This document shows positions 1 through 64,000 of a DNA stretch of 64,000 nucleotides, one piece after another. The notes under the pieces are model-generated. The model was not told the DNA's origin, did not search any database, and saw nothing but the letters and a program-made list of their open reading frames with translations. This stretch comes from Halodesulfovibrio sp. MK-HDV (GTDB taxonomy: Bacteria; Desulfobacterota; Desulfovibrionia; Desulfovibrionales; Desulfovibrionaceae): the NCBI RefSeq assembly GCF_009914765.1, contig NZ_WYDS01000012.1:62001-126000 (forward strand), given 5' to 3'. A program made the translations under genes and the position numbers. Position 1 is the stretch's first letter; each line of letters starts with the position of its first letter.

Positions 1-551
1 GGAAGCAGTTAATCGATAGAAAAGACGGTCAATATTTTGACGTTGCACCGGCATCTATCAGGCTTTCAGAGCTCGAGGTTGACCTTAAGGAAAAACACGG
101 AAAGGGCAGTTTGCTTAAATCTGCGCTCGAAGAGGTTCGTGATGAGTATGACTATATCCTCTTGGACTGTCCGCCCCAGCTGGGGATGCTTCAGGTAAAT
201 GCGATTGTTGCTTGTGATCTGTTAATTATACCCATTCAGACAGATTTTTTAGCGCTACATGGGCTGAAATTGCTTTTTGATACGCTACGCACCCTTAATA
301 AGGTTTTGCCAAAACCAGTTACGTACCGTGCATTGGCTACAATGTATGATAAGCGAGCGGGGGCGTGCCGCAGGGTACTGGATCTGCTCGGTAGAAAAAT
401 GGGGGATTTAATGTTTTCCTCAGTAATTGGAATTGATACCCGCTTTAGGGATGCAAGTGCTCTGGGAAAGAGTGTATATGAAATTGATGCATCCTGCCGT
501 GGGGCACGTGGGTATGAGCTTTTGGCAAAAGAGGTAGAAAGCCTATGGTAA
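1..551 (+). CDS. ParA-family ATPase, 5' end outside the window
   Basis: The reading frame is open from the first base, so the Walker A end of the protein is missing. What remains contains the Walker B-like segment YDYILLDCPPQLGML and the switch-like segment IIPIQTDFLALHGL typical of ParA/Soj/MinD ATPases. The stop overlaps the start of the following CheW gene, so the two are translationally coupled. ParA proteins encoded in chemotaxis operons (ParC of Vibrio and relatives) place chemoreceptor arrays at the cell pole. The cheW-cheY-cheA neighbours make that the likely role here, rather than chromosome partition. Family is confident; the polar role is inference. Confidence 0.88.
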   Translation, partial: KQLIDRKDGQYFDVAPASIRLSELEVDLKEKHGKGSLLKSALEEVRDEYDYILLDCPPQLGMLQVNAIVACDLLIIPIQTDFLALHGLKLLFDTLRTLNKVLPKPVTYRALATMYDKRAGACRRVLDLLGRKMGDLMFSSVIGIDTRFRDASALGKSVYEIDASCRGARGYELLAKEVESLW

Positions 552-1495
552 AAACTCCTGAAGAATATTTTGAAGATCATTTATTTGATGTTGTGCAGGC
601 TGAACCCGCAAGTACTTTTACTGCGGCTGAAGCAGCATTTATGTCAAAATACCTTGGGGTGAATGAATCAGAAGCATTAGAGCGACTTGGATTGAATAAA
701 TCCATTGAGCCGGAATGTGTTCTTACTGCGGTTGGCTCATCATATGAGACTTCCGCAACTGCAGAACCGATTCCGACAGTTACGCTTGCTGCTCCTTCAG
801 AAGAACTTGTCCAAAAGATGAATACGCCTTCATCTTTTGAAGAAGATGAGGTGAAAGTCTCGTCTACTGCACCAAGAGCTCAGGCTCCTGAGATTGCAGT
901 TGCTGAACCTATTCAGGATGAGGTTGCAAATTCTGCAAGCAAATCCGTTATGGAAGACAGTTCAGACGTTGATACACAGGCTCCAGTGGCTGGAGAGAGA
1001 ACTTGGCATGGTGGCTTAGAGAGAGAACCAGATTTACTTGAACAGCTTCGTAATGAAAGCGAATTGCAAATGGTCAGCTTTTTTCTTGGACGCCAAGAAT
1101 TTACTGTTCCAATTAATGCCGTTCAGGAAGTAATCCGGAGCTTGCCAGCAACCAAACTTCCCGTTGCACCACCTTTTGTGACTGGAGTCATTAATTTACG
1201 GGGGATAGTAACGCCGATTATTCAATTGCGGGAATTACTCGGTATTGCTGGTTTAGAAGAACAAGAGCGGGCAGATAAATTTATTGTGGTTTGTAAACGG
1301 CACGGACTCCAGTTCGGGCTTGTTATCGACACTGTACACACAATGTACAGGGTGCCGCAGGATTCCATTGACTGGGCTGTTGAATCTCATCTGGGAATCG
1401 CAGTTCAGTATATCTTTGGTTTAATGAAATCTAAAGACTCGCTCATAAGTATTATTTCAGTTGATAATATTGTTGAAGCCATTCTTGAAGGATAG
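545..1495 (+). CDS. cheW: CheW-domain protein with long N-terminal extension (ParP-like?)
   Basis: The product is 316 residues, about twice the length of an ordinary CheW. Residues 1 to about 165 are acidic, low in complexity and rich in Ala, Glu, Pro and Ser. From about residue 172 a normal CheW fold follows, with the segments VSFFLGRQEFTVPI, GVINLRGIVTPIIQL and GLVIDTVH. CheW couples CheA to chemoreceptors. A CheW-like domain behind a long linker, next to a ParA, is also the architecture of ParP, which ties the array to ParC in Vibrio. The sequence does not decide between an extended CheW and a ParP analogue. The ATG overlaps the parA stop. Confidence 0.88.
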   Translation: MVKTPEEYFEDHLFDVVQAEPASTFTAAEAAFMSKYLGVNESEALERLGLNKSIEPECVLTAVGSSYETSATAEPIPTVTLAAPSEELVQKMNTPSSFEEDEVKVSSTAPRAQAPEIAVAEPIQDEVANSASKSVMEDSSDVDTQAPVAGERTWHGGLEREPDLLEQLRNESELQMVSFFLGRQEFTVPINAVQEVIRSLPATKLPVAPPFVTGVINLRGIVTPIIQLRELLGIAGLEEQERADKFIVVCKRHGLQFGLVIDTVHTMYRVPQDSIDWAVESHLGIAVQYIFGLMKSKDSLISIISVDNIVEAILEG

Positions 1496-1507
1496 AGAGC
1501 GCTAAAA

Positions 1508-1876
1508 ATGAGTAAACATATTCTGATTGTAGACGATTCCAAGACAGTTCGAAATCTCGTAGCGTTTATTATGAAAAATGAAGGCTTTAAGGTTACTGCT
1601 GCGGAAGACGGTCTTGATGGTTTGGAAAAATTGTATTCCTGTGGAGCTGTTGATCTCATTATTACAGATATCAACATGCCGCACATGGATGGTTTTACCT
1701 TCATTGAAAACGTGCGCAAGCAGGACACATACCGAGACATGCCTATTGTTGTTCTTTCTACTGAAGGACAGGAGCAGGATATTAAGCTTGGTATGAGCCT
1801 TGGAGCGAACCTGTACATGGTAAAACCAGCACAGCCAGAAAAAATGGTTCGAAACGTTCGAATGTTACTTGGCTAA
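1508..1876 (+). CDS. cheY: CheY-type single-domain response regulator
   Basis: This 122-residue receiver domain has the acidic pair D9-D10 (LIVDD), the phosphoacceptor D54 (IITDINMP), the switch Thr in VVLSTEG and the Lys in MVKPAQ. There is no output domain. It should take phosphate from the CheA encoded downstream and act on the flagellar switch or as a phosphate sink. It lies 12 bases after cheW. A strong terminator follows, so it may be transcribed apart from cheA. Confidence 0.92.
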   Translation: MSKHILIVDDSKTVRNLVAFIMKNEGFKVTAAEDGLDGLEKLYSCGAVDLIITDINMPHMDGFTFIENVRKQDTYRDMPIVVLSTEGQEQDIKLGMSLGANLYMVKPAQPEKMVRNVRMLLG

Positions 1877-1896
1877 CCGACGTTGTGATCTTTTTG

Positions 1897-1927
1897 CTAC
1901 TGCAAGTGGTTGCTTGCAGTAGTTTTT
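1897..1927 (+). terminator. intrinsic terminator after cheY
   Basis: A perfect 10-bp stem (CTACTGCAAG with CTTGCAGTAG) around a 6-base loop is followed by five T. It separates parA-cheW-cheY from cheA, so cheA must have its own promoter or depend on read-through. Confidence 0.85.
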
Positions 1928-2086
1928 CTGTGACCTAAATGCGTTCTGCATGTCATCGGTTTGTTTTTTCTTTATGTTTTCTAATTATCTGTAAAATACT
2001 ACCGATACTATATTAGACAGAGCACAGGCGGTTGTTGGGCTTGCCTGTATTATGCGTTTTTCACTACATCCATTTGGGGACAAAGT

Positions 2087-5044
2087 ATGAGCCAAGATTT
2101 TTTAGATCCGGAAATTTTTGCTGATTTTATTATCGAAGCAAAAGAACATCTGGAGACTATCGAGCCAAACTTGTTGGAACTTGAAAAAGATCCGGAAGAT
2201 ACCTCGTTATTGAATGAAATCTTTAGGCCGATGCACTCGTTAAAGGGCGCATCCGGTTTTCTTGGTCTCAATAAAATGAACACACTTGCGCACCGTGCTG
2301 AAAACATCATGGATGAATTGCGCAAAGGGACTATGGCAGCCACTCCTGCGATAATGGATGTGATTCTTGAGGCTACAGATGCTTTACGCAAGATCATCGA
2401 TAACCTTGATAATGAGGGGGAGGAAGGCGACGTAGCAACCGAGCCGATTAATCAGACACTTGATGCATTGCTTGCTGGAGATGTTCCGGCACCGGCAGCA
2501 AGTGTTGCTGACTCTAATGAACCTGAACCTGCCGCTGTTGAAGATACGCCTCTCGAAGCTGTGCAGGAAGACAATTTTATTGAATTAGAAGAAGCTGAGC
2601 TGGATACTGGCAGCCGTGTTGTCGTAGACCTTCCGGAAGGCGAGCTTTACTCGCTCACGTCTTTTGGTGAGGGGCACCTACGTGACTTTATTGAAGAAGC
2701 CATTGAGAACACAGCCGACCTGAGTAATGGTCTTCTCGAGCTTGAGCAAAATCCAGATGATAACGATGATCTTGTAAATGACCTGTTCCGTTTTTTCCAT
2801 AACTTGAAAGGTAATAGCGGAATTATTGGTTTTCATGAGCTGAACAGCCTTACACACGAAGCTGAAACACTGCTTAATCAAACTCGTAAAGGTGAGCTTC
2901 CTGTTACTCAGGGACTTATTGATACCTTGCTTCGCTGTGTAGATTTTATTGATACTCTTGTTAATAAAATTGATGCTGAATCCGGCCTTGTTCCACAGTT
3001 TGATCTTTCCGAAATTTTATCTGTATTGCGCCACGCTGTAGAGCATGGTGAATTCCCTGAAGTTGCTAAGGATGCACCAGCGCCTGCACCAGCGGAAGAG
3101 CCTGTTCAAGAAGCTGAAGAAGTGGAAGAGATTCCCGAGTACGACAAAGAAGACATGGATATCTTCATCGTAACACTCACTCAGCAGCGTGTTGCAGTAG
3201 AACTTGCAGTCAAAGAATTAGAAAAAGATTCTTCTCAAGAAGAGTTTATTAACAGCCTGTATCGCAGTCTTGTTACCACGCAGAATTCATGCAGCTATAT
3301 GCAATATGATAAGCCTCGTGTTCAAGCAGAACGTACGGCGGGTCTTGTGGATTCCGGTCGAAATGCCGACATGGACTTTGCACTCATGCTCGATTTGTTG
3401 CTTCAGGAAATTGAAATTCTGAACGATATGATTGATGCAGAGTTGGCCGTTTTCTCTCTTTGTATTGATACCAGTGCGCGATTAAAAGGCGTGGGCGAGC
3501 GTTCCCCTGAGCCACAAAAAGAATTGGAACTTAATCTTGAACTGCCAGATACCGGCAGCGCCGATTCTCCTGTTTCTTTTGTTGCTAATGCTCTTGTTGA
3601 AGAGCCGGAACCAGAACCAGAACCGGTTCAGGAAGCTCCTAAGCCAGCTCCAAAACCTGCTGTGCCAACTAAGCCGGTTGAGCCTGTTGAACCCGTTGAA
3701 TCGGTTAAGCCAGTTGCAACACCAGCACCCAAGCCTGCACCGAAACCAGCACCTAAACCGGAAGCGAAAGTAGCTTCAAAACCGGCAGCAGCTCCCGCAC
3801 CAGCTAAGGCAAAAGAAAAGGCACCTGCAAAACAGCAGAAGCCTAAATCTTCCAGTACGATTCGTGTTGATCATGAAAAGCTTGACCATTTGATGAACCT
3901 CATCGGTGAGCTTATCATTAACCGAAATAGGTACACCATGCTTGCCCGTAACCTTGAAAGCGGACAGAACGTAGACATTCAGGAAGTTGCTCAGTCTTTG
4001 ACTGAAACAACATACGCAATGGCACGTATTTCTGACGATCTTCAGGATACAATCATGAAGGTTCGCATGGTTCCCGTGTCTTCAGTATTCTCTCGCTTCC
4101 CGCGTTTGGTTCGAGATCTTTCCCGCAAAAGCGGCAAGCAGGTCGAACTGATTATGCAGGGCGAAGAAACAGAACTGGATAAAAGCGTTGTCGAAGTTAT
4201 CGGTGATCCACTTGTTCACCTTATTCGAAATGCAATGGACCACGGTGTAGAGTCTGAAGAAGATCGTCTGAAAGCAGGTAAGCAGGGTAAAGGCACAGTC
4301 CATCTGCGCGCATATTACCGGGGTAACTCCGTAGCCATCGAAATTGAAGATGATGGTAAAGGAATTGATCCTGAAAAAATGCGTGAAGTTGCTGTTAAGA
4401 AAGGTATTCTCGGTGCTGATGAAGCGAAGCTTCTTGATGATCGCGAAGCAATGGAACTGATTTTTGCACCGGGCTTCTCGTCTGCTGAAACGATTACAGA
4501 TATTTCAGGCCGAGGTGTTGGTATGGACGTTGTTCGTACTAACATTAAAAACCTTAAGGGTAGCGTGTCCATTAATTCCGAACTTGGAAAGGGCACTCGT
4601 TTTACTCTTACTCTGCCGCTTACACTGGCTATTATTGACGCTCTTATGGTCAATGTTGCCGGAGAAGAATTTGCAATTCCGCTTGATGCTGTTTCCGAGA
4701 CAACAAAAATCGAAGCAGAACGTCTTACGGATGTGAATGGTCGTAAAGCTGTTACATTGCGGGGTGAAGTTCTTGGTCTTGTCTACATGTCAGACCTGCT
4801 CGACTTACCGCGTTCTGAAGAAACAGGCGTGCTCTCAGTGGTTGTTATTCATGATAACGATAGAAGGCTCGGACTTGTTGTAGACAAGCTGCATGAGCGT
4901 CAGGAGATCGTTATTAAGCCACTTGGTGAATACCTTGGAGATCTTAAGGGTATTTCCGGCGCAACAATTATGGGCGATGGTTCTGTAATACTGATTCTTG
5001 ATCCGCATGAAATTTACCTGATGGCGACATCTAAAGCGATATAG
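2087..5044 (+). CDS. cheA: CheA histidine kinase with two Hpt domains and a third His-less copy
   Basis: This chemotaxis kinase of 985 residues is much longer than the usual 650-700. Two Hpt domains carry candidate phosphohistidines H50 (MHSLKGASGF) and H238 (FFHNLKGNSG). A third helical segment, about residues 352-450, aligns with the Hpt pattern but has V396 where the His should be. A Pro/Ala/Lys linker (about 500-590) leads to the dimerisation helix (IRVDHEKLDHLMNLIGELI), the GHKL ATPase with N box (HLIRNAMDHG), DDGKGI and GRGVGMDVV, and a C-terminal CheW domain. No separate P2 CheY-binding domain is obvious. It starts at the ATG after a GGGG-type ribosome site. Confidence 0.95.
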   Translation: MSQDFLDPEIFADFIIEAKEHLETIEPNLLELEKDPEDTSLLNEIFRPMHSLKGASGFLGLNKMNTLAHRAENIMDELRKGTMAATPAIMDVILEATDALRKIIDNLDNEGEEGDVATEPINQTLDALLAGDVPAPAASVADSNEPEPAAVEDTPLEAVQEDNFIELEEAELDTGSRVVVDLPEGELYSLTSFGEGHLRDFIEEAIENTADLSNGLLELEQNPDDNDDLVNDLFRFFHNLKGNSGIIGFHELNSLTHEAETLLNQTRKGELPVTQGLIDTLLRCVDFIDTLVNKIDAESGLVPQFDLSEILSVLRHAVEHGEFPEVAKDAPAPAPAEEPVQEAEEVEEIPEYDKEDMDIFIVTLTQQRVAVELAVKELEKDSSQEEFINSLYRSLVTTQNSCSYMQYDKPRVQAERTAGLVDSGRNADMDFALMLDLLLQEIEILNDMIDAELAVFSLCIDTSARLKGVGERSPEPQKELELNLELPDTGSADSPVSFVANALVEEPEPEPEPVQEAPKPAPKPAVPTKPVEPVEPVESVKPVATPAPKPAPKPAPKPEAKVASKPAAAPAPAKAKEKAPAKQQKPKSSSTIRVDHEKLDHLMNLIGELIINRNRYTMLARNLESGQNVDIQEVAQSLTETTYAMARISDDLQDTIMKVRMVPVSSVFSRFPRLVRDLSRKSGKQVELIMQGEETELDKSVVEVIGDPLVHLIRNAMDHGVESEEDRLKAGKQGKGTVHLRAYYRGNSVAIEIEDDGKGIDPEKMREVAVKKGILGADEAKLLDDREAMELIFAPGFSSAETITDISGRGVGMDVVRTNIKNLKGSVSINSELGKGTRFTLTLPLTLAIIDALMVNVAGEEFAIPLDAVSETTKIEAERLTDVNGRKAVTLRGEVLGLVYMSDLLDLPRSEETGVLSVVVIHDNDRRLGLVVDKLHERQEIVIKPLGEYLGDLKGISGATIMGDGSVILILDPHEIYLMATSKAI

Positions 5045-5070
5045 CTGCCGGATAGTTTATAGAATGTTAT

Positions 5071-5101
5071 AAGAGAGTCTCACAATGAGGCTCTCTTTTT
5101 T
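5071..5101 (+). terminator. intrinsic terminator after cheA
   Basis: The stem AAGAGAG...CTCTCTT, with an inner CTCA/TGAG pairing, is followed by a run of T, 27 bases after the cheA stop. Confidence 0.8.
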
Positions 5102-5152
5102 ATTGCCGTAAAAAGAATTGCAAGGAGCTCTTCAGAGGGGTATTTGCATTGC

Positions 5153-5776
5153 ATGTCAGATAGGTACCTTATTCCAGATACGAAACAGTATCGTGTTGAA
5201 GATAGCATTAAGAAGAGCCAGTTTATTGTAACGCTGGCTCATACTCCCTCTGTGGAAGAAGCAAAGGCATTTGTCTCTGCTGTGAAAGCAGAATTTCCCG
5301 ATGCCACGCATAATTGCTGGGCGTATCAGGCGGGGCCTCCCGGAACGACTGCCATGGTAGGCATGAGTGACGACGGAGAACCGCACGGTACAGCAGGAAA
5401 ACCCATGCTTAACATGCTGCTGCATGCTGACGTGGGGGAAGTTGCTGCTGTTGTTACGAGATATTTTGGCGGAACAAAGTTGGGTACCGGCGGGCTGGTT
5501 CGTGCATATTCCGGTATGGTGAAGCTTGGACTGGAAACAGTACCTACTCGAGAGAAAATTACACCGGTACGGCTTGAGGTCATTATGGACTATAGCGCCG
5601 TGACATTATTTAAGCGAATGCTACCGAAGTATGAGATAAAGGTGCTTGAAGAAACGTTTGGTGCCGATGTTACTTTTGTTGTTGAGATGCCAAAAGAACA
5701 TGGAAAGAATTTTTCTGATGCCGTTGTGGAACTTACAAACGGTAATGCCTTGATAGATGATGTTACTGACGCATAA
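5153..5776 (+). CDS. YigZ/IMPACT-family protein
   Basis: This protein of about 207 residues has the IMPACT-family signature segments GEPHGTAGKPML and RYFGGTKLGTGGLVRAY in its N-terminal half, and the smaller C-terminal domain (about residues 135-205) seen in YigZ. The bacterial family is widely conserved, but its biochemical role is not settled; the eukaryotic relative IMPACT acts in translational control through GCN1. The chosen ATG (5153) gives the usual family start MSDRYLIP. A TTG nine bases upstream is possible, but it lies only three bases from the GAGGGG. Confidence 0.9.
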   Translation: MSDRYLIPDTKQYRVEDSIKKSQFIVTLAHTPSVEEAKAFVSAVKAEFPDATHNCWAYQAGPPGTTAMVGMSDDGEPHGTAGKPMLNMLLHADVGEVAAVVTRYFGGTKLGTGGLVRAYSGMVKLGLETVPTREKITPVRLEVIMDYSAVTLFKRMLPKYEIKVLEETFGADVTFVVEMPKEHGKNFSDAVVELTNGNALIDDVTDA

Positions 5777-5786
5777 ACGTGAATAT

Positions 5787-5825
5787 AAAAAAAGCCCTTG
5801 TTCTCAGGAATAAGGGCTTTTTTTT
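5787..5825. terminator. bidirectional terminator between yigZ and pgl
   Basis: AAGCCCTTGTTC pairs with GAATAAGGGCTT. Runs of A before and T after allow it to stop transcription from both converging genes. Confidence 0.85.
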
Positions 5826-5833
5826 ATGTAAAA

Positions 5834-6568
5834 TTAACCATTGTATGCGTCTTGATCAACAACCCAGTAGAGTCTTCCTTTATGAGGCTGAACTCTTTGA
5901 GCAGGTAGTGTTCTTTCGCCTAACAGGTCGAGTGCCTTTACGAGTACACCATGTTTTTCTTTTCCTTGAATCAGAAAAACACATGCACGCGCATTGTTTA
6001 GAACAGGCAATGTGAGTGTGATGCGCCAAGCTTCCATTTCACGGATGTACTGATCTGTTACCAGTCTGTTAGTAATCTCGATGCCATCATACCCTGGGAA
6101 GAGTGAGGCTGTGTGCCCATCTGGTCCCATCCCGAGCAGGATGAAGTCAAAGCGTGGAACTTCGCCGTCGCCAAGTTGGAAGTGGCGGCGGAGAAGGCTT
6201 TCGTATTCATCCGCAGCTTCCTGCGAATTGATCTCGCCTTTCATTCTATAAAAATGGGTTGCTGATACTTTATGAAGTAACTCTTCTTTTGCAAGACGAT
6301 AGTTGGATTGCTCATCATCCGGCCCTACACTTCGTTCATCCACCCAGTAAAAGTTTACCTTTTCCCATGGGATATCCGCGCAGAACTGCGATGAAGCAAG
6401 AACTTCAAAAAAGAGTTTCGGCGTATGACCGCCGGAAATTGCTACGTTGTATTCTCCGCGCTTTTCGATTGCGTCGTGGCAACGGTCAACAAAGATTGTT
6501 GCGGCATGGCGGGCGAGATCCTGTGGGGATTCAGTAACAGAAAGTGTCAGATCAATAGTTTTTGTCAT
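5834..6568 (-). CDS. pgl: 6-phosphogluconolactonase
   Basis: This protein of about 244 residues hydrolyses 6-phosphogluconolactone to 6-phosphogluconate in the oxidative pentose phosphate route. It has the phosphate-binding segment ISGGHTPKLFFEVL near the N-terminus and the signature FDFILLGMGPDGHTASLFPG in the middle, plus YWVDER. The start MTKTIDL is preceded by a good GGAGG. A longer upstream frame lacks a ribosome site. No glucose-6-phosphate dehydrogenase lies beside it. Confidence 0.93.
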   Translation of the reverse strand: MTKTIDLTLSVTESPQDLARHAATIFVDRCHDAIEKRGEYNVAISGGHTPKLFFEVLASSQFCADIPWEKVNFYWVDERSVGPDDEQSNYRLAKEELLHKVSATHFYRMKGEINSQEAADEYESLLRRHFQLGDGEVPRFDFILLGMGPDGHTASLFPGYDGIEITNRLVTDQYIREMEAWRITLTLPVLNNARACVFLIQGKEKHGVLVKALDLLGERTLPAQRVQPHKGRLYWVVDQDAYNG

Positions 6569-6673
6569 AGTGCCTCCGTATTGCTCAACAACGGTGCAGC
6601 TATGATGGGCACTGCGCCGTAGTATATTTGTTAAACAGCATGGTTGCATACTTTGTTCACTATTAAAACGGTT

Positions 6674-7171
6674 TTATTGCTGCAAAGTGTCTTTGCGGGG
6701 CAGAAAGGTTGTTCGCAGAAAATTTGAGCTAAAGAAGTTCATAGGATTTCGGGATATTGCATCCGGAATGACATGATACCAGCGATAGCCAAGCTTCTTA
6801 AAATAGGTCGCAGCAAGATGGCGGTGTCCTGTTTCTTTTGCTGCAAGAAGGGCAGCATCGCGTTGACAGCGAGAAGTAGAGAGAAGCTTGAGGATACGCG
6901 GGGTGAATCCTCTGCGCGAAAAGATAGCTTTGATTCTTTTGAATTCTCTAAAGCGGGAAAAGGCATCAGCCTGACATAAAATAACGCCCCAGCCAAAAAG
7001 TGCAGAAAGTACAAAAAGCACAGCCCCATAGACCGAAACCCCATTATTCAGGATGAAATGGGCCTCTATGTAAAGTGTTGTAGCTACAAACAACAATGTT
7101 AGCGCGGTTGCATGTGGAAACGGTGCAACTTTAATGTAACGGATGATAGTTCTGTATAATGGGGTTCGCAC
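6674..7171 (-). CDS. small inner-membrane protein, unknown function
   Basis: This product of 165 residues starts with GTG. Two hydrophobic segments (about residues 21-40 and 45-65) form a membrane hairpin. A basic cytoplasmic C-terminal domain with several Arg/Lys clusters follows (FSRFREFKRIKAIF). No family was recognised. The start is weakly supported because no clear ribosome site precedes the GTG. It lies behind pgl on the same strand, about 100 bases upstream. Confidence 0.6.
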   Translation of the reverse strand: MRTPLYRTIIRYIKVAPFPHATALTLLFVATTLYIEAHFILNNGVSVYGAVLFVLSALFGWGVILCQADAFSRFREFKRIKAIFSRRGFTPRILKLLSTSRCQRDAALLAAKETGHRHLAATYFKKLGYRWYHVIPDAISRNPMNFFSSNFLRTTFLPRKDTLQQ

Positions 7172-7392
7172 TGTTGTAGTACCTATGTCATGCTTACATG
7201 TAATTTATTAACGGTAAGGTCGAGATAAGATGTGTTGTAATATAAAAAGCGTGGTTGCTAAACAATACTTAAAGACTAAGAGAGTTACATAGAACAAAGA
7301 AAATTGTATATCTGAAAGCCTTTGATACAGCATTCTTTGTGTTGCATTATAGTAAGATAAAAATCCTATTATTGTAGAAAAAGGAGCAGCAC

Positions 7393-7719
7393 ATGAAAGA
7401 ATCCAATGTCAGACTAGAGATTATCGAAAAAATTAAGACTGAGTATAACGCAACCGGTGCGATTCATATTGATTATGAGGATATAAAACTAAACGATGAT
7501 GGAAAAGATGCATTAATCAAGAGTGCTGAAACATTAGCAGAGAGATTGGGGCTACATCATCATAACCTCCAAAAGCACCTTTATAATAATATATACTACA
7601 TTGAACCCGCAGGGCCGCTTGTAGTGGCTATCTCTTTGCCAGAACAAAAAATTGAAATGTTTGCACAGATGCCTCAATCAATGTGGTCGTTTAGATTAAA
7701 CAACAGGTTTGTAAACTGA
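7393..7719 (+). CDS. unknown small protein, paralogue A of a tandem pair
   Basis: This 108-residue soluble protein is preceded by AAAAAGGAGC as ribosome site. Its C-terminal half (LYNNIYYIEPAG, then LVVAISLPEQKIEMFAQMP and MWSFR) matches the next gene position by position (LFDNVFRLEPSD, then LMLLIELPRHDIEFYVELP and LWNFR). The N-terminal half is only weakly alike and contains His-rich LGLHHHNLQKH. No membrane segment, Cys pair or known domain is visible. An old tandem duplication of an unrecognised family is the simplest reading. Confidence 0.7.
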   Translation: MKESNVRLEIIEKIKTEYNATGAIHIDYEDIKLNDDGKDALIKSAETLAERLGLHHHNLQKHLYNNIYYIEPAGPLVVAISLPEQKIEMFAQMPQSMWSFRLNNRFVN

Positions 7720-7796
7720 AATAAACAGCCACCGTACACATTGTGTCGTAATTTAGTATAATATGTATCGGTAGGCTGTTCAAGCGCGGAGATAGT

Positions 7797-8102
7797 ATGC
7801 AATTATCAATGAGACAATACTATTTAGCAAAGAAACTGCAAACAGAACGGTTTGGGGAAATAGCCGTTCCTGTTGATCCAGAGCGGATTCTTTTGCACCA
7901 TGAGGCAACAACCGTTGTGCGCTCGGCCGCAGATCAGGTTGCAAGTGAGTCGGCAGTTACACGGGATGAAATTATTTCCCGCTTGTTCGATAATGTTTTC
8001 AGATTGGAGCCGTCAGATACTCTGATGTTGCTTATTGAATTGCCGAGACATGATATAGAATTTTATGTGGAACTACCGAGCGCGTTGTGGAATTTTAGAT
8101 AA
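7797..8102 (+). CDS. unknown small protein, paralogue B of a tandem pair
   Basis: This 101-residue protein is homologous to the preceding gene over its last 40 residues, including the shared ending P-x-x-(M/L)-W-x-F-R. The N-terminus differs (MQLSMRQYYLAKKLQTERFG). The 77-base gap between the two genes carries possible promoter sequence, so they need not be one transcript. DarP follows 96 bases downstream. The function is unknown. Confidence 0.68.
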   Translation: MQLSMRQYYLAKKLQTERFGEIAVPVDPERILLHHEATTVVRSAADQVASESAVTRDEIISRLFDNVFRLEPSDTLMLLIELPRHDIEFYVELPSALWNFR

Positions 8103-8198
8103 TGACGGTTTTTGTGTGAGGAAAAGCGTTCTTGTGTATGCAGAGGCTTTACGAATGTAATTCCCTGCGGTAGAAGCAGACCATCTTGGAGGTCTAAG

Positions 8199-8720
8199 AT
8201 GGTTACAGATAATGAACAGGATGTGGAATTTGAAGAGGACGACGGATATTTAAGCCGTTCAGAAAAGAAACGTCGCAGCACAGCTATCCAAAAAATCGGA
8301 GAAGAGCTGGCGTCTTATCCGATCAGCGCTATTCGTTCTTTTAATCTTCCGGATTTCTTGATGCAGGAATATGAAGAACTGCACACAATTACTAAGCACG
8401 AAGCCAAACGCCGTAAAATGCAGTATATTGGCAAAATGCTTCGTGAAGTAGATATCGAGCCTATTAGGGCGCGTATTGAGGAAGCACAGGAAGGTAAAGC
8501 TGCTCAGAGTGCTGATTTTCATCACTTGGAGCGCTTGCGTGAACGCTTGATTCAAGGTGATAAAGAAGTACTTAGCACGATTGTTGAATCATATCCGAAT
8601 GTGGATATGCAGAAACTTCGTCAACTTGTGCGTAATACAAAAAAAGAAATGGAAAAAGAGAAGCCGTTAAAATCTTCTAAATTACTTTTCCGCTATTTGC
8701 GCGAACTGGATCAAGGCTAA
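8199..8720 (+). CDS. darP: DarP/YjgA-family ribosome-associated protein
   Basis: This 173-residue protein aligns throughout with the DUF615/YjgA family, now DarP, which assists late 50S subunit assembly. Visible matches include YLSRSEKKRR near the N-terminus, KRRKMQYIGKMLREVDIEPIR in the middle, FHHLERLRERLI, and PKS-like KPLKSSKLLFRYLREL at the end. The ATG at 8199 has GGAGG six bases upstream. The longer frame from 8112 would add a Cys-rich tail absent from the family. Confidence 0.9.
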   Translation: MVTDNEQDVEFEEDDGYLSRSEKKRRSTAIQKIGEELASYPISAIRSFNLPDFLMQEYEELHTITKHEAKRRKMQYIGKMLREVDIEPIRARIEEAQEGKAAQSADFHHLERLRERLIQGDKEVLSTIVESYPNVDMQKLRQLVRNTKKEMEKEKPLKSSKLLFRYLRELDQG

Positions 8721-8754
8721 TAACCTTCCTTGTACACAGACCTTTGTGCATAAA

Positions 8755-8792
8755 AATGCCTCGAAAGAATTTCTTTCGAGGCATTTTGTTTT
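8755..8792 (+). terminator. intrinsic terminator after darP
   Basis: ATGCCTCGAAAGAA pairs with TTCTTTCGAGGCAT, followed by a T-rich tract. Confidence 0.85.
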
Positions 8793-8846
8793 TGGTACTG
8801 ATTGAGCAAAAAAGCATTTTGTCACATGTGGCCTGTCATTGCATCA

Positions 8847-9959
8847 TTATGGGTGCTGGAATGACTGGTAGGCCTGATAGCTGTATTTAGCTACAGAAAC
8901 AATTTCAGATAACGCTGGATAGCTGTCTAACCAGTTTACCTTCTTCTGCCTCGAGGGGTGCCGCCGGGCAGGGGCACCTACAATTCTCTTGTATAGGAGC
9001 TTTGCTTTTTCCTCGTGACCTTGTTCATAAATCTTTTTGCATATCCCTTTTGCAGCTTGCTGCGGGGCTCTTGTAAACATGCAAGCACGAGAAATTTGTT
9101 GATGCAGGTGTATGCCGGGGCTTAATTTTTCACCGTGCACATACGCAGAGGCTGCGTTTGTAAAATCACCTTCCTGCAGGAGTGATTTTGCGGTGGAGTA
9201 CAACGGGTTTTCTTTTTCATGAGTGGCATATAGTGGCTTCAGTGCATTTGCGGCACCTTCATAGTCGTGTTGAGCCATGTAAATGTCACCAGCTGCATTT
9301 AGTTCCTGAATGTACTGCCCATTGTCTCTTTTTCCCTTCCATGCTTTAGCGCGTCCAACATAGGCAGCACCGTGCTTTGGATTAAGGGAAATGGCCTGAG
9401 AGAACGTTTCAATAGCGCTGTCCCAGTGATGATTTTTCAGTAGCTTTTTACCACGTTCGCAAAGAGTGTCTGCTGTGTCTGGTTCCGGTGCAAGTAATGC
9501 CTTAGTATCCTGGGAACCCTGTGGCAGTGCAGATGTAGGAATTGCTATGCCGTAGGTATTACGTACGGCATGAATCACTTGCTGCACTAGTCCGTCCATT
9601 GTGTATGGTCGGGCTAAAAAAGATGAGTGCCCTAACGTGAGAGTACGCATCACAAAGTCTTTTGTCGGTGAAGTTGAAACTGCAAGAACAGGAACACCTA
9701 TTTGGGTTCGAATGCTTTTGAGCTTATCTATCAAATAGTGAGCATCGCCATCTTTCATCTGAGCACCGCAGAGTATCAAGTCAAATGAATCAATTTCACC
9801 TGACTGAGCCTTGGATAACGAGCGGAACGTTCCAGAGACTGAATCTACTATTAGTGCACTACGGATTCCAATGCGAAACAGCATTTTTCTATCCAATGCG
9901 GCTTCAGCACTGTTTCCATTGATGATGAGTGCATGTTCAGGTTTTTTGGGTGTGCTCAT
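8847..9959 (-). CDS. pseudo-receiver domain plus TPR repeat protein
   Basis: The product has 370 residues. Residues about 8-130 have a CheY-like receiver fold, but the usual phosphoacceptor strand reads FDLILCGAQM, with no Asp at that place. The conserved Lys is Arg (FLARPYT) and the N-terminal acidic pair is NG. It is therefore unlikely to be phosphorylated in the normal way. From about residue 165 onward several TPR-like helices follow (CERGKKLLKNHHWDSAIETF, AISLNPKHGAAYVGRAKAW). Such proteins usually act as protein-interaction adaptors; the partner is unknown. It is probably a two-gene unit with the zinc-ribbon gene upstream. Confidence 0.82.
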   Translation of the reverse strand: MSTPKKPEHALIINGNSAEAALDRKMLFRIGIRSALIVDSVSGTFRSLSKAQSGEIDSFDLILCGAQMKDGDAHYLIDKLKSIRTQIGVPVLAVSTSPTKDFVMRTLTLGHSSFLARPYTMDGLVQQVIHAVRNTYGIAIPTSALPQGSQDTKALLAPEPDTADTLCERGKKLLKNHHWDSAIETFSQAISLNPKHGAAYVGRAKAWKGKRDNGQYIQELNAAGDIYMAQHDYEGAANALKPLYATHEKENPLYSTAKSLLQEGDFTNAASAYVHGEKLSPGIHLHQQISRACMFTRAPQQAAKGICKKIYEQGHEEKAKLLYKRIVGAPARRHPSRQKKVNWLDSYPALSEIVSVAKYSYQAYQSFQHP

Positions 9960-10031
9960 GTAGCGCCTCTATAGTATAACTTAACTAAGTGGTTTTCGGG
10001 ATTCTGTGCTGGGGAAACGTCGCTGAATAAG

Positions 10032-10491
10032 TTAGTCGTGTATCGCCTGTTTTTCAGTAATAGAGTCGTCAAGTTTTTCGGAAGAAGCTGCATAGGCATG
10101 TAGGGGAATTACTTTGCCCATTTTTCTTTCGGTTGGCTGTGCTTGCTGAACTGGTTGAACATTGTATTGTTTACCGCAGCGCCAGCATATTTTTTTTAGT
10201 ACTACCATGAGGCAGACGTACGAGCATCCCTTCTTCTTTACAGCATTCTGCGCAGAACGGACCGTGTCGGACACTGCCTGTTTTTAACCAATAGTAGTTA
10301 CCGTCAAAAATCAGGTTTTTAGAAAAGTGAAGAATGTCATCATATTCTTTTACCTGAATTTTGAGCGTAGATACCTGATCACAAAGCGAAATATACTTCG
10401 ACTGAAGTTCTTTCAGAAGATGCTTTGCTTCGCGGTTTTTTCCTTTCAAATAAAGTTCGCTAACTTCTTTGAATTTAGAGTAGTCGAGCAT
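10032..10491 (-). pseudogene. small zinc-ribbon protein, frame broken in an A8 run
   Basis: From the ATG at 10491 (GAGG ribosome site) the frame runs through a helical region and ends early after HGSTKKNMLALR. A second frame continues with ICWRCGKQYNVQP to 10032. Removing one base from the A8 run (T8 at 10190-10197 on the plus strand) joins them into about 152 residues, with CAEC and CWRC completing a four-Cys zinc ribbon. The split is thus a +1 insertion in a homopolymer. It may be a sequencing error, a true mutation or a slippage site. The function of the joined protein is unknown. Confidence 0.72.
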
Positions 10492-10689
10492 TAACTGCCT
10501 CTTATGCGAGTTTGAAGTTGTCTTACTACAACTATCGGATTGCAAAGAGAAATCTTTAAAAAACGGCACAGGTTAAGCGTTATACTCTTATTAGATCTGG
10601 TATTCTGTACAATCATAAAAGGCACGAAGTCAACGAAGATACTTGATATGCAAAGAAAAAAAGTAATTTAATGACGGGATGTTGGGAAT

Positions 10690-10722
10690 AAAAAAAAGGC
10701 TGCACTGTGAGGTGCAGCCTTT
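10690..10722 (-). terminator. intrinsic terminator of the deaminase-like gene
   Basis: Read on the minus strand, AAAGGCTGCACCT pairs with its complement and ends in eight T, just after the stop of the gene at 10741. Confidence 0.82.
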
Positions 10723-10740
10723 GGCGTGAATAAATGAAGA

Positions 10741-12246
10741 TTAACGGGAAGAGATTTTGCGTTCAAACTCAACAAACTTCGCTTCGAGGTTCCATTGCTT
10801 GAGTGCTTTAGGGCTTTCGTCCAGCAGCTTTTGGCATAGGCCTGTTTTTTTGTTTGTTAAGGAGTCGCTGCACTCGCTGCCCATGGCGTAGGGGCATACA
10901 CTTTTCCATAAACTTTTACCCGGAAGCAGACTGTATTCGAGGCTGTTTCGTACCAATATTTTCAGATCAGTATAAGACAGATTGTAGTCATGTGCTGCGC
11001 GTACGTATTCGTTAGTGATATCAATGCGAGTTAACCCGCCATTTTCAGTTACAAGAACCACTGGAACATTGTATTTCTGTAAAACAGGAAACGGATTATC
11101 CGCAGCTGAAATGGAACGTACAACTTCTTCGCCGGTGAGAGCTATTTCAACTGGAATTTTCTGCTCGGAAAGAGCTTTAAGTAGCTCAAATGGATTGTTT
11201 TCGTACATGATAGCAGAGCCATGGCTAATGCGTGTGGCATTTCCCTTGGTCACTGCCATGCGAATCCTATCTTTAAATTTCGAAGGCTGAATCATGCCGA
11301 ATTCAAGGTAACCGGCAGTGATAATCGTTTTAACGTCAGCGTAAGCTTCCATATTCGTGAGCGTGTTAAGCATCTCTATTTGCAGATTGTAGTCACGCAG
11401 GGCAACAGGATGTTCTTCGTCACCGGTAAGGGCTACACCTACAAATCGTGGATCAGCAGTGGCTGTTTTAAATGCGTGGATAAGTTCTGCAAAAACGACA
11501 GGCGCAGGCTGTGTGCGGTCAACACTTGCGATCATGCGAACCATGACAGATTGTTCAACGCCATTTTGCAGGTATTTTTTTGTACTTGTCATCAAAGAGT
11601 CGATGCGTTCTTTACCTGTCTCTATAGATAACATGGCTGGCAGGGTAGACAGCGTTGGGTACATATCATTCGGTGTACCTTTCCACTCTTTCTGGCCAGC
11701 ATCTTTTATAAGCTTTTCCGGAGCCCATGGTAGAAGTACTTCAAGATAGTCCAAATGCTGGTATGCTGCACTTTCCACAACTGAACCGAGTAGGAATCCG
11801 AACTGATCCGGAGTTATTTCGCTCAGAGAAATTAGTTCTTGTTTTGAATTAAAAGATGATGCCGCAGAAAGTTGTTTAATGGCTTTTTGATAATTTTCTT
11901 CAGAATCAAAGAATTTTTTGGCTGGAGATGTGCCTGGAGGGCACGTATTATTCAACGGTGGCACTGCAAAGTAGCTGGGCAGGGTGATGCAGTAGTTTTC
12001 TCTTTCTGCCAGCAGCAGATAATCTTCCGGATAGATAGATTCTTTTAATCTGACACGCAGGTCGCCGCCCTTAGGCATGCCGGAAACAAATCCGCGAAGA
12101 GTGAGCGGGTGTGTGCGAATGGTTTCGTAAAATGCCTGTGTGCTTTTTTCGTTTGCTGAACTTGATTGTTCTGCAAAAACAGGAGTCGCAGTGAGTGCAA
12201 GCAGAAAAGTCAGTGCAGAGGCAATAATGTTTTGAGCAGAATTCAT
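10741..12246 (-). CDS. secreted adenosine-deaminase-like protein lacking catalytic residues
   Basis: The product has 501 residues, with a signal peptide (about 1-25, ending PVFA) after a good AGGAG. The body follows the long adenosine deaminase/ADGF family: MPKGGDL at 57-63, YENNPFELLKAL, NPFPVLQKYNVPV, and RNSLEYSLLPG near 433-443. Yet the metal and catalytic motifs are changed. HxH is R64-V65-R66, HAGE is TAGY (310-313) and TDD is TEN (400-402). Only the HG of SHG (341-343) remains. It should not bind zinc or deaminate in the normal way. A binding or scaffolding role outside the inner membrane is inferred. Confidence 0.82.
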   Translation of the reverse strand: MNSAQNIIASALTFLLALTATPVFAEQSSSANEKSTQAFYETIRTHPLTLRGFVSGMPKGGDLRVRLKESIYPEDYLLLAERENYCITLPSYFAVPPLNNTCPPGTSPAKKFFDSEENYQKAIKQLSAASSFNSKQELISLSEITPDQFGFLLGSVVESAAYQHLDYLEVLLPWAPEKLIKDAGQKEWKGTPNDMYPTLSTLPAMLSIETGKERIDSLMTSTKKYLQNGVEQSVMVRMIASVDRTQPAPVVFAELIHAFKTATADPRFVGVALTGDEEHPVALRDYNLQIEMLNTLTNMEAYADVKTIITAGYLEFGMIQPSKFKDRIRMAVTKGNATRISHGSAIMYENNPFELLKALSEQKIPVEIALTGEEVVRSISAADNPFPVLQKYNVPVVLVTENGGLTRIDITNEYVRAAHDYNLSYTDLKILVRNSLEYSLLPGKSLWKSVCPYAMGSECSDSLTNKKTGLCQKLLDESPKALKQWNLEAKFVEFERKISSR

Positions 12247-12281
12247 AAAAACTCCTGAAATCAAAAGGTGCTGGCGTGTGA

Positions 12282-12935
12282 TTACAGCATCATCATTTTA
12301 GAAACGATCATGCGCGAATTGTTTTCTGTTTGTTGATATAGTTCTTTAGACATTCCTGCGCCAAGAGCAATAGCGCGTCGTCTGTCTTTATTTATAAAGT
12401 CGTACCCTCGGTACCCACCGTTGTTAAGAATAAGCGGAGCGCCTGTAAGACCTGCCGCTTTAACAATGTGGCCGTTTGTTAACCCATGTTCTGCACGGGC
12501 TGTAATTTCAAGGTACACATTTTTTTCAGCTGCAAGCGTCGCTTCCTGTTCCGTAATGAGTCCGGGGTGAGCAAGGTAGTCTGCGCCACCTTCAATTGCA
12601 GCAAGGTTTGTTCCTTCATCCACAATGTCGGCAATGGTTTGCCCGTGCACACAAATAATCTGTGCGCCCATTTTCCTTGCTTCTGCAATGGTATCGGGAA
12701 TAAGCTGCGGGGGAACATGTGTAAGCTCAACTCCAGCATATAAATCGATGCCGGAATACAAGGAGTAGGTACGGATCATAGGCAGCAGGCTTTCCAGCAC
12801 TCGCTGCATATTGGTGGCGTCCACATGCTCTGTAAATGCGATAGCCCGATAACCTGCCGCTTTGGCAAAGCGCATTGCTGCGGCCGGAGTCTGGTCGCCT
12901 GTGCTGAGAGAAGTGTGAACATGAAGGTCAATCAT
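12282..12935 (-). CDS. PHP-domain phosphoesterase, histidinol-phosphatase type
   Basis: This 217-residue protein starts MIDLHVHTSLSTGD, carrying the HxH metal motif of PHP domains. Further metal ligands are visible in FTEHVD, YAGVELTHVP, IICVHGQT and DYLAHPGLI. The family hydrolyses phosphate esters with two or three divalent metals; histidinol phosphate is one known substrate, but this short stand-alone form cannot be assigned to it. The ATG at 12935 puts the HxH at the very N-terminus, as in the family. It ends 35 bases before the deaminase-like gene on the same strand, so the two may be co-transcribed. Confidence 0.88.
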   Translation of the reverse strand: MIDLHVHTSLSTGDQTPAAAMRFAKAAGYRAIAFTEHVDATNMQRVLESLLPMIRTYSLYSGIDLYAGVELTHVPPQLIPDTIAEARKMGAQIICVHGQTIADIVDEGTNLAAIEGGADYLAHPGLITEQEATLAAEKNVYLEITARAEHGLTNGHIVKAAGLTGAPLILNNGGYRGYDFINKDRRRAIALGAGMSKELYQQTENNSRMIVSKMMML

Positions 12936-13114
12936 TACGTAATATCCTGTTGTTTGAATGCGTCTGCATAATGGGTATAGTGTGCAGCAAACGCAACACC
13001 TTATTGTATACTGGGTGGCTAGGTACTTTGTCCACAATGAGTGGAGCATAAAATTCGCTTTACCTACTAATAATCTTGAAAAGAAGTGTAGTGTGAATGC
13101 GTGTTTTCTCAAGT

Positions 13115-13134
13115 ATTTATAATTTAATTAAAAT
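13115..13134 (+). promoter_or_regulatory. AT-rich imperfect palindrome upstream of rbr, possible PerR-type box
   Basis: ATTTATAATTTAATTAAAAT lies about 85 bases before the rubrerythrin start. It loosely resembles PerR boxes, which control rubrerythrin genes in related sulfate reducers. The match is weak and the region is generally AT-rich. Confidence 0.22.
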
Positions 13135-13218
13135 TTCCTTGCGCATAGATATCATATTGGTATAGAAGAAAAAAAAGAACTTAACAAGAATCATTACTAA
13201 TTAGTTAGGAGTAAATAC

Positions 13219-13803
13219 ATGGGTAAGCTTAAAGGCACCAAAACCGAGAAGAATATCTTAACAGCATTTGCCGGTGAGTCTCAGGCTCGTAACCGTTATG
13301 ATTTCTTTGCGGGTGTTGCAAATAAAGAAGGGTATGTTCAGATTTCTAAAATCTTTGAAGAAACTGCATTACAGGAAAAAGCTCATGCTAAACGCCTGTT
13401 TAAGTTTTTAGAAGGTGGCGAAGCTGAGATTACAGCCTCATTCCCTGCAGGTATTATCGCTGACACTGTTACCAACTTGAAAGAAGCTGCTGCTGGCGAA
13501 CGTCACGAATACATGGAAATGTATCCTGAATTTGCAGAAATTGCGGCTCAGGAAGGATTTCCTGTAGTTGCTTCAGCAATGCATTCTATTGCAATCGCTG
13601 AGAAGCATCACGAACAGCGTTACCTTGCGATGATGAACTCAATTGAGAATGGTGACATTTTCAAAAAAGCAAAGCCGGCAGTTTGGCGCTGCATTAACTG
13701 TGGCTACGTTCACGAAGGGTTAACTTCTCCGGAAGTTTGTCCTGCTTGCAACCATCCGCAGAAGTACTTTGAAGTAAGCCTCGAAAAATGGTTCATGCCA
13801 TAG
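13219..13803 (+). CDS. rbr: rubrerythrin
   Basis: The product has 194 residues. The N-terminal four-helix domain carries the diiron ligands (FAGESQARNRY, ETALQEKAHAKR, AAAGERHEYMEM, IAIAEKHHEQRY). The C-terminal rubredoxin-like domain has CINC and CPAC. Rubrerythrin reduces hydrogen peroxide in anaerobes, taking electrons from rubredoxin. A strong GGAG precedes the ATG. It stands alone between terminators. Confidence 0.97.
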   Translation: MGKLKGTKTEKNILTAFAGESQARNRYDFFAGVANKEGYVQISKIFEETALQEKAHAKRLFKFLEGGEAEITASFPAGIIADTVTNLKEAAAGERHEYMEMYPEFAEIAAQEGFPVVASAMHSIAIAEKHHEQRYLAMMNSIENGDIFKKAKPAVWRCINCGYVHEGLTSPEVCPACNHPQKYFEVSLEKWFMP

Positions 13804-13864
13804 CGGGTAAGAATTGTACGACAGTGTGCACATGTAATTGGCGTGCATTCTGAAAATTAAATAA

Positions 13865-13901
13865 TAAAAAAGGTGAGGGGCATATGCCACTCACCTTTTT
13901 T
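13865..13901. terminator. bidirectional terminator after rbr
   Basis: AAAAGGTGAG pairs with CTCACCTTTT, with A and T runs on either side. It serves rbr and the converging gene at 13903. Confidence 0.85.
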
Positions 13902-13902
13902 A

Positions 13903-14757
13903 TTATTTATTTTTAGAGCCGCCAGCTGCGATAAAGTCGGTAACTGACTTACGCAGTGCTTCTTTTAAGTCTGGGCGTTGCCGGACTATTAAATATGATT
14001 CAATGAAGATTTCTGATTCTTCCAAGCTTGCATCATAACGTGGGCAGAAAAGGCTATGCAGTACCCCATGCTTGGAACGTTTCAAATTCATGAAGCGCCA
14101 TGGGTAGAAGTTGTCGAAGTCATAAAAATGGAGATTATATGTCTCGCCTTTTGGACGGACAGAAATGTTTTTGTCAGTATCTTCTGTGTAGATGCCAAGA
14201 TTATGCAGTTCTGCCATTTTTTGCCCAAACAGGATGAAAAAGGCATTACGTTTTTCTTGTGTCAAACCGTGAAGCATATCGCGGAAGTCATAGAAGTAGA
14301 TATCTGTTTCTTCGAGTTTTCGTGTGAAGAGAACTGTTTCTGTACCCGGATGCAATCTATTGCCTGACAGCAGAGCTAACGGCTCTGTTGTTGGAATGTT
14401 GTTTTGCATCAAGTAACACATGGTGCTGAAATTCCGGCGTGCTTCAGAAAAGAAGAAGCTATGCAGCAGGGCATGCTTGTAATCGTTACGGGTGTAGATT
14501 TTAGGAAAAATCTCAATGCCGTCGATTATGAATGAAATATCGCTAAGCGCTTCACGCTTTTTATTTTTGGAATGGAATTCTTTAGGCAGTGCGGTTGCAC
14601 GAACTTCCGCCCATTTAACTTTAAGCTTTTCAATAAATGAATCAGAAATTTGTGGGGCAACACGCCAGACGTTAGTGTTGTCTGCAAGTGTTTTGCCGTT
14701 GAAAAGCGCGGCCATATTTTTGAGTGTCGTGATTGCCGGAGAGTCTGGTCTACTCAT
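13903..14757 (-). CDS. LPS-kinase/WaaP-like protein with altered catalytic loop
   Basis: The 284-residue product resembles the small kinases that phosphorylate lipopolysaccharide core sugars. The N-lobe has FPKIYTRNDYKHALLHSF and SEARRNFSTMCYLMQNNIP. The catalytic-loop region is FGQKMAELHNLGIYTEDTDK, then NISV, and the metal-binding segment is FYDFDNF. In active members the loop usually reads H-x-D; here the position reads T-E-D, so activity is uncertain. No other LPS gene is adjacent. Start ATG follows AGGTGA. The family assignment is by pattern only. Confidence 0.6.
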   Translation of the reverse strand: MSRPDSPAITTLKNMAALFNGKTLADNTNVWRVAPQISDSFIEKLKVKWAEVRATALPKEFHSKNKKREALSDISFIIDGIEIFPKIYTRNDYKHALLHSFFFSEARRNFSTMCYLMQNNIPTTEPLALLSGNRLHPGTETVLFTRKLEETDIYFYDFRDMLHGLTQEKRNAFFILFGQKMAELHNLGIYTEDTDKNISVRPKGETYNLHFYDFDNFYPWRFMNLKRSKHGVLHSLFCPRYDASLEESEIFIESYLIVRQRPDLKEALRKSVTDFIAAGGSKNK

Positions 14758-14876
14758 GTGTGTTCACCTGTTATGTCTGTATTCTGTAACGTTTGTGGGG
14801 TCATAGCACAAACAAAAGTGAAAGGGTATAGAAGCCTTTTCTTGATTAAAAACAGACTATTATTACTTAATTTCTT

Positions 14877-15209
14877 TTAATGTACAGATGGTGTTGTAAC
14901 ATTAATAAGTATAATTCCTAAAATCATGAGCAGGATTGGCGGAATGATACGCGGGCTGAGATGAACATGGAAAGCGATACGATCTACAATAAAACTTCCG
15001 ATAATACCGCCTACGCCCCAAAGTGCATACGCAACTGACAGGTGGAAATATGACAGAGCTGGTTTAAGCATCAAAAATGCACAGATGACAAGGACAATAG
15101 AAAGGATGCCCCAGCGTTTTAAGGAGAACCCTCTAGAACGTTTGATGGCCCAGTTCGCGGCAATATCTAGCCCGACTGACCCGAGAATCCAGAGTAGTGC
15201 ATTAATCAT
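14877..15209 (-). CDS. mdtI: MdtI-like small multidrug-resistance subunit
   Basis: This 110-residue protein has four predicted membrane helices (WILGSVGLDIAANWAIKRS, then LKPALSYFHLSVAYALWGVG, FIVDRIAFH and PILLMILGIILINV). The SMR fold and the LSVAYALWGVGG segment match MdtI, one half of the MdtJI spermidine exporter. Its start overlaps the end of mdtJ by 8 bases, the normal gene order. The two proteins form a heterodimer in the inner membrane driven by the proton gradient. The substrate is inferred from the family. Confidence 0.85.
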   Translation of the reverse strand: MINALLWILGSVGLDIAANWAIKRSRGFSLKRWGILSIVLVICAFLMLKPALSYFHLSVAYALWGVGGIIGSFIVDRIAFHVHLSPRIIPPILLMILGIILINVTTPSVH

Positions 15210-15540
15210 GAGAGCGCCTCATGACGTGGTGTAACCAGATGAGGCCGAACATGACGCAGGCAATGCCGATGAGCTTAAGTGGTGGCATTGGTTCGTTAAA
15301 TAAAAAGAAACTTGTCACAGCAACGAGTGCCAGCCCCACGCCTTCCCAGCACGTGTATGCAATGCCTAGGGGAATGCGCAACACAGCCTTTGATAGAAGG
15401 TAGTAAGACAACGCAATAAATATGCTGGTGGCAACGACACCGACGCGTCCGGAATGAATATCATCAAAAGCTTTAAGCGATGTTGTTCCGGCAATTTCGC
15501 TTACGATTGCTGCTAACAAAAACAGCCAGTAACGAAGCAT
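15202..15540 (-). CDS. mdtJ: MdtJ-like small multidrug-resistance subunit
   Basis: This 112-residue four-helix SMR protein contains the glutamate-bearing first helix LAAIVSEIAGTTSLKAF and the segment IPLGIAYTCWEGVGLALVAV, typical of MdtJ. The ATG at 15540 has a perfect GGAGG six bases upstream. A frame extending to 15600 is open but has no ribosome site. It is paired with mdtI for polyamine efflux. Confidence 0.87.
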   Translation of the reverse strand: MLRYWLFLLAAIVSEIAGTTSLKAFDDIHSGRVGVVATSIFIALSYYLLSKAVLRIPLGIAYTCWEGVGLALVAVTSFFLFNEPMPPLKLIGIACVMFGLIWLHHVMRRSHD

Positions 15541-15723
15541 AATTCCTCCTGACTTTTGTACATGCGCAGGAATGGCAATTCGTTGTGGATGATAGTTCAT
15601 TGTGAGTTTCCAAATCGATGAAAAATGAGATGCGCGGGTGGCGGAGACGTCAACGAGGCATGAAGTATGGGGTAAGGGAGACTATTATCCTATGATTCGT
15701 AAAGGTAAATAAAAATAATACAT

Positions 15724-15756
15724 AAAAAAAGCGCCCTACAGAGTAGAGCGCTTTCA
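15724..15756 (-). terminator. terminator of the miaB-bifunctional nuclease operon
   Basis: On the minus strand GAAAGCGCTCTAC pairs with GTAGGGCGCTTTTTTT, three bases beyond the stop at 15759. Confidence 0.78.
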
Positions 15757-15758
15757 TT

Positions 15759-16343
15759 TTACATTTTATATTTGGTGCCTGGCTGCATTTTTTTTAGCAG
15801 GTCGGCAAGAGATTCATCATCTCTTTTGGGGTCAGATGCTTGTGCTAAGCGTTTTGAATCTTCCTGTGTCTGCTGGCTGTTTTGTGCAGAACGCATCATC
15901 TGAGCTGCGCCATCAGTTGCAGGATCGTTCGGTTGCGGAGTTCGACCGGTTTCGTCGCTCGTTGCTTCCAATACGTTTCTGGATACAAGAATTGGTATTC
16001 CAGCGCGCAGAGCAAGTGCAACGGCATCGGATGGTCTACAGTCAATTCTGCTGCGTTTACCACCCATGTCGACATCTAATTCCGCAAAGTATGTTCCGTT
16101 TTCAACGCGAACAATGTCCACTCCCAGTAACTGGGCACCTAACTCTTCTATGCTTTTGAGCATAAGGTCATGCGTCAGAGGGCGTGGAACTTCCACCTGG
16201 TTAAGGAAGATGGAAATAGCCATTGCCTCCATTGCACCGATCCAGATGTTCAGCATTTTATCGCCTGCCAGATCTTTCAGCATGAGTATGGGGGCTCGGG
16301 TCTTTTTATCAAGGGAAAGTCCGGCGACTTCCATTCTTACCAT
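15759..16343 (-). CDS. bifunctional nuclease (DUF151) family protein
   Basis: The 194-residue product has the DUF151 core at residues 1-130: MVRMEVAGLSLDKKTRAPI, LNIWIGAMEAMAI, RPLTHDLM and RIDCRPSDAVALALRAG. The remaining tail is low in complexity, rich in Gln, Asp and Ser, and probably disordered. Plant members have nuclease activity; the bacterial role is not established. It overlaps the end of miaB by 7 bases, so the pair is translationally coupled. Confidence 0.88.
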   Translation of the reverse strand: MVRMEVAGLSLDKKTRAPILMLKDLAGDKMLNIWIGAMEAMAISIFLNQVEVPRPLTHDLMLKSIEELGAQLLGVDIVRVENGTYFAELDVDMGGKRSRIDCRPSDAVALALRAGIPILVSRNVLEATSDETGRTPQPNDPATDGAAQMMRSAQNSQQTQEDSKRLAQASDPKRDDESLADLLKKMQPGTKYKM

Positions 16344-17692
16344 GTGTCTCCTGCCTTTTCAGCAATGAGAGAGTGTCTGGTGGCTTGTGTGACAGTCACA
16401 GGAAGAATTTTCCCTGTAACATCTTCACCTTCTGGTAGTGTAACGATCACCAACTGACCATATACATCCCGACCTTGCCAAGACACGCCCTCGGTTCCGG
16501 GACGTCTGCTGACTCCTTCGAAAAGAATGTCCAGTTTTTTACCTACCATAGATTGCAGGATACGTTCAGTATTATCAGTCTGCCAAGCTTGATAGCGTGA
16601 CAAACGATCCTGCATAACTTTCTTTTCAACTTTTATAGGAAGCTTTTCAGCTCTCGTACCCGGACGGTCGGAGTAGTTGAAAGAGAAACTCTGTGCGTAG
16701 TCTGCAAATTTAGCAATACGCATAGTTTCAAGGAAATCTTCTTCAGTTTCACCCGGGAAGCCGATGATCATATCTGTCGTTAACTGAATGTCAGGACGAA
16801 CTGCTTTCAATTTTTCGACAATGGAGAGGTACTTTTCGATATCGTACTTACGACCCATTTTTTTCAAAATGGCATCAGAGCCGGATTGTAACGGCAGGTG
16901 GAGACGTGGACAAAGGACATCCAGTTTACCGAAAGCTTCGATGACTTCATCCGCAATGTCTTTAGGGTGTGATGTTACGAAGCGTAGACGTTTAAGGCCA
17001 TCCAGTTCAGCAATTTTGTATAGTAACTGAGTGAATGATGTTCCGTCGCCGTGGCTGTCCTGTCCGAATGAGTTTACGTTCTGCCCGAGCAGAGTAATCT
17101 CGCGGGTACCGCGGGAAAGCAAATCTTTACATTCATCAAGAATAGCCTGAGTCGGGCGAGATTTCTGGCGTCCGCGTGTATACGGAACAATGCAGTATGC
17201 GCAGAAGTTATCACACCCTGTCATAATATTAACAAAGCTGGAAACTGGTGCTTCTTCTGAAACATCCCAGTTGCCATCGCGATCCGGATATTCTTCAGAA
17301 AAATCGAGAAGGCTCATACGCAAGGAAGGATCATCGACAAGGCGATCCAGTGCCTGTGGTGCAGAAGAGAGTCCGTCTGTACCAAAAACAAGGCGAACCT
17401 GCTTAAAGCGCTTAAAGAATCCACGACCTACTTGCTGTGCAACACAGCCGCCCACAGCGACAATGACGTCCTCGCGACCTTTGGTCATAACTTTAATGCG
17501 CCCGAGGAGGCTGTATACTTTCTGTTCAGGCTTATCTCGAACAGAGCAGGTATTTACGATGAAAACAGAAGCGTCTTCCGGTTTTTCGCATTCAGTAAAG
17601 CCTCTGGATGCAAGAGTACGCTTCAGCCAGTCGGAATCGCTGACATTCATCTGACAGCCAAATGTCATTATATGAAATTTACGTTCAATCAT
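16337..17692 (-). CDS. miaB: tRNA-2-methylthio-N6-dimethylallyladenosine synthase
   Basis: The 451-residue product is a radical-SAM methylthiotransferase acting on A37 of tRNAs. The N-terminal UPF0004 domain has FGCQMNVSDSD, NTCSVRDKPEQ and GGCVAQQ as ligands of the auxiliary iron-sulfur cluster. The radical-SAM motif is GCDNFCAYCIVPYTRGR. TDMIIGFPGETEEDF and a C-terminal TRAM domain follow. Length and motif order are normal. The ribosome site is weak (GAGA before a T-run). Confidence 0.96.
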   Translation of the reverse strand: MIERKFHIMTFGCQMNVSDSDWLKRTLASRGFTECEKPEDASVFIVNTCSVRDKPEQKVYSLLGRIKVMTKGREDVIVAVGGCVAQQVGRGFFKRFKQVRLVFGTDGLSSAPQALDRLVDDPSLRMSLLDFSEEYPDRDGNWDVSEEAPVSSFVNIMTGCDNFCAYCIVPYTRGRQKSRPTQAILDECKDLLSRGTREITLLGQNVNSFGQDSHGDGTSFTQLLYKIAELDGLKRLRFVTSHPKDIADEVIEAFGKLDVLCPRLHLPLQSGSDAILKKMGRKYDIEKYLSIVEKLKAVRPDIQLTTDMIIGFPGETEEDFLETMRIAKFADYAQSFSFNYSDRPGTRAEKLPIKVEKKVMQDRLSRYQAWQTDNTERILQSMVGKKLDILFEGVSRRPGTEGVSWQGRDVYGQLVIVTLPEGEDVTGKILPVTVTQATRHSLIAEKAGDTW

Positions 17693-17734
17693 AAAAAAAT
17701 CTCGTTATCGTCCGTGGGGTAGACGGGAAGTGTA

Positions 17735-17977
17735 TTATTGAGGAGAGGGTGTGTCGTCTTCTTCGCGGAATCGTTCAGGGACAGCTTCGCCAGGTGCACG
17801 CATTCCGCCAATGGCGAAAAGTGCCATTGGGACAATCAAACAAAGAATGCCCCAGAAGAAAGGATTGCGACCTTTTTTGTGAGCAAATCCTGCGCCGATA
17901 AATCCTGCGATAGACCAGATAAGGAACATGTAGATATATCCGGTGTTGGAAAAATCAAGTGCCAGCATATCGTTCAT
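17735..17977 (-). CDS. small membrane protein, unknown function
   Basis: This 80-residue protein has two hydrophobic segments (YIYMFLIWSIAGFIGAGFA and FFWGILCLIVPMALFAIGGM) joined by a basic AHKKGRNP turn, and a polar C-terminal tail. A good GGAGAG precedes the ATG at 17977. It lies just upstream of miaB on the same strand, with 42 bases between. No family name was recognised. Confidence 0.68.
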   Translation of the reverse strand: MNDMLALDFSNTGYIYMFLIWSIAGFIGAGFAHKKGRNPFFWGILCLIVPMALFAIGGMRAPGEAVPERFREEDDTPSPQ

Positions 17978-18242
17978 GACAACTCTCCGTAAAATGTATC
18001 GTTGCCGCGTAACTGCGGTGTGTATCAATACGGTATAACAGTAGCGGGTGCAAGTGAAGCAAGTCGTATTTCCTATTGGCATGGTAGGGATTACGCGATA
18101 TAATGGGGACGTATAATAGTTTGTTTCTATTATGTTATCTTCCGTGGGCTGGCGCTGTTCTTATGATACGTGGAAGATATCTTTACCTACTTATGATTAT
18201 TTTATTTTGTGTATTCCATTCTACAAGCTGGAGGAGAAAATT

Positions 18243-18446
18243 ATGGCGACCTTGAAAGTATCTGGAATGAAAAGTCCTGATTGCGCTGCTACCATCTCCA
18301 ATGTTGTAAAAACTGCGGATGGAGTTGAAGTTGTTAACGTAAATTATGCAACTGGCGAAGTTACTTACGGCCCGACTGAGTGTGTTGATCCTGAAATTAT
18401 CGCTGAAATGATTAAAGACGCTGGCTACGAGCCTGAAGAAAATTAG
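18243..18446 (+). CDS. HMA-domain (copper-chaperone-like) protein with SxxC instead of CxxC
   Basis: This 67-residue protein has the ferredoxin-like heavy-metal-associated fold: ATLKVSGMKSPDCAATISNV, VNVNYATGEVTYGP and EMIKDAGYEPE. In active HMA domains the loop is GMxCxxC; here it is GMKSPDC, so only one Cys remains. It is preceded by GGAGGAG. It may bind metal through the single Cys as a dimer, or may have another role. No P-type ATPase lies beside it. Confidence 0.85.
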   Translation: MATLKVSGMKSPDCAATISNVVKTADGVEVVNVNYATGEVTYGPTECVDPEIIAEMIKDAGYEPEEN

Positions 18447-18837
18447 TTTCTTGTCGTGAATGATGAGGCTTGTCTGAGCGGGATGAACATTTGAAAAACA
18501 CGCAATCTACCTTGCTGTATCCCTATGGGGCAGGTGGAGGTGCGGTTCGATTTGCTATCTTGCAGATTAGTCGACTTCTTTTGCAGCTGGAAAATAATAT
18601 AAAAGCTTAGAAGGTTTCCCTTCTAAGCTTTTTTTGTCGAATACACCAAAGAGTGTGCGAATGTATTTGGGTGGATGAAAATCATCACAGTATGTCCCAA
18701 AGAGTCTTTTTAGAGCTATCCAGCGTGAGATAGCAAAGAGAACTCATTTTCATTCTCTGTTTCCAATTCTGAAACCATTTTCTGGTTATGTGCAGAGGTG
18801 GTTACACGAATTTAAAACGCCACTCTGATGTTATTAA
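18447..18837. other. gene-poor stretch after the HMA gene
   Basis: Apart from the terminator at 18601-18635 no convincing gene is seen. A segment reading GGTTCGATT near 18542 resembles a tRNA T-loop, but no acceptor stem or anticodon arm can be drawn around it. Confidence 0.5.
18601..18635 (+). terminator. intrinsic terminator
   Basis: AAAAGCTTAGAAGG pairs with CCTTCTAAGCTTTT, followed by more T. It is 155 bases downstream of the HMA gene. Confidence 0.82.
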
Positions 18838-19317
18838 TTACATCTGTGAGTACATAGCCTGAAGTCTAATGAGATGGAGTTTTTCTTCCTGAGCACATTC
18901 TCGAACTGCTGCTTTTTCAGAGTCCGGCACAAAGGTTTCCATTTCGATGAAAAAGAGAAGTGTGTCTTTTTCGAAACTCATTGCCATTCTGATAGCTTCT
19001 TTTTCGTCGTCCATGGCTGACATACGTTTTTCAACGGCTTCGTCGGAGAACAGGGCGTGAGATTCGATCAGTCCTTCGATGTATGAGCTATACTCGTCGG
19101 TTGTAGCCCAAGCCGGTAGTTCAATATCGCCGAGGCGATCTACGAGTGCCTGAAAGATACCCTGATGTTTTGTTTCTTCAACGGCAAGGTAATGAAAGAG
19201 TTCGCGTGTTTTTTCAGTTTTAGCGGCTTCTTCCAGACGCAGATAAAACTCGCGGCCTTTCTTTTCAATTTCTACTGCAATCGTGGCTATTTCGTTAGCT
19301 TTAAAAAATTTTGCCAT
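18838..19317 (-). CDS. ferritin-like (rubrerythrin-related) diiron protein
   Basis: This 159-residue all-helical protein has two E-x-x-H-type iron-ligand helices: KKGREFYLRLEEAAK with LAVEETKHQGIF, and SFEKDTLLFFIEMETF with AQEEKLHLIRLQ. It lacks a rubredoxin domain, so it is not a full rubrerythrin. Such proteins are common in sulfate reducers and are thought to help in peroxide or iron handling. GAGGAG precedes the ATG. Confidence 0.87.
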   Translation of the reverse strand: MAKFFKANEIATIAVEIEKKGREFYLRLEEAAKTEKTRELFHYLAVEETKHQGIFQALVDRLGDIELPAWATTDEYSSYIEGLIESHALFSDEAVEKRMSAMDDEKEAIRMAMSFEKDTLLFFIEMETFVPDSEKAAVRECAQEEKLHLIRLQAMYSQM

Positions 19318-19684
19318 GATATCTCCTCGTCTTGTTTGTTGCGTGAAATGTACAGTGTGCCGTTTTTTTGCGTCGCACTGTATGTGGTTCTAATGAAATT
19401 TGAAGGAATCTACTACAACTGTGCACAGGAAAAGGCCAAGTCGTCAATCTCTACGTATCTTATGCTGATTCTGTACCTTCGCAAAAGTATACGATGGATT
19501 TCATGCTATTCAAACTTACACATTGTCTTTGCCACAATTCATAAAAAAGCGGGCTGCGACAACAAAGTCGCAACCCGCTTAAAAAACAAGATAGGAAACA
19601 GTAACTGCACACGGTTGTTGTGGTTACTTCACTTTTTTCAGCCTCCGGATGCGTAAAAGCGCCGCAGGCTCTAGTTTAAGCGAA
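19318..19684. other. intergenic region between ferritin-like and PfkB genes
   Basis: It holds the upstream region of the ferritin-like gene (19318 to about 19500) and the terminator of the cutA-PfkB unit (19543-19588). A plus-strand frame across it has no coding character. Confidence 0.5.
19543..19588 (-). terminator. terminator of the cutA-PfkB unit
   Basis: GCGGGCTGCGAC pairs with GTCGCAACCCGC with A and T runs outside. Read on the minus strand it lies about 100 bases after the PfkB stop. Confidence 0.78.
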
Positions 19685-20611
19685 CTAGGAGCAGAAGGCT
19701 TCAGCGTAACGAGCGTCGAATTCTTCCTGAGTGAAGGAGTGCTCGCGGGTGCCGTAGTGTTCTACGCAATAACTTGCGGCCACCGCGCCAAGTTTTGCAG
19801 ATTCCTCTACGGATTTACCGTCGATGATACCTTTGATGAGACCGGCACGGAATGCATCGCCACAACCGGTTGGGTCTATAGCTTTGGTCGGCTGTGCGAT
19901 ACCAACTTCTACAGGGCTGCCGTTGTCGATACGGGAACCATTTTCTGCGAGGGTGGTGATTACGTAGTTGCATTTTTCGAGAAGCTGTTCTTTTGACAGG
20001 CCGGTAGCATTTTTGATGAGTTCAAGTTCGTAATCATTTGATACGAGCATGTACGCACCTTCGATGCATTCAAGCATTTCTTCGCCAGAGAAAATAGTAA
20101 TCTGTTGACCTGGATCGAAAATGTAGCGGATGCCGTTTTCGCGGAAATATTTAGGCAGATTCATCATGTCATCTTTGTTGCCCGGTGAAATGATCGCGAT
20201 GTCATCTTCCTTAGAAATATTTGGGAACTCATAGTTGCATGGATGAATCATAGCGCCCGGATGGAAACCAGTGATCTGGTTGTCACTCTGGTCTGTTGTG
20301 ATATGAGCACTTGCAGTGAAGAGGTCGTCAACAACACGGATGCCTTCGAGTGGCAGATTCTGTTCTTCCATTACCTTTTTGTAACGGTCAAAATCTTTAC
20401 CAACGGTGGAGAGAACAGTTGGTTTTTCGCCGAGCAGAGCGAGGGAGTGAGCAATGTTTCCTGCTGTACCGCCAAGTTTTTCTTCCAGACGTTCGATGAA
20501 GAAACATACGTTGAGCATGTGAATTTTGTCAGGAAGAATGTGATCAGCAAATTTGCCTTCGAAGTTCATAATGCGGTCATAGGCGATTGAGCCGAATACA
20601 TAAATGGACAT
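19685..20611 (-). CDS. PfkB-family sugar/nucleoside kinase
   Basis: The 308-residue product is a ribokinase-fold kinase. The N-terminal substrate region shows EKLGGTAGNIAHSLALLG and the C-terminal signature is DPTGCGDAFRAGLIKG, with its catalytic Asp. The overall pattern is close to adenosine-kinase-like members, but the substrate cannot be fixed from sequence alone. AGGAG precedes the ATG. It follows cutA by 13 bases, so the two form one transcript. Confidence 0.88.
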   Translation of the reverse strand: MSIYVFGSIAYDRIMNFEGKFADHILPDKIHMLNVCFFIERLEEKLGGTAGNIAHSLALLGEKPTVLSTVGKDFDRYKKVMEEQNLPLEGIRVVDDLFTASAHITTDQSDNQITGFHPGAMIHPCNYEFPNISKEDDIAIISPGNKDDMMNLPKYFRENGIRYIFDPGQQITIFSGEEMLECIEGAYMLVSNDYELELIKNATGLSKEQLLEKCNYVITTLAENGSRIDNGSPVEVGIAQPTKAIDPTGCGDAFRAGLIKGIIDGKSVEESAKLGAVAASYCVEHYGTREHSFTQEEFDARYAEAFCS

Positions 20612-20624
20612 TTAACTAGTGCTC

Positions 20625-20936
20625 CTAGCGTGTTTCGTGTTCAATCCAAGACAGAAATTCTGGATTTCCGCCTGTGATTGGTAAAGATACTATACAGGGT
20701 ACATCGTAGCTATGAAGTTTCCGCACAGCTTGTGTGAGTGCGGTAACTTTATCTTCCGATGTTTTTGCAATCAAAACAACTTCATGCGCTGACTGCACTT
20801 CGCCTTCCCATTTGTAGATTGATTCTACGTTGGGAAAAATGTTGGTACATGCGGCAAGATTTTGTGAAACAAGCTCTTTACCAATAGATCGTGCTTCTTC
20901 TGGAGTTGAAGCCGTCATATACACGATAAAAGACAT
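20625..20936 (-). CDS. cutA: CutA1-family divalent-cation tolerance protein
   Basis: This 103-residue trimeric-fold protein shows the family segments MTASTPEEARSIGKELV, LAACTNIFPNVESIYKWEGE and EVVLIAKTSEDKV. It is linked to copper tolerance in E. coli, with the mechanism unresolved. The start MSFIVYM is chosen because GGAGA lies upstream; a longer frame from 20984 lacks a site. Confidence 0.93.
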   Translation of the reverse strand: MSFIVYMTASTPEEARSIGKELVSQNLAACTNIFPNVESIYKWEGEVQSAHEVVLIAKTSEDKVTALTQAVRKLHSYDVPCIVSLPITGGNPEFLSWIEHETR

Positions 20937-21198
20937 GGTATCTCCGATTTGTTGAAGTGCATTAACAACTGGAGGACAGTACAAAAAGTTGAGAGCGAGG
21001 GCAATTGTTCAACGTGCACTTACATAAAAAAGTGATGGCCACAAAAATATAACTGAGTATTTTTTTTGTGGTATCGCAACTTGCCAAAGTGGCTTTCTAC
21101 TGCAAAAATACTGAAAATTAGCCTTCAGTTTTTTTATTTATATATTAAACTGTTATGATTGAATTATTAACGCTCATCGAGCTTTGTCTGGAGATATA

Positions 21199-21837
21199 AT
21201 GCGTAAGAAAGAACGTGCGTTGGAAATGCTGGCGCGATTACATAAGCGATACCCAACCAAATCAACCCATTTAAATTTTAAAACTGTATGGGAATTGTTC
21301 GTGGCCACCGTTCTTTCTGCTCAGTGTACTGACGCGCGCGTGAACATGGTTACTCCAGTGTTATTTGATCGCTGGCCAACCCCTTATGAGTTGGCAGAGG
21401 CAGACATAGTAGATGTAGAAGAGGTTGTGCGTTCCACAGGGTTTTATCGGAATAAGGCTAAAAATATTGTGGCTGCAGCACAACGTGTGGTGGATGTTTA
21501 CGATGGAGAAATCCCCAAGACATCGGAAGAAGTCATAACGCTTGCGGGAGCGGCACGCAAAACTGCAAACGTTGTGCTTTGGAATGGGTATGGCATTAAC
21601 GAGGGCATTGCTATTGATACTCATGTAAAGCGCATCGTTTTTCGTCTCGGGCTGACAAAAGCAACGAACCCGACCATTGTGGAAAAAGAGCTACTTCCAC
21701 TTTTTCCAAGAGAAGAATGGGGTTTTGTAAATCATATGCTGGTTTCGTTTGGACGTGATGTGTGTATTGCGCGTAGCCCACAATGTAGTGTCTGTGAGAT
21801 GGAAGAATTTTGCCCTAAGAAGGGGCTGAAGAAGTAA
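21199..21837 (+). CDS. nth: endonuclease III
   Basis: The 212-residue product is a DNA glycosylase/AP lyase for oxidised pyrimidines. It has LSAQCTDARVNMVTPVLF, the helix-hairpin-helix segment ITLAGAARKTANVVL, the catalytic Asp in AIDTHVKRI, and the four-Cys iron-sulfur loop near the C-terminus (CIARSPQCSVCEMEEFC). The hairpin reads LAGAARKTA where LPGVGRKTA is usual; the Lys is kept. ATG 21199 has TGGAG upstream. Confidence 0.94.
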   Translation: MRKKERALEMLARLHKRYPTKSTHLNFKTVWELFVATVLSAQCTDARVNMVTPVLFDRWPTPYELAEADIVDVEEVVRSTGFYRNKAKNIVAAAQRVVDVYDGEIPKTSEEVITLAGAARKTANVVLWNGYGINEGIAIDTHVKRIVFRLGLTKATNPTIVEKELLPLFPREEWGFVNHMLVSFGRDVCIARSPQCSVCEMEEFCPKKGLKK

Positions 21838-22006
21838 CAAAGGTAGGTGACGTATAGGGATACCTATTTCCTCCTTTGTAAGTGTAGAATTAAGAATCTA
21901 TCTATTTAGAAATATTGATTTTTTATTAATATTTCATAAGGATCTGGCGATAAGTATTTAGAGTCCACATAGTTTGGGGCTTTAAAGTATAAGCTAGGTT
22001 ATCAGT

Positions 22007-22514
22007 ATGTCGCTAATAAATTCGTTATTACAAAAACCCGTTGAAGTGACTCAGCTTCAGCAACCCATAAGGGCTGTAAAAAAAAAATACAGCCCCTAGC
22101 GTTGTTTCCAATCTGTTTGTTAATCAGCAGACTGACTACTCGCAGTCATTCAAAGCAAAAATGAAAGCGATTGTAGCGATTGAGGTGTTACTTGGAAATA
22201 AACGAGCTGCGGAGAGTTCGCTGATAGGCACAGAGGCGCTTACTATTGATACAAATTCTCCAGATGGTAAAGCAAGTGAGGCTGCTGTTAGAAATAGAGT
22301 AGCGACTATCTACTCGAATCAGCGGGATAAAAAAATTCGCCAAGATAATGATGAGACTGTTAAAAAAGAAAATAAAGCGGAACAAGTTCAAGAAGCTGTT
22401 GAAGTAGTTCTTGCAAATATTTCGAAGGCAGTACCACTTCCTTCGGCCCCTGAAGGTGGCCGCAGTGCTGTAAAAGTGCAGAAGGCTCCGGCTAAGATTT
22501 CTATTCGAGTATAG
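22007..22514 (+). pseudogene. first copy of the tandem family, frame broken in an A10 run
   Basis: From the ATG at 22007 the frame reads MSLINSLLQKPVEVTQLQ, as in the two following copies. It stops after the A10 run at 22078-22087. With one A fewer it continues as TAPSVVSNLFVNQQTDYS and on to the shared ending KVQKAPAKISIRV at 22511. The repaired protein would have about 168 residues. The ATG at 22161 inside the second frame is probably not a true start. It may be a decayed copy, an assembly error or a slippage site. Confidence 0.72.
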
Positions 22515-22614
22515 ATTGTAGTCATGAAGTAGTCTGCTATCTAAAATAATTACTAACTATTTAAGTATGTAAAGGTTTTAATCTGCGTGATTCTTTTTAA
22601 TAAAGGTTGTAGTT
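22515..22614. repeat. duplicated spacer, copy 1
   Basis: The 100 bases between copies 1 and 2 are almost identical to those between copies 2 and 3 (23140-23239), with about three differences. The spacer includes the end of one unit and the leader (AATAAAGGTTGTAGTT) of the next gene, so each copy may carry its own promoter. Confidence 0.9.
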
Positions 22615-23139
22615 ATGTCGTTAATAAATTCGTTATTAAGTAAGCCTGTGGAAATGACACAGCTTCAAAAAACCGCTCAAGCCATGCAGAAGAAATCTGC
22701 GAGCGGTGTTTCGAATTTATTTGTGAATCAGCAGACTGATCATTCTAGGTATATTCGAGCAACAATTGAGTCTTCACGGGCTGTGCATGAGGCATTTGAT
22801 AATAGAAAAGCAACAGTTATGTCGGTGTTGCAGATGCAAATGGACTATGAAGCGAGCCATCAAGTTGGAGATCTTGATCTTTCATACTCAAGACGCACCC
22901 GTGTCGCTAAACGTGCTACCCTTCTTTATGATCTTGAGCAAACAAAGAAAGTACATAGTGACAATGATTCCACTACAGAAAAAGAACGCACTAAAGCTCG
23001 AGCAGCAGAGGCTTCTGAAGCTGTTGAAACTGTATTGGCAGATGCTACTCGGTCTGTGCCAGTGCCCTCGGCTCCTGAACGTGGCCGCTGTGCAGTAAAA
23101 GTGCAGAAAGCTCCGGCTAAGATATCTATTCGAGTATAG
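22615..23139 (+). CDS. unrecognised protein, second copy of a tandem triplet
   Basis: This 174-residue protein is highly polar, with no signal peptide or membrane segment. Conserved blocks shared with copy 3 are MSLINSLLSKPVEMTQLQ, KTAQAMQKKSA, SNLFVNQQTDHS, IESSRAVH, LDLSYSRR and the C-terminal KISIRV. The variable middle is helical and charged, the region before the C-terminus Ala/Glu-rich. AAAGG lies about 9 bases before the ATG. No known domain was recognised; the fixed ends with a variable middle are the only functional hint. Confidence 0.8.
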   Translation: MSLINSLLSKPVEMTQLQKTAQAMQKKSASGVSNLFVNQQTDHSRYIRATIESSRAVHEAFDNRKATVMSVLQMQMDYEASHQVGDLDLSYSRRTRVAKRATLLYDLEQTKKVHSDNDSTTEKERTKARAAEASEAVETVLADATRSVPVPSAPERGRCAVKVQKAPAKISIRV

Positions 23140-23239
23140 ATTGTAGTCATGAAGTAGTCTGCTATCTAAAATAATTACTAACTATTTAAGTATGTAAAGA
23201 TTTTAGTCTGTGTGATTCTTTTTAATAAAGGTTGTAGTT
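23140..23239. repeat. duplicated spacer, copy 2
   Basis: Near-identical to 22515-22614. Together with the genes it defines a tandem unit of about 625 bases. Confidence 0.9.
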
Positions 23240-23767
23240 ATGTCGTTAGTAAATTCTTTATTAAGTAAGCCTGTGGATATGACACAGCTTCAAAAAACTG
23301 CGCAAGCCATGCAGAAGAAGTCTGCGGGCGGTGTTTCAAACTTATTTGTGAATCAGCAGACTGATCATTCTAAGTATATTCGAGCATCAATTGAATCTTC
23401 ACGGGCTGTGCATAAGGCTCTTGATAATAAAATGAGTTCAATGACTTCGTTGCTTCAGGCGCAAATGAGTTTTGAAGAGAGTGGTCAGGCTGAAAATAGT
23501 GCTTCGTACCATGGGCCGTTGGATCTTTCGTATTCAAGACGTGCGCGTATTGGTGCTAGAGCTGGACAACTTTTGAATCGTGATCAAAGTAAGGAAGTGC
23601 GGCGTAGTAACGATGCGGTTACTGACCGTGATCGTGCTGCGGAAAGCTCAGAACGTCCTACAGAGGTTGTACATGGTGTTGCTGCATCGCTAACACGAAT
23701 TTCTTCAGCTTCTGGAAGCCACAGAGCTTCTGCAAAACCACAAGCAAAAATTTCTATTCGGGTTTAA
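23240..23767 (+). CDS. unrecognised protein, third copy of a tandem triplet
   Basis: This 175-residue paralogue of the preceding gene has the same N-terminal block (MSLVNSLLSKPVDMTQLQ), the same SNLFVNQQTDHS and LDLSYSRR, and the same KISIRV ending. The region before the ending has diverged (ASLTRISSASGSHRASAKPQ instead of VPVPSAPERGR). A terminator follows, so the triplet may be read as one transcript. The function is unknown. Confidence 0.8.
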   Translation: MSLVNSLLSKPVDMTQLQKTAQAMQKKSAGGVSNLFVNQQTDHSKYIRASIESSRAVHKALDNKMSSMTSLLQAQMSFEESGQAENSASYHGPLDLSYSRRARIGARAGQLLNRDQSKEVRRSNDAVTDRDRAAESSERPTEVVHGVAASLTRISSASGSHRASAKPQAKISIRV

Positions 23768-23802
23768 CCTGTGTCGTAGGTTGCCTGAGTGACCAGAATG
23801 AT

Positions 23803-23840
23803 AAAGCCGAAATTCATTTAAATGAATTTCGGCTTTTTTT
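23803..23840 (+). terminator. intrinsic terminator after the triplet
   Basis: AAGCCGAAATTCATTT pairs with AAATGAATTTCGGCTT, followed by T. Confidence 0.85.
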
Positions 23841-23924
23841 GTCTTTAAATTGAGGGGCTGGGTTTTTTCTAGAGAACCATTAATGATGGAATGTAAGGGG
23901 GAGGCGTAACGCAGACAAGCAGGG

Positions 23925-24701
23925 TTAATCCGGCAATGGAAGACTAAGAATATCTTCCCACTGTTTGTGGTATTTGAGGAAACGAACAGGGCAGAGCGCT
24001 TCACTGTTTACAGGGAGATCTGTTAACAGTTCTTTGTAATTTTCGGGATTGCTGCCGTAGATGAGACAGTTAATTTCCTGTACACGGCGGATGTCGTCTT
24101 TTGTATTGAGTCTGGATTCAGGCTCGGTCGCCAGTAACTGAAATGCTTTGGCAGCGCTTGCTGCGATTTCTGCCCCATCTTCATACACGCTGATAAGAAG
24201 AATTGCAGAAAGGTTGTCTACAGCTTCTTCTTCCATTGTTTCTGTAATCCCTGTTGGCTGGGAATATATTATAGCGTGCCCTAGTTCATGATATATGGCG
24301 TGGTGAAGTGTATTTAATGCAGAAGTAGCGGGACTCGTTTGAGCAATATATTTTTTTTCAGCGAACATGGCTTGAGTACTGCTAAAAAAATCGTATGGGA
24401 TTTGAATTTCTAAATTGCCGTTATGCAGAACTGCAAAGTGCGGTCCGATCTGCGTTCCAAATCGCAATACGACATCTTCTGTTAATAAGTTCCATTCTTC
24501 AACTATTTGGGCAACTTCTTCTGCAACTTCTGATTGATGAATAATACGTGCAGCAACCACATCTTCCGGTTCGGGAAGGTCGTATACAATGCGTAATCTA
24601 CCTTTGGCAGTTGCGGTGGTGGGGGTGAGCATGGCACATGCAACTAGTATAAGAGACATAGCTGCAATAGTGCGAAGCATACAAAAATAATACATACGCA
24701 T
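23925..24701 (-). CDS. secreted DUF4344-like putative zinc metallopeptidase
   Basis: This protein of about 258 residues has a signal peptide (LRTIAAMSLILVACAML, cleaved after about TATA). The zinc-peptidase motif HELGHAIIY is followed by a conserved EEEAVDNLSAIL, which supplies the likely third ligand. This layout matches the DUF4344 putative metallopeptidases. The start is uncertain: an upstream ATG at 24752 would give an unusually long N-region, and no strong ribosome site is seen at either. It is a periplasmic or outer-membrane-side enzyme; the substrate is unknown. Confidence 0.75.
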   Translation of the reverse strand: MRMYYFCMLRTIAAMSLILVACAMLTPTTATAKGRLRIVYDLPEPEDVVAARIIHQSEVAEEVAQIVEEWNLLTEDVVLRFGTQIGPHFAVLHNGNLEIQIPYDFFSSTQAMFAEKKYIAQTSPATSALNTLHHAIYHELGHAIIYSQPTGITETMEEEAVDNLSAILLISVYEDGAEIAASAAKAFQLLATEPESRLNTKDDIRRVQEINCLIYGSNPENYKELLTDLPVNSEALCPVRFLKYHKQWEDILSLPLPD

Positions 24702-24930
24702 GGACGCACTGTAGCGTGACTTTCTGCAGATATCAATTTCTATTAACTTCATTGATTACAAATTAGTAAGGGTGATTACAGTTGTATTTTTATGCTTTTG
24801 AATATGCAAATGGAGTTTGAAGTTGGAACTTGGCAGAAAAAGCATAAACTATGTCATTGTAGACAAAATGATGGCTTGTTAAAACAAACCTCAGAACGGT
24901 TGTGCCAGTGCTATTAGTGAGGAGTGGTTT

Positions 24931-25914
24931 ATGCGTAAAAAAATAGAAGTCATAGTTTTTGATGGTGCGTTGCCATTGGATATATCCGGAGCAACCGCGG
25001 TCTTTTCAGCCGCTACAGCTTTGTTGCAGGAAGCAGGCTTGGGTGGCGGATATGATTTTTGCTATGCTGCCAAAGAGTTGGGCACATTTACTTTGGATGG
25101 AAATTTTCCAATGTGCATTGATTCAGTCATCGGTGAAACCGGCTATAACGATATGCTTTTAATTCCCGGTGGACTTGGAGTTGATTCGGCAATTGCGGAT
25201 GTTGAATTTATGAAAAAGGTTCATCTTGCCGTGAGTGCCAGTTCACAAGTTATTTCTGTGTGCACAGGCTCCGGCATTCTTGCGGCAACAGGAATATTGG
25301 ATGGGCGAACGGCAGCAACGCATTGGCGAATGACTTCAGAATTTTCAATAAGGTATCCGAAGGTGCATTTCGATTCGAGTGTGTTGTTTCAACGCGACGG
25401 ACATGTGTACACAAGTGCCGGAGTTTCTACAGGGATAGATTTAGCGCTCTCAATTGTAGAAGAAGATTTTGGACACGAATTGGCAATGCGTGTGGCGCGG
25501 CTGTTGGTGGTTTATTACCGTAGACCGGGCTGGCAAACTCAGTTTAGCCCTTTGTTGGAAGCGCAGACTCGTTTGACGAAACGTTTTGCTAAGCTTCAAG
25601 AATGGATATTACAAAATTTTTCTCAAAAGCTTTCTGTAGAGCTGCTCGCAGAGAAAGCTGGTATGAGCTCTCGAAATTTCGCGCGCGTATTTGGAAAGGA
25701 AACCGGAAAAACTCCGGGTAAATATGTTGAAGAGGTCCGACTGGAGCACGCTCGTGCCATGTTGGACGCTGGGGAATGCTACTTTGATCACGTTGCGCTT
25801 ATCTCTGGTTTCGGACGTGAGGAAAGAATGCGAAGGGCATTTATTCGAACGTTCGGCGTTTCACCACGACAATACAGATCGCACTTTTCAGTGGCGAAAG
25901 AGAGAGTTGAATGA
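24931..25914 (+). CDS. GlxA-family regulator (DJ-1/PfpI domain plus AraC HTH)
   Basis: The product has 327 residues. Residues about 5-190 form a DJ-1/PfpI domain with the nucleophile-elbow segment VISVCTGSGILAATG. Residues about 225-320 form the double helix-turn-helix of AraC regulators (LLAEKAGMSSRNFARVF and HVALISGFGREERMRRAF). The stop overlaps the start of the next DJ-1 gene by four bases, so sensor and enzyme-like partner are made together. The inducer is unknown. GAGGAG lies before the ATG. Confidence 0.92.
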   Translation: MRKKIEVIVFDGALPLDISGATAVFSAATALLQEAGLGGGYDFCYAAKELGTFTLDGNFPMCIDSVIGETGYNDMLLIPGGLGVDSAIADVEFMKKVHLAVSASSQVISVCTGSGILAATGILDGRTAATHWRMTSEFSIRYPKVHFDSSVLFQRDGHVYTSAGVSTGIDLALSIVEEDFGHELAMRVARLLVVYYRRPGWQTQFSPLLEAQTRLTKRFAKLQEWILQNFSQKLSVELLAEKAGMSSRNFARVFGKETGKTPGKYVEEVRLEHARAMLDAGECYFDHVALISGFGREERMRRAFIRTFGVSPRQYRSHFSVAKERVE

Positions 25915-26504
25915 GTATTTCATATGGAATGTATATATATGATAATGTAGCAAATCTTGACTACATTGGCGCACATGAAGCTTTTGGTATCTCCTTGTAC
26001 CTTTTAGGAGAGGGGAAATTGTTTACCGTGGCAGAAGATGCACGGCCAATTGCGAGTGCCACTGGTTTACAGGTGTTGCCAGATTACACCTTTGAAAATG
26101 CACCGGATGTTGATGTGCTGTTAGTCCCGGGTGCCATGGACTTGGGTTCTGCGTTAAAAAGTACAAAAGCACTGAGCTGGATTAAAAAAGTTTCTCAAAC
26201 AGCTAAATACACCACGGCGGTTTGTACGGGTGCACTTATTTTGCAGAAGGCAGAATTGTTAAAAAATAAAAAGGCTACAACTCACTGGCAGCTTATTCCC
26301 GAATTGCAGAAAGATGAGTCGGTCACAGTGCTGCCAGACATGCGTTATGTCCGTGATGGAAATATTGTTACAGCACAGGGGGTATCTGCCGGGATTGATA
26401 TGGCGTTATGGTTGCTTGGGCAGTTACATACTCATGATCATGCCCGCGAAGTACGCCGTATTCTACAGTATGATCCAGCACCACCGTATACGGCGGAAGT
26501 GTAG
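25911..26504 (+). CDS. DJ-1/PfpI-family protein
   Basis: The 197-residue DJ-1/PfpI domain has the conserved cysteine in TTAVCTGALILQ, followed by THWQLIPEL. The same layout occurs in isonitrile hydratase and other class-I amidotransferase-like enzymes. Translationally coupled to the GlxA regulator (ATGA overlap). Catalysis on a small nitrogen or carbonyl compound is plausible, but the substrate cannot be named. Confidence 0.88.
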   Translation: MSISYGMYIYDNVANLDYIGAHEAFGISLYLLGEGKLFTVAEDARPIASATGLQVLPDYTFENAPDVDVLLVPGAMDLGSALKSTKALSWIKKVSQTAKYTTAVCTGALILQKAELLKNKKATTHWQLIPELQKDESVTVLPDMRYVRDGNIVTAQGVSAGIDMALWLLGQLHTHDHAREVRRILQYDPAPPYTAEV

Positions 26505-26624
26505 TATCTCTGTGAAACGTAGTTTCATGTAATTGTATGAGAGGGTGTTCCTTATCATGTGATGAGAACGGAATGTCTTTTTGCCGGAAAGCGTCTACGA
26601 AAACATACGGGTAACTAGTTAGAA

Positions 26625-26664
26625 TAAAAAAAGGGTGGAGCCAAAAGCTCCACCCTTTTTATTT
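26625..26664. terminator. bidirectional terminator between the DJ-1 gene and metK
   Basis: AAAAAGGGTGGAGC pairs with GCTCCACCCTTTTT, with A and T runs outside. Confidence 0.85.
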
Positions 26665-26681
26665 TGCAATATAAACAGCAG

Positions 26682-27854
26682 CTATACTTTCGCAGCAGTG
26701 CGAAGTGCGTCAATTGCGTCAGTTGCTTCCCAGCGGAATTCAGGAAGCTCACGACCAAAGTGACCGTAGCATGCAGTTTTTTTGTAGATAGGACGTTTGA
26801 GGTCAAGAGTCTTGCTGATACCGTAAGGACGCAGGTCGAATACTTCCTTAACAGCGTTAGTCAGAATTTCGTCTGGAATCTCAGAAGTGCCGAAAGATGT
26901 AGCAAGAACAGATACAGGTTCAGCAACGCCGATAACGTAAGCAATCTGAACTTCACAAGTAGGTGCGAGGCCAGCTGCAACAACGTTTTTAGCAATGTAA
27001 CGACCCATGTAGGCAGCAGAACGGTCTACCTTGGAAGGATCTTTACCGGAGAATGCGCCGCCGCCATGATGACCCATGCCGCCGTATGTATCCTGAATGA
27101 TTTTACGGCCAGTAAGACCGCAGTCACCCATAGGGCCGCCGATTACAAAACGACCGGTGGTGTTGATGAAGATACGGGTAGCGCTGTCGAGGAGCTCTGC
27201 AGGAAGAGTTTTATTGATAACTTCTTCACGAATGCCTTCAACGATGTCGTCCTGAGATACGCCGTCTTTGTGCTGGGAAGAAATAACAACGGTATCGATG
27301 CGGGTCGGTTTGCCGTCGAGGTATTCAAAAGAAACTTCTGTTTTACCATCAGGGCGGAGGAAGTCGAGATCGTTGTCTTTACGTGCAGCGGTGAGGCGCT
27401 CGGAAAGTTTGTGGGACCAGTAAATTGGAGCTGGCATGAGGGTTGGTGTTTCGTTACATGCGTAACCGAACATCATGCCCTGGTCGCCTGCACCCTGATC
27501 TTCAGGAGCGGTCTGATCAACACCCTGTGCGATGTCTGGAGACTGTTTATCAATAGAGGAGATAACTGCACAAGTGTCAGCATCAAAGCCCATGTCAGAG
27601 CTTGTGTAGCCGATTTCACGGATGGTATCACGAACTACGGTAGGGAAGTCCGCGTAGCCAGTGGTGCTGATTTCACCAGCAATAACAGCCATGCCAGTAG
27701 TAACAAGAGTTTCACAAGCAACACGACACTCAGGGTCCTGAGCCATGATGGTGTCAAGAATTGCATCAGAAATCGCGTCAGCAACTTTATCCGGGTGACC
27801 TTCAGTAACAGACTCAGAGGTAAAGTGGTATTTACCCTTGTTGTTGATCATCAT
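26682..27854 (-). CDS. metK: S-adenosylmethionine synthetase
   Basis: The 390-residue product makes SAM from methionine and ATP. It has [20 protein letters not shown] at the N-terminus, [12 protein letters not shown] in the middle, the P-loop-like [19 protein letters not shown], and [13 protein letters not shown] near the end. Length is normal. It is the last gene of a panC-DUF502-metK unit. GAGGAG precedes the ATG. No SAM riboswitch is visible in the short gap upstream. Confidence 0.97.
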
Positions 27855-27867
27855 TATGGAAGCTCCT

Positions 27868-28557
27868 CTAATCAGATGATGTTTTTGTATTCAAATTCTT
27901 TTTATGTTTCAGTTCAGGTGATTCAGGATTAAGAATACCGCCTGAAATGAGAATCTTAAATGCATCTTCGACGGAAAGATCAAGCTTGATGGTGTCCTCT
28001 TGCGGAACCATCAGATAAAAACCGGAAGTAGGGTTCGGTGTTGTAGGAACGAATACGTTCAGCACCTTCTCTTCCGTTTTTCGTTGAATTTCACCAACGG
28101 CGATACCTGTAACAAACGCCAAAGCGTATAGCCTAGGGCGTGGATATTCAATAAGAACAACTTGTTTAAACTCTTTCGCAGGACGTTTAAAGACGCTAAT
28201 GAAAAGTTGATTCGTTGCAGCGTAAAACCGGTTTATTCCCGGAAGCTTAAGAATTATTTTTTCAATCGTACGTGCGACTACTTTCCCTACATAGTTGCGA
28301 ACCAGCAAGCCGGTGCATACTAAAATAATAAAAACAAGTATGATACCTGTTCCGGTTTCGGGGATTCCTAAATATTCAGGAAGCCTCATGGAGTCCGGTA
28401 CCCATTTCCAAGCACCGTCTGCCCATCTTAGAAGGACACGGAGTATAAAGACTGTTACGACAATGGGCGCAAGAAAAAGAAAACCGGCAATAAGATTAAC
28501 ACGTAAAAAGTACTTTAGGTGCTGCCATGGGGTTCGCTTTTTCGGCGTTTTGGTCAT
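27868..28557 (-). CDS. DUF502-family inner-membrane protein
   Basis: The 229-residue product has two hydrophobic helices (residues about 18-40, [20 protein letters not shown], and about 70-90, [20 protein letters not shown]). A soluble domain follows with [16 protein letters not shown] and [17 protein letters not shown], the hallmark segments of DUF502. The C-terminal tail is polar. The family role is unknown. It sits between panC and metK with gaps of 11 and 13 bases. Confidence 0.9.
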
Positions 28558-28568
28558 GGTTTCTCCGT

Positions 28569-29417
28569 TTACAGGTAGAATGGCCAGTTGTCTAATAGTC
28601 TTGCTTTTCCGACGAACACAGCTACTGCGCAGCGTGCTTTATCGGTAATCTTTGTGATCGGTTCGATAGAATCCGGATCAATAAATTCGAGATAATCTTC
28701 TTTGCCTAGTGGTAGATGTTTGTTCCAGTACTCACGGATAACAGCCTTAAGCTGTTCAACATCGCGCTCGCCCTGTGTAAAAGCATCTGCACCGGCTCGT
28801 ATTCCAGCATTAATATGCTTGGCTTGCGCGCGTTCCTCTGGTGTGAGGTATGCATTACGGGAACTCATTGCAAGACCATCATTTTCTCGAACAAGTGGAC
28901 CATTAATGATAGTGGTCGGCAGGTTCAAATCTCGGGTCATGCGTCGGATAATTGCAAGCTGCTGCCAGTCCTTTTCGCCGAATACAGCGTATTCAGGCAG
29001 GGTTAGTATCAATAGTTTTGTAACTACAGTAGATACTCCCCTAAAATGTGTTGGACGGCTGGTAGAGCATAGACCTTGAGCAAGCTGTGGTACTTCTACC
29101 CATGTTGCATGGTCTTCAGCATACATGCTTCCCGGCTCAGGGATAAACAAAATATCTGCACCCAGTTCACGGGCTGTATTGGCGTCCTCTTCGTGATTTT
29201 TCGGGTACGCATCAAGGTCTTCATTTGCACCGAACTGAGTCGGATTCACAAAGAGAGTTACAATGAGTTTATCCGACTTTTCACGACCAATGCGCATAAG
29301 GTTTTTATGCCCTTCATGGAAGTAGCCCATGGTTGGTACAAGACCAACTTTAACGCCTTCACAGCGCCATCGGAGACAAATTTTCTGTAGTTCAGCAGGT
29401 AATGTAATTATTTGCAT
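28569..29417 (-). CDS. panC: pantothenate synthetase
   Basis: This 282-residue enzyme joins pantoate and beta-alanine using ATP. The HIGH-type motif is VPTMGYFHEGHKNLM. FVNPTQFGANEDLDAYP, GEKDWQQLAIIRRM and LAMSSRNAYLTPEER follow in the usual order. It is the first gene of the panC-DUF502-metK unit. Confidence 0.96.
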   Translation of the reverse strand: MQIITLPAELQKICLRWRCEGVKVGLVPTMGYFHEGHKNLMRIGREKSDKLIVTLFVNPTQFGANEDLDAYPKNHEEDANTARELGADILFIPEPGSMYAEDHATWVEVPQLAQGLCSTSRPTHFRGVSTVVTKLLILTLPEYAVFGEKDWQQLAIIRRMTRDLNLPTTIINGPLVRENDGLAMSSRNAYLTPEERAQAKHINAGIRAGADAFTQGERDVEQLKAVIREYWNKHLPLGKEDYLEFIDPDSIEPITKITDKARCAVAVFVGKARLLDNWPFYL

Positions 29418-29590
29418 ATCAATTTATCCAGATATATTTGAGAAATCAATATACGGATCAGAATAACTTGTCTAGTTAAAAAAGGAATAATGGGGATTAT
29501 AGTTACTAACGAGTAGAGCTCTTGCTAGTGCAAATTGTTTGTGTCACATCAGACAATGTAAAAGATTTTAGAGAGAGGACATACTGCCAG

Positions 29591-30190
29591 ATGGAAGCTT
29601 TGTTTCAAGGTAAATTGGATAATTTTTGTGCATTATATGCAGTACTTAATGCAATGCAACGAACTCACGGCATTAGTCACTGGGAAGCGCGTAAGCTGTT
29701 CCATGCAGGACTGATGAGCCTTTCACAGGACGTTGAAAGCTGGGAAAAAATCGTATGCAACCGCACTGACTACATTGCGGAAATACAGTCCTTTATAAAA
29801 GTGATTCGTAACGAAGGTTCGCCAATACACTATACACAACCTTTTCCAGATGGGAAGGCCAGTATTGCTGATGTGCTTGATGTGGTTCGCGAATGGAGCC
29901 CTGTTGATAAACATAAGGGGCCAACTTTGTTCGAACAGGCGGGAGGCAAGGGAGTTGTTTTGCAGTTTAAACGCTATTTGCCATTCCGTGGTGCACCACT
30001 GATTAGCCACTGGACTGCTGTGAAGGAATATGCGGGTAGTGAGATTCGTTTTGTTGATTCCAGTTTAGAGAAAACTGCAACACACGCACTACCGGAAAAT
30101 GGCTTTTGCACCCGTGAAGAAGAATTGAAGCAAGGTCGACTTTTTTTGATTGATCCAGCGACAATTTATTTATTAGAATCAAATAATTAG
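29591..30190 (+). CDS. unrecognised protein with a papain-like catalytic pattern
   Basis: The product is about 199 residues from the chosen ATG. The N-terminus reads MEALFQGKLDNFCALYAVLN, with a Gln-Gly before a Cys at the start of a helix. Further on are LISHWTAVKEY (His) and IRFVDSS (Asp). Gln/Cys/His/Asp in this order is the layout of papain-fold Cys peptidases and transglutaminase-like enzymes. No family was recognised. A longer frame begins at 29522, but the catalytic Cys is then far from the N-terminus. The ribosome site is weak for both. Confidence 0.6.
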   Translation: MEALFQGKLDNFCALYAVLNAMQRTHGISHWEARKLFHAGLMSLSQDVESWEKIVCNRTDYIAEIQSFIKVIRNEGSPIHYTQPFPDGKASIADVLDVVREWSPVDKHKGPTLFEQAGGKGVVLQFKRYLPFRGAPLISHWTAVKEYAGSEIRFVDSSLEKTATHALPENGFCTREEELKQGRLFLIDPATIYLLESNN

Positions 30191-30546
30191 ATTCTAATTC
30201 TTAAATTAAAAATATATTGCTATAGATTTTGTTAGATTCTCAAAGAAAGTGCCCCTTTTATTTTTTGTATTGAGAATTAGTATTTGAAATATTTTATTTT
30301 CAAATGCTTGGCAGTTGTGTTACAAGTGTACTCTCGAGTGTCAGCAAGCTTCGGCTTTAGGTTGTGCCTCGATTTTTAGACAAATGTTAAAGCGTGGTGT
30401 GCCGTAGGCAATTACGTTATGCATAGGCAGATTGCAGTTTGTTCTAATTTCTGCCGTTGTTTTGGAGAAGGACTGGATCCATATGGGGTTCACTTCTTTT
30501 GTAGGTGCGCACGCGCATCTTGTTTTTTATTTTTTGGAGTTTTTTC
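30191..30546 (+). other. long leader of the RNA-binding-protein gene
   Basis: These 356 bases lie between the papain-like gene and the RRM gene. They contain no convincing gene. The last 180 bases are GC-richer than the first and probably form the 5' untranslated leader. RRM/Rbp genes of this kind are often controlled by temperature through their leaders, but no specific fold was resolved here. Confidence 0.4.
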
Positions 30547-30810
30547 GTGTCTAAGAATATCTATGTTGGCAACCTTGCCTGGTCTGTTGGTGATGATGAT
30601 TTGCGTGGCCTTTTTCAGGGTTACGGTGAAGTTATCTCTGCTCGTGTAGTTGAAGATCGCGAAACCGGCCGCTCCCGTGGTTTCGGTTTTGTTGAAATGG
30701 AAGACAACGGCGCTCAGGAAGCTATTGATGCACTCAATGGTAGCGAGCACGATGGTCGTAGCCTCAAAGTTAACGAAGCTCGTCCACGCGAACGTCGTCC
30801 TCGTTACTAA
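30547..30810 (+). CDS. RRM-type RNA-binding protein
   Basis: The product is a single RNA-recognition motif of 87 residues. RNP2 is NIYVGNLAW and RNP1 is RSRGFGFVEM, and an Arg-rich tail (RPRERRPRY) follows. It starts at a GTG with GGAG seven bases upstream. Small RRM proteins of this type bind single-stranded RNA and are common cold-response proteins in cyanobacteria and deltaproteobacteria. Confidence 0.93.
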   Translation: MSKNIYVGNLAWSVGDDDLRGLFQGYGEVISARVVEDRETGRSRGFGFVEMEDNGAQEAIDALNGSEHDGRSLKVNEARPRERRPRY

Positions 30811-30826
30811 GCTATAGTTACAGTGA

Positions 30827-30855
30827 AAGCCCACCATTGGTGGGCTTTTTTTTTT
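30827..30855 (+). terminator. intrinsic terminator after the RRM gene
   Basis: AGCCCACCA pairs with TGGTGGGCT, followed by ten T. Confidence 0.88.
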
Positions 30856-30869
30856 ATGCTTTTTTCAGA

Positions 30870-31631
30870 CTATAGCTTGGGATAATAGTTGTTATAGATT
30901 TCTATTGCTTCTTTTGAATCAGCAAACGTGTTCATTGCTTCTTGGAAGTGATCTATAAACTCTTGAGGCACAGCGTCGTTAAATATGAAGCCGTTAGGGG
31001 TCTTAGCAACAATCTTGAGCACTCTCAGCTTTGAGGAATCTCCGCCGATTAGTCGATAATTATAGAGTATGTTGGGAATGCTTCCGACAATAAGTGGAGC
31101 GCGTCCTTTAAAGAATTTTTTCACACTACAGGGAAAGGTCGTACCGAAGTCGAAGTTTTTATCCATGTACCCCTGCTTGCGGAGTAGAGGCAATATGCTC
31201 GCAGCTTTTGGTACGCACATTCGGGCGCGTTTAATATGATCAGGTGTCGAAAAGAGTTTTTCGTTTCGTTTATGTGTGAGAATAGCTACGGAAAATAGAA
31301 CGGGTGTTGTGACGTAACGATACCTTTTCTTTCGCTCTTCCGTCATTGCTACAGGGAAAAGGCACGTTGGCGTGCTGGAATCGAAATTTTTGATAGAGCG
31401 AGGCCAAGGCTGAACTTTGATTTCGTGCTCTGGCATACCCATGTACTTCCAGAGTCGTTTCACCACTTCTATATTGTACCCTTTTAAATTACCATTCTGA
31501 GTATATACAATGGGTGGTAGGCTCTCTGTAATGAAGAGCACAGGTTCACTGTGTGCAGAACGCGGTATGATGAAAAAGAACGCACAGCATAGAACTGTAC
31601 ATGCTAAACTAAAACGAAATCGTAGCTGCAT
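30870..31631 (-). CDS. periplasmic solute-binding protein, family 3
   Basis: This protein of about 253 residues has a signal peptide (LACTVLCCAFFFIIPRSAHS). The family-3 substrate-binding fold shows in LPPIVYTQNGNLKGYNIEVV and MTEERKKRYRYVTTPV. There is no ABC permease or ATPase nearby, so it may be an orphan binding protein or serve another system. The start MQLRFRF has GGGG upstream; ATG at 31643 is also possible. Confidence 0.82.
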   Translation of the reverse strand: MQLRFRFSLACTVLCCAFFFIIPRSAHSEPVLFITESLPPIVYTQNGNLKGYNIEVVKRLWKYMGMPEHEIKVQPWPRSIKNFDSSTPTCLFPVAMTEERKKRYRYVTTPVLFSVAILTHKRNEKLFSTPDHIKRARMCVPKAASILPLLRKQGYMDKNFDFGTTFPCSVKKFFKGRAPLIVGSIPNILYNYRLIGGDSSKLRVLKIVAKTPNGFIFNDAVPQEFIDHFQEAMNTFADSKEAIEIYNNYYPKL

Positions 31632-31753
31632 AACGTGCCCCATTGTATCTATGCTGAACGATGATTTGGTGTGTTAAATGTAGTAGTTTTGTACTATAGG
31701 CTCCAAATGATTTTGGCAATACATTATCGTGAAACACTACTTTGGAGGAAATC

Positions 31754-32365
31754 ATGGGTCGAATATTTACTGCACAAAATTTTCCATTCATTCTTGCCGC
31801 GGTCTTTACAATTTTTTTTGGTGTAATGGGCATAGCTCCTGTTTCAAGAGAAGTATGGATTGCGGAAGTTATCCCTGTTGCAGCAATTTTCATTTTACTT
31901 TGTGTCACGTTTCCATTTTTTAGATTTTCAAACGTGTCATATGGCCTAATGGCGTTTTGGCTGTTTTGGCATACAATAGGCGGGCATTACACTTTTGCAG
32001 GCGTGCCTTTTGAATGGGTGACAGATCTTTTTGGGTTTGAACGTAACCACTTTGATAGGATCGGGCATTTTTCTGTAGGATTCTATGCATACCCGATTGC
32101 GGAATTGTTTATTCGTAGAAAACTCGCGGGACCGATAGTTACAACTCTTTTTGCATTATTCACCATCATGTCCATTGCGGCAGCATATGAGATTATCGAA
32201 TGGCAATATGCTGTGCTTGAAGGCGGCACAGCTGGCATTGAGTTTCTCGGAAGTCAGGGAGACATTTGGGATGCGCAGAAAGATATGCTTGCAGACACCC
32301 TTGGAGCAGTTGTTACACTGATTTTGTTCTGGGTCTTTGGTAAGCGGTGGGGAAGTCGCGGTTAG
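31754..32365 (+). CDS. DUF2238/YjdF-family membrane protein
   Basis: This protein of about 203 residues has five or six hydrophobic helices. The family segments HTIGGHYTFAGVPF, RNHFDRIGHFSVGF and AAAYEIIEWQYAV, and GDIWDAQKDMLADTLGA, are visible. The conserved His, Asp and Glu in the membrane suggest a metal site, but the function is unknown. GGAGG lies six bases before the ATG at 31754. Confidence 0.88.
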   Translation: MGRIFTAQNFPFILAAVFTIFFGVMGIAPVSREVWIAEVIPVAAIFILLCVTFPFFRFSNVSYGLMAFWLFWHTIGGHYTFAGVPFEWVTDLFGFERNHFDRIGHFSVGFYAYPIAELFIRRKLAGPIVTTLFALFTIMSIAAAYEIIEWQYAVLEGGTAGIEFLGSQGDIWDAQKDMLADTLGAVVTLILFWVFGKRWGSRG

Positions 32366-32452
32366 CTTCATCTACAAATAAGACATTCGTTGTATGCAAG
32401 TCTTTACAAATTTTGACAGTTTATGAATGTTGGCTTTTGATTTATCTTGAAT

Positions 32453-32488
32453 AAAAAAACGGCATGGAATCTTCCATGCCGTTTTTTT
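32453..32488. terminator. bidirectional terminator
   Basis: AACGGCATGGAA pairs with TTCCATGCCGTT, with A and T runs outside. It serves the DUF2238 gene and the permease on the other strand. Confidence 0.83.
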
Positions 32489-32549
32489 GTTTTCTATGAT
32501 GTGAATTTTGTTAACTAGCTAAGTTGACGAGTAAAGTTAATTAGCAAGA

Positions 32550-33770
32550 CTAAATAACAATGTTAAATAAGAAGCCAACAACCAGAATGCCGGAAGCAAC
32601 AATGGCTACGTAGATAGTGATCAGCTTTACGCTAAGTACTTTTCTAAGAATAACCATTTCAGGAAGACTGAGTGCTACAACAGACATCATAAATGCAAGT
32701 GCGGTACCCAGTGCAGCGCCTTTGCCTAGCAAGGCAGAGACAATAGGGATAATGCCTGCGGCACTGGCATACATCGGTACGCCGATAGCAACAGCGGCAG
32801 GGACGCTCCACCATGCATCTTTACCCATAATAGATGCCATTGCACCTTCTGGAACATAGCCGTGGATACCGGCACCGATTGCGATACCAATAACAATGTA
32901 CAACCATGTTTTTCCCAGAATATCGACAACAGAATCCCAAGCAAAATCTAAGCGGTGAGCAAAGCTAGGGTACGATGGGGATTTGTTGGTGCCATCATCA
33001 CGAATCTGACGAACCCAAGATTCCAACATGTGATCCAGTTTCATCTTGCCAAGTACCCAGCCTGCAATAACCGCAATGGTTACGCCAGTCACAAGGTACA
33101 GTGCTGCTACTTTGAATCCAAACAGACCGTACAGCAGAACTAAGGCGATTTCGTTAACCATAGGTGCGGCAATCAAAAACGAGAAGGTCACACCAAGCGG
33201 AACACCGGCTGCTACGAATCCTAAAAAGAGCGGTACAGCAGAGCAGGAGCAGAACGGCGTAATAATGCCGACACACGCTGCAATGACGTTACCAAGGGAT
33301 TCTCTGCCTGTGAGATATTTACGGCTACGTTCCGGAGTAATCCACGTACGCATAACGCCAACAGCGAAAACAACCAGACTCAGCAATAGCAGAATTTTCG
33401 GAGTATCATATAAGAAGAACCGGATGGATTCTGATAGATGGCTGCCAGCTTCAACATTTGGGATCATGCCAGTCAGGACATCCGCAATAGTCGGTAACTG
33501 AGAATAGAGCAGTCCCCACCCGAGCAAGGCAATTGTTCCTACAATGCAGTAGAAGGTAAGTGAAAAACGTGCCTTTTTACCCTGAACAGGAGCAGCACCA
33601 CATGCGCACGGAGATTCAAATGGATTTGTCGGCGCGCCATTGTCGGTTTTAGGAGCTCCGAAAGCCTGGGCAGCGAACTCGCCACCTTTATCTGGGTTTC
33701 AGCCATATATGGAGCAGGAACTTTTTTCTTCTTCTTTTTTGTTTGGAGGAGTGATTTCGAGTGGTTTCAT
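32550..33770 (-). CDS. COG0701-type permease with in-frame UGA at codon 24 (candidate selenoprotein)
   Basis: Read through the UGA, the product has 406 residues. The start at 33770 has AGGA upstream and gives MKPLEITPPNKK, then KSSCSIYG, UGA (33699-33701), NPDKGGEFAAQAFGAP, and a second Cys motif SPCACGAAP. The first membrane helix, FSLTFYCIVGTIALLGWGLL, lies upstream of the internal TTG at 33527, so that TTG would give a protein missing part of the helix. Eight or more helices follow, with the family's FCSCSAVPLFLGF. The gene sits behind an ArsR regulator with a Cys-x-Cys site, so a role in arsenic or metal export is likely. The UGA may be Sec or a nonsense mutation. Confidence 0.8.
33669..33686 (-). 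promoter_or_regulatory. SECIS-like hairpin 12 nt downstream of the in-frame UGA
   Basis: On the minus strand GGTGGCG pairs fully with CGCTGCC (seven pairs, two of them G-U) around the loop AGTT. The stem starts 12 bases after the UGA, and the apical loop has G as its second base, both in line with bacterial SECIS elements. It lies inside the coding region, where bacterial SECIS elements must lie. Confidence 0.5.
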
Positions 33771-33782
33771 GGTAGTTCCTCG

Positions 33783-34124
33783 CTAAAGAATGTTCTTAAT
33801 TTTTTTTAAGGTTAGCAGGTTTGATTGTAGGGCCGTAAACTCTTCATCTGTTTTTATAGCTTGCTGCAGCAAATCTAAAAACGTTGAAATATACATATCA
33901 GTGCTATCTGTTGCGAGGCGATAATGCGTCCATCCGCCTGCTTTGCGGCCTATGGTAAGATCGGCATCAGTACACTGTTTTAAGTGACGGGAAATTGTAG
34001 GCTGTGCAAGGCCCATAATTTCCACAATATTACACACACACAGTTCGCCCCCGAGCAATAAGCCGAGTATGCGCACGCGTGTTGGGTCTGAAAGTGCTTT
34101 TGTGATTCTAATAAAGTTGTGCAT
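33783..34124 (-). CDS. arsR: ArsR-family metalloregulator
   Basis: The 113-residue winged-helix repressor has the metal-site motif ELCVCNIVEIM, with the Cys-x-Cys that senses As(III)/Sb(III) in classical ArsR. AQPTISRHLKQC is the recognition helix. AGGAGA precedes the ATG at 34124. It lies 12 bases upstream of the permease and shares its strand, so the two form one regulated unit. Confidence 0.92.
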   Translation of the reverse strand: MHNFIRITKALSDPTRVRILGLLLGGELCVCNIVEIMGLAQPTISRHLKQCTDADLTIGRKAGGWTHYRLATDSTDMYISTFLDLLQQAIKTDEEFTALQSNLLTLKKIKNIL

Positions 34125-34136
34125 ATGTTCTCCTGA

Positions 34137-34160
34137 ATAGCCATTTAGCAATATGGCTAT
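34137..34160. promoter_or_regulatory. likely ArsR operator
   Basis: A perfect inverted repeat, ATAGCCAT - 8 bases - ATGGCTAT, lies 12 bases upstream of the arsR start. Spacing and position fit an autoregulated ArsR-family operator. Confidence 0.6.
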
Positions 34161-34324
34161 ATGAGCATGTTGTCAATACACATGCGTGAGAAATGTGCGG
34201 CTGTACAGTGATAGGCAAAGGGCGTATGAGTTGCGGCTACTGCTTTGACACACAAGTGTTTAAGCAATCGGTAACGAATTCAAATGAATAAGTATTGCGC
34301 ATTAGTTAGCACAGGAGAGAGATG

Positions 34325-34957
34325 ATGACAGCCTGCGATCCTCAGGTAAATTTACAAGGACGCGAGAAGCTTACCCGCCTCGCTGACTTTTTGTTTGAAG
34401 CAGGTATGCTGCGCAAAACTCCGCGTAGTGGATACCAGTTTTTAGGTTCCGGTAGTGAGAACGTCGCAGAGCACTCTTTTAGAACAGCCATTGTCGGATT
34501 TGTTCTCGCCAACGAAGCAGGTGCAGATCCCGTACATACTGCAATGATGTGCCTTTTTCATGATTTTCATGAGGCTCGTATTGGTGATTTTAACTACGTA
34601 AACCGTATTTATAACACCAGCGATCCTAAGGCTGCATTTTCTCATGCCCTTGAAGGAACAGGCCTTGAGTGTTTAGTAATGCCATACTGGGATGAGCTTG
34701 AAGAAGCGGAATCTCTGGAGGCAAAGCTTGCTCAGGATGCAGATCAGATTGATCTTATTCTGAACCTTAAAGAAGAGTTCGATCTCGGTAACAAATATGC
34801 CGGTAAATGGATGCAAGGCGCTTTGCCGCGTCTGCGTACAGAATTTGGTCGTGAGCTTGCTCAGCGAATCAGTGAAACAGACCACACCGACTGGTGGTAC
34901 AAAGGCCCTGATAGTAACTGGTGGACACGTAAGAACGGTAAAAAGAAAGCTGAGTAA
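34325..34957 (+). CDS. HD-domain nucleotidase, YfbR-like
   Basis: This protein of about 210 residues has HD-domain metal motifs in SENVAEHSFRTAIVG, CLFHDFHEARIGDF and LAQDADQIDLILNL. The order and length fit the YfbR/5'-deoxynucleotidase group, which dephosphorylates deoxynucleoside monophosphates. AGGAGAG lies upstream of tandem ATGs at 34322 and 34325; the second is better spaced. Confidence 0.85.
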   Translation: MTACDPQVNLQGREKLTRLADFLFEAGMLRKTPRSGYQFLGSGSENVAEHSFRTAIVGFVLANEAGADPVHTAMMCLFHDFHEARIGDFNYVNRIYNTSDPKAAFSHALEGTGLECLVMPYWDELEEAESLEAKLAQDADQIDLILNLKEEFDLGNKYAGKWMQGALPRLRTEFGRELAQRISETDHTDWWYKGPDSNWWTRKNGKKKAE

Positions 34958-35124
34958 CAACAGAGAATAGTAACGCGTGATCTGTTTCTACATGGTAGAC
35001 GTTGCAGCCTATTGCTTTTCCAGGAGCGTTGTGACGGGCAGTGGTTTAACTGGATAGCGTCTGATTTCTTTTGGATACAATCCGCACTATCGGCAGCTTC
35101 AAGTTTAATTATATAGATGATAGT

Positions 35125-35153
35125 AAGCCACTCCTTTGGGAGTGGCTTTTTTT
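35125..35153 (+). terminator. intrinsic terminator
   Basis: AAGCCACTCC pairs with GGAGTGGCTT, followed by T. It is about 170 bases downstream of the HD gene. Confidence 0.8.
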
Positions 35154-35181
35154 ATGGCTTATGTAATTGAAGCAGTTGTGG

Positions 35182-35493
35182 TTATTTGTATTCCATCAAT
35201 TCAACAGGTGCGTTGTTCTCTTCGATGAATGCAACGGTAAGCCCCTCACTTGGCGAGTTCGGCTCAATAATAACCCTTTTCCCTTCTAGCGCTTCGGTAA
35301 GGTTTTCTACAACAAAAGCGACATGTGGAACTGTTTTTACCAGTTCAGGATAAGGGGCATCGGTCTCGAAGCGCATCCACTGAATTCCGTATGGATTGTT
35401 CTCGTGATCAGTGACGTGCATCTTTAAGTGAGGAAGATGAATTTCGTCTTTTTGTGGAATATCTGTGGGGATTCCAAGATGGTTGTATTTCAT
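35182..35493 (-). CDS. small VOC-superfamily-like protein
   Basis: This 103-residue protein begins MKYNHLGIPTDIPQKDEIH and has VPHVAFVVENLTEALEGK and VAFIEENNAPVELMEY, which resemble the paired beta-alpha-beta modules of the vicinal oxygen chelate (glyoxalase/dioxygenase) superfamily. One His and the final Glu are in place for a metal site. The substrate is unknown. The start with weak AGAGA was preferred over an upstream frame to 35541. Confidence 0.65.
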   Translation of the reverse strand: MKYNHLGIPTDIPQKDEIHLPHLKMHVTDHENNPYGIQWMRFETDAPYPELVKTVPHVAFVVENLTEALEGKRVIIEPNSPSEGLTVAFIEENNAPVELMEYK

Positions 35494-35704
35494 GATGTCT
35501 CTTTTAGCTTGTGAAAACAAAATGGGTATGAAGTGCGGCAAAGAGTTATTTTTGAGTCGCGCGAGATGTCTTTCTAAAAAGTTAAAGGGCGGGGTGAAAC
35601 CTTCGCGTTTTCTAAAGGCGGCCAGTCAATAAAATCGAAGAGGCACCAAAGGGACAACGAAGGTTATGCAATATTTTTTTGTTCTTCTATGGTGGTGGTA
35701 TAAG

Positions 35705-35735
35705 AAAAAGGGAGCGGTTTCAACCGCTCCCTTTG
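35705..35735 (-). terminator. terminator of the exporter operon
   Basis: On the minus strand AAAGGGAGCGGTT pairs with AACCGCTCCCTTT, followed by T, just after the gene ending at 35742. Confidence 0.83.
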
Positions 35736-35741
35736 ATGTTG

Positions 35742-35984
35742 CTATTTCCCTTTCGGGAGATACGTGACTGTCGACCTTGCCCCAAGCTCGGCATCAGCAG
35801 TAATTTCAACATCAGTCCAGTAAATGGCACCGGCATTAATGTCGTTCTGCTCGATGAAGGTAGCAAGAGTGTTGGCAGATTCTACATGTTTAAGCAGCAT
35901 CGGGGAGAGTACGAACATAAACAGCCAGATTATGAAAACTCCGGATGCGAACGATAGAAAGCGTTTTGCGCTGCTTTTTTGCAT
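35742..35984 (-). CDS. small membrane protein next to the YeiH-type exporter
   Basis: This 80-residue protein has one N-terminal membrane helix (FLSFASGVFIIWLFMFVLSP) and a short periplasmic domain. It is preceded by AAGGA and follows the exporter gene by 25 bases, so it is probably co-transcribed and may be an accessory subunit. No family was recognised. Confidence 0.68.
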   Translation of the reverse strand: MQKSSAKRFLSFASGVFIIWLFMFVLSPMLLKHVESANTLATFIEQNDINAGAIYWTDVEITADAELGARSTVTYLPKGK

Positions 35985-36009
35985 ACGAATTATCCTTTAT
36001 TGTTACACG

Positions 36010-37756
36010 TTAGATTTTCGCGGTAATTTCCGGGAATACCAGATAGAACATGATGTATGCCATTGTCAGTGTAAGGAGAAGGTTGAAAGTCTGACCGCAG
36101 ACATACAGGATAAGCGGTTTGCCGCCTTTAAAGTAATGAGCGAGCTCGCGGAAGTTTGTCGCAAGACCGATGGATACAAAGGCAAGGCAGAAGAACCAAC
36201 CTCGGAATGCTTTGGAGAAGCCACGAATTACGCCGTGGTCAACCATTGCGTACCCAACGTCTGGTCCCATTGAACCATAAATCCATGAGAAAAGAACAGA
36301 AGCGGCTAGGAAGCCGAGTACGAATTTAGGGAATCGGTACCAGATTTCCCATGCGTTTACAGAGCGCCCCGGAGTGCAATCAACACGGGTGCACCAGTAA
36401 ATTGCAACACCAAATGCGGTGATACCGATGAGTACGTTCTGGATCATTTTAATGGTCGCTGCAACGTACAGTGCTTTCTGTGAAAGGAAGGCACCAGCCG
36501 CTGCAACAGCACCTGTCGCATCAATCGTACCACCCATCCATGCACCACCGAGAATAAACGGCATGTCTACAGCTTTAATGAATGCAGGCATAAGGATCAT
36601 CATAATAGATGTGAAAACGAGGGAGAGACCAACCGCAAGGGTCAATTCTTCTTTTTTAGCACGACACGCTGCTGCGGTTGCGATAGCTGCGGAAACACCA
36701 CAAACAGACATATCTGCCGAAATAACAATGTTTAGTGTCTTAGACGGCATTTTTACCACTTTCTGACCGAAGATGTACGTGGTGATGAGTACAATTGGTG
36801 TTACTACCCAAGCTACGAAAATGCCTGGAATGCCGATAGCGATAATTTTGCTAAAGAGAACTTCAGCACCCAAAAGAACAAGACCTGTTTTAATGAAGTA
36901 TTCTGTTTGTACGGCAGGCATAACCCACTTAGGTGTACCCACTGTGTTTGAGATGAGAAGACCGAAGAGAATAGCCCATGCTGCGTACCCGATACCGAGT
37001 CCTTTCATGGTGCTTTGTTGTGCAGAAACATATGCAAGCGTGGCAATGGCGAAAACAAAAAAGAATCCGATAAAAAACTTAACAGGGCTGTGTCCCATTG
37101 CTGCGCGTCCAATGGCAAAGAAAATACCAAGGGCAACGCATAGCATGATGAGCCATGTAAGTTGGTTGTATGGAGATGCTTTTGTTTTCTTTTTAGCCTT
37201 ACCGGCAGCGAACTTTTTGTTACGCCAGTCACTAATTGCGTCTGTTGCTTGTTGGTTCAGTTCTGCATTGGCAAAGTTTGCCTCAGCGGCAGCTCCCTGA
37301 GCAATGGTTGCGGCGGCAAAAGATTCATCCGCAGCTTTTTTTTACTTTTTCATACTTGGTAACAGCTTTGGCTTTTTTAGCATCAGCCTGTGTGCTGTCC
37401 ATAAAGAAAGCATCGACCGGGTTTGTAGACCAGCCATGCGGTTTATTTTGGAATTTTTTAATTGTTTTTGCAATAGGAGAGGACGTTGCCTTCATGCCTT
37501 TTGCATCAGCAGCCTTGTAGTATTCAATTGTTTTAAAAGGAGCTTTGTTTGCTTCCAGTTGCATGATCGCATTAGACTCGGCAATGGTTTCACGTAAATT
37601 TTTTGGCTCATTAGGTAGATAGATAATGAGGCCGATAACGAGAATTGCAAAGCCAAGCCATATTGCCCAGTAGTCTTCGAGTTTTACTAAATCAGACCAA
37701 CTGGCATACCCCTTATCGACAACAACTTCTTCTTGTTGCTTGTTTTGTTCTGCCAT
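36010..37756 (-). pseudogene. YeiH-family putative sulfate exporter, frame broken in an A8 run
   Basis: The start at 37756 follows GGAGG. The frame encodes a cytoplasmic N-terminus, one membrane helix (YWAIWLGFAILVIGLIIYL) and a soluble region, then stops at 37325. One base less in the A8 run (T8 at 37336-37343, plus strand) joins it to [20 protein letters not shown]. The rest is a ten-helix YeiH domain starting near [20 protein letters not shown]. The joined protein has about 581 residues, the long form I recall from Desulfovibrio. The family is thought to export sulfate or sulfonate products. The frame break may be an assembly error. Confidence 0.8.
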
Positions 37757-38173
37757 TACCATTCCTCCTTATTAGAAGTAGCTAGGTCATGTACGCCACA
37801 ATAAACAAGGCAGTAATAATACATGCATAAGTCCCTCGTCTGCTTCATTTTTGAAAAGCAGACGGGAGATGCCTGTAGCATTACAATGCCGGATACCTCA
37901 GTAACCACGAATGCAGGTGAGCAGACAGCGTGAAGAAAGGAGAGAGGAAAATTAGACGCGAAGTATACGAGTAATCGAGCAGGAATTGTTCAGAACAGAA
38001 GGAGTACGAAAATCAGTATAGCGAAGCTCATGCTGCTAACTTACTGCATAGTATAAGAGGTAAAAGGCAGAAAATGTCAACAATTACCTGTAAATAAAAG
38101 AAAGAATACCTATAAGGATTAGAAAACAGGAAAGGCGTAGCTTAAGGTTGATGCAGGGTAGGGGGCAGGATAG
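37757..38173. other. intergenic region upstream of the exporter
   Basis: No gene is seen in these 417 bases. The stretch next to 37757 should hold the exporter promoter. The rest is AT-rich without clear structure. Confidence 0.45.
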
Positions 38174-38211
38174 AAAACGCCGGAGCTTTATTAAAAGACT
38201 CCGGCGTGGTT
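38174..38211 (-). terminator. terminator of the LysR gene
   Basis: ACGCCGGAGC...ACTCCGGCGT is a stable inverted repeat, with T-rich sequence after it on the minus strand. Confidence 0.78.
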
Positions 38212-38218
38212 ATTATTG

Positions 38219-39046
38219 TTATCGCATAAAGGTGGCCACAACTTTTGAAACAACGTCAGATGTTGTTTTATCGGCGGAATAGGTAAACCCGACACGTTTA
38301 AACATTCGTGGTGCTTTTAATGGAACTGTAACCAGATCGTATGCTGTTTCCAATACGCCGTCTGGTAAGAATGATATGCCATATCCTGCTTGTACAAGAT
38401 GCATTACCTGACTCTTATGTTCACCGCTCGCGACAATATTCATACGCAATTCTGCGCAGGCTAATAGCCCGATGGTCTGCTGATGTGCCTCACATGGTGG
38501 GCATTCAATAAAATCGAATTGATGCAACTCTTCAGGTAATACAAATTCCTGATTTGCAAGTTCGTGATCTGGGCGCATACAGAGTACATAATCTTCTTCC
38601 CATAACGGAACCCATGTTTCTCCTTGGTTACGGAGAATGTCCACAGTGATTCGGATGTCACAGTCTGCATTTACATCAACCAGCCGTGGTGTGAGTCCGG
38701 GGATTTGTTGACGCATAGTTTCTAGAACATCTGCAAGGCGCTTGGGGCTTAAATCGGGAAAAACGCCTAATGTAATATGTCGCTCTTCATCGTTTCCTTT
38801 GAAGAGGCCTTCGATGCTATGTGCTTGTTCTATGAGTCGCTTAGCGCGAGGGTACAAGTGATGTGCTTCGTCGGTAATAACCACACCTTGTTTGCTGCGT
38901 ATGAATAAAGAAACGCCGAGCATTTCTTCCAGCTGTTTTATGGCGCTGGAAATGGAAGGCTGAGAAACATGGCTGCGCTGAGCGGCACGTGTAATATTCT
39001 GTTCCTCAAAAACAGCAATGAAGTAGCGTAATAATCGTAAATCCAT
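38219..39046 (-). CDS. LysR-family transcriptional regulator
   Basis: The 275-residue product has an N-terminal winged helix (LRYFIAVFEEQNITRAAQRS and VSQPSISSAIKQLEEMLG) and the usual LysR effector-binding fold behind it. The spread of Cys residues (FIECPPCEAHQ) in the effector domain is of some interest, though no redox role is shown. It is divergent from the SDR gene, which is the probable target. MDLRLLRYF is the standard start. Confidence 0.92.
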   Translation of the reverse strand: MDLRLLRYFIAVFEEQNITRAAQRSHVSQPSISSAIKQLEEMLGVSLFIRSKQGVVITDEAHHLYPRAKRLIEQAHSIEGLFKGNDEERHITLGVFPDLSPKRLADVLETMRQQIPGLTPRLVDVNADCDIRITVDILRNQGETWVPLWEEDYVLCMRPDHELANQEFVLPEELHQFDFIECPPCEAHQQTIGLLACAELRMNIVASGEHKSQVMHLVQAGYGISFLPDGVLETAYDLVTVPLKAPRMFKRVGFTYSADKTTSDVVSKVVATFMR

Positions 39047-39212
39047 AAACACTCCCTGCCTACTGATCGATTGAATCTATATAAAATATGGTTTCATAGG
39101 CTACGCCTATCATAAACAAAAGAACTCTATATTATACAAAGGTAAAAATCGGTGTATTCTTATCCAAAATAAAAACAACGGGCACTGCCCATAATCATTT
39201 GGAGAATACATC

Positions 39213-39935
39213 ATGACTAAACCACTCGTAGTCATTACAGGCGCAAGTTCAGGTTTCGGCGAAGCAACAGCTCGTACTTTAAGTGCAAAAGGTTTTCCGC
39301 TTCTTCTCATAGCCCGTCGCCTTGATCGACTTGAAGCATTAAATTTACCTAATACTATCTGCGCCAAGGTAGATGTAACAGATCGCGAAGCATTGGTAAA
39401 AGCTATAACCGATGCCGAAGCTACTTACGGCCCTGTAGACTGCATAGTAAACAATGCAGGCGTGATGCTGTTAGGTCAGGCTCATGAGCAGAATCCGGCA
39501 GAATGGCAAAAAATGATAGATGTTAACATGGTCGGACTTCTTAATGGTATTTACGCAGTTCTCCCAAGTATGCGTGAACGTAAGCAAGGAACAATCATAA
39601 ACATTAGTTCAGTTGCCGGACGTAAAACATTTCCGAATCATGCTGTATATTGCGGAACAAAGTTTGCCGTGCACGCTATGAGCGAAAATATCCGTGAAGA
39701 AGTTGCAGCCGATAATGTTCGTGTAATCATCATCGCGCCAGGTGCAGCAGAGACTGAGCTTCTTAGCCATATCACGTCTGATACAATCAAAGACGGCTAC
39801 AATCAGTGGAAAGAACAAATGGGCGGCGTGATGAGTGCTCAACATGTAGCCAACTCAATCGTATTTGCTTACGAACAGCCGCAGGCTGTATGCATCCGTG
39901 AAATCGTTCTTGCCCCGACACTTCAACAGCCATAG
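39213..39935 (+). CDS. short-chain dehydrogenase/reductase
   Basis: The 240-residue classical SDR has the cofactor-binding ITGASSGFGEATA, then NNAGVM, the catalytic Ser in INISSVAG, and YCGTK (Y-x-x-x-K). The pattern is close to NADP-dependent serine/3-hydroxy acid dehydrogenases (YdfG). GGAG lies before the ATG. It is transcribed away from the LysR gene. Confidence 0.93.
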   Translation: MTKPLVVITGASSGFGEATARTLSAKGFPLLLIARRLDRLEALNLPNTICAKVDVTDREALVKAITDAEATYGPVDCIVNNAGVMLLGQAHEQNPAEWQKMIDVNMVGLLNGIYAVLPSMRERKQGTIINISSVAGRKTFPNHAVYCGTKFAVHAMSENIREEVAADNVRVIIIAPGAAETELLSHITSDTIKDGYNQWKEQMGGVMSAQHVANSIVFAYEQPQAVCIREIVLAPTLQQP

Positions 39936-39980
39936 GCTCTAGCCAAATTATTAGCCTCTGGCGGCGCTTGTCAGCGGGGC

Positions 39981-40324
39981 GTCTGCGACGCTTTTGTTTG
40001 TCTCCGACGGCTGGGGAAAACCTTTCTGTAGAAAGGTTCTTCCCCAGACCCCTTTCCAAAGACTTTTATTATGCGATAAACTTTCGTTAATGAAAAAATA
40101 CGCGGCTTAATTCCACTGACTTGAACAATGAAAAAGGGCTGTCCTTTAAATTAAGGACAGCCCTTTTTTTATTTTCTGAAAGGTAGTGAAGCGTAAGCCG
40201 CGAGGTTTTGGAAACAACGGGTTGGCCTCGCAAGTAAAAGTTTTAGGAGATTCTTAAGAAGCCCTTTTTCAAAAGGGTTCTTAAGCCGCCGGAGGCTCGT
40301 CGAAGACAAAAAAGCGTCGCAGAC
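39981..40324. repeat. inverted-repeat intergenic element
   Basis: GTCTGCGACGCTTTT with TGTCTCCGACG at 39981-40009 recurs inverted at 40296-40324 (CGTCGAAGACA, AAAAGCGTCGCAGAC). Inside lie smaller hairpins (AACCTTTCTGTAGAAAGGTT near 40020, AAGCCCTTTTTCAAAAGGGTT near 40260) and a terminator. It resembles dispersed intergenic repeats of Desulfovibrio genomes. No gene is present in this 406-base gap. Confidence 0.55.
40131..40170. terminator. bidirectional terminator inside the repeat element
   Basis: AAAGGGCTGTCCTTAA-type arm pairs with TTAAGGACAGCCCTTT, with A and T runs outside. Confidence 0.8.
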
Positions 40325-40341
40325 AACACGGCAGCCGACAG

Positions 40342-42060
40342 TTAGTCTTCCATACGCAAATAATTACTAAACAGCCTGTGGCTGACGCGAGTAAACGAGT
40401 CGAAATCTGCTGTAAGTTCCATGTTTGGAATAAGCGCTTTGACGACTGGGAACTGTAAATCTTTTCGTGCAAGCTCAACGTAGACAGGCCGCCTGTTGTT
40501 GGCGATGAGCATTTTTTCGAGCATCTGCACGTTGCGCATAGGATCTTCCATGGAGACGTTTGGAAGCTCTTCCTGCTTGCGTGTTTCGATACCACGAAGC
40601 GCTGGTGCGGATGGCGGGCTTTGCGGGTATGGATATGGTGTTTCAGTTAATGCAGATACGATGGCTCTTTTTCCATCAAGTCCGGCTCCGGTACCGCGGA
40701 ATACTTCACCAAGTCTGCCCATGACGAATGCATAGTAGCAGGGGATGCCGAACTCGGTGGTTATGTCTTGAAACATGACATGTACACCGCGTGCTGAATA
40801 GTCATTAAGCAGCATGTTGAGTTTTGGATCTTCGGTGGTAAGGGTAAAGCATTCTTTTTTGTTGAACGGCTTTGTTGCTTCTGCATCACGTTCAAAGATT
40901 TCCATAAGCGCTGAAACTTTTGCTTCTTCCAGAATGTTTCCGGATGCAAGTCCGGTTGACCCCGGTGAAGAGAGTAGAGAAATCTCATCAAGGTTGCAGA
41001 ACATGTAGACCATCTGCGCGGGCACAAGGATTGGCTCGTATCCTTCACCTTCGAGCTTTGGCGTGTGTCCTTCCATCCAGTAGAGTTTTTCATCTTCGTA
41101 CTGAACTTCAAGAGACAGTAAATTTGGATCGAAAGCTGCGATGCCCTGTGCTGTAAGTTCAGAGTAGCGGGCATGTGTGAGCGGATGATCTTTGAGAGTG
41201 TTGACCACGCCTGCTTTGTCAAAAGAGACAAACGAAGATGAGCGCTCGACAACTTCCATGGTAAGTCCGACTCGTGCGTCATTCAGAGCCAGCCCTCGAC
41301 CGTATGATGTGGCGAGGCCTTGCAGTGTGTAGTCTAGAGAACCGTTTTTAACGGCGAGATCAATGTTCCATTTGCGTAACAACGCGATAGGAGACAGGGA
41401 TGCAATATGACGCATTTCAACATCGGCAAACAGTGGTGTTTTGTTCAACCGACTGAGTGCTAGGTCTGTTGTTTCTTGCGCTGGTGGGCGTGACCACGGG
41501 TTGCTGTGTGGAGTTTTTAGCAGTTCTTCACGAATCGTTGCGGCGGTTACAAATTCGTCTGTGCAAGGCTCGTAGAGCATCGGCAGATCAAAGTCTTCTG
41601 CAACATCCGGCAAGGGAAGCATTTTGTGGTCGTGGATATTTTCTTTAAACTTGGTGATCCATGCAATGTGGTCATACTTATCTTCACGCTTGAACCAGCG
41701 GATGTAGATAAGGGGAGTATATTCCTGCAACTGTTCTGAGGCATCATTAGGGAAGAGCGCCAGCGTTTTGGAGAATTTCCCGTAAAGCAGGCATGTTTCA
41801 TACAGCAATGCTGCAAGAACAGGTTTGATGATTGTGTAGTCTTCTACGGCTGTTTTCAGCATCGTTTTGAATTTCTTTTGATCAAAATTCTGAACGCTGG
41901 TCAGCAGAAATTTGTGCATAAATTCGTCAAGCGGATGCTCTTCAAGGTATGCAAGTGCTTCTTCAAAAGTAATATCTGCTGGCGGTTCGCAGGAAACATA
42001 TCCCACAGTGCCAACAGTATCGGAAAGATTAAATTTGTATTTCATTGATGACGACATCAT
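40342..42060 (-). CDS. YcaO-domain protein with N-terminal helical region
   Basis: The 572-residue product has an all-helical, TPR-like first part of about 190 residues. A YcaO ATP-binding domain follows, with SPGSTGLASGNILEEAKVSA, LMEIFERDAEA and FRGTGAGLDGKRAIVSALTE. YcaO enzymes activate amide backbones with ATP to make azolines, thioamides or macrocycles; others assist ribosomal protein methylthiolation. No precursor peptide, dehydrogenase or TfuA gene is adjacent, so the substrate is unknown. A PxPxP-like PYPYPQSPP lies about 90 residues before the end instead of at it. Confidence 0.88.
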   Translation of the reverse strand: MMSSSMKYKFNLSDTVGTVGYVSCEPPADITFEEALAYLEEHPLDEFMHKFLLTSVQNFDQKKFKTMLKTAVEDYTIIKPVLAALLYETCLLYGKFSKTLALFPNDASEQLQEYTPLIYIRWFKREDKYDHIAWITKFKENIHDHKMLPLPDVAEDFDLPMLYEPCTDEFVTAATIREELLKTPHSNPWSRPPAQETTDLALSRLNKTPLFADVEMRHIASLSPIALLRKWNIDLAVKNGSLDYTLQGLATSYGRGLALNDARVGLTMEVVERSSSFVSFDKAGVVNTLKDHPLTHARYSELTAQGIAAFDPNLLSLEVQYEDEKLYWMEGHTPKLEGEGYEPILVPAQMVYMFCNLDEISLLSSPGSTGLASGNILEEAKVSALMEIFERDAEATKPFNKKECFTLTTEDPKLNMLLNDYSARGVHVMFQDITTEFGIPCYYAFVMGRLGEVFRGTGAGLDGKRAIVSALTETPYPYPQSPPSAPALRGIETRKQEELPNVSMEDPMRNVQMLEKMLIANNRRPVYVELARKDLQFPVVKALIPNMELTADFDSFTRVSHRLFSNYLRMED

Positions 42061-42243
42061 ATACTCCCGTATGCTATGAATGAGGCGTTATAGCGTATGT
42101 TTTTACGGTGGACAATGGATGCCGTGAACAATAAATGAATACTAACACGCTGTGCCGAGACCAATGAGAACGGTAACGACTGGACTGCGTGATTCTTTGA
42201 ATTTATTTCAGCATGTATTGCTGATAGTTATAAAGGGGAAAAG

Positions 42244-43095
42244 ATGCCAAATTTCGGTGCTCATATGTCTATTACTGGTGGGTTGGAAAAAGCTGTTGAA
42301 CGTATAATGCAGGTTAACGGAACCGCCTTACAGATTTTTTCAAAAAACCAGCGACAGTGGAAATCTAAGCCGCTGGAACAAAAACAGATAGATGCTTTTC
42401 TCGAAGCCTGCGCAGTTTGGGGCGATCATCCTATTGCTGTGCATGATTCGTATTTAATTAATTTGGGCTCCCCTAAGGAAGATGGAGTCGAGAAATCTGT
42501 TGCGGCGTTTGCTCATGAGCTTGAGCGTGCTGAGCAGTTGAATATTCCGTATGTAGTGATGCACCCCGGTGCTCATTTGGGAAGTAATGTTGATGAAGCG
42601 TTGGAACGTGTTGCGAAAAATCTGGATAGAGCGTTGCTTGAGTCACGCACTGAGCGTGTAATGGTTCTGCTCGAAAATACGGCAGGGCAAGGCACAACGC
42701 TTGGCCGCTCTTTTGCTGAGCTGGCTGCTATTATACAGTATTCAGATAATGCAGACAGGATTGGTGTGTGCATTGATACTTGTCATGCGTATGCTGCTGG
42801 ATACGACATCGCAACTGAAGAAGGGTACAAGGCAACCTTTGATGAATTTGAAACAACTGTCGGCATGGATCGTTTGAAGTTTATGCATGTGAATGATTCC
42901 AAAGGCGGTTTAGGAAGTCATCTTGATAGGCATGATCATATTGGACAGGGCTTACTGGGAGAAGAGACTTTTGCACGCTTGGTAAATGATCCAAGGTTTA
43001 TTGATTTGCCTATGGTGCTTGAAACTCCGAAAGGAGAAGATCTTTCCGAAGATATAAAAAATCTGGAAGTCCTGCACCGATTGATTATTGCTTAA
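42244..43095 (+). CDS. nfo: endonuclease IV
   Basis: The 283-residue AP endonuclease is a TIM barrel with three zinc ions. Ligand segments in order are FGAHMSITGG, AVHDSYLINLGSP, VMHPGAHLG, VLLENTAGQG, CIDTCHAYAAGYD, HVNDSKGGLGSH and HDHIGQG. Length is normal. AAGGGG precedes the ATG. Confidence 0.96.
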   Translation: MPNFGAHMSITGGLEKAVERIMQVNGTALQIFSKNQRQWKSKPLEQKQIDAFLEACAVWGDHPIAVHDSYLINLGSPKEDGVEKSVAAFAHELERAEQLNIPYVVMHPGAHLGSNVDEALERVAKNLDRALLESRTERVMVLLENTAGQGTTLGRSFAELAAIIQYSDNADRIGVCIDTCHAYAAGYDIATEEGYKATFDEFETTVGMDRLKFMHVNDSKGGLGSHLDRHDHIGQGLLGEETFARLVNDPRFIDLPMVLETPKGEDLSEDIKNLEVLHRLIIA

Positions 43096-43645
43096 GTTGA
43101 AAAAAGTTTTTTAGTAGATATGCCAAGGGAAAATCTAGTAGTGTATAGCATAGATCGAAGTAGTACTATGTTTGCAAATCTATAGTTTCCTCAAAATAAT
43201 GATATTTTTACTTGTCTTGGCGATATTCTCATTTTAGTAACTAGTTGCTGACATTATTTCTTAATGTTGAGGCGCTCAGTACACTGGTTTGTAGGGATGC
43301 ATGCAGAAAGACATTTTTCGGGGGCTTAACTCGTATGTCACTGTAAATACCAGCAGTATTTTGGAGAGGATGCAGATGGTTGGGTTCTGTTTCTCTTTAG
43401 CTTTCAACGAGGAATAATGTCAGCTTTTTTTATGGATAAAAAACTACCTATAAAATATTTGTTTATGCCTGTTGTTGCGATAGAGGATAGATAGCCGAAT
43501 AGATATTTTTGATGTAATGTGCAAAAAGAAAGTGGTCTGGTCTTTCTTAGAGAGCTAATTTGTCAACCACCATGGTCTACAATAGATTTCTACAGACGAG
43601 TACTGCTGTATAACGACATCCATAATTTTTTGTTTAAGGGTTATT
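43096..43645. other. 550-base gap with no clear gene
   Basis: The region is AT-rich. The only candidate is a 25-codon frame at 43417-43494 with GAGG before its ATG (product starting MSAFFMDKKL); it is too short to support. No terminator or riboswitch fold was recognised. Confidence 0.45.
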
Positions 43646-44167
43646 ATGACCGTATTTGCCATTTCACAGTTGCTCGTAGGCGTAGCACTCGTTTTTGATA
43701 TCCTTTCTTTTCAATTTAAGAATCGAAAATATATTCTGCATTCCATTGCAATCGCCTGTTTCTTTATGGCAGCGCACTTTTTGCTTCTCGATCAGTGGAC
43801 GGCAACAGTGCTTATGGCTGTTTCCGGTGCACGCTATGCTGTGAGTGGGTATACAACGGAGCGCAGATGGATGTATTTTTTCAGTGTGCTAGCTGTGGTT
43901 GGTACTGTTTGGACATATGCAGGGCTTGTCAGCATTCTTAGTTTCGGTGCAACCTTTGTGCTGACTATTGCGGCTTTTTCTAAAACAGATAAGCGGCTGC
44001 GAGAAATTACATTTTTTGGAGTAGTTCTGTGGATTGCTCATAATATTGTTGTATGGTCGCCGTCTGCCATTGGGCTTGAGAGCTTTTTCCTCATAAGTAA
44101 TGTTATCGGTTACTACCGCTACTATATTCGCCCAGCCAGATTAGGGTTGGCAGTGGAACAAGAGTAA
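43646..44167 (+). CDS. YgjV-family inner-membrane protein
   Basis: This 173-residue, strongly hydrophobic protein has five or six helices, with family segments ISQLLVGVALVFDILSFQFK, LMAVSGARYAVSGYTTERRW and FFLISNVIGYYRYY. The YgjV family has no proven function. It has its own terminator and no co-transcribed partner. Confidence 0.85.
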   Translation: MTVFAISQLLVGVALVFDILSFQFKNRKYILHSIAIACFFMAAHFLLLDQWTATVLMAVSGARYAVSGYTTERRWMYFFSVLAVVGTVWTYAGLVSILSFGATFVLTIAAFSKTDKRLREITFFGVVLWIAHNIVVWSPSAIGLESFFLISNVIGYYRYYIRPARLGLAVEQE

Positions 44168-44241
44168 CCAATTTGGTAGCTTGAGACCTGAATCATTGGA
44201 TCAGGTGCCGTAATTTTTGACTACGCTTTACTGGCATTTCC

Positions 44242-44269
44242 AGCCCCGCATTTGTGCGGGGCTTTTTTT
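44242..44269 (+). terminator. intrinsic terminator after the YgjV gene
   Basis: AGCCCCGCA pairs with TGCGGGGCT, followed by seven T. Confidence 0.87.
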
Positions 44270-44456
44270 GTGCCCTGTGTTTATCTACGTGAAAAAAGTA
44301 ATCGTACGCTTAGTGTGATGTTCAGGGTTGTTGCGAGTACGCCTGCGTATTTTTAGGAAATAAGAGCAAAAAATATAATACGTATACACCTCTAACATGG
44401 TAGTATTTATCAATTGTCTAGAGTTTACCCTTTAAATATTGGCAAAGGGGAGGTTT

Positions 44457-45014
44457 ATGCCTCAGAGCAACGATAGGAAAAAGCGAAAAAAACTATTGTT
44501 GATAGGGGGTGTAACCGGTGTTGTATTAAGTATCGTCCTTGTTTTGGCTTCTGGTCATATGATTACACTGACGAACACTGATACCTTTTGTGTAACGTGC
44601 CACGTGATGAGACCTTTCAGGCAGGCATGGCTTGCCGGGGTTCACGGGGGGAATAACCCACAGGGGGTTGTTGCCCAATGCGTAGACTGTCATCTGCCAC
44701 ATGGCACTCTCGTAGAGTACGTTGCCGCCAAAGCATATACCGGTACACATGATATTATCATGAATATGATCATTGATCCCTATACGCATGATTGGGGCGC
44801 GGGGCCGAACAGTCGTGAAAACTACACGTACGACAACTCTTGTCGTAAATGTCACGCCCAGTTATTAGCCCCGAAAATGGGCATCAAGGCCATTTTAGCG
44901 CATCGCGAATACCTGAGAGAAGAGAATAAACTCCGGTGTGTTAAGTGCCACGAGCATGTGGGACATAAGGACATGATGTTCTATGTGAACAAGTATTTCA
45001 ACAGGGATTCATAA
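44457..45014 (+). CDS. NapC/NrfH-family tetraheme quinol dehydrogenase
   Basis: The 185-residue product is a membrane-anchored cytochrome c. A single N-terminal helix ([20 protein letters not shown]) is followed by four CxxCH heme sites: CVTCH, CVDCH, CRKCH and CVKCH. The first is followed by VM, as in NrfH. It takes electrons from menaquinol and passes them to a periplasmic multiheme partner, here the HAO-family protein 45 bases downstream. GGGGAGG precedes the ATG at 44457. Confidence 0.93.
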
Positions 45015-45058
45015 CTGTAGTTACGAATGGAAACCTGAAAGTGTGTGGAGGAAAAGGA

Positions 45059-46453
45059 ATGAAGATACGGAGGACTTTGGTAACCCTACTTGGTATGGTG
45101 CTCTGTTGCATGTTGGTCGTAGGCTCTGCCGCGGCTGAGGAGAAGATGCAACAAACGACACCTAAAGCCACATCGCAAGGGGACGCTACCCTTGGAGGAC
45201 TGCATAAGCAGATCCTCGTACAACGTGGTTTTTCTGAAGCGGCTAAAAAATGTATCGAATGTCACTCAAAAGCAACCCCTGGTATTGTAGATAACTGGAG
45301 AAACGGTCGCATGGCTCATGCGCAGGTTTCTTGCTACGACTGTCACGTTGTGGAAAAAACATCTCCAATGGCCAGCCAGTGTGAAGGTGTGCGTGGAACA
45401 AATATCTATACCAGCCCGATGGTATCTTCTAAGACATGTTCCCGCTGTCACCCTGTAGAAGTTTCACAGTTCCTTGAAAGCTCTCATGCTAAACCGGCAT
45501 CCGAGCCAATTATGAACAACCCTACCTTCGATAAGTTGATGTACTACTACGAAGGGTTAGAGTTTGCCGGTGTTGACCGTAACAGCCCTGAAGCTATGGC
45601 TCCGCGCGCTTCCGGTTGTCAGATGTGTCATGGTACAATTATTCAGCTCGGTGCTGATAATAAGCCTATCAACATGACATGGCCTGGCGGTCCTGGTCAG
45701 CGTTATCCTGATGGTTCTGTAGGTAACTGCTCCGTGTGTCACACCCGTCATATGTTCTCCATTGCGGAAGCACGTAAGCCGGAATCATGTGGTACATGTC
45801 ACCTCGGCCCTGACCATCCAAACATTGAAATTTATGACCAATCCAAGCACGGTCAGGTTTATGCTGCTCATTCAGAGAAGTGGAACTTTACTGCGGCTCC
45901 GGATACATGGGAACCAGGCGATTACGATGCACCTACCTGTGCAGTATGTCACTTGAGTGGTATCGGTGAACTGACTACCACACATAACCCTGAAACCCGT
46001 CTGAAGTGGACGCTTTACACTAAGCGCTCCGAGATTCGTGAAGGCACCCGTGGTGCCGGTGTGGAAGGCGGCAAACGCATGCGCTTAGTATGTAAGAATT
46101 GTCATTCTACACTCCATACAAATGCAACAATGGATACGCTTGATGCTTCAGTGAAGCTCTACAATATCTACTGGGATAAAGCAGTAGCTATGAAGAAGGA
46201 ACTCGCTGCTAAAAACCTCCTTGGTGATGATCCTTGGAGAGATGGCTTCCAGCGTATGATGTACTACCTCTGGCACCATGAAGGCCGTCGTGCCCGTCAG
46301 GGTGCAGCAATGAACGGTCCTGACTATGCACACTGGCATGGATTCTTCCAGATGTTCCAGATGTTCATGGATATGCAGGGCATTCGTGACTGGCGTATCA
46401 AAAATGGTAAAATAGAGGAACTGAGCAACGTAGCTTGCCCTGGTCCGGACTAG
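45059..46453 (+). CDS. octaheme cytochrome c of the hydroxylamine oxidoreductase (HAO) family
   Basis: This periplasmic protein of about 464 residues has a signal peptide ([18 protein letters not shown]). Eight CxxCH sites occur: CIECH, CYDCH, CSRCH, CQMCH, CSVCH, CGTCH, CAVCH and CKNCH. The C-terminal [18 protein letters not shown] and [13 protein letters not shown] match HAO. Homologues in non-nitrifiers paired with a NapC-type donor, such as epsilonproteobacterial HAO, are thought to reduce nitrite or hydroxylamine. Reduction rather than oxidation is therefore inferred here. GGAGG lies before the ATG. Confidence 0.93.
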
Positions 46454-46476
46454 TAGGTAGCTGAATAAGTATAAAG

Positions 46477-46510
46477 AAAGCCCGCTGTACGAGTACAGCG
46501 GGCTTTTTAT
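46477..46510 (+). terminator. intrinsic terminator after the HAO gene
   Basis: AAAGCCCGCTGTAC pairs with GTACAGCGGGCTTT, then T. Confidence 0.86.
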
Positions 46511-46706
46511 ATACATAACGATTTGGAAAGTAGTCACTTTAATAGGATCAAGGTCTACACTCGTTTCTTGGGGGCACCAATACGTGTTCACGAGGAACAA
46601 GCGTTACGGGTGGTGGCTCCTGTGGAGAGAGTGTCTTGTTCTTTGGAGATGTTCCTGCGGTAGTCCGTCGGAGGTCTCTATGCAGAGTTTTTCCGAAGAT
46701 AACTAT

Positions 46707-47156
46707 CTATTCAGACGGTACACCTTTGAAAGAAGGCAGCAGGGCTTTTTTAGCAAGTTTAGCATCTACTGTAAGGATTGGACCTTCTTCAGTTTCGTGC
46801 ACTTTGTAATCTGTGATTACGCGCAGGTCATTTGGATGCATAACTTCTTTCTGACGAACCATTTCTTCTACAATGTCAACAAGTGTAGTTTTTGTTTCGT
46901 CAGTAAGTTCAAATTGCTCAAGAGAGCGGTGCAGGCCGTCTTCCCAGCGGTCACGCGGAAGGAATGATGCGTTCCACGCAAATACGCCAAGACCGATAGC
47001 GTTATCGTCTCCGCTTAAGCTTTCAGCTTCCGCCAGAAGCGGTTTGCAAAACTTCATTACGGTGTCGGAAAAATCGTCAGCAGTAGACGCTTTACGGCGT
47101 TTAATTGCAGCAATGCGTTTTTTAATCTTCTGTTGGTCTTTTTTGGAATTAGCCAT
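46707..47156 (-). CDS. unrecognised soluble protein
   Basis: The 149-residue protein has a very basic N-terminus (KKDQQKIKKRIAAIKRRKAS), then an acidic helical body. A conserved-looking core reads GLGVFAWNASFLPRDRWEDG. AGGAG precedes the ATG at 47156. The basic head could bind nucleic acid, but no known domain was recognised. Confidence 0.72.
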   Translation of the reverse strand: MANSKKDQQKIKKRIAAIKRRKASTADDFSDTVMKFCKPLLAEAESLSGDDNAIGLGVFAWNASFLPRDRWEDGLHRSLEQFELTDETKTTLVDIVEEMVRQKEVMHPNDLRVITDYKVHETEEGPILTVDAKLAKKALLPSFKGVPSE

Positions 47157-47261
47157 GCGGGGCTCCTTTTTCATAAGATGTCTGCCGCGTCATAGTGTTT
47201 TTATGACAGAAGAGCAATACGCAGACATACAACCTATGGAATATTGGCGCCCGAAAATGCT

Positions 47262-47951
47262 CTATGACTTTTTACGATACTGCATGAATGCTGCAAGTCC
47301 GAGTAGTCCCAAAATATAGCCAATTCCACCAAAGATATCTTTCATGTTTGTTGTCGGCTGAAGAATCTGTGCATTCAGCTTTGCTACCTGTGCTTTAATT
47401 GGAACAAGTTCCTGTCGCACGGCGGTACGGATAAGTGTATCCAGCTCTGTTTTTGTCAGAGTGACAGTTGCGGCGGGAGTAGCTGTTTTTTGTTCAGATT
47501 CCTGCTCAGCTGTTCGGGGTGACGTCTGGGATGAAGCTTGAGCATTTGTATCTGTAGTAGGAGCAGTAGTTTTTGTGGAAGCTAGCTGCTCCGTTGCGAC
47601 ACTAACTGCGGCATCAGCAAAGTCTTCCGCTTGTAGAGTCCACGAACTCGCGTGACCTTGTCCTGCATCCAGAGTGACGACGATTGGATCTTTGGTCTTA
47701 ATGGCGTCAGCGGAAAGGGGGAAGGACCATTCGCCATTACTATTCGTAATACCTTTTGCGATTACTTTCCCTGTCTTTTTATCCGTAGCGGTAACGGCAC
47801 TGTTTTGTGCTTTGCTACCGCTGGAGAAAAAGGACTCAGTATGTATAGTCGTCCCTTCTGCCCATGCAAAAATATTAACTCGGTGGGCAAAGGCTGATGT
47901 GGTAAGAATACAAGTAATAATGAATGCAAAAAATATGGTTGATAGACGCAT
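47262..47951 (-). CDS. nikL: NikL-like periplasmic nickel-transport accessory protein
   Basis: The 229-residue product has a signal peptide (FFAFIITCILTTSAFA) followed directly by HRVNIFAWAEG. A beta-rich domain reads VTATDKKTGKVIAKGIT with LDAGQGHASSWTL. A Thr/Ala/Gln linker and a C-terminal membrane helix (GGIGYILGLLGLAAFMQYR) follow. This layout matches NikL, the extra subunit of ECF-type nickel transporters, whose N-terminal His may bind metal. The NikMNQO genes are not adjacent, which is unusual. AGGAG lies before the ATG. Confidence 0.6.
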   Translation of the reverse strand: MRLSTIFFAFIITCILTTSAFAHRVNIFAWAEGTTIHTESFFSSGSKAQNSAVTATDKKTGKVIAKGITNSNGEWSFPLSADAIKTKDPIVVTLDAGQGHASSWTLQAEDFADAAVSVATEQLASTKTTAPTTDTNAQASSQTSPRTAEQESEQKTATPAATVTLTKTELDTLIRTAVRQELVPIKAQVAKLNAQILQPTTNMKDIFGGIGYILGLLGLAAFMQYRKKS

Positions 47952-48208
47952 GTTGGCTCCTGCGGTGTTGTTTATTATATAGGATACAAAAGCAGGTTGA
48001 ATGTGTATGTCCGGTTTAGGATAGGCGTTTTTCTCGTGTGACGTTATAGAAAAAAGTAACACGCATCAAGCTTGTTGATATAAATATGCAAGCCAATATT
48101 TTTTTTATGAATTTGAATTGTAGAGTTGAGTTTCTTCTGTTTGATTTGAATAGAGTAAGGAAATCAAGGTATTATTCCTTAAAAAATGTAATTGATCAAA
48201 TAAACAGC

Positions 48209-48237
48209 TTTACAGGATTGTTAATACTGACTATACA
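48209..48237 (+). promoter_or_regulatory. sigma-70-type promoter of the thi operon
   Basis: TTTACA and TATACA are separated by exactly 17 bases. The start point would be about seven bases beyond, just before the first riboswitch. Confidence 0.6.
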
Positions 48238-48246
48238 TGTCCGAAC

Positions 48247-48335
48247 AGCTAGGGGGGCCTTAACGGGCTGAGAGTGAGCGTAATAGTTCTGACCCTTGAA
48301 CCTGATGTGGTTTATACCACCGGAGGAAAGCAACT
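48247..48335 (+). ncRNA. TPP riboswitch, first of a tandem pair
   Basis: It contains the conserved THI-box parts in order: AGGGGGGCC, GGGCTGAGAG, GACCCTTGAACCTGAT, the P1/P4 arm TGGTTTATACCACC and GGAGGAAAG. A full intrinsic terminator follows at 48352. Thiamine diphosphate binding should promote termination before thiS. Confidence 0.95.
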
Positions 48336-48351
48336 ACGTTTCAAGAACTAC

Positions 48352-48381
48352 AAGCTTATCCGAAGGGGTAAGCTTTTTTTT
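48352..48381 (+). terminator. terminator of the first TPP riboswitch
   Basis: AAGCTTATCC pairs with GGGTAAGCTT (one G-U), loop GAAG, then eight T. Confidence 0.88.
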
Positions 48382-48383
48382 AT

Positions 48384-48422
48384 GCCTGTAGCATAAAACG
48401 CACAGCGTTTTATGGGATACAG
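48384..48422 (+). promoter_or_regulatory. strong hairpin between the two riboswitches
   Basis: ATAAAACGC pairs with GCGTTTTAT, enclosed by CCTGTA/TACAGG. It has no T-run, so it is not a normal terminator. It may insulate the two aptamers or act in RNA stability. Confidence 0.6.
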
Positions 48423-48437
48423 GGTGTGTCTACATAC

Positions 48438-48521
48438 AGCTAGGGGAGCCTTCGGGCTGAGAGTGAACATTGCGTTCAGACCCTTTGAACCTGACGCGGT
48501 TTATACCGCCGGAGGAAGGCT
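48438..48521 (+). ncRNA. TPP riboswitch, second of a tandem pair
   Basis: A second complete THI box: CTAGGGGAGCC, GGGCTGAGAG, GACCCTTTGAACCTGA, CGGTTTATACCGCCGG and GGAGGAAGG. Its own terminator follows at 48542, directly upstream of the thiS ribosome site. Both copies look intact in the TPP-contacting segments. Confidence 0.95.
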
Positions 48522-48541
48522 GAGTACTTAACTCGTATTCT

Positions 48542-48567
48542 AAGCTTGCCTTCGTGCAAGCTTTTTT
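48542..48567 (+). terminator. terminator of the second TPP riboswitch
   Basis: AAGCTTGC pairs with GCAAGCTT around CTTCGT, then seven T. It ends about 30 bases before the thiS start. Confidence 0.87.
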
Positions 48568-48598
48568 TATGCGATTAAAGCAGCAAAGGAACCCTACA

Positions 48599-48799
48599 AT
48601 GCAACTAACTGTAAATGGTCAGATGCAACTGTGCAATGACGACACAACCCTGCTTGAATATCTGCAGGGCAACGGCGTGGATGTAAAAGCGGTTGTCGTG
48701 GAACTGAATCGAATCGTTGTGAAGGCTGATGATTTTGGAACTACCGTACTTACTGACGGGAATGTATTGGAAATCCTGCAATTCGTAGGAGGGGGCTAA
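48599..48799 (+). CDS. thiS: thiamine biosynthesis sulfur carrier ThiS
   Basis: The 66-residue ubiquitin-like protein ends in the required Gly-Gly (QFVGGG, one extra Gly). The C-terminus is adenylated by ThiF and thiocarboxylated to deliver sulfur to ThiG. AAGGAA precedes the ATG at 48599. The stop overlaps the thiG start by one base. Confidence 0.93.
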
Positions 48800-49587
48800 T
48801 GGAAGCGAACAACAACGACGCATTGGTTATCGGCGGAGTCAGCTTGACCAGCAGACTATTAACCGGAACCGGCAAATATGGCTCAGATACAATCATTCCT
48901 GATGTATGTGCATCGTCCGGATCTCAGGTCATCACTGTAGCGTTACGAAGAGTTGACACAAACGCGGCTACCGGGAACGTAATGCAGCACATTCCCAAGC
49001 ACATGCAGTTGTTGCCGAATACTTCCGGTGCGCGCAATGCCGACGAGGCAGTACGAATTGCTCGTTTGGCGCGCGCGGCCGGATGTGGCGACTGGATTAA
49101 AATTGAAGTTATCTCCGACAATAAATATTTATTGCCGGATGGATACGAAACCGCAAAGGCAACAGAAATTCTTGCAAAAGAAGGTTTTACTGTTTTGCCG
49201 TATGTAAATGCGGATTTGTACATTGCACGCGATCTTGTGAATGCGGGTGCTGCGGCAGTTATGCCGTTAGGTGCTCCCATTGGCAGTAACCGCGGGCTGA
49301 TGACAAAAGAAATGGTTCGTATTCTGATTGATGAAATTTCTTTACCGATTATTGTTGATGCAGGAATCGGCGCTCCGTCACAGGCGTGTGAAGCTATGGA
49401 AATGGGTGCAGCAGCTTGTCTGGTGAATACCGCAATTGCAGCTTCCGGTGATCCTGTGGCAATGGGGCGGGCGTTTGGTGAAGCTGTTCGAGCCGGTCGT
49501 GCTGCGTATATTGCGCAGACAGCGGCAGTCTCTACTGGTTCAGCCGATGCCTCATCTCCACTGACCGGCTTTTTAGGCGGTATGTAA
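48799..49587 (+). CDS. thiG: thiazole synthase ThiG
   Basis: The 262-residue TIM barrel begins with [20 protein letters not shown]. The Schiff-base Lys region is [25 protein letters not shown] and [20 protein letters not shown] match the phosphate-binding end. It makes the thiazole ring from deoxyxylulose phosphate, dehydroglycine and ThiS thiocarboxylate. GGAGGGGG lies before the ATG. Confidence 0.97.
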
Positions 49588-49588
49588 T

Positions 49589-50695
49589 ATGGGATTTTCT
49601 GATCTTCTTTCGAAGTACGATACGCTGGACATGGCAGCGTATCTGGCAGCAGTTACCGCTGCCGATGTGGAGCGTGTGCTTGCAAAGCATTCTTTGACTC
49701 CACTCGATTATCTGACTCTGCTGTCTCCGGCAGCAGAGGGCATGCTTGAAGCTATAGCGCAGAAAGCGAATGCGATTACGTTACGTCATTTCGGAAAGAC
49801 GATTCAGCTTTTTACCCCCTTGTATCTTGCTAACTACTGTACCAACCAGTGTGTGTACTGTGGTTTCAATACAGAAAACCGTATTAAACGTTCACAGCTT
49901 TCTGCGGATGAATTGAGAACAGAAGCCGAGGCCATTGCGGCAACCGGATTAAAGCACATCCTTATCCTTACAGGTGATGCTCCGGCTAAGTCTACAGTTG
50001 AGTACATTGGTGACTGTTCAAAGATCCTGAGTGAGTTTTTCACTTCTATCAGCATAGAAGTGTATGCAATGACTCAGGAAGAATACGCTTATCTGGAAAC
50101 ATGCGGCGTTGACGGACTGACAATTTATCAGGAAACATACAACAAGTCGTTGTACCTTGAATTGCACCCGAAAGGGCCGAAACGCGATTACGATTTTAGA
50201 CTCGATGCCCCTGAACGCGGATGTCAGGCAGGAATGCGTACTGTAAACGTAGGTGCATTACTCGGACTGGAATCTGTATGGCAGCGTGATGCTTTCTATA
50301 CAGGACTACACGCGGAGTATTTGCAGCGTAAATATCCTGCAACAAACATTGCCATCTCACCGCCGAGAATGCGCCCGCATGTTGGCGCATATGAGCCTGC
50401 ATCTATTGTAACGGACAGAAATTTAGTTCAGCTTGTTCTGGCTCAACGTATTTTCCTGCATAACGTAGGCATTACCATTTCCACACGGGAATCAGCAGAA
50501 CTGCGTGATAACATGATGCCACTAGGTGTGACCAAAATGTCTGCCGGAGTAACCACCGCGGTTGGCGGTCATACATCTGATGACGAAAGCACTGCGCAGT
50601 TTGATATTTCAGATCCCCGTAGCGTTGAGGAAATGTGCAGAGCCATTGAATCGAAAGGATTTCAGCCTGTATTCAAAGACTGGCAACCTTTTTAG
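49589..50695 (+). CDS. thiH: 2-iminoacetate synthase ThiH
   Basis: The 368-residue radical-SAM tyrosine lyase carries the cluster motif in [12 protein letters not shown]. It also has [29 protein letters not shown] and the C-terminal [11 protein letters not shown]. It supplies dehydroglycine for ThiG. Its use instead of oxygen-dependent ThiO fits an anaerobe. One base separates it from thiG. Confidence 0.96.
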
Positions 50696-50713
50696 TCGAT
50701 GCAGGAAGGCGTT

Positions 50714-51325
50714 ATGACCATCAATTCAGTGTTGCAGACAGGTCTGTCCCGCTATCTTACACCAGAGCAGTTGGAAAAACTTGCTTCTGTCACTGTAGGC
50801 ATTGCCGGTTGCGGCGGGCTGGGGTCTAACTGTGCCTTTATGCTGGCTCGAAGTGGTGTTCGGAATTTTGTCATTGTAGATTATGATATTGTGGATTCAT
50901 CAAACCTGAACCGACAGTTCTTTTTCGAAGATCAGATTGGTATGGCGAAAGTTGAAATCTGCAAAACGAATCTGCTTCGCATAGACAGTACCTTGAACAT
51001 TACGATACACAATGGGCAGATAACGCCGACCACCGCACCGCAATACTTTGCTGACAGCGACATAATTATTGAAGCTCTAGATAGCATTGACGGTAAGAAA
51101 ATGATGGCAGAGCAGTATTTGTCTGATGCACGTCTGTTCGTTTCAGCCTCCGGTATGGCGGGGTGGGGTGAACCATACATGCAGAAGCGGCAGATTCGCG
51201 ATGATGCCGTGCTTGTTGGTGATTTTACAACTGATATTGCCGATCATCCGCCTATGGCACCCAAAGTGCTTATGGCAGCCGCTATGCAGGCAGATGTAGT
51301 GCTAACGCATATTTTGGGGAAGTAG
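50714..51325 (+). CDS. thiF: ThiF-family sulfur carrier adenylyltransferase (short form)
   Basis: This protein of about 203 residues has an E1-like Rossmann domain: VGIAGCGGLGSNCAFMLARS, then VDYDIVDSSNLNRQFFFEDQ and EALDSIDGKKMM. The two Cys-x-x-Cys zinc pairs of long ThiF/MoeB are absent, which fits the short (family 2) type. It adenylates ThiS. Start at the ATG with AGGAAGG upstream. Confidence 0.92.
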   Translation: MTINSVLQTGLSRYLTPEQLEKLASVTVGIAGCGGLGSNCAFMLARSGVRNFVIVDYDIVDSSNLNRQFFFEDQIGMAKVEICKTNLLRIDSTLNITIHNGQITPTTAPQYFADSDIIIEALDSIDGKKMMAEQYLSDARLFVSASGMAGWGEPYMQKRQIRDDAVLVGDFTTDIADHPPMAPKVLMAAAMQADVVLTHILGK

Positions 51326-51326
51326 C

Positions 51327-51965
51327 ATGAATTTTCAAGAAATTTTAGATACCGATATTTACGCTTTGACCGACGAAGGCTTGTCCAAAGGTCGTTCTAA
51401 TGTTGAAGTTGTAGATGCTATGCTTAAAGCAGGCATCAAAGTACTTCAGTACAGAGAAAAAGATAAAAAATCCGGTGCAATGTTGGAAGAATGTTTGCAG
51501 ATTCGTGCCATGACTAAACAGGCAGGCTGCAAATTTATTGTTAATGACTACGTGGATATTGCTATGCTTTGTGATGCAGATGGTGTGCACGTTGGACAGG
51601 AAGATATCCCTGTTCCGCAGGTTCGTCAGCTTATCGGGGCAGATAAAATTATCGGCCTATCCACGCATTCTCCAGAAGAATGTAAGCATGCAATTGAGCT
51701 TGGTGCAGATTATGTAGGTGTTGGGCCGATATTTGCGACCCAGACTAAAAAAGATGTCTGTGCGCCTGTTGGGTATGAGTACCTTGAGTACGTTTCCCAG
51801 CAGCACAATATCCCGCATGTAGCTATTGGTGGGATCAAACTGCATAACATTCAGGACGTAGCCCAGCATGGTGCTCGTTGTTGCGCGATTGTTTCCGAGA
51901 TTGTGGGTGCAGAAGATATTACTGCGACCGTAATTGCATTGCGCAAGGCCATGGCTTCTCGATAG
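51327..51965 (+). CDS. thiE: thiamine-phosphate synthase
   Basis: This 212-residue TIM barrel joins the thiazole and pyrimidine phosphates. Visible are VLQYREKDKKSG, FIVNDYVDIAMLCDADGVHV, GQEDIPVPQVR, YVGVGPIFATQTK and VAIGGI. It closes the thiSGHFE operon; thiC and thiD must lie elsewhere. Confidence 0.95.
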   Translation: MNFQEILDTDIYALTDEGLSKGRSNVEVVDAMLKAGIKVLQYREKDKKSGAMLEECLQIRAMTKQAGCKFIVNDYVDIAMLCDADGVHVGQEDIPVPQVRQLIGADKIIGLSTHSPEECKHAIELGADYVGVGPIFATQTKKDVCAPVGYEYLEYVSQQHNIPHVAIGGIKLHNIQDVAQHGARCCAIVSEIVGAEDITATVIALRKAMASR

Positions 51966-51991
51966 TCATTGATTTGAAAAATAAAAAGTAC

Positions 51992-52024
51992 AAGGCAGCC
52001 TTCATATGAAGGCTGCCTTTTTTT
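51992..52024 (+). terminator. terminator of the thi operon
   Basis: AAGGCAGCCTTCAT pairs with ATGAAGGCTGCCTT, followed by T. Confidence 0.88.
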
Positions 52025-52184
52025 GTGTTCTTTGAAAAAAAGTGAATTGAATATACTCCGCATCTGGCGGGGGCGGAATAAAAAATAACAGTAAATGAGT
52101 GAGTTAATGCTATTATTAGAGCTCTTTTTTAGATAACAAATGAGTATTCATCTTGTACCATTTGTCAGAGTTGAAGGAGCGCAT

Positions 52185-53183
52185 ATGTGGCGTAAAGTTT
52201 TCTTTCTCATCCTGATTATAATTCTTGTCGGTGTTGAAGTAGCACATAGCGAAAAATTTTTTGTTGCAAAAGCTGCCAAGCGGCATGTCCATATGACGGG
52301 ATTCACTCGTCCGCGTACCGTGATGACTATATCCAGTGAAGAAAATGCACGATGCCTTGCTGTGTATGCTGATATCGGAGATGCCATTAAGCGCGACGGT
52401 TTATTCGCACGTCTTGATCCTACCTTTATCGAACTTGATATCCGTCGTAATCTTGATAAGCAGCAGGCAAACAATAGTACGGTCAATTTTTATTCGAAAG
52501 AAGCTGATAGATATCAAACGCTTATTGAAAAAGAATATGCAGCACAGACAACGTATGATGCCTTGGAGCGTGATCTCGACTTTGCACGCGAAGATTCAGA
52601 AGCATTGAAAATTGAAGAATTAATTCTGCGTGAGCATAAAAAACGTCACTTCATACTTGCTCCGGCAGGGTGGCGGGTGATTGAACGCTATCTCGAACCG
52701 GGTGAGTTGGCTCGAAAAGGGGACGTGTTAGCAAAAGTAGGCAATTTTAATGTACTTATTGTCCCCCTTGCCCTTACTCCTTCCGAATTGATCACGTTGA
52801 AAAAAATGGATGACATTACGATTGATCTGCCCGAATTGAATGGGAAAGTTCCAGCACGAATTGAAAATATTTCTCCGGACTTTGATCCTGACATGCGTAA
52901 AATTCAGGTTGATTTAGCGATAGACGAGTTTCCTATTGAAAAACGTGGCGGGGTACGAGCAGAGCTTTATATTCCGATGGATGAAGCAGAGGGTGCCGTT
53001 ATTGTTCCGGACAGTGCACTGGTTCAAGGATATGAAGAAGCATTTCTTGTTCGTGAAAATGGCGAAGAGGTTCCGGTTATCATAATGGGAAAAGGTGATG
53101 AGCCGAAGACAAAACGTGTTCGCTCCAAAGACATTTCTGCAGGAGAACGCTTTATAACTGAACCTACACAAACTGGTTTTTAG
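52185..53183 (+). CDS. RND efflux periplasmic adaptor (membrane fusion protein)
   Basis: The 332-residue product has an N-terminal hydrophobic helix or signal (VFFLILIIILVGVEVAH). The lipoyl/barrel-sandwich hybrid is split by a short coiled-coil arm (about residues 90-145). HFILAPAGWRVIERYLEPGE and VIVPDSALVQGYEEAFLV are typical adaptor segments. It is followed nine bases later by the RND pump gene. No TolC-like outer-membrane gene is adjacent. GGAG precedes the ATG. Confidence 0.88.
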   Translation: MWRKVFFLILIIILVGVEVAHSEKFFVAKAAKRHVHMTGFTRPRTVMTISSEENARCLAVYADIGDAIKRDGLFARLDPTFIELDIRRNLDKQQANNSTVNFYSKEADRYQTLIEKEYAAQTTYDALERDLDFAREDSEALKIEELILREHKKRHFILAPAGWRVIERYLEPGELARKGDVLAKVGNFNVLIVPLALTPSELITLKKMDDITIDLPELNGKVPARIENISPDFDPDMRKIQVDLAIDEFPIEKRGGVRAELYIPMDEAEGAVIVPDSALVQGYEEAFLVRENGEEVPVIIMGKGDEPKTKRVRSKDISAGERFITEPTQTGF

Positions 53184-53192
53184 GGAGATGCT

Positions 53193-56100
53193 ATGCGCGC
53201 TGTAATTGCATTTACTCTTAATCAGAAGGTGCTGGTTAATCTGGCCTTTTTAGTACTTATGATTCTTGGTGTCATAAGTATTCTTACCATTCCAGTGGAC
53301 AGGATGCCGTACGTAAGAATGGGCAAGGTGCATATTAGCACTTTCCTTCCCGGGGCATCGCCGTCTGATGTTGAATCTCTTGTGACAAAAGAAATTGAGG
53401 ATGCGCTCGATAGTCTGGAACAAGTTGAATATATCCGCTCCCGTTCATACCGTGAACGCAGCTCCATTCTTGTAAAATTTGTTGATGATTCAGACTATCA
53501 GAAACTGTATGACGAACTACGTTTCAAGGTTTTGTCTATTCAGAATGATTTACCCATAGATATGGACCCGCCTAAATTTACAGAGATTGCTATTGATGAA
53601 TGGTTGCCAGCGCTGAACGTCATTCTTGTTGGGGAGAGGTCAAACAGAGCTCTGAGTCTTATTGCTGAAGAACTTAAAAATGAATTTGCTCGTATCCCGG
53701 GTGTAAAAGACGTTCGATTGAACGGTGAATATTCTCGTGAATTTCATATCGACTTGTCTCCAGCCAAAATGAATCGATACATGATTACGCTGGAAGAGGT
53801 TCGTAAAGCATTATTGGATGCCAACGTTTCTATTCCGGCAGGTGATTTTGATACAGGAAAAACAGAATACATAGTTGTCGTGGATGAACGATTCAAGACT
53901 CAGGAAGATATCGAGAAAGTAATTCTGCGGAAAGACAATGAAGGTTCGTTTGTCCGTGTAGGCGATGTGATGACGAAGGCGGAGTACAGTTATCGCGACC
54001 CTCATGTCATCACTTCTGTTAACGGGAAAGATTGTATTACGATAGCGGTTATGAAGCAGAGCACGGGCAATGCCATCGATATTTGTAACGCTGTTGAGGA
54101 GATAGTAGAGAAACATACAGAGCGGCTTGCAGCGAGCAAAGTACAGCCTGTTATTACGCAGGACCAGCGTGTATTCATTGATGAATCTATGAACATTATG
54201 GGTTCCAACTTGCTCGTTGGTATTACGCTCGTAATGGTAATTATCTGGATAGTAATGGGATTGCGAAATGCCGTCATTACGACTGTGGGCATACCGTTTT
54301 CTTTTCTTGTAACGATGATCTTTATGAAGGTGTCCGGCAACTCGCTTAACGAAATTACATTGTTCGCATTTGTGCTCGTCGCCGGTATTATTGTTGATGA
54401 CGCTATTGTAGTGATCGAAAATATCTACAGGCATATTCAGCTGGGAGAGCCATTAAAGACTGCTGTTATCGATGGTGCGGCGGAAGTGGCCGTACCTGTT
54501 ATTTCTGCTACATCGACGACGGTTGCGGCATTTTTACCTATGCTCATTATGTCTGGGTCTACAGGTGAATTCTTTGCGCAGATTCCGATCGCTGTCAGCT
54601 TTGCCATTGCAGCATCTCTTATTGAATGCCTGCTGATTCTTCCCTTACATTTTTATGATTGGCCGGGGGGGGAGAAGTTTGCTCACGGCTATACCCCTCC
54701 TGTAGATCAACCGTTTTTAATCAAATTTAAAGATGTTGCTGTCGCGATATTGCGCATATTCATGAAACATCGTGCAAAGAGCATTTGTGCGGTTTTTGTG
54801 GCATTCATAGGCGCACTTTTTTATTTTCGGTGTTTCTGTTTCCGGCACACTTCCGCTTCTTCGTATTAAGTTTTTTCCGGATAACTACAATATCTTCTAC
54901 GTGAATGTGGAGGCTCCAGCAGGCACATCTCTTCAGGAGGTTTCTCGCAGGTTGAAAGAGATGACGGTCAATATTGATTCCAAAGGGAAAAATGTTGTTC
55001 GTGCTGCCACCGCTTTTGCCGGTTTCTATGTGAATGAAGATTATGAACAGGTTTACGGATCAAATTATGGCACGGTTAACGTTGAACTGCCTGAAGTTAA
55101 TACCCGTATATTTGCAGATTATCCAAAGAATGACCCCATTGCGCATTTGGATACAATGCGAAAGGAACTGACAGAATATGCTCATAAAAATTGGGGTAAG
55201 CAGTGGGTGGTACGGGTTCGCGCTGAATCTGACGGGCCACCGACGGGGAAAGATTTGACCATTCGCGTTATGGGTGTTGATACCGGTAAGGTTGATATGC
55301 TGACCCGTGATATTATGAATTACATGAAAACGAATGAAGAATATTCTGAGTACTTGGTGGATTTACGACCCGACACGGGATATCCGAATAGAATTGTGCG
55401 TTTTGTACCGGATGAAATGCGAGTTTCGCAGTACGAGCTAACGCCAAGGCTTGTTGCCAGAATGGCAGGCTCGATTTTGGATGGTTCCCTTGTGGGCGAA
55501 TTCAGGGCGGATGATGAAGATATTGATTTACGAATGCGGGTGGATCAACGCTTCTTACGCGCACCGGAAGATGCTTTGAGCATTCCTGTTATTGAAGAAG
55601 ATATGGGGTCTATTCGTCTTGGTGATCTTGTAAAAATAGAAACATACACAGAGCCGGGACAGTTCAATAGATTTCAGGGAGAAAGGGCTATTACTCTTTC
55701 TGCTAATTTGAAACCGGGTTCTCCGTACTCACCTCCGTATATCGTGAATAATGTGGTGGAATATTACTCGACGATTCGTACAAAATATACCGGAGCGACG
55801 CTTAACTTCGCGGGTGAATATGAATCTACGCAGAAGTCATACTCATCTCTCATGTTCGCATTTTTAATTGCATTACTTGTTATCTACATGATCTTGGCAA
55901 CACAGTTTAATTCATATGTGCAGCCGCTTATCATTCTCTCTGCCGTGGTTTTTGCTTTTATTGGTGTTGTTTATGGCGTTTTTTTTACCCGAACGTTATT
56001 CACCATTAACAGTTTTATTGCGACCATCGGGGTAACGGGGGTTGTAGTTAACGACTCACTTGTGCTTATTGCCTTCCTCAATAATTTGAGCCGGGACGGA

Positions 56101-56349
56101 ATGCACAGGGATGAGGCTGTGTATGAGGGTGTTCGAATGCGCCTGCGTCCTATTTTGCTGACCACTCTTACGACAACCTTGGGGTTGCTGCCGATGGCTA
56201 TCGGTATCCCGTATTACTCACTTAACTGGGGGCCAATGGCGTCTACCTTTGTTACGGGGCTATGCACTGCCACCTTGCTTACACTCTTCATTGTTCCTGT
56301 TTTGTGGCATCTCTTTATGGGACTACAAGAGCGTCTTTCAAAACCATAA
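53193..56349 (+). pseudogene. RND-family efflux pump, frame broken in a T6 run
   Basis: The first frame (53193-54869) covers helix 1, the first porter loop and helices 2-6, including FVLVAGIIVDDAIVVIENIY with its paired Asp. It ends falsely after FVAFIGALFYF. One base less in the T6 run (54817-54822) restores FIFGVSVSGTLPLLRIKFF and continues through the second porter loop and the helices FLIALLVIYMILATQFNSYV to 56349. The joined pump has about 1051 residues, a normal RND length. A start at 54901 is not real. The substrate is unknown. Confidence 0.85.
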
Positions 56350-57363
56350 CTATGGTGAAATGATGATTGCCTGTTTGCCAACCATAGTGTTCGACTCTTG
56401 GCGTATGTGCGCTTTTTGAACGTTTCTGACGGTCAAACCGTAGAGCGTTTCAGTCAGCGGTGATCTGATTTTTCCGGAGTCGATAAGTTGTGCAATTTTG
56501 GTGAGTGTGAAGCCTTGCATTTGCATGTCTGATGTTTCGTACATGGTGCGAACCAGTGCAAACTCCCAGCATATTCGTGCAGATTTTGTTTTGAATAAAC
56601 GAATATCCAATGGGCCATCAGGGTCATCAATAAGTGCAATTGCTCCCTGTGGTTCGATTAACTCTGCCATTGCTCCCCAATGTGCACTGAGGTGTGTTGT
56701 GCAGAATATAGAATCTACCCACTGTATGCCGAGAGCGCGAACCTGATCAACAAGATCTCCATGATGTGTGATGACGAAATCTGCACCCATGTCTTTGCAC
56801 CAGTCCACAGTTTCTTCACGAGATGCTGTTGCTATGACAGTAAGCCCCACCCATTTTGCAAGTTGGATCGCCATTGATCCTACACCACCGGCACCTCCGA
56901 TGATGAGGATGGTCTTTCCTGTGTTGGCGTAACCTGCGGAAATATAGCCAAGGCGAGTGAAGAGGGCGTCGTACGCTGTAAATGTTACTACAGGGAGTAC
57001 GGCGGCTTCAGCGTATGAGGAAATTCTTGGTGTAAGGGCGGCAGTGCGCGCGTCTGCCAGTTGGTACTGGGCAAAGGAACCGGGATATTTGCCCTGACCC
57101 ATGAAGTAGACATGGTCGCCTTTTTTAAATCGGGTAACTTCTTCCCCTGTATCAACAATCATTCCATTCGTGTCGTGTCCTAGAACAACGTGTGTTGAAC
57201 TTGGAGTACGCATCCGGACTTTTGTGTCAACTGGGTTAATGGAAGTTGCTAAAACTTTTACAAGAATTTCTTGCCCTTTTGGGTGTGGGATAGTTCCCAG
57301 TCTTTCTGAGAATGTATCGTCCCTAACGGCATCACCGCCGCCGCGCGCTAATATCTGAAGCAT
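56350..57363 (-). CDS. MDR-family zinc-type or quinone oxidoreductase
   Basis: This 337-residue medium-chain dehydrogenase/reductase starts near LVKVLATSINPVDTKVRM and has the Rossmann motif IGGAGGVGSMAIQLAKWVG. The structural zinc cysteine cluster is absent, so it belongs with the quinone-oxidoreductase-like members. It reduces quinones or enals with NADPH in other species. The gene converges on the RND gene, end to end with no gap. Confidence 0.88.
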   Translation of the reverse strand: MLQILARGGGDAVRDDTFSERLGTIPHPKGQEILVKVLATSINPVDTKVRMRTPSSTHVVLGHDTNGMIVDTGEEVTRFKKGDHVYFMGQGKYPGSFAQYQLADARTAALTPRISSYAEAAVLPVVTFTAYDALFTRLGYISAGYANTGKTILIIGGAGGVGSMAIQLAKWVGLTVIATASREETVDWCKDMGADFVITHHGDLVDQVRALGIQWVDSIFCTTHLSAHWGAMAELIEPQGAIALIDDPDGPLDIRLFKTKSARICWEFALVRTMYETSDMQMQGFTLTKIAQLIDSGKIRSPLTETLYGLTVRNVQKAHIRQESNTMVGKQAIIISP

Positions 57364-57572
57364 AATATACCGCCTGTAACAAAATTTCTGATAGCTCTGT
57401 TGGTATTCTAGCAGTAAATTCTTAGAGGATTCCAGTGCAATCTTGAAAGAATACAGAGTCTAGTCATGCTCAGATTATTTAGAGGGCGATTGGGCGTGCG
57501 AAGTGCGTAAAAGGCTCGATAATGTGTTTATGCAGATCGCTGAATCGTAAAATTATGCAGGCTGATCATTTT
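57364..57572. other. intergenic region upstream of the oxidoreductase and before the minisatellite
   Basis: No gene is seen. The stretch next to 57364 should hold the oxidoreductase promoter. It runs into the 18-bp repeats. Confidence 0.4.
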
Positions 57573-57752
57573 GAGCACAAAAAGCTTAGTGAGCAAAGTA
57601 CGCCTGAAGAACAAAATGAGCCTGATGAACAAAATGGGTCTGAAGAGCAAGATGGGTCTGAAGGGCAGAGTTCGCCTGATGAGTAGAGTAATCTTGATGA
57701 GCAAAGTAAGCCTGACGGACAAAGTTGGCTTGATGCGTAGAAGAAGTCTGTA
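57573..57752. repeat. minisatellite of ten degenerate 18-bp units
   Basis: Units begin at 57573, 57591, 57609, 57627, 57645, 57663, 57681, 57699, 57717 and 57735. The consensus is about GAGCAAAGTGNGCCTGAT. In one plus-strand frame it reads E-Q-x-x-P-D, but units 7 and 10 carry TAG stops. An ATG at 57555 is in that frame without a ribosome site. It is probably a decayed repeat-coding segment or a noncoding tandem repeat. Confidence 0.85.
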
Positions 57753-57774
57753 GAATTAAGATAGTGTGATGATC

Positions 57775-57810
57775 AAAAAAAGGGATGCACAATAAGTGCA
57801 TCCCTTTTTA
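57775..57810 (-). terminator. terminator of the glycosyltransferase gene
   Basis: AAAAGGGATGCACA pairs with TGTGCATCCC-type arm (AGTGCATCCCTTTT) and ends in a T-run on the minus strand. Confidence 0.8.
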
Positions 57811-57833
57811 GGTGAGCTGATAGCCTTACAGAA

Positions 57834-58787
57834 TTACTCTGTAGGGAATTGGCTTCCGAGCTGGGTGGAGAGAATCGCTTTTGCAGATTCACAGACAACA
57901 GTGCAAGCGTAGCCACGTTTGTCTTTGGTTCCCACTCCTGGAATGAGGTACGCAACGTACCGAACGGAGAACACGAGCATATCCATGCCGCCAAAAAAGA
58001 GTGCGGTAAAAGGACAGTAGTGCTTCCAGAAGTACATCTGCTCGCTGCGTGTACGCGCTTTGATCGCTGCTGAACCGTTAAGGGCGTAATCAGCGCATTC
58101 ACACTGTAAGGAGAATTTATCGAGAACGCGCGCAGTAGCCTGCGGCACGTAGTAGATTGCATAGGATGGGTTAAGTGATTTTACAATACGGCGGCAGAAA
58201 TCTGCATCAGCAAGACCGGCGTAAAAACGCTCATCAAGCTGTCCGAGTTTTGTAATAATGTCACGACGGACAGCAGCAAAAGTGAAAGGAACAAAGTTCA
58301 CAGTCATTGGCTGGTCGGCATCGCGAGTTTTAGAACAGGTGCAACCGAACATGCGCTTAAAGTTAGCAACAATACCCGGAAGACGATCAACGGTTTTCAG
58401 GCCGAGGTTGTCTGCACCAACTACTTTACCTCCAGCGATAGCGCAGGAAGCGTTAGTAGCAAATTGATCCATAAGGCGGCGGACGGAGCCTGCAAGTACT
58501 TCAACCTTAGGATCGATGAAAACAATAAGGTCGCCAGTTGCGCGTGCTACAGCCTGGTTGGCTGCTGCTGCATAGCCCTTATCGTCAGAGTTTTGGATAA
58601 GCTCAATCTCTGGGAGAGCTGTTTTTGCTATAGTGCCGCAGTCATCAGCAGATGCGTTATCTACAACGATAATCTCTGCTTCAAATTTAGATGCGGTTTG
58701 GTTTTCAATAGTTTGCTTAATTGAATCGAGACAGCGCCCGATAAATTTACTGGTGTTATTTGTTACAATAACAAAAGAAAGTTTCAT
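57834..58787 (-). CDS. family-2 glycosyltransferase
   Basis: The 317-residue GT-A fold shows LSFVIVTNNTSKFIGRCLDS, EIIVVDNASADDC, KGYAAAANQAVARATGD and the metal-binding-like VFIDPKVEV (D-x-x instead of DxD). The C-terminal part has hydrophobic stretches (LVFSVRYVAYLIPGVG) that may lie on the membrane. It resembles rhamnosyl- and other cell-surface transferases. Donor and acceptor cannot be named. No polysaccharide genes are adjacent. Confidence 0.87.
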   Translation of the reverse strand: MKLSFVIVTNNTSKFIGRCLDSIKQTIENQTASKFEAEIIVVDNASADDCGTIAKTALPEIELIQNSDDKGYAAAANQAVARATGDLIVFIDPKVEVLAGSVRRLMDQFATNASCAIAGGKVVGADNLGLKTVDRLPGIVANFKRMFGCTCSKTRDADQPMTVNFVPFTFAAVRRDIITKLGQLDERFYAGLADADFCRRIVKSLNPSYAIYYVPQATARVLDKFSLQCECADYALNGSAAIKARTRSEQMYFWKHYCPFTALFFGGMDMLVFSVRYVAYLIPGVGTKDKRGYACTVVCESAKAILSTQLGSQFPTE

Positions 58788-58804
58788 GATTATGAATCCT
58801 TATG

Positions 58805-59368
58805 CTATGCACGTTTAGCTAATCCTACGGAGTCAGCTATGGGAGTTATGGATTCAACTGCCAGTTGGAAAAACTGGCCTAAATCCAAGTCCAGTTTCTC
58901 GCACTCTTTAATTCGGTCACGACTGACAGACGCAGCAAATGCCTTGTCTTTCATTTTCTTTTTTAAGCTTTTAGGTGTCATGCCTTCCATGCCGTTAGGT
59001 CGAACAAGCGCATTCGTGGCAATAAGGCCGGTAACAGTTTCAGCACAGCGAAGTGCCAGATCAAGTTTTGTAGTGGGTTCGTGGTTCGTGTGTTCCGAAT
59101 TATGGGCGAGAATAGCATTCAGTGCTATTTCTGGAAGCTTTCCTTCGAGTAGTTCTACAGATTGCTTACCATGTTCTTCAGGTGTGTCCTTTGTGCTCGG
59201 AAAATCAAGATCGTGTAGTAAACCGGTCAACGACCAGAGGTCTTCGTCTTCACCAAAATGCCTTGCCAGTCCAGTCATAACTGCCTCAGTTTGCATGGCA
59301 TGGTGAATCAAATGTGGCTCAGGTTTTTGTGAGTCCAGTAGTTGAAAAGCCCTTTCACGATCAATCAT
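58805..59368 (-). CDS. HD-domain hydrolase
   Basis: The 187-residue product has the HD metal motif in LTGLLHDLDFPSTKD with upstream IHHAMQTEAVM and downstream AILAHNSEHTN. It is of the small HDIG-like type that acts on nucleotides or phosphate esters. AGGAGA lies before the ATG at 59368. Seventeen bases separate it from the glycosyltransferase, so the two are co-transcribed. Confidence 0.87.
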   Translation of the reverse strand: MIDRERAFQLLDSQKPEPHLIHHAMQTEAVMTGLARHFGEDEDLWSLTGLLHDLDFPSTKDTPEEHGKQSVELLEGKLPEIALNAILAHNSEHTNHEPTTKLDLALRCAETVTGLIATNALVRPNGMEGMTPKSLKKKMKDKAFAASVSRDRIKECEKLDLDLGQFFQLAVESITPIADSVGLAKRA

Positions 59369-59458
59369 TTTTCTTCTCCTGAAATACATTTACAAAATCA
59401 TGCGAACGTATTTTTCATAAACATGAATGCGCTAGAACACAACCATATATTCGATTTG

Positions 59459-59474
59459 TTGACACGAGCGTCAA
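59459..59474. promoter_or_regulatory. inverted repeat TTGAC-N6-GTCAA between divergent genes
   Basis: A perfect 5-base inverted repeat lies between the HD hydrolase and ricT. It may be an operator, but could also overlap a -35 box (TTGACA). Confidence 0.22.
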
Positions 59475-59583
59475 TAAAGCCGAAAAGAAAATGTTCTTTC
59501 AATAAATAAATGCTGATGACCTTTATGGCTCAGCATACAACATATACGTGCTGCTGTGGCAGCAGTGCGAAGAGTGGATCGCC

Positions 59584-60663
59584 ATGTCATCAATAGCTGG
59601 TGTTAAGTTCCGAGAATATGGGAACATATACTATTTTGAAATAAAAGATCTTGAAGTCTCTATGGGGGACTGGGTCGTTGTTGATCAGGGACAGGGACTT
59701 GGTGAAGTCGTTGTTCTACGAGACGATGTACCGGCAGATGCAGAAAGTGATGAGCTTAAACAAGTAAACAGACTTGCGGAAAACGACGATCTGGCACGTC
59801 ATCAGGAAAATGAAGGGCTTTCTCGAGAAGCATTTCAGTACTGCTTAGATTGTGTGCGTGAACGTAAGCTTGATATGAAGCTCGTTGATGTTGAAGTATT
59901 TTTCGACCGTAGCAAAATCATTTTCTACTTCACTGCACCTAACCGTATAGATTTTAGAGAACTTGTAAAAGATCTCGTCAAAAATTATCGCACTCGCATT
60001 GAACTGCGTCAGATTGGTGTACGCCATGAGACACAGATGGTCGGTGCGGTTGGTAACTGCGGCATGGTTTGTTGCTGCCGCAGATTTTTACGTAAATTTG
60101 CTCCAGTAACCATTAAGATGGCAAAAGAGCAGAATTTGTTTCTTAACCCTGCCAAAATTTCCGGCATTTGCGGAAGACTGCTTTGCTGCCTTTCTTATGA
60201 ACAGCAGAACTACGAAGAGTTTCACCGCGCATGTCCTAAACTTGGTAAAAAGTACTTTACTGAGGATGGTTCCGTTAAAGTGCTGCGTGCGAACATGTTC
60301 CGCAACAGCGTTTCATTGCTCTCTGAGTTTAATGAAGAAATGGAAGTAACCCTTGAAGAGTGGGCAGAAATGAAAGCAACACGTCCGGATCAGGCATTGC
60401 AAGATGCTGCCCGTGCTGCTGCTAAAAAAGCTGCTGAAGATGCTGCCCGCGAAGAGCAGGAAGCAATAGAAGCAGAGGAAGAAGAAGCACGCCGCGTAGA
60501 AGTTGAAAAAGAACTTGAAGAGCGTGCAGAAGCTGAAGGCGTTGACGTGGATACCCTGCGCGAGCAGCTCGTCCGCAAGCCGGGCGTAAAGAGTGCTGAT
60601 CCTATGAAACGCACTAGCCGCGGTAAACGTAAACGTAAACGCAAGCCTAAGTCCGACGAATAA
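59584..60663 (+). CDS. ricT: PSP1-domain protein, RicT
   Basis: The 359-residue product has the PSP1 core: VKFREYGNIYYFEIKDLEVS, YFTAPNRIDFRELVKDL and GAVGNCGMVCCCRRFL, with Cys ligands also in ISGICGRLLCCLSYE. In Bacillus the RicT/YaaT protein carries iron-sulfur clusters and promotes RNA processing. The tail (about 260-359) is an Ala/Glu-rich helix followed by a Lys/Arg-rich end (KRTSRGKRKRKRKPK) that may bind RNA. The core start is ATG 59584. Confidence 0.9.
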   Translation: MSSIAGVKFREYGNIYYFEIKDLEVSMGDWVVVDQGQGLGEVVVLRDDVPADAESDELKQVNRLAENDDLARHQENEGLSREAFQYCLDCVRERKLDMKLVDVEVFFDRSKIIFYFTAPNRIDFRELVKDLVKNYRTRIELRQIGVRHETQMVGAVGNCGMVCCCRRFLRKFAPVTIKMAKEQNLFLNPAKISGICGRLLCCLSYEQQNYEEFHRACPKLGKKYFTEDGSVKVLRANMFRNSVSLLSEFNEEMEVTLEEWAEMKATRPDQALQDAARAAAKKAAEDAAREEQEAIEAEEEEARRVEVEKELEERAEAEGVDVDTLREQLVRKPGVKSADPMKRTSRGKRKRKRKPKSDE

Positions 60664-60694
60664 TCGTTGCGATTAAAGATAGAATATATCGTTG

Positions 60695-60733
60695 AAAAAA
60701 GACTTCATTGCTTTACCGTAATGAGGTCTTTCT
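60695..60733 (+). terminator. weak terminator between ricT and metG
   Basis: AAAGACTTCATT pairs with AATGAGGTCTTT. The T-run after it is short, so read-through into metG is likely. Confidence 0.5.
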
Positions 60734-60845
60734 CAACGAAAATTATAGAATGAGTGTTTGCTGTATGCAGCTGTGTATGCAGCCAGAAAATAAAATAAAG
60801 AATCCAGCGTCCGCTACCAGCGGGCGAAGCCGTCGGGAGATTCTC

Positions 60846-62792
60846 TTGGAACGCTTTTTTATCACGACTCCAATTTACTATGTGAATGCTAAGCCGCATC
60901 TTGGACACGCCTATACTACAATCATTGCTGATACAATGAAACGTTTCCAGCAGATGATGGGTAAAGAAACCTTCTTTCTTACCGGCACAGATGAGCACGG
61001 CGACAAGATTGTTCAAGCTGCTGAAAAGAACGAATGTTCTCCGCAGGAATACGTTGATCAGATCAGCCAGCTCTTTAAAGATCTCTGGCCTGAGCTTGGT
61101 ATTTGCAACGATCATTTTGTTCGCACAACAGATGCTGCCCATAAAAAAGTAGTGCAGGACGTATTACAGAAAGTATACGATACCGGCGACATCTACTTTG
61201 GTGAATATGGCGGACATTACTGTTACGGCTGTGAGCGTTTCTACACAGAAAAAGAATTAGAAGACGGTCTGTGCCCACAGCATCAGACTAAGCCTGAATA
61301 CATTGCAGAGAAGAACTACTTCTTTAAAATGTCAAAATATCAGGAATGGCTGAAGAAGCACATTCAGGATAACCCTGATTTCATTCGTCCAGAACGCTAC
61401 CGTAAAGAAGTACTTTCTTTGCTTGATAGTGGTGAACTGGAAGACTTGTGTATCTCCCGTCCTAAATCCCGTCTTGAGTGGGGCGTAGAACTTCCGTTTG
61501 ATAACAACTTTGTTACCTACGTATGGTTCGATGCACTGCTTAACTACGTTTCTGCTCTCGATTACCCTGACGGAGAGAACTTCAAAAAGTTCTGGCCTAG
61601 CGTGCAGCACATTGTTGCTAAAGATATTCTTAAACCACACGCAATTTTCTGGCCGACCATGCTGAAAGCAGCTGGTTTTGAGCCGTACAACAACCTTAAC
61701 GTTCATGGCTACTGGCTTGTGAACGATACCAAGATGTCAAAATCTATCGGTAACGTTGTTGCTCCGCTTGATATGGCTAAAAAGTACGGTAACGATACTT
61801 TCCGCTTTTTCCTGCTGCGTGACATGCACTTTGGTAACGATGCAAGCTTCTCCGAAGAATCTCTTGCACTGCGCCACAATGCAGAGCTTGCCAACGACCT
61901 TGGTAACCTCTTCAGCCGCGTACTTTCCATGGTTAAAAAGTACTTCGGTGGTGTTGTTCCACAGCCTGCTGAGTACACAGAAGCTGATATGGAATTACGT
62001 GATTTAGCTTCTAATTCCTGCAAAAACTTTCAGCAGTTGTTTGATAACGTACGTTTTTCCTACGGTATTGAATCCCTTTGGGAACTCGTTCGTGCGTTGA
62101 ACAAGTACGTAGATTCCAGCCAGCCTTGGACTCTTGCAAAAGAAGGCGACACAGCTCGTCTTGGTACCGTAATGTACACCATGCTTGAATGCATGCGTAA
62201 AGTTGCTGTACATCTGTGGCCTGTAATGCCTGAATCTGCTGAAAAACTTGTTGCGCAGCTTGGTCTTGAATTTGACCCGCTGACTGCAAATCTGCCAGCC
62301 GAAGTAGACTCATGGGGCACACTGCCTGTAGGCATCGAAATCGCTCCGGGTTCCAACTTGTTCCCGCGTGTTGATGTCGACAAGCTTCGTAAAGAAATTG
62401 AAGAAGCTGCTAAGGCTGCAAAGCAGGCAGAAAAAGCTGAAGAAACATCCGTGCAGGAAGTTGCAGCTCCTATCGAGTTTGATGACTTCGCTAAAGTTGA
62501 CTTACGTATCGGCAAGGTTCTTGTTGTAGAAGATCACCCTAAAGCGGATCGTTTGTTCCGTTGCGAAGTTGATCTCGGCGAAGAAAAGCCGCGTCAGATT
62601 CTTGCAGGACTGAAAGAACACTTCACAGCAGAAGATCTTCTTGGCCGTCAGGTTGTCGTTGTGGCAAACCTGAAGCCTCGTAAGATTCGCGGTCTTGAGT
62701 CTCACGGCATGATGCTTGCGCTCAAAACTGCTGACGGTATGGAAATGCTTACCGCTTCCGGTGAAGTTCCAGCAGGAACCAAAGCCTCTTAG
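60846..62792 (+). CDS. metG: methionyl-tRNA synthetase
   Basis: This protein of about 648 residues starts at a TTG with GGGAGA six bases upstream, giving the usual M-E-R-F-F-I-T-T-P start. An ATG-led frame from 60708 would add a foreign N-terminus. It has the HIGH motif (KPHLGHAY), the KMSKS loop, one zinc knuckle (CYGCERF with CPQH), and a C-terminal Trbp111-type tRNA-binding domain (VDLRIGKVLVVEDHPKADRL). All signature elements are intact. Confidence 0.94.
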   Translation: MERFFITTPIYYVNAKPHLGHAYTTIIADTMKRFQQMMGKETFFLTGTDEHGDKIVQAAEKNECSPQEYVDQISQLFKDLWPELGICNDHFVRTTDAAHKKVVQDVLQKVYDTGDIYFGEYGGHYCYGCERFYTEKELEDGLCPQHQTKPEYIAEKNYFFKMSKYQEWLKKHIQDNPDFIRPERYRKEVLSLLDSGELEDLCISRPKSRLEWGVELPFDNNFVTYVWFDALLNYVSALDYPDGENFKKFWPSVQHIVAKDILKPHAIFWPTMLKAAGFEPYNNLNVHGYWLVNDTKMSKSIGNVVAPLDMAKKYGNDTFRFFLLRDMHFGNDASFSEESLALRHNAELANDLGNLFSRVLSMVKKYFGGVVPQPAEYTEADMELRDLASNSCKNFQQLFDNVRFSYGIESLWELVRALNKYVDSSQPWTLAKEGDTARLGTVMYTMLECMRKVAVHLWPVMPESAEKLVAQLGLEFDPLTANLPAEVDSWGTLPVGIEIAPGSNLFPRVDVDKLRKEIEEAAKAAKQAEKAEETSVQEVAAPIEFDDFAKVDLRIGKVLVVEDHPKADRLFRCEVDLGEEKPRQILAGLKEHFTAEDLLGRQVVVVANLKPRKIRGLESHGMMLALKTADGMEMLTASGEVPAGTKAS

Positions 62793-62809
62793 ATTCTTTT
62801 AGTAAGATA

Positions 62810-62985
62810 CCGGCGAAGTGCCCTTTGACTCAGGAGGTTAGACCTCTTGATTGGATGGCTTACCCCTTCCCACTGTGGAGGGGACGACCTCTTGATGCAT
62901 TATGTGAGTAGAGCGTCGTTTGACTAGGTGTCCTAGACTTAATGAGATATATCCCCCGTATCATTTTATGATACGGGGGTTTTTT
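62810..62985 (+). ncRNA. candidate structured RNA with four hairpins and a terminator
   Basis: Four hairpins follow one another: TCAGGAGGT-TAG-ACCTCTTGA; CCCCTTC with its GGAGGGG arm; ACGAC...GTCGT around CTCT/AGAG; and CTAGG-TGT-CCTAG. An intrinsic terminator closes the array. The AGGAGG Shine-Dalgarno-like block is buried in the first stem. No gene follows on this strand, so it is more likely a small RNA or the metG 3' end than a riboswitch. It matches no RNA family that I recognise. Confidence 0.45.
62953..62985 (+). terminator. terminator after metG and the candidate RNA
   Basis: CCCCCGTATCAT pairs with ATGATACGGGGG, loop TTT, followed by six T. Confidence 0.9.
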
Positions 62986-63105
62986 GTTGCGAAATAGTCT
63001 TGTGTAAAAATCTACATATTACGGAATGCTAGAAAAAACTTAAAAAGCAATAGTTACAGAATACTTGGCGGGCAGCATATTAATTTGTGGACTGATTTTT
63101 AGCAT

Positions 63106-63144
63106 AAAAAAAAGGCGCACCATTATGGTGCGCCTTTTACTTTT
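63106..63144 (-). terminator. terminator of proC
   Basis: On the minus strand AAAAGGCGCACCAT pairs with ATGGTGCGCCTTTT, then T. Confidence 0.85.
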
Positions 63145-63152
63145 GCAGCGAA

Positions 63153-63926
63153 TTACTTACTCATTTCAACGCCACGATCTTGGGCTTTGAAAATAGAATC
63201 GATAATATTTCCGCGGATGGCAGTTCGGTCCATATGGTTCACAGCGGCAATGGTAACACCAGCAGGTGAGCAGACCATTTCGCGAAGTACAGATAAGTGG
63301 TGATCAGACTCGTCCGCAAGCTTTGTAGTGCCTTTGAAGAGATTGATCGCCATTTCGGTAGCATCGTTTCTATGGAAACCAACGCTGACGGCAGCTTCTG
63401 TTACGGCTTCAATAAAGTAGAGCACGTAAGCAGGACCACAACCGGCAATAGCAGTGAATGCATTGAATTTAGATTCAGGCAAGACCATAACCTGACCGAG
63501 CTGTTTGAACATGGTCTGAATGGCTGTCTGTTGCACCTCTGTAAGGGACGGGTCTTCAAAGCAGAAAGCAAAGATGCCTTCGCCTACCATTGCTGGCGTA
63601 TTCGGCATGCAGCGAATTACAGGGCAGTTTCCGCCGCTGTGTTTAATAAGCGTTTCCATGGAAACACCTGCTGCAATAGAAATGATGACCTTGTCCTTAG
63701 TGAGTGCAGGCTGGATATCTTCGAGCACTGTTTCGACATAGTCGGGCTTAACCGCAAGCAATATAAAATCAGCCTGCTGGGCAAGTTCGATATTAGAGTC
63801 GCATGCTGTGCACGGAACATTACCACTTGGATCATATCCAATAAGGGAAATGTTCTTTTGGGACTCAAGACCGCCTAAAATAGCGGAACCCATATTACCG
63901 CAACCGATACAGCCGAACGTATTCAT
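63153..63926 (-). CDS. proC: pyrroline-5-carboxylate reductase
   Basis: The 257-residue product makes proline from pyrroline-5-carboxylate with NAD(P)H. It has the Rossmann motif IGCGNMGSAILGGL, VIRCMPNTPAMVGEG and CSPAGVTIAAV. Met at 63926 follows the ndk stop by one base, so proC is the downstream gene of an ndk-proC pair. The ribosome site is weak, consistent with coupling. Confidence 0.95.
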   Translation of the reverse strand: MNTFGCIGCGNMGSAILGGLESQKNISLIGYDPSGNVPCTACDSNIELAQQADFILLAVKPDYVETVLEDIQPALTKDKVIISIAAGVSMETLIKHSGGNCPVIRCMPNTPAMVGEGIFAFCFEDPSLTEVQQTAIQTMFKQLGQVMVLPESKFNAFTAIAGCGPAYVLYFIEAVTEAAVSVGFHRNDATEMAINLFKGTTKLADESDHHLSVLREMVCSPAGVTIAAVNHMDRTAIRGNIIDSIFKAQDRGVEMSK

Positions 63927-63927
63927 G

Positions 63928-64000
63928 TTAACCAGTGATCTCCAGATTATTAAAGAAGTAATTAATCTCGTACAGAGCTGTTTCAGGAGCATCGGAGCCA
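63928..64000 (-). CDS. ndk: nucleoside diphosphate kinase, C-terminal end only
   Basis: The last 23 residues read GSDAPETALYEINYFF and NNLEITG. This matches the end of Ndk, in which HGSD carries the end of the catalytic-His region. The rest lies outside the window. It is directly upstream of proC on the same strand. Confidence 0.82.
   Translation of the reverse strand, partial: GSDAPETALYEINYFFNNLEITG

Follow-up and report, generated by a model that had tools for sequence, protein, structure and literature searches.

We propose that the in-frame TGA at codon 24 of an ArsP_1 permease gene in Halodesulfovibrio sp. MK-HDV is recoded as selenocysteine (Sec), a conclusion drawn from comparative sequence analysis to which we assign a probability of about 85%. 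The gene lies in a 64,000-nucleotide stretch of contig NZ_WYDS01000012.1, referred to here as the window, and all features discussed are collected in Table 1.

Table 1. Features of the predicted selenoprotein locus (positions in the window) and of the Sec machinery (positions with a contig prefix, in the window's own genome).
Feature	Position	Strand	Basis or remark
Permease gene, predicted Sec-containing, ArsP_1	32550..33770	-	406 codons + stop, open through one TGA
TGA codon 24, probably read as selenocysteine	33699..33701	-	TGA in 4/6 genus genomes with the gene
Ribosome-binding site GAGGA	33777..33781	-	sequence; 6 nt 5' of ATG
Predicted bacterial SECIS hairpin GGUGGCG-AGUU-CGCUGCC	33669..33686	-	7 pairs, loop AGUU, starts 12 nt after TGA
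First head CSIYGU, residues 19-24 (Cys-Sec pair)	33699..33716	-	sequence
Second head CAC, juxtamembrane, residues 55-57	33600..33608	-	alignment
Core motif TPFCSCS, residues 171-177, C174 + C176	33240..33260	-	alignment
ArsR/SmtB repressor gene, ELCVC motif, directly upstream	33783..34124	-	NF033788, PF01022; ATG start
Candidate promoter/operator block TTGACA...ATAGCCATATTGCTAAATGGCTAT upstream of ArsR	34137..34176	-	conserved in genus
Inverted repeat, A and T run flanks	32453..32489	.	by eye, between permease and convergent DUF2238 gene
SelA	C13:83100-84470		window's own genome
SelB	C17:2681-4582		window's own genome
SelD	C16:87262-88188		window's own genome (G000)
tRNA-Sec	C10:77065-77154		window's own genome

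An earlier note, made from the letters of the window, had described an ATG with a ribosome site opening a frame that meets UGA at codon 24 and continues into the permease, including its first membrane helix. Both statements hold: the ATG (33768-33770, minus strand) opens 406 codons that contain a single TGA, and past this codon the frame runs uninterrupted through the first helix to the stop at 32550. The first in-frame ATG, GTG or TTG after codon 24 is a TTG at codon 82, which falls within the first long predicted helix (residues 71-101). Mechanical ORF calling starts the permease at this TTG and yields a truncated product of 325 amino acids; genes of this kind are easily mis-called in such a way, as truncated ORFs with a start within the first membrane helix. 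Among five genus genes, dN/dS is approximately 0.02-0.05 in the permease core (10 pairs; ratios taken by hand from the pairwise table) and approximately 0.07-0.23 over the 43 codons 3' of the TGA (8 of 10 pairs, dS not being computable in the other two). Purifying selection thus acts 3' of the TGA in this gene.

The seven-pair hairpin with loop AGUU that the note had placed 12 bases after the UGA was also recovered. Its four-nucleotide loop starts 19 nt past the TGA and carries G in the second place, and its energy is -9.3. These values lie within all of the limits for bacterial SECIS (bSECIS) elements printed in PMC13188914 (Fig 2 legend: loop of 3-9 nt, stem of 4-16 pairs, G in the first two loop places, UGA-to-loop distance of 16-37 nt, energy at or below -7.5 kcal/mol). 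As a chance control we took every TGA triplet on either strand of the window, 2278 in all with the codon-24 TGA included: 44 (1.9%) precede a hairpin meeting the published limits, and 3 (0.13%) have a hairpin at least as strong at exactly the same spacing. Folding of the whole 52-nt stretch is indistinguishable from that of shuffled versions (z -0.01), 89 of 200 of which fold as well, so the evidence from the hairpin lies in its geometry and conservation, not in its folding energy. Rfam returned 10 matches, all under the gathering score and none overlapping the hairpin.

We then compared codon 24 across a genus set of 10 genomes, including the window's own (G000). Six of these, again counting the window's, carry the permease gene with a core identity of at least 89%, and codon 24 is TGA in four (G000, G002, G008 and G009), TGT (Cys) in G001 and CAA (Gln) in G005. 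Of the remaining genomes, G006 and G007 (68% and 70%) encode less similar relatives whose head is CGC, the relative in G003 is at 60%, and G004 has no permease homologue at E 1e-30. The expectation that homologues would show Cys at this site, and neither Trp nor Arg, was therefore borne out in part: Cys is found in one of the six and Trp or Arg in none, but one species has Gln, which means that Sec or Cys is dispensable there in at least one species. The first head itself varies, reading CSIYGU in the window, PC-U in G009 and CSTQCC in G001, and the CAC head 3' of the site is kept in all six genes. In the Cys-form orthologue of G001 (L014:1501-2829, minus strand), the tail carries tandem CGC copies (PFESSCGC, PFQSSCGC and PFESPCGC), as if metal heads had multiplied in place of Sec.

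Conservation of the hairpin follows the TGA. The four TGA species share the same hairpin except for one U-to-C difference that keeps the pairing, and in the genus genes without TGA the hairpin is broken, with 4 of 7 pairs left in the Gln species and 3 of 7 in the Cys species, scattered. Codon usage shows the same constraint, in that five of the six hairpin codons (+5 to +10) are identical over the four TGA species and the sixth is the U-to-C change with its pair retained. Over the whole gene the figure is 57 of 299 comparable codons (those where the four TGA species share an amino acid that has several codons). Only 3 of 294 six-codon segments reach 5/6 identical and each overlaps the hairpin, so constraint on synonymous sites is centred there.

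The machinery that Sec insertion calls for, which the earlier note had proposed looking for, is in place: SelA, SelB, SelD and tRNA-Sec score above cut-offs in 10/10 genus genomes, and SelB does so in the genomes of loci L051 and L063, the two tested from the group described below. The SelD gene itself carries one TGA in 10/10 genus genomes.

A second group of TGA forms comprises six loci (L051, L063, L193, L199, L206 and L215). The L051 record bears the name Desulfobulbaceae, with L193, L199, L206 and L215 coming from genomes of its family, and the record name of L063 is Deltaproteobacteria. We inspected the heads of 189 locus rows (177 distinct in core DNA) by eye; 11 rows, or 10 distinct loci, are TGA forms, L202 being the same locus as L051 and counted once. 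The search pattern had flagged 20 TGA-head rows; nine (L048, L052, L088, L093, L098, L143, L173, L205 and L212) were dropped, their TGA lying upstream of the gene's own start, and none of them has a passing hairpin. The heads of the second group read GC-U, SC-U or GCG-U. In a 23-protein alignment, the Sec of all six aligns to the Cys57 column of the window protein, and Sec24 of the window sits in an extra head further upstream. The equivalence of Cys and Sec, which the note had proposed as a check at codon 24, is clearest in the second group, where L193 has GCGU-EKK and the sister genes L195 and L198 have GCGC-EKK, but in the window's genus the Sec is placed in the additional upstream head.

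In each of the 10 distinct TGA forms, a 4-nt loop with AG as its first bases starts exactly 19 nt past the TGA. The sequence of the stem differs between the genus and the second group, with the same geometry and compensated pairing, so that SECIS prediction, another check that had been proposed, is answered by a hairpin that fits the published model and shows compensatory change over 10 TGA forms in two groups. Across these forms 92.9% of cells are paired and five of the seven pairs have changed on both sides. The covariation score is 0.613, compared with a shuffled mean of 0.237 (0 of 500 shuffles as high) and at most 0.159 for slid partners. Further pair types among the 10 TGA forms are no better than in shuffles (196 of 500 reach the count), and the outermost stem pair is absent in 4 of 10. 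It should be noted that independent paired changes are few, since the 10 sequences belong to few lineages. The bSECIS model and the permease hairpins are alike in the 4-nt loop, the G in second place, the seven-pair stem and the 19-nt distance; the model allows 16 to 37 nt, whereas the permease forms are fixed at loop AG and 19 nt.

Of the 11 rows with a TGA head, 10 reach the threshold of -7.5 kcal/mol (9 of the 10 distinct loci), as do 4 of the 97 Cys rows but none of the 9 that were dropped. The isolated hairpin of L206, at -6.2, falls short of it, and none of the 4 Cys-type rows with a hairpin inside the limits has it at 19 nt. In this Cys-row control, two rows were scored away from the Sec column, L010 at its CCC and L014 at a CGC copy further on; scored in that column, they retain 4 of 7 (L010) and 3 of 7 (L014) pairs, in scattered positions. 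In the Cys forms L195 and L198 the stem is weakened to four pairs but keeps the 19-nt distance exactly; it is apparently a fading SECIS left after a change from Sec to Cys.

We used a tree of 59 core sequences to ask how often Sec and its replacements have changed places. A minimum of 9 changes is required to explain the Sec label, and well-supported branches force 7 of these (bootstrap not settled), so Sec and non-Sec forms have interchanged repeatedly. Shuffled labels need 9.4 changes on average and 240 of 500 shuffles are as low; Sec is thus scattered over the tree as if at random. The six second-group TGA forms belong to one supported branch of 31 rows, 25 of which are non-TGA. In the genus, the Cys and Gln genes are nested inside a group with TGA outer members, a pattern that suits loss of Sec. 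Sec-to-Cys changes are described as rare in prokaryotes in PMC13188914.

The permease belongs to Pfam family PF03773 (ArsP_1), scoring 248.8 bits with a gathering cut-off of 32.3. The top NCBIfam model is NF040736 (SaoE) at 134.8 bits, followed by NF033936 (SO_0444) at 102.8 bits, both short of the scores required for membership (325 and 300, respectively). Five relatives (L193, L202, L063, L014 and L016) also fall far under both cut-offs, from which we conclude that the window protein belongs to a separate subfamily; no other NCBIfam model matched the permease or these relatives at the thresholds used. SaoE is part of a selenocysteine-assisted organometal system, and other Sao proteins were absent among the three window genes scanned (permease, ArsR and DUF2238). 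The selenoprotein table of PMC13188914 includes SaoB, SaoC, SaoL, SaoP, SaoT and SaoX but not SaoE.

Counting Sec as Cys, the computed mass of the full-length protein is 43.1 kDa. Within the protein, C174 and C176 of the core motif are invariant in all aligned proteins (23/23 and 40/40). In the 23-protein alignment, which was hand-chosen from loci with a head so that conservation there is not family-wide, C57 is invariant and C55 is kept in at least 90%, with TGA counted as Cys. In a wider 40-protein alignment, for which 39 of 79 usable locus references were taken, neither Cys reaches 90%, and the CxC head is therefore common but not universal. A structure model gives a confident membrane core, with residues 1-59 mostly under pLDDT 50, which places the heads on a flexible tail. 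Basic residues ahead of helix 1 suggest that this tail is cytoplasmic. A PDB sequence search with the permease gave no match at E 0.1, and Foldseek found no solved structure in the PDB at E 0.001 or below; ArsB, third in Foldseek at E 0.43, was not used as a structural relative.

The upstream gene is an ArsR/SmtB family member (NF033788 78.2 bits, cut-off 55; PF01022 54.2 bits, cut-off 22), and we take the CVC of its ELCVC motif to be the arsenic(III) site of classical ArsR. The two genes are on the same strand and 12 nt apart. This arrangement agrees with the view in the earlier note that ArsR controls the permease, with control itself being suggested by this context. ArsR homologues were found at 75 of 117 loci searched (10 fetched twice, leaving 107 distinct cores): 57 on the same strand and about 600 bases or less upstream of the permease core, 11 farther upstream and 7 on the opposite strand. 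No homologue was found in the other 42, many of them short; these include L215, the one second-group TGA locus of six that lacks it. In 6/6 genus loci examined, TTGACA followed by TAGCCATATTGCTAAAT lies 5' of ArsR, and in the window and G005 this block forms a 24-base interrupted palindrome that is likely the ArsR operator. A promoter scan gave no sigma-70 match. On the other side of the permease, a DUF2238 membrane protein gene (31742-32365) is convergent with it and shares the inverted repeat. This repeat is probably a two-way terminator, judging from its form, and was not listed by a terminator scan.

The earlier note knew of no described Sec-containing member of this permease family, but one from the wider superfamily is on record. 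In its Table 1, the 2026 review PMC13188914 lists the SO_0444 Cu/Zn efflux transporter (NF033936, WP_014809615.1) as a GenBank-annotated selenoprotein with motif UxC, among 119 families by its own count. SO_0444 resembles the window protein in being a related permease (match below cut-off) that contains Sec; it differs in that its Sec site is mid-protein in L187 and L188, whereas that of the window protein is in the N-terminal tail, and in the tabulated motif, which is UxC and not CxU. As the Sec form of SO_0444 is already tabulated, we regard the window protein as representing a new selenoprotein subfamily within a superfamily that already has one. This subfamily is absent from the selenoprotein table of PMC13188914 and from the literature searched, and it may be annotated in GenBank. 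In the accessible text of the deep-Sep paper (PMC12013277) the words permease and transporter do not appear, and none of the new selenoproteins in its table is a permease.

At E 1e-60, NF033936 matches are found in 87 of 395 genomes of the phylum, 15 matches having one or two TGA. In the SO_0444-type L187 and L188, the TGA would give a GCGU motif in mid-protein that is reminiscent of the GCGU heads seen at the N terminus in the ArsP_1 subfamily. The SO_0444-type frame of L186 runs at its end through two TGA in a Cys-rich TCUTKDNUFP, which could be C-terminal Sec or simply a true stop. The window's own genome also has an SO_0444 match, without TGA, at G000:C2:75121-76137.

Function in relatives points in more than one direction. 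Campylobacter jejuni ArsP exports methylarsenite and trivalent roxarsone, not arsenite, and the parts of that report available to us do not mention Sec (PMC6205960); what it shares with the window permease is the name of the Pfam model that the latter matches. A Nitratiruptor gene of the SO_0444 family is induced by cadmium and copper, according to PMC10092412. With ArsP exporting organic arsenic and an SO_0444 gene responding to cadmium and copper, the cargo cannot be chosen from homology.

Based on these results, we propose that the two-gene arsR-permease unit encodes a Sec-containing ArsP_1 permease, in which SelB and Sec-tRNA would decode UGA-24 as Sec, directed by the hairpin 12 nt downstream. 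The first ~60 residues would form a flexible tail with two soft-metal heads, CSIYGU and CAC. Sec24 and Cys19 may act as a high-affinity capture pair in the cytoplasm for a thiophilic cargo; the likeliest candidates are organic arsenic, trivalent arsenic or antimony, and soft metals. This cargo would be handed via the juxtamembrane CAC to the invariant FCSCS of the membrane core and then exported, and its presence would lead ArsR, through its CVC motif, to derepress the unit. We place the metal-relay part of this proposal, taken alone, at slightly under even odds. Sister species have Cys or Gln at the site; Sec would therefore be an upgrade of Cys that the fold does not require.

Other explanations of the TGA itself fit the data far less well. 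An ordinary nonsense mutation in a decaying gene, or a sequence error, could account for the truncated ORF call, but the same TGA and hairpin recur in four genus genomes, an analogous TGA is found in the second group, and selection past the TGA goes together with frozen synonymous sites at the hairpin, which makes this explanation scarcely credible. We also consider it very improbable that the TGA is a real stop, with translation from an internal start giving a shortened permease: the long frame can indeed be opened by the TTG at codon 82, but there is no ATG, GTG or TTG between the TGA and this codon, codon 82 is inside the first long helix, and the CAC head is preserved after the TGA in all six genus genes. 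Read-through of the TGA as Trp was likewise considered and rejected: neither the six genus genes nor the six second-group TGA forms and their sisters carry Trp there.

Two further explanations accept Sec insertion and differ in what Sec does. If the residue itself does little, the TGA could serve as a selenium gate, the pump being made only when selenium is plentiful; this would suit a Sec early in a disordered tail and the Gln of one orthologue. We hold it to be improbable, because Sec in the second group takes the place of the better conserved CxC cysteine, as a chemical role predicts, and Cys is the replacement in G001, L195 and L198. Alternatively, the Sec-Cys pair of a real selenoprotein could be a redox switch that opens and closes the pump and not a metal relay. 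Many selenoproteins have CxxU or UxxC, and most uncharacterised ones are deemed probable redox proteins in PMC13188914. This alternative is unlikely in our view, though it deserves serious attention: the heads vary (CGU, CU, CxxxxU) where a redox motif would be fixed, and those with Cys resemble metal-binding CxC or CC heads, neither point being decisive.

Returning to our preferred reading of a Sec that takes part in metal capture, we tentatively suggest, with somewhat less confidence than in the relay, that a selenium-tipped capture tail has evolved in one branch of arsenic-type exporters, and that lineages switch between Sec and Cys with selenium supply and metal stress. Such a tail would use Sec for the key Cys of its flexible cytosolic head and may bind trivalent or organic arsenic, or arsenic-selenium species, for delivery to the membrane core. 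According to the same review, Sec may bind metal in a few uncharacterised selenoproteins (SaoB and SaoC); here, the predicted Sec is in the disordered tail of a permease, at the Cys of a metal-type head and behind an arsenic-type repressor. Since Sec, Cys and Gln forms with intact, fading or lost SECIS elements occur in close relatives, what Sec costs and what it gains in metal transport should be open to direct testing in this family.
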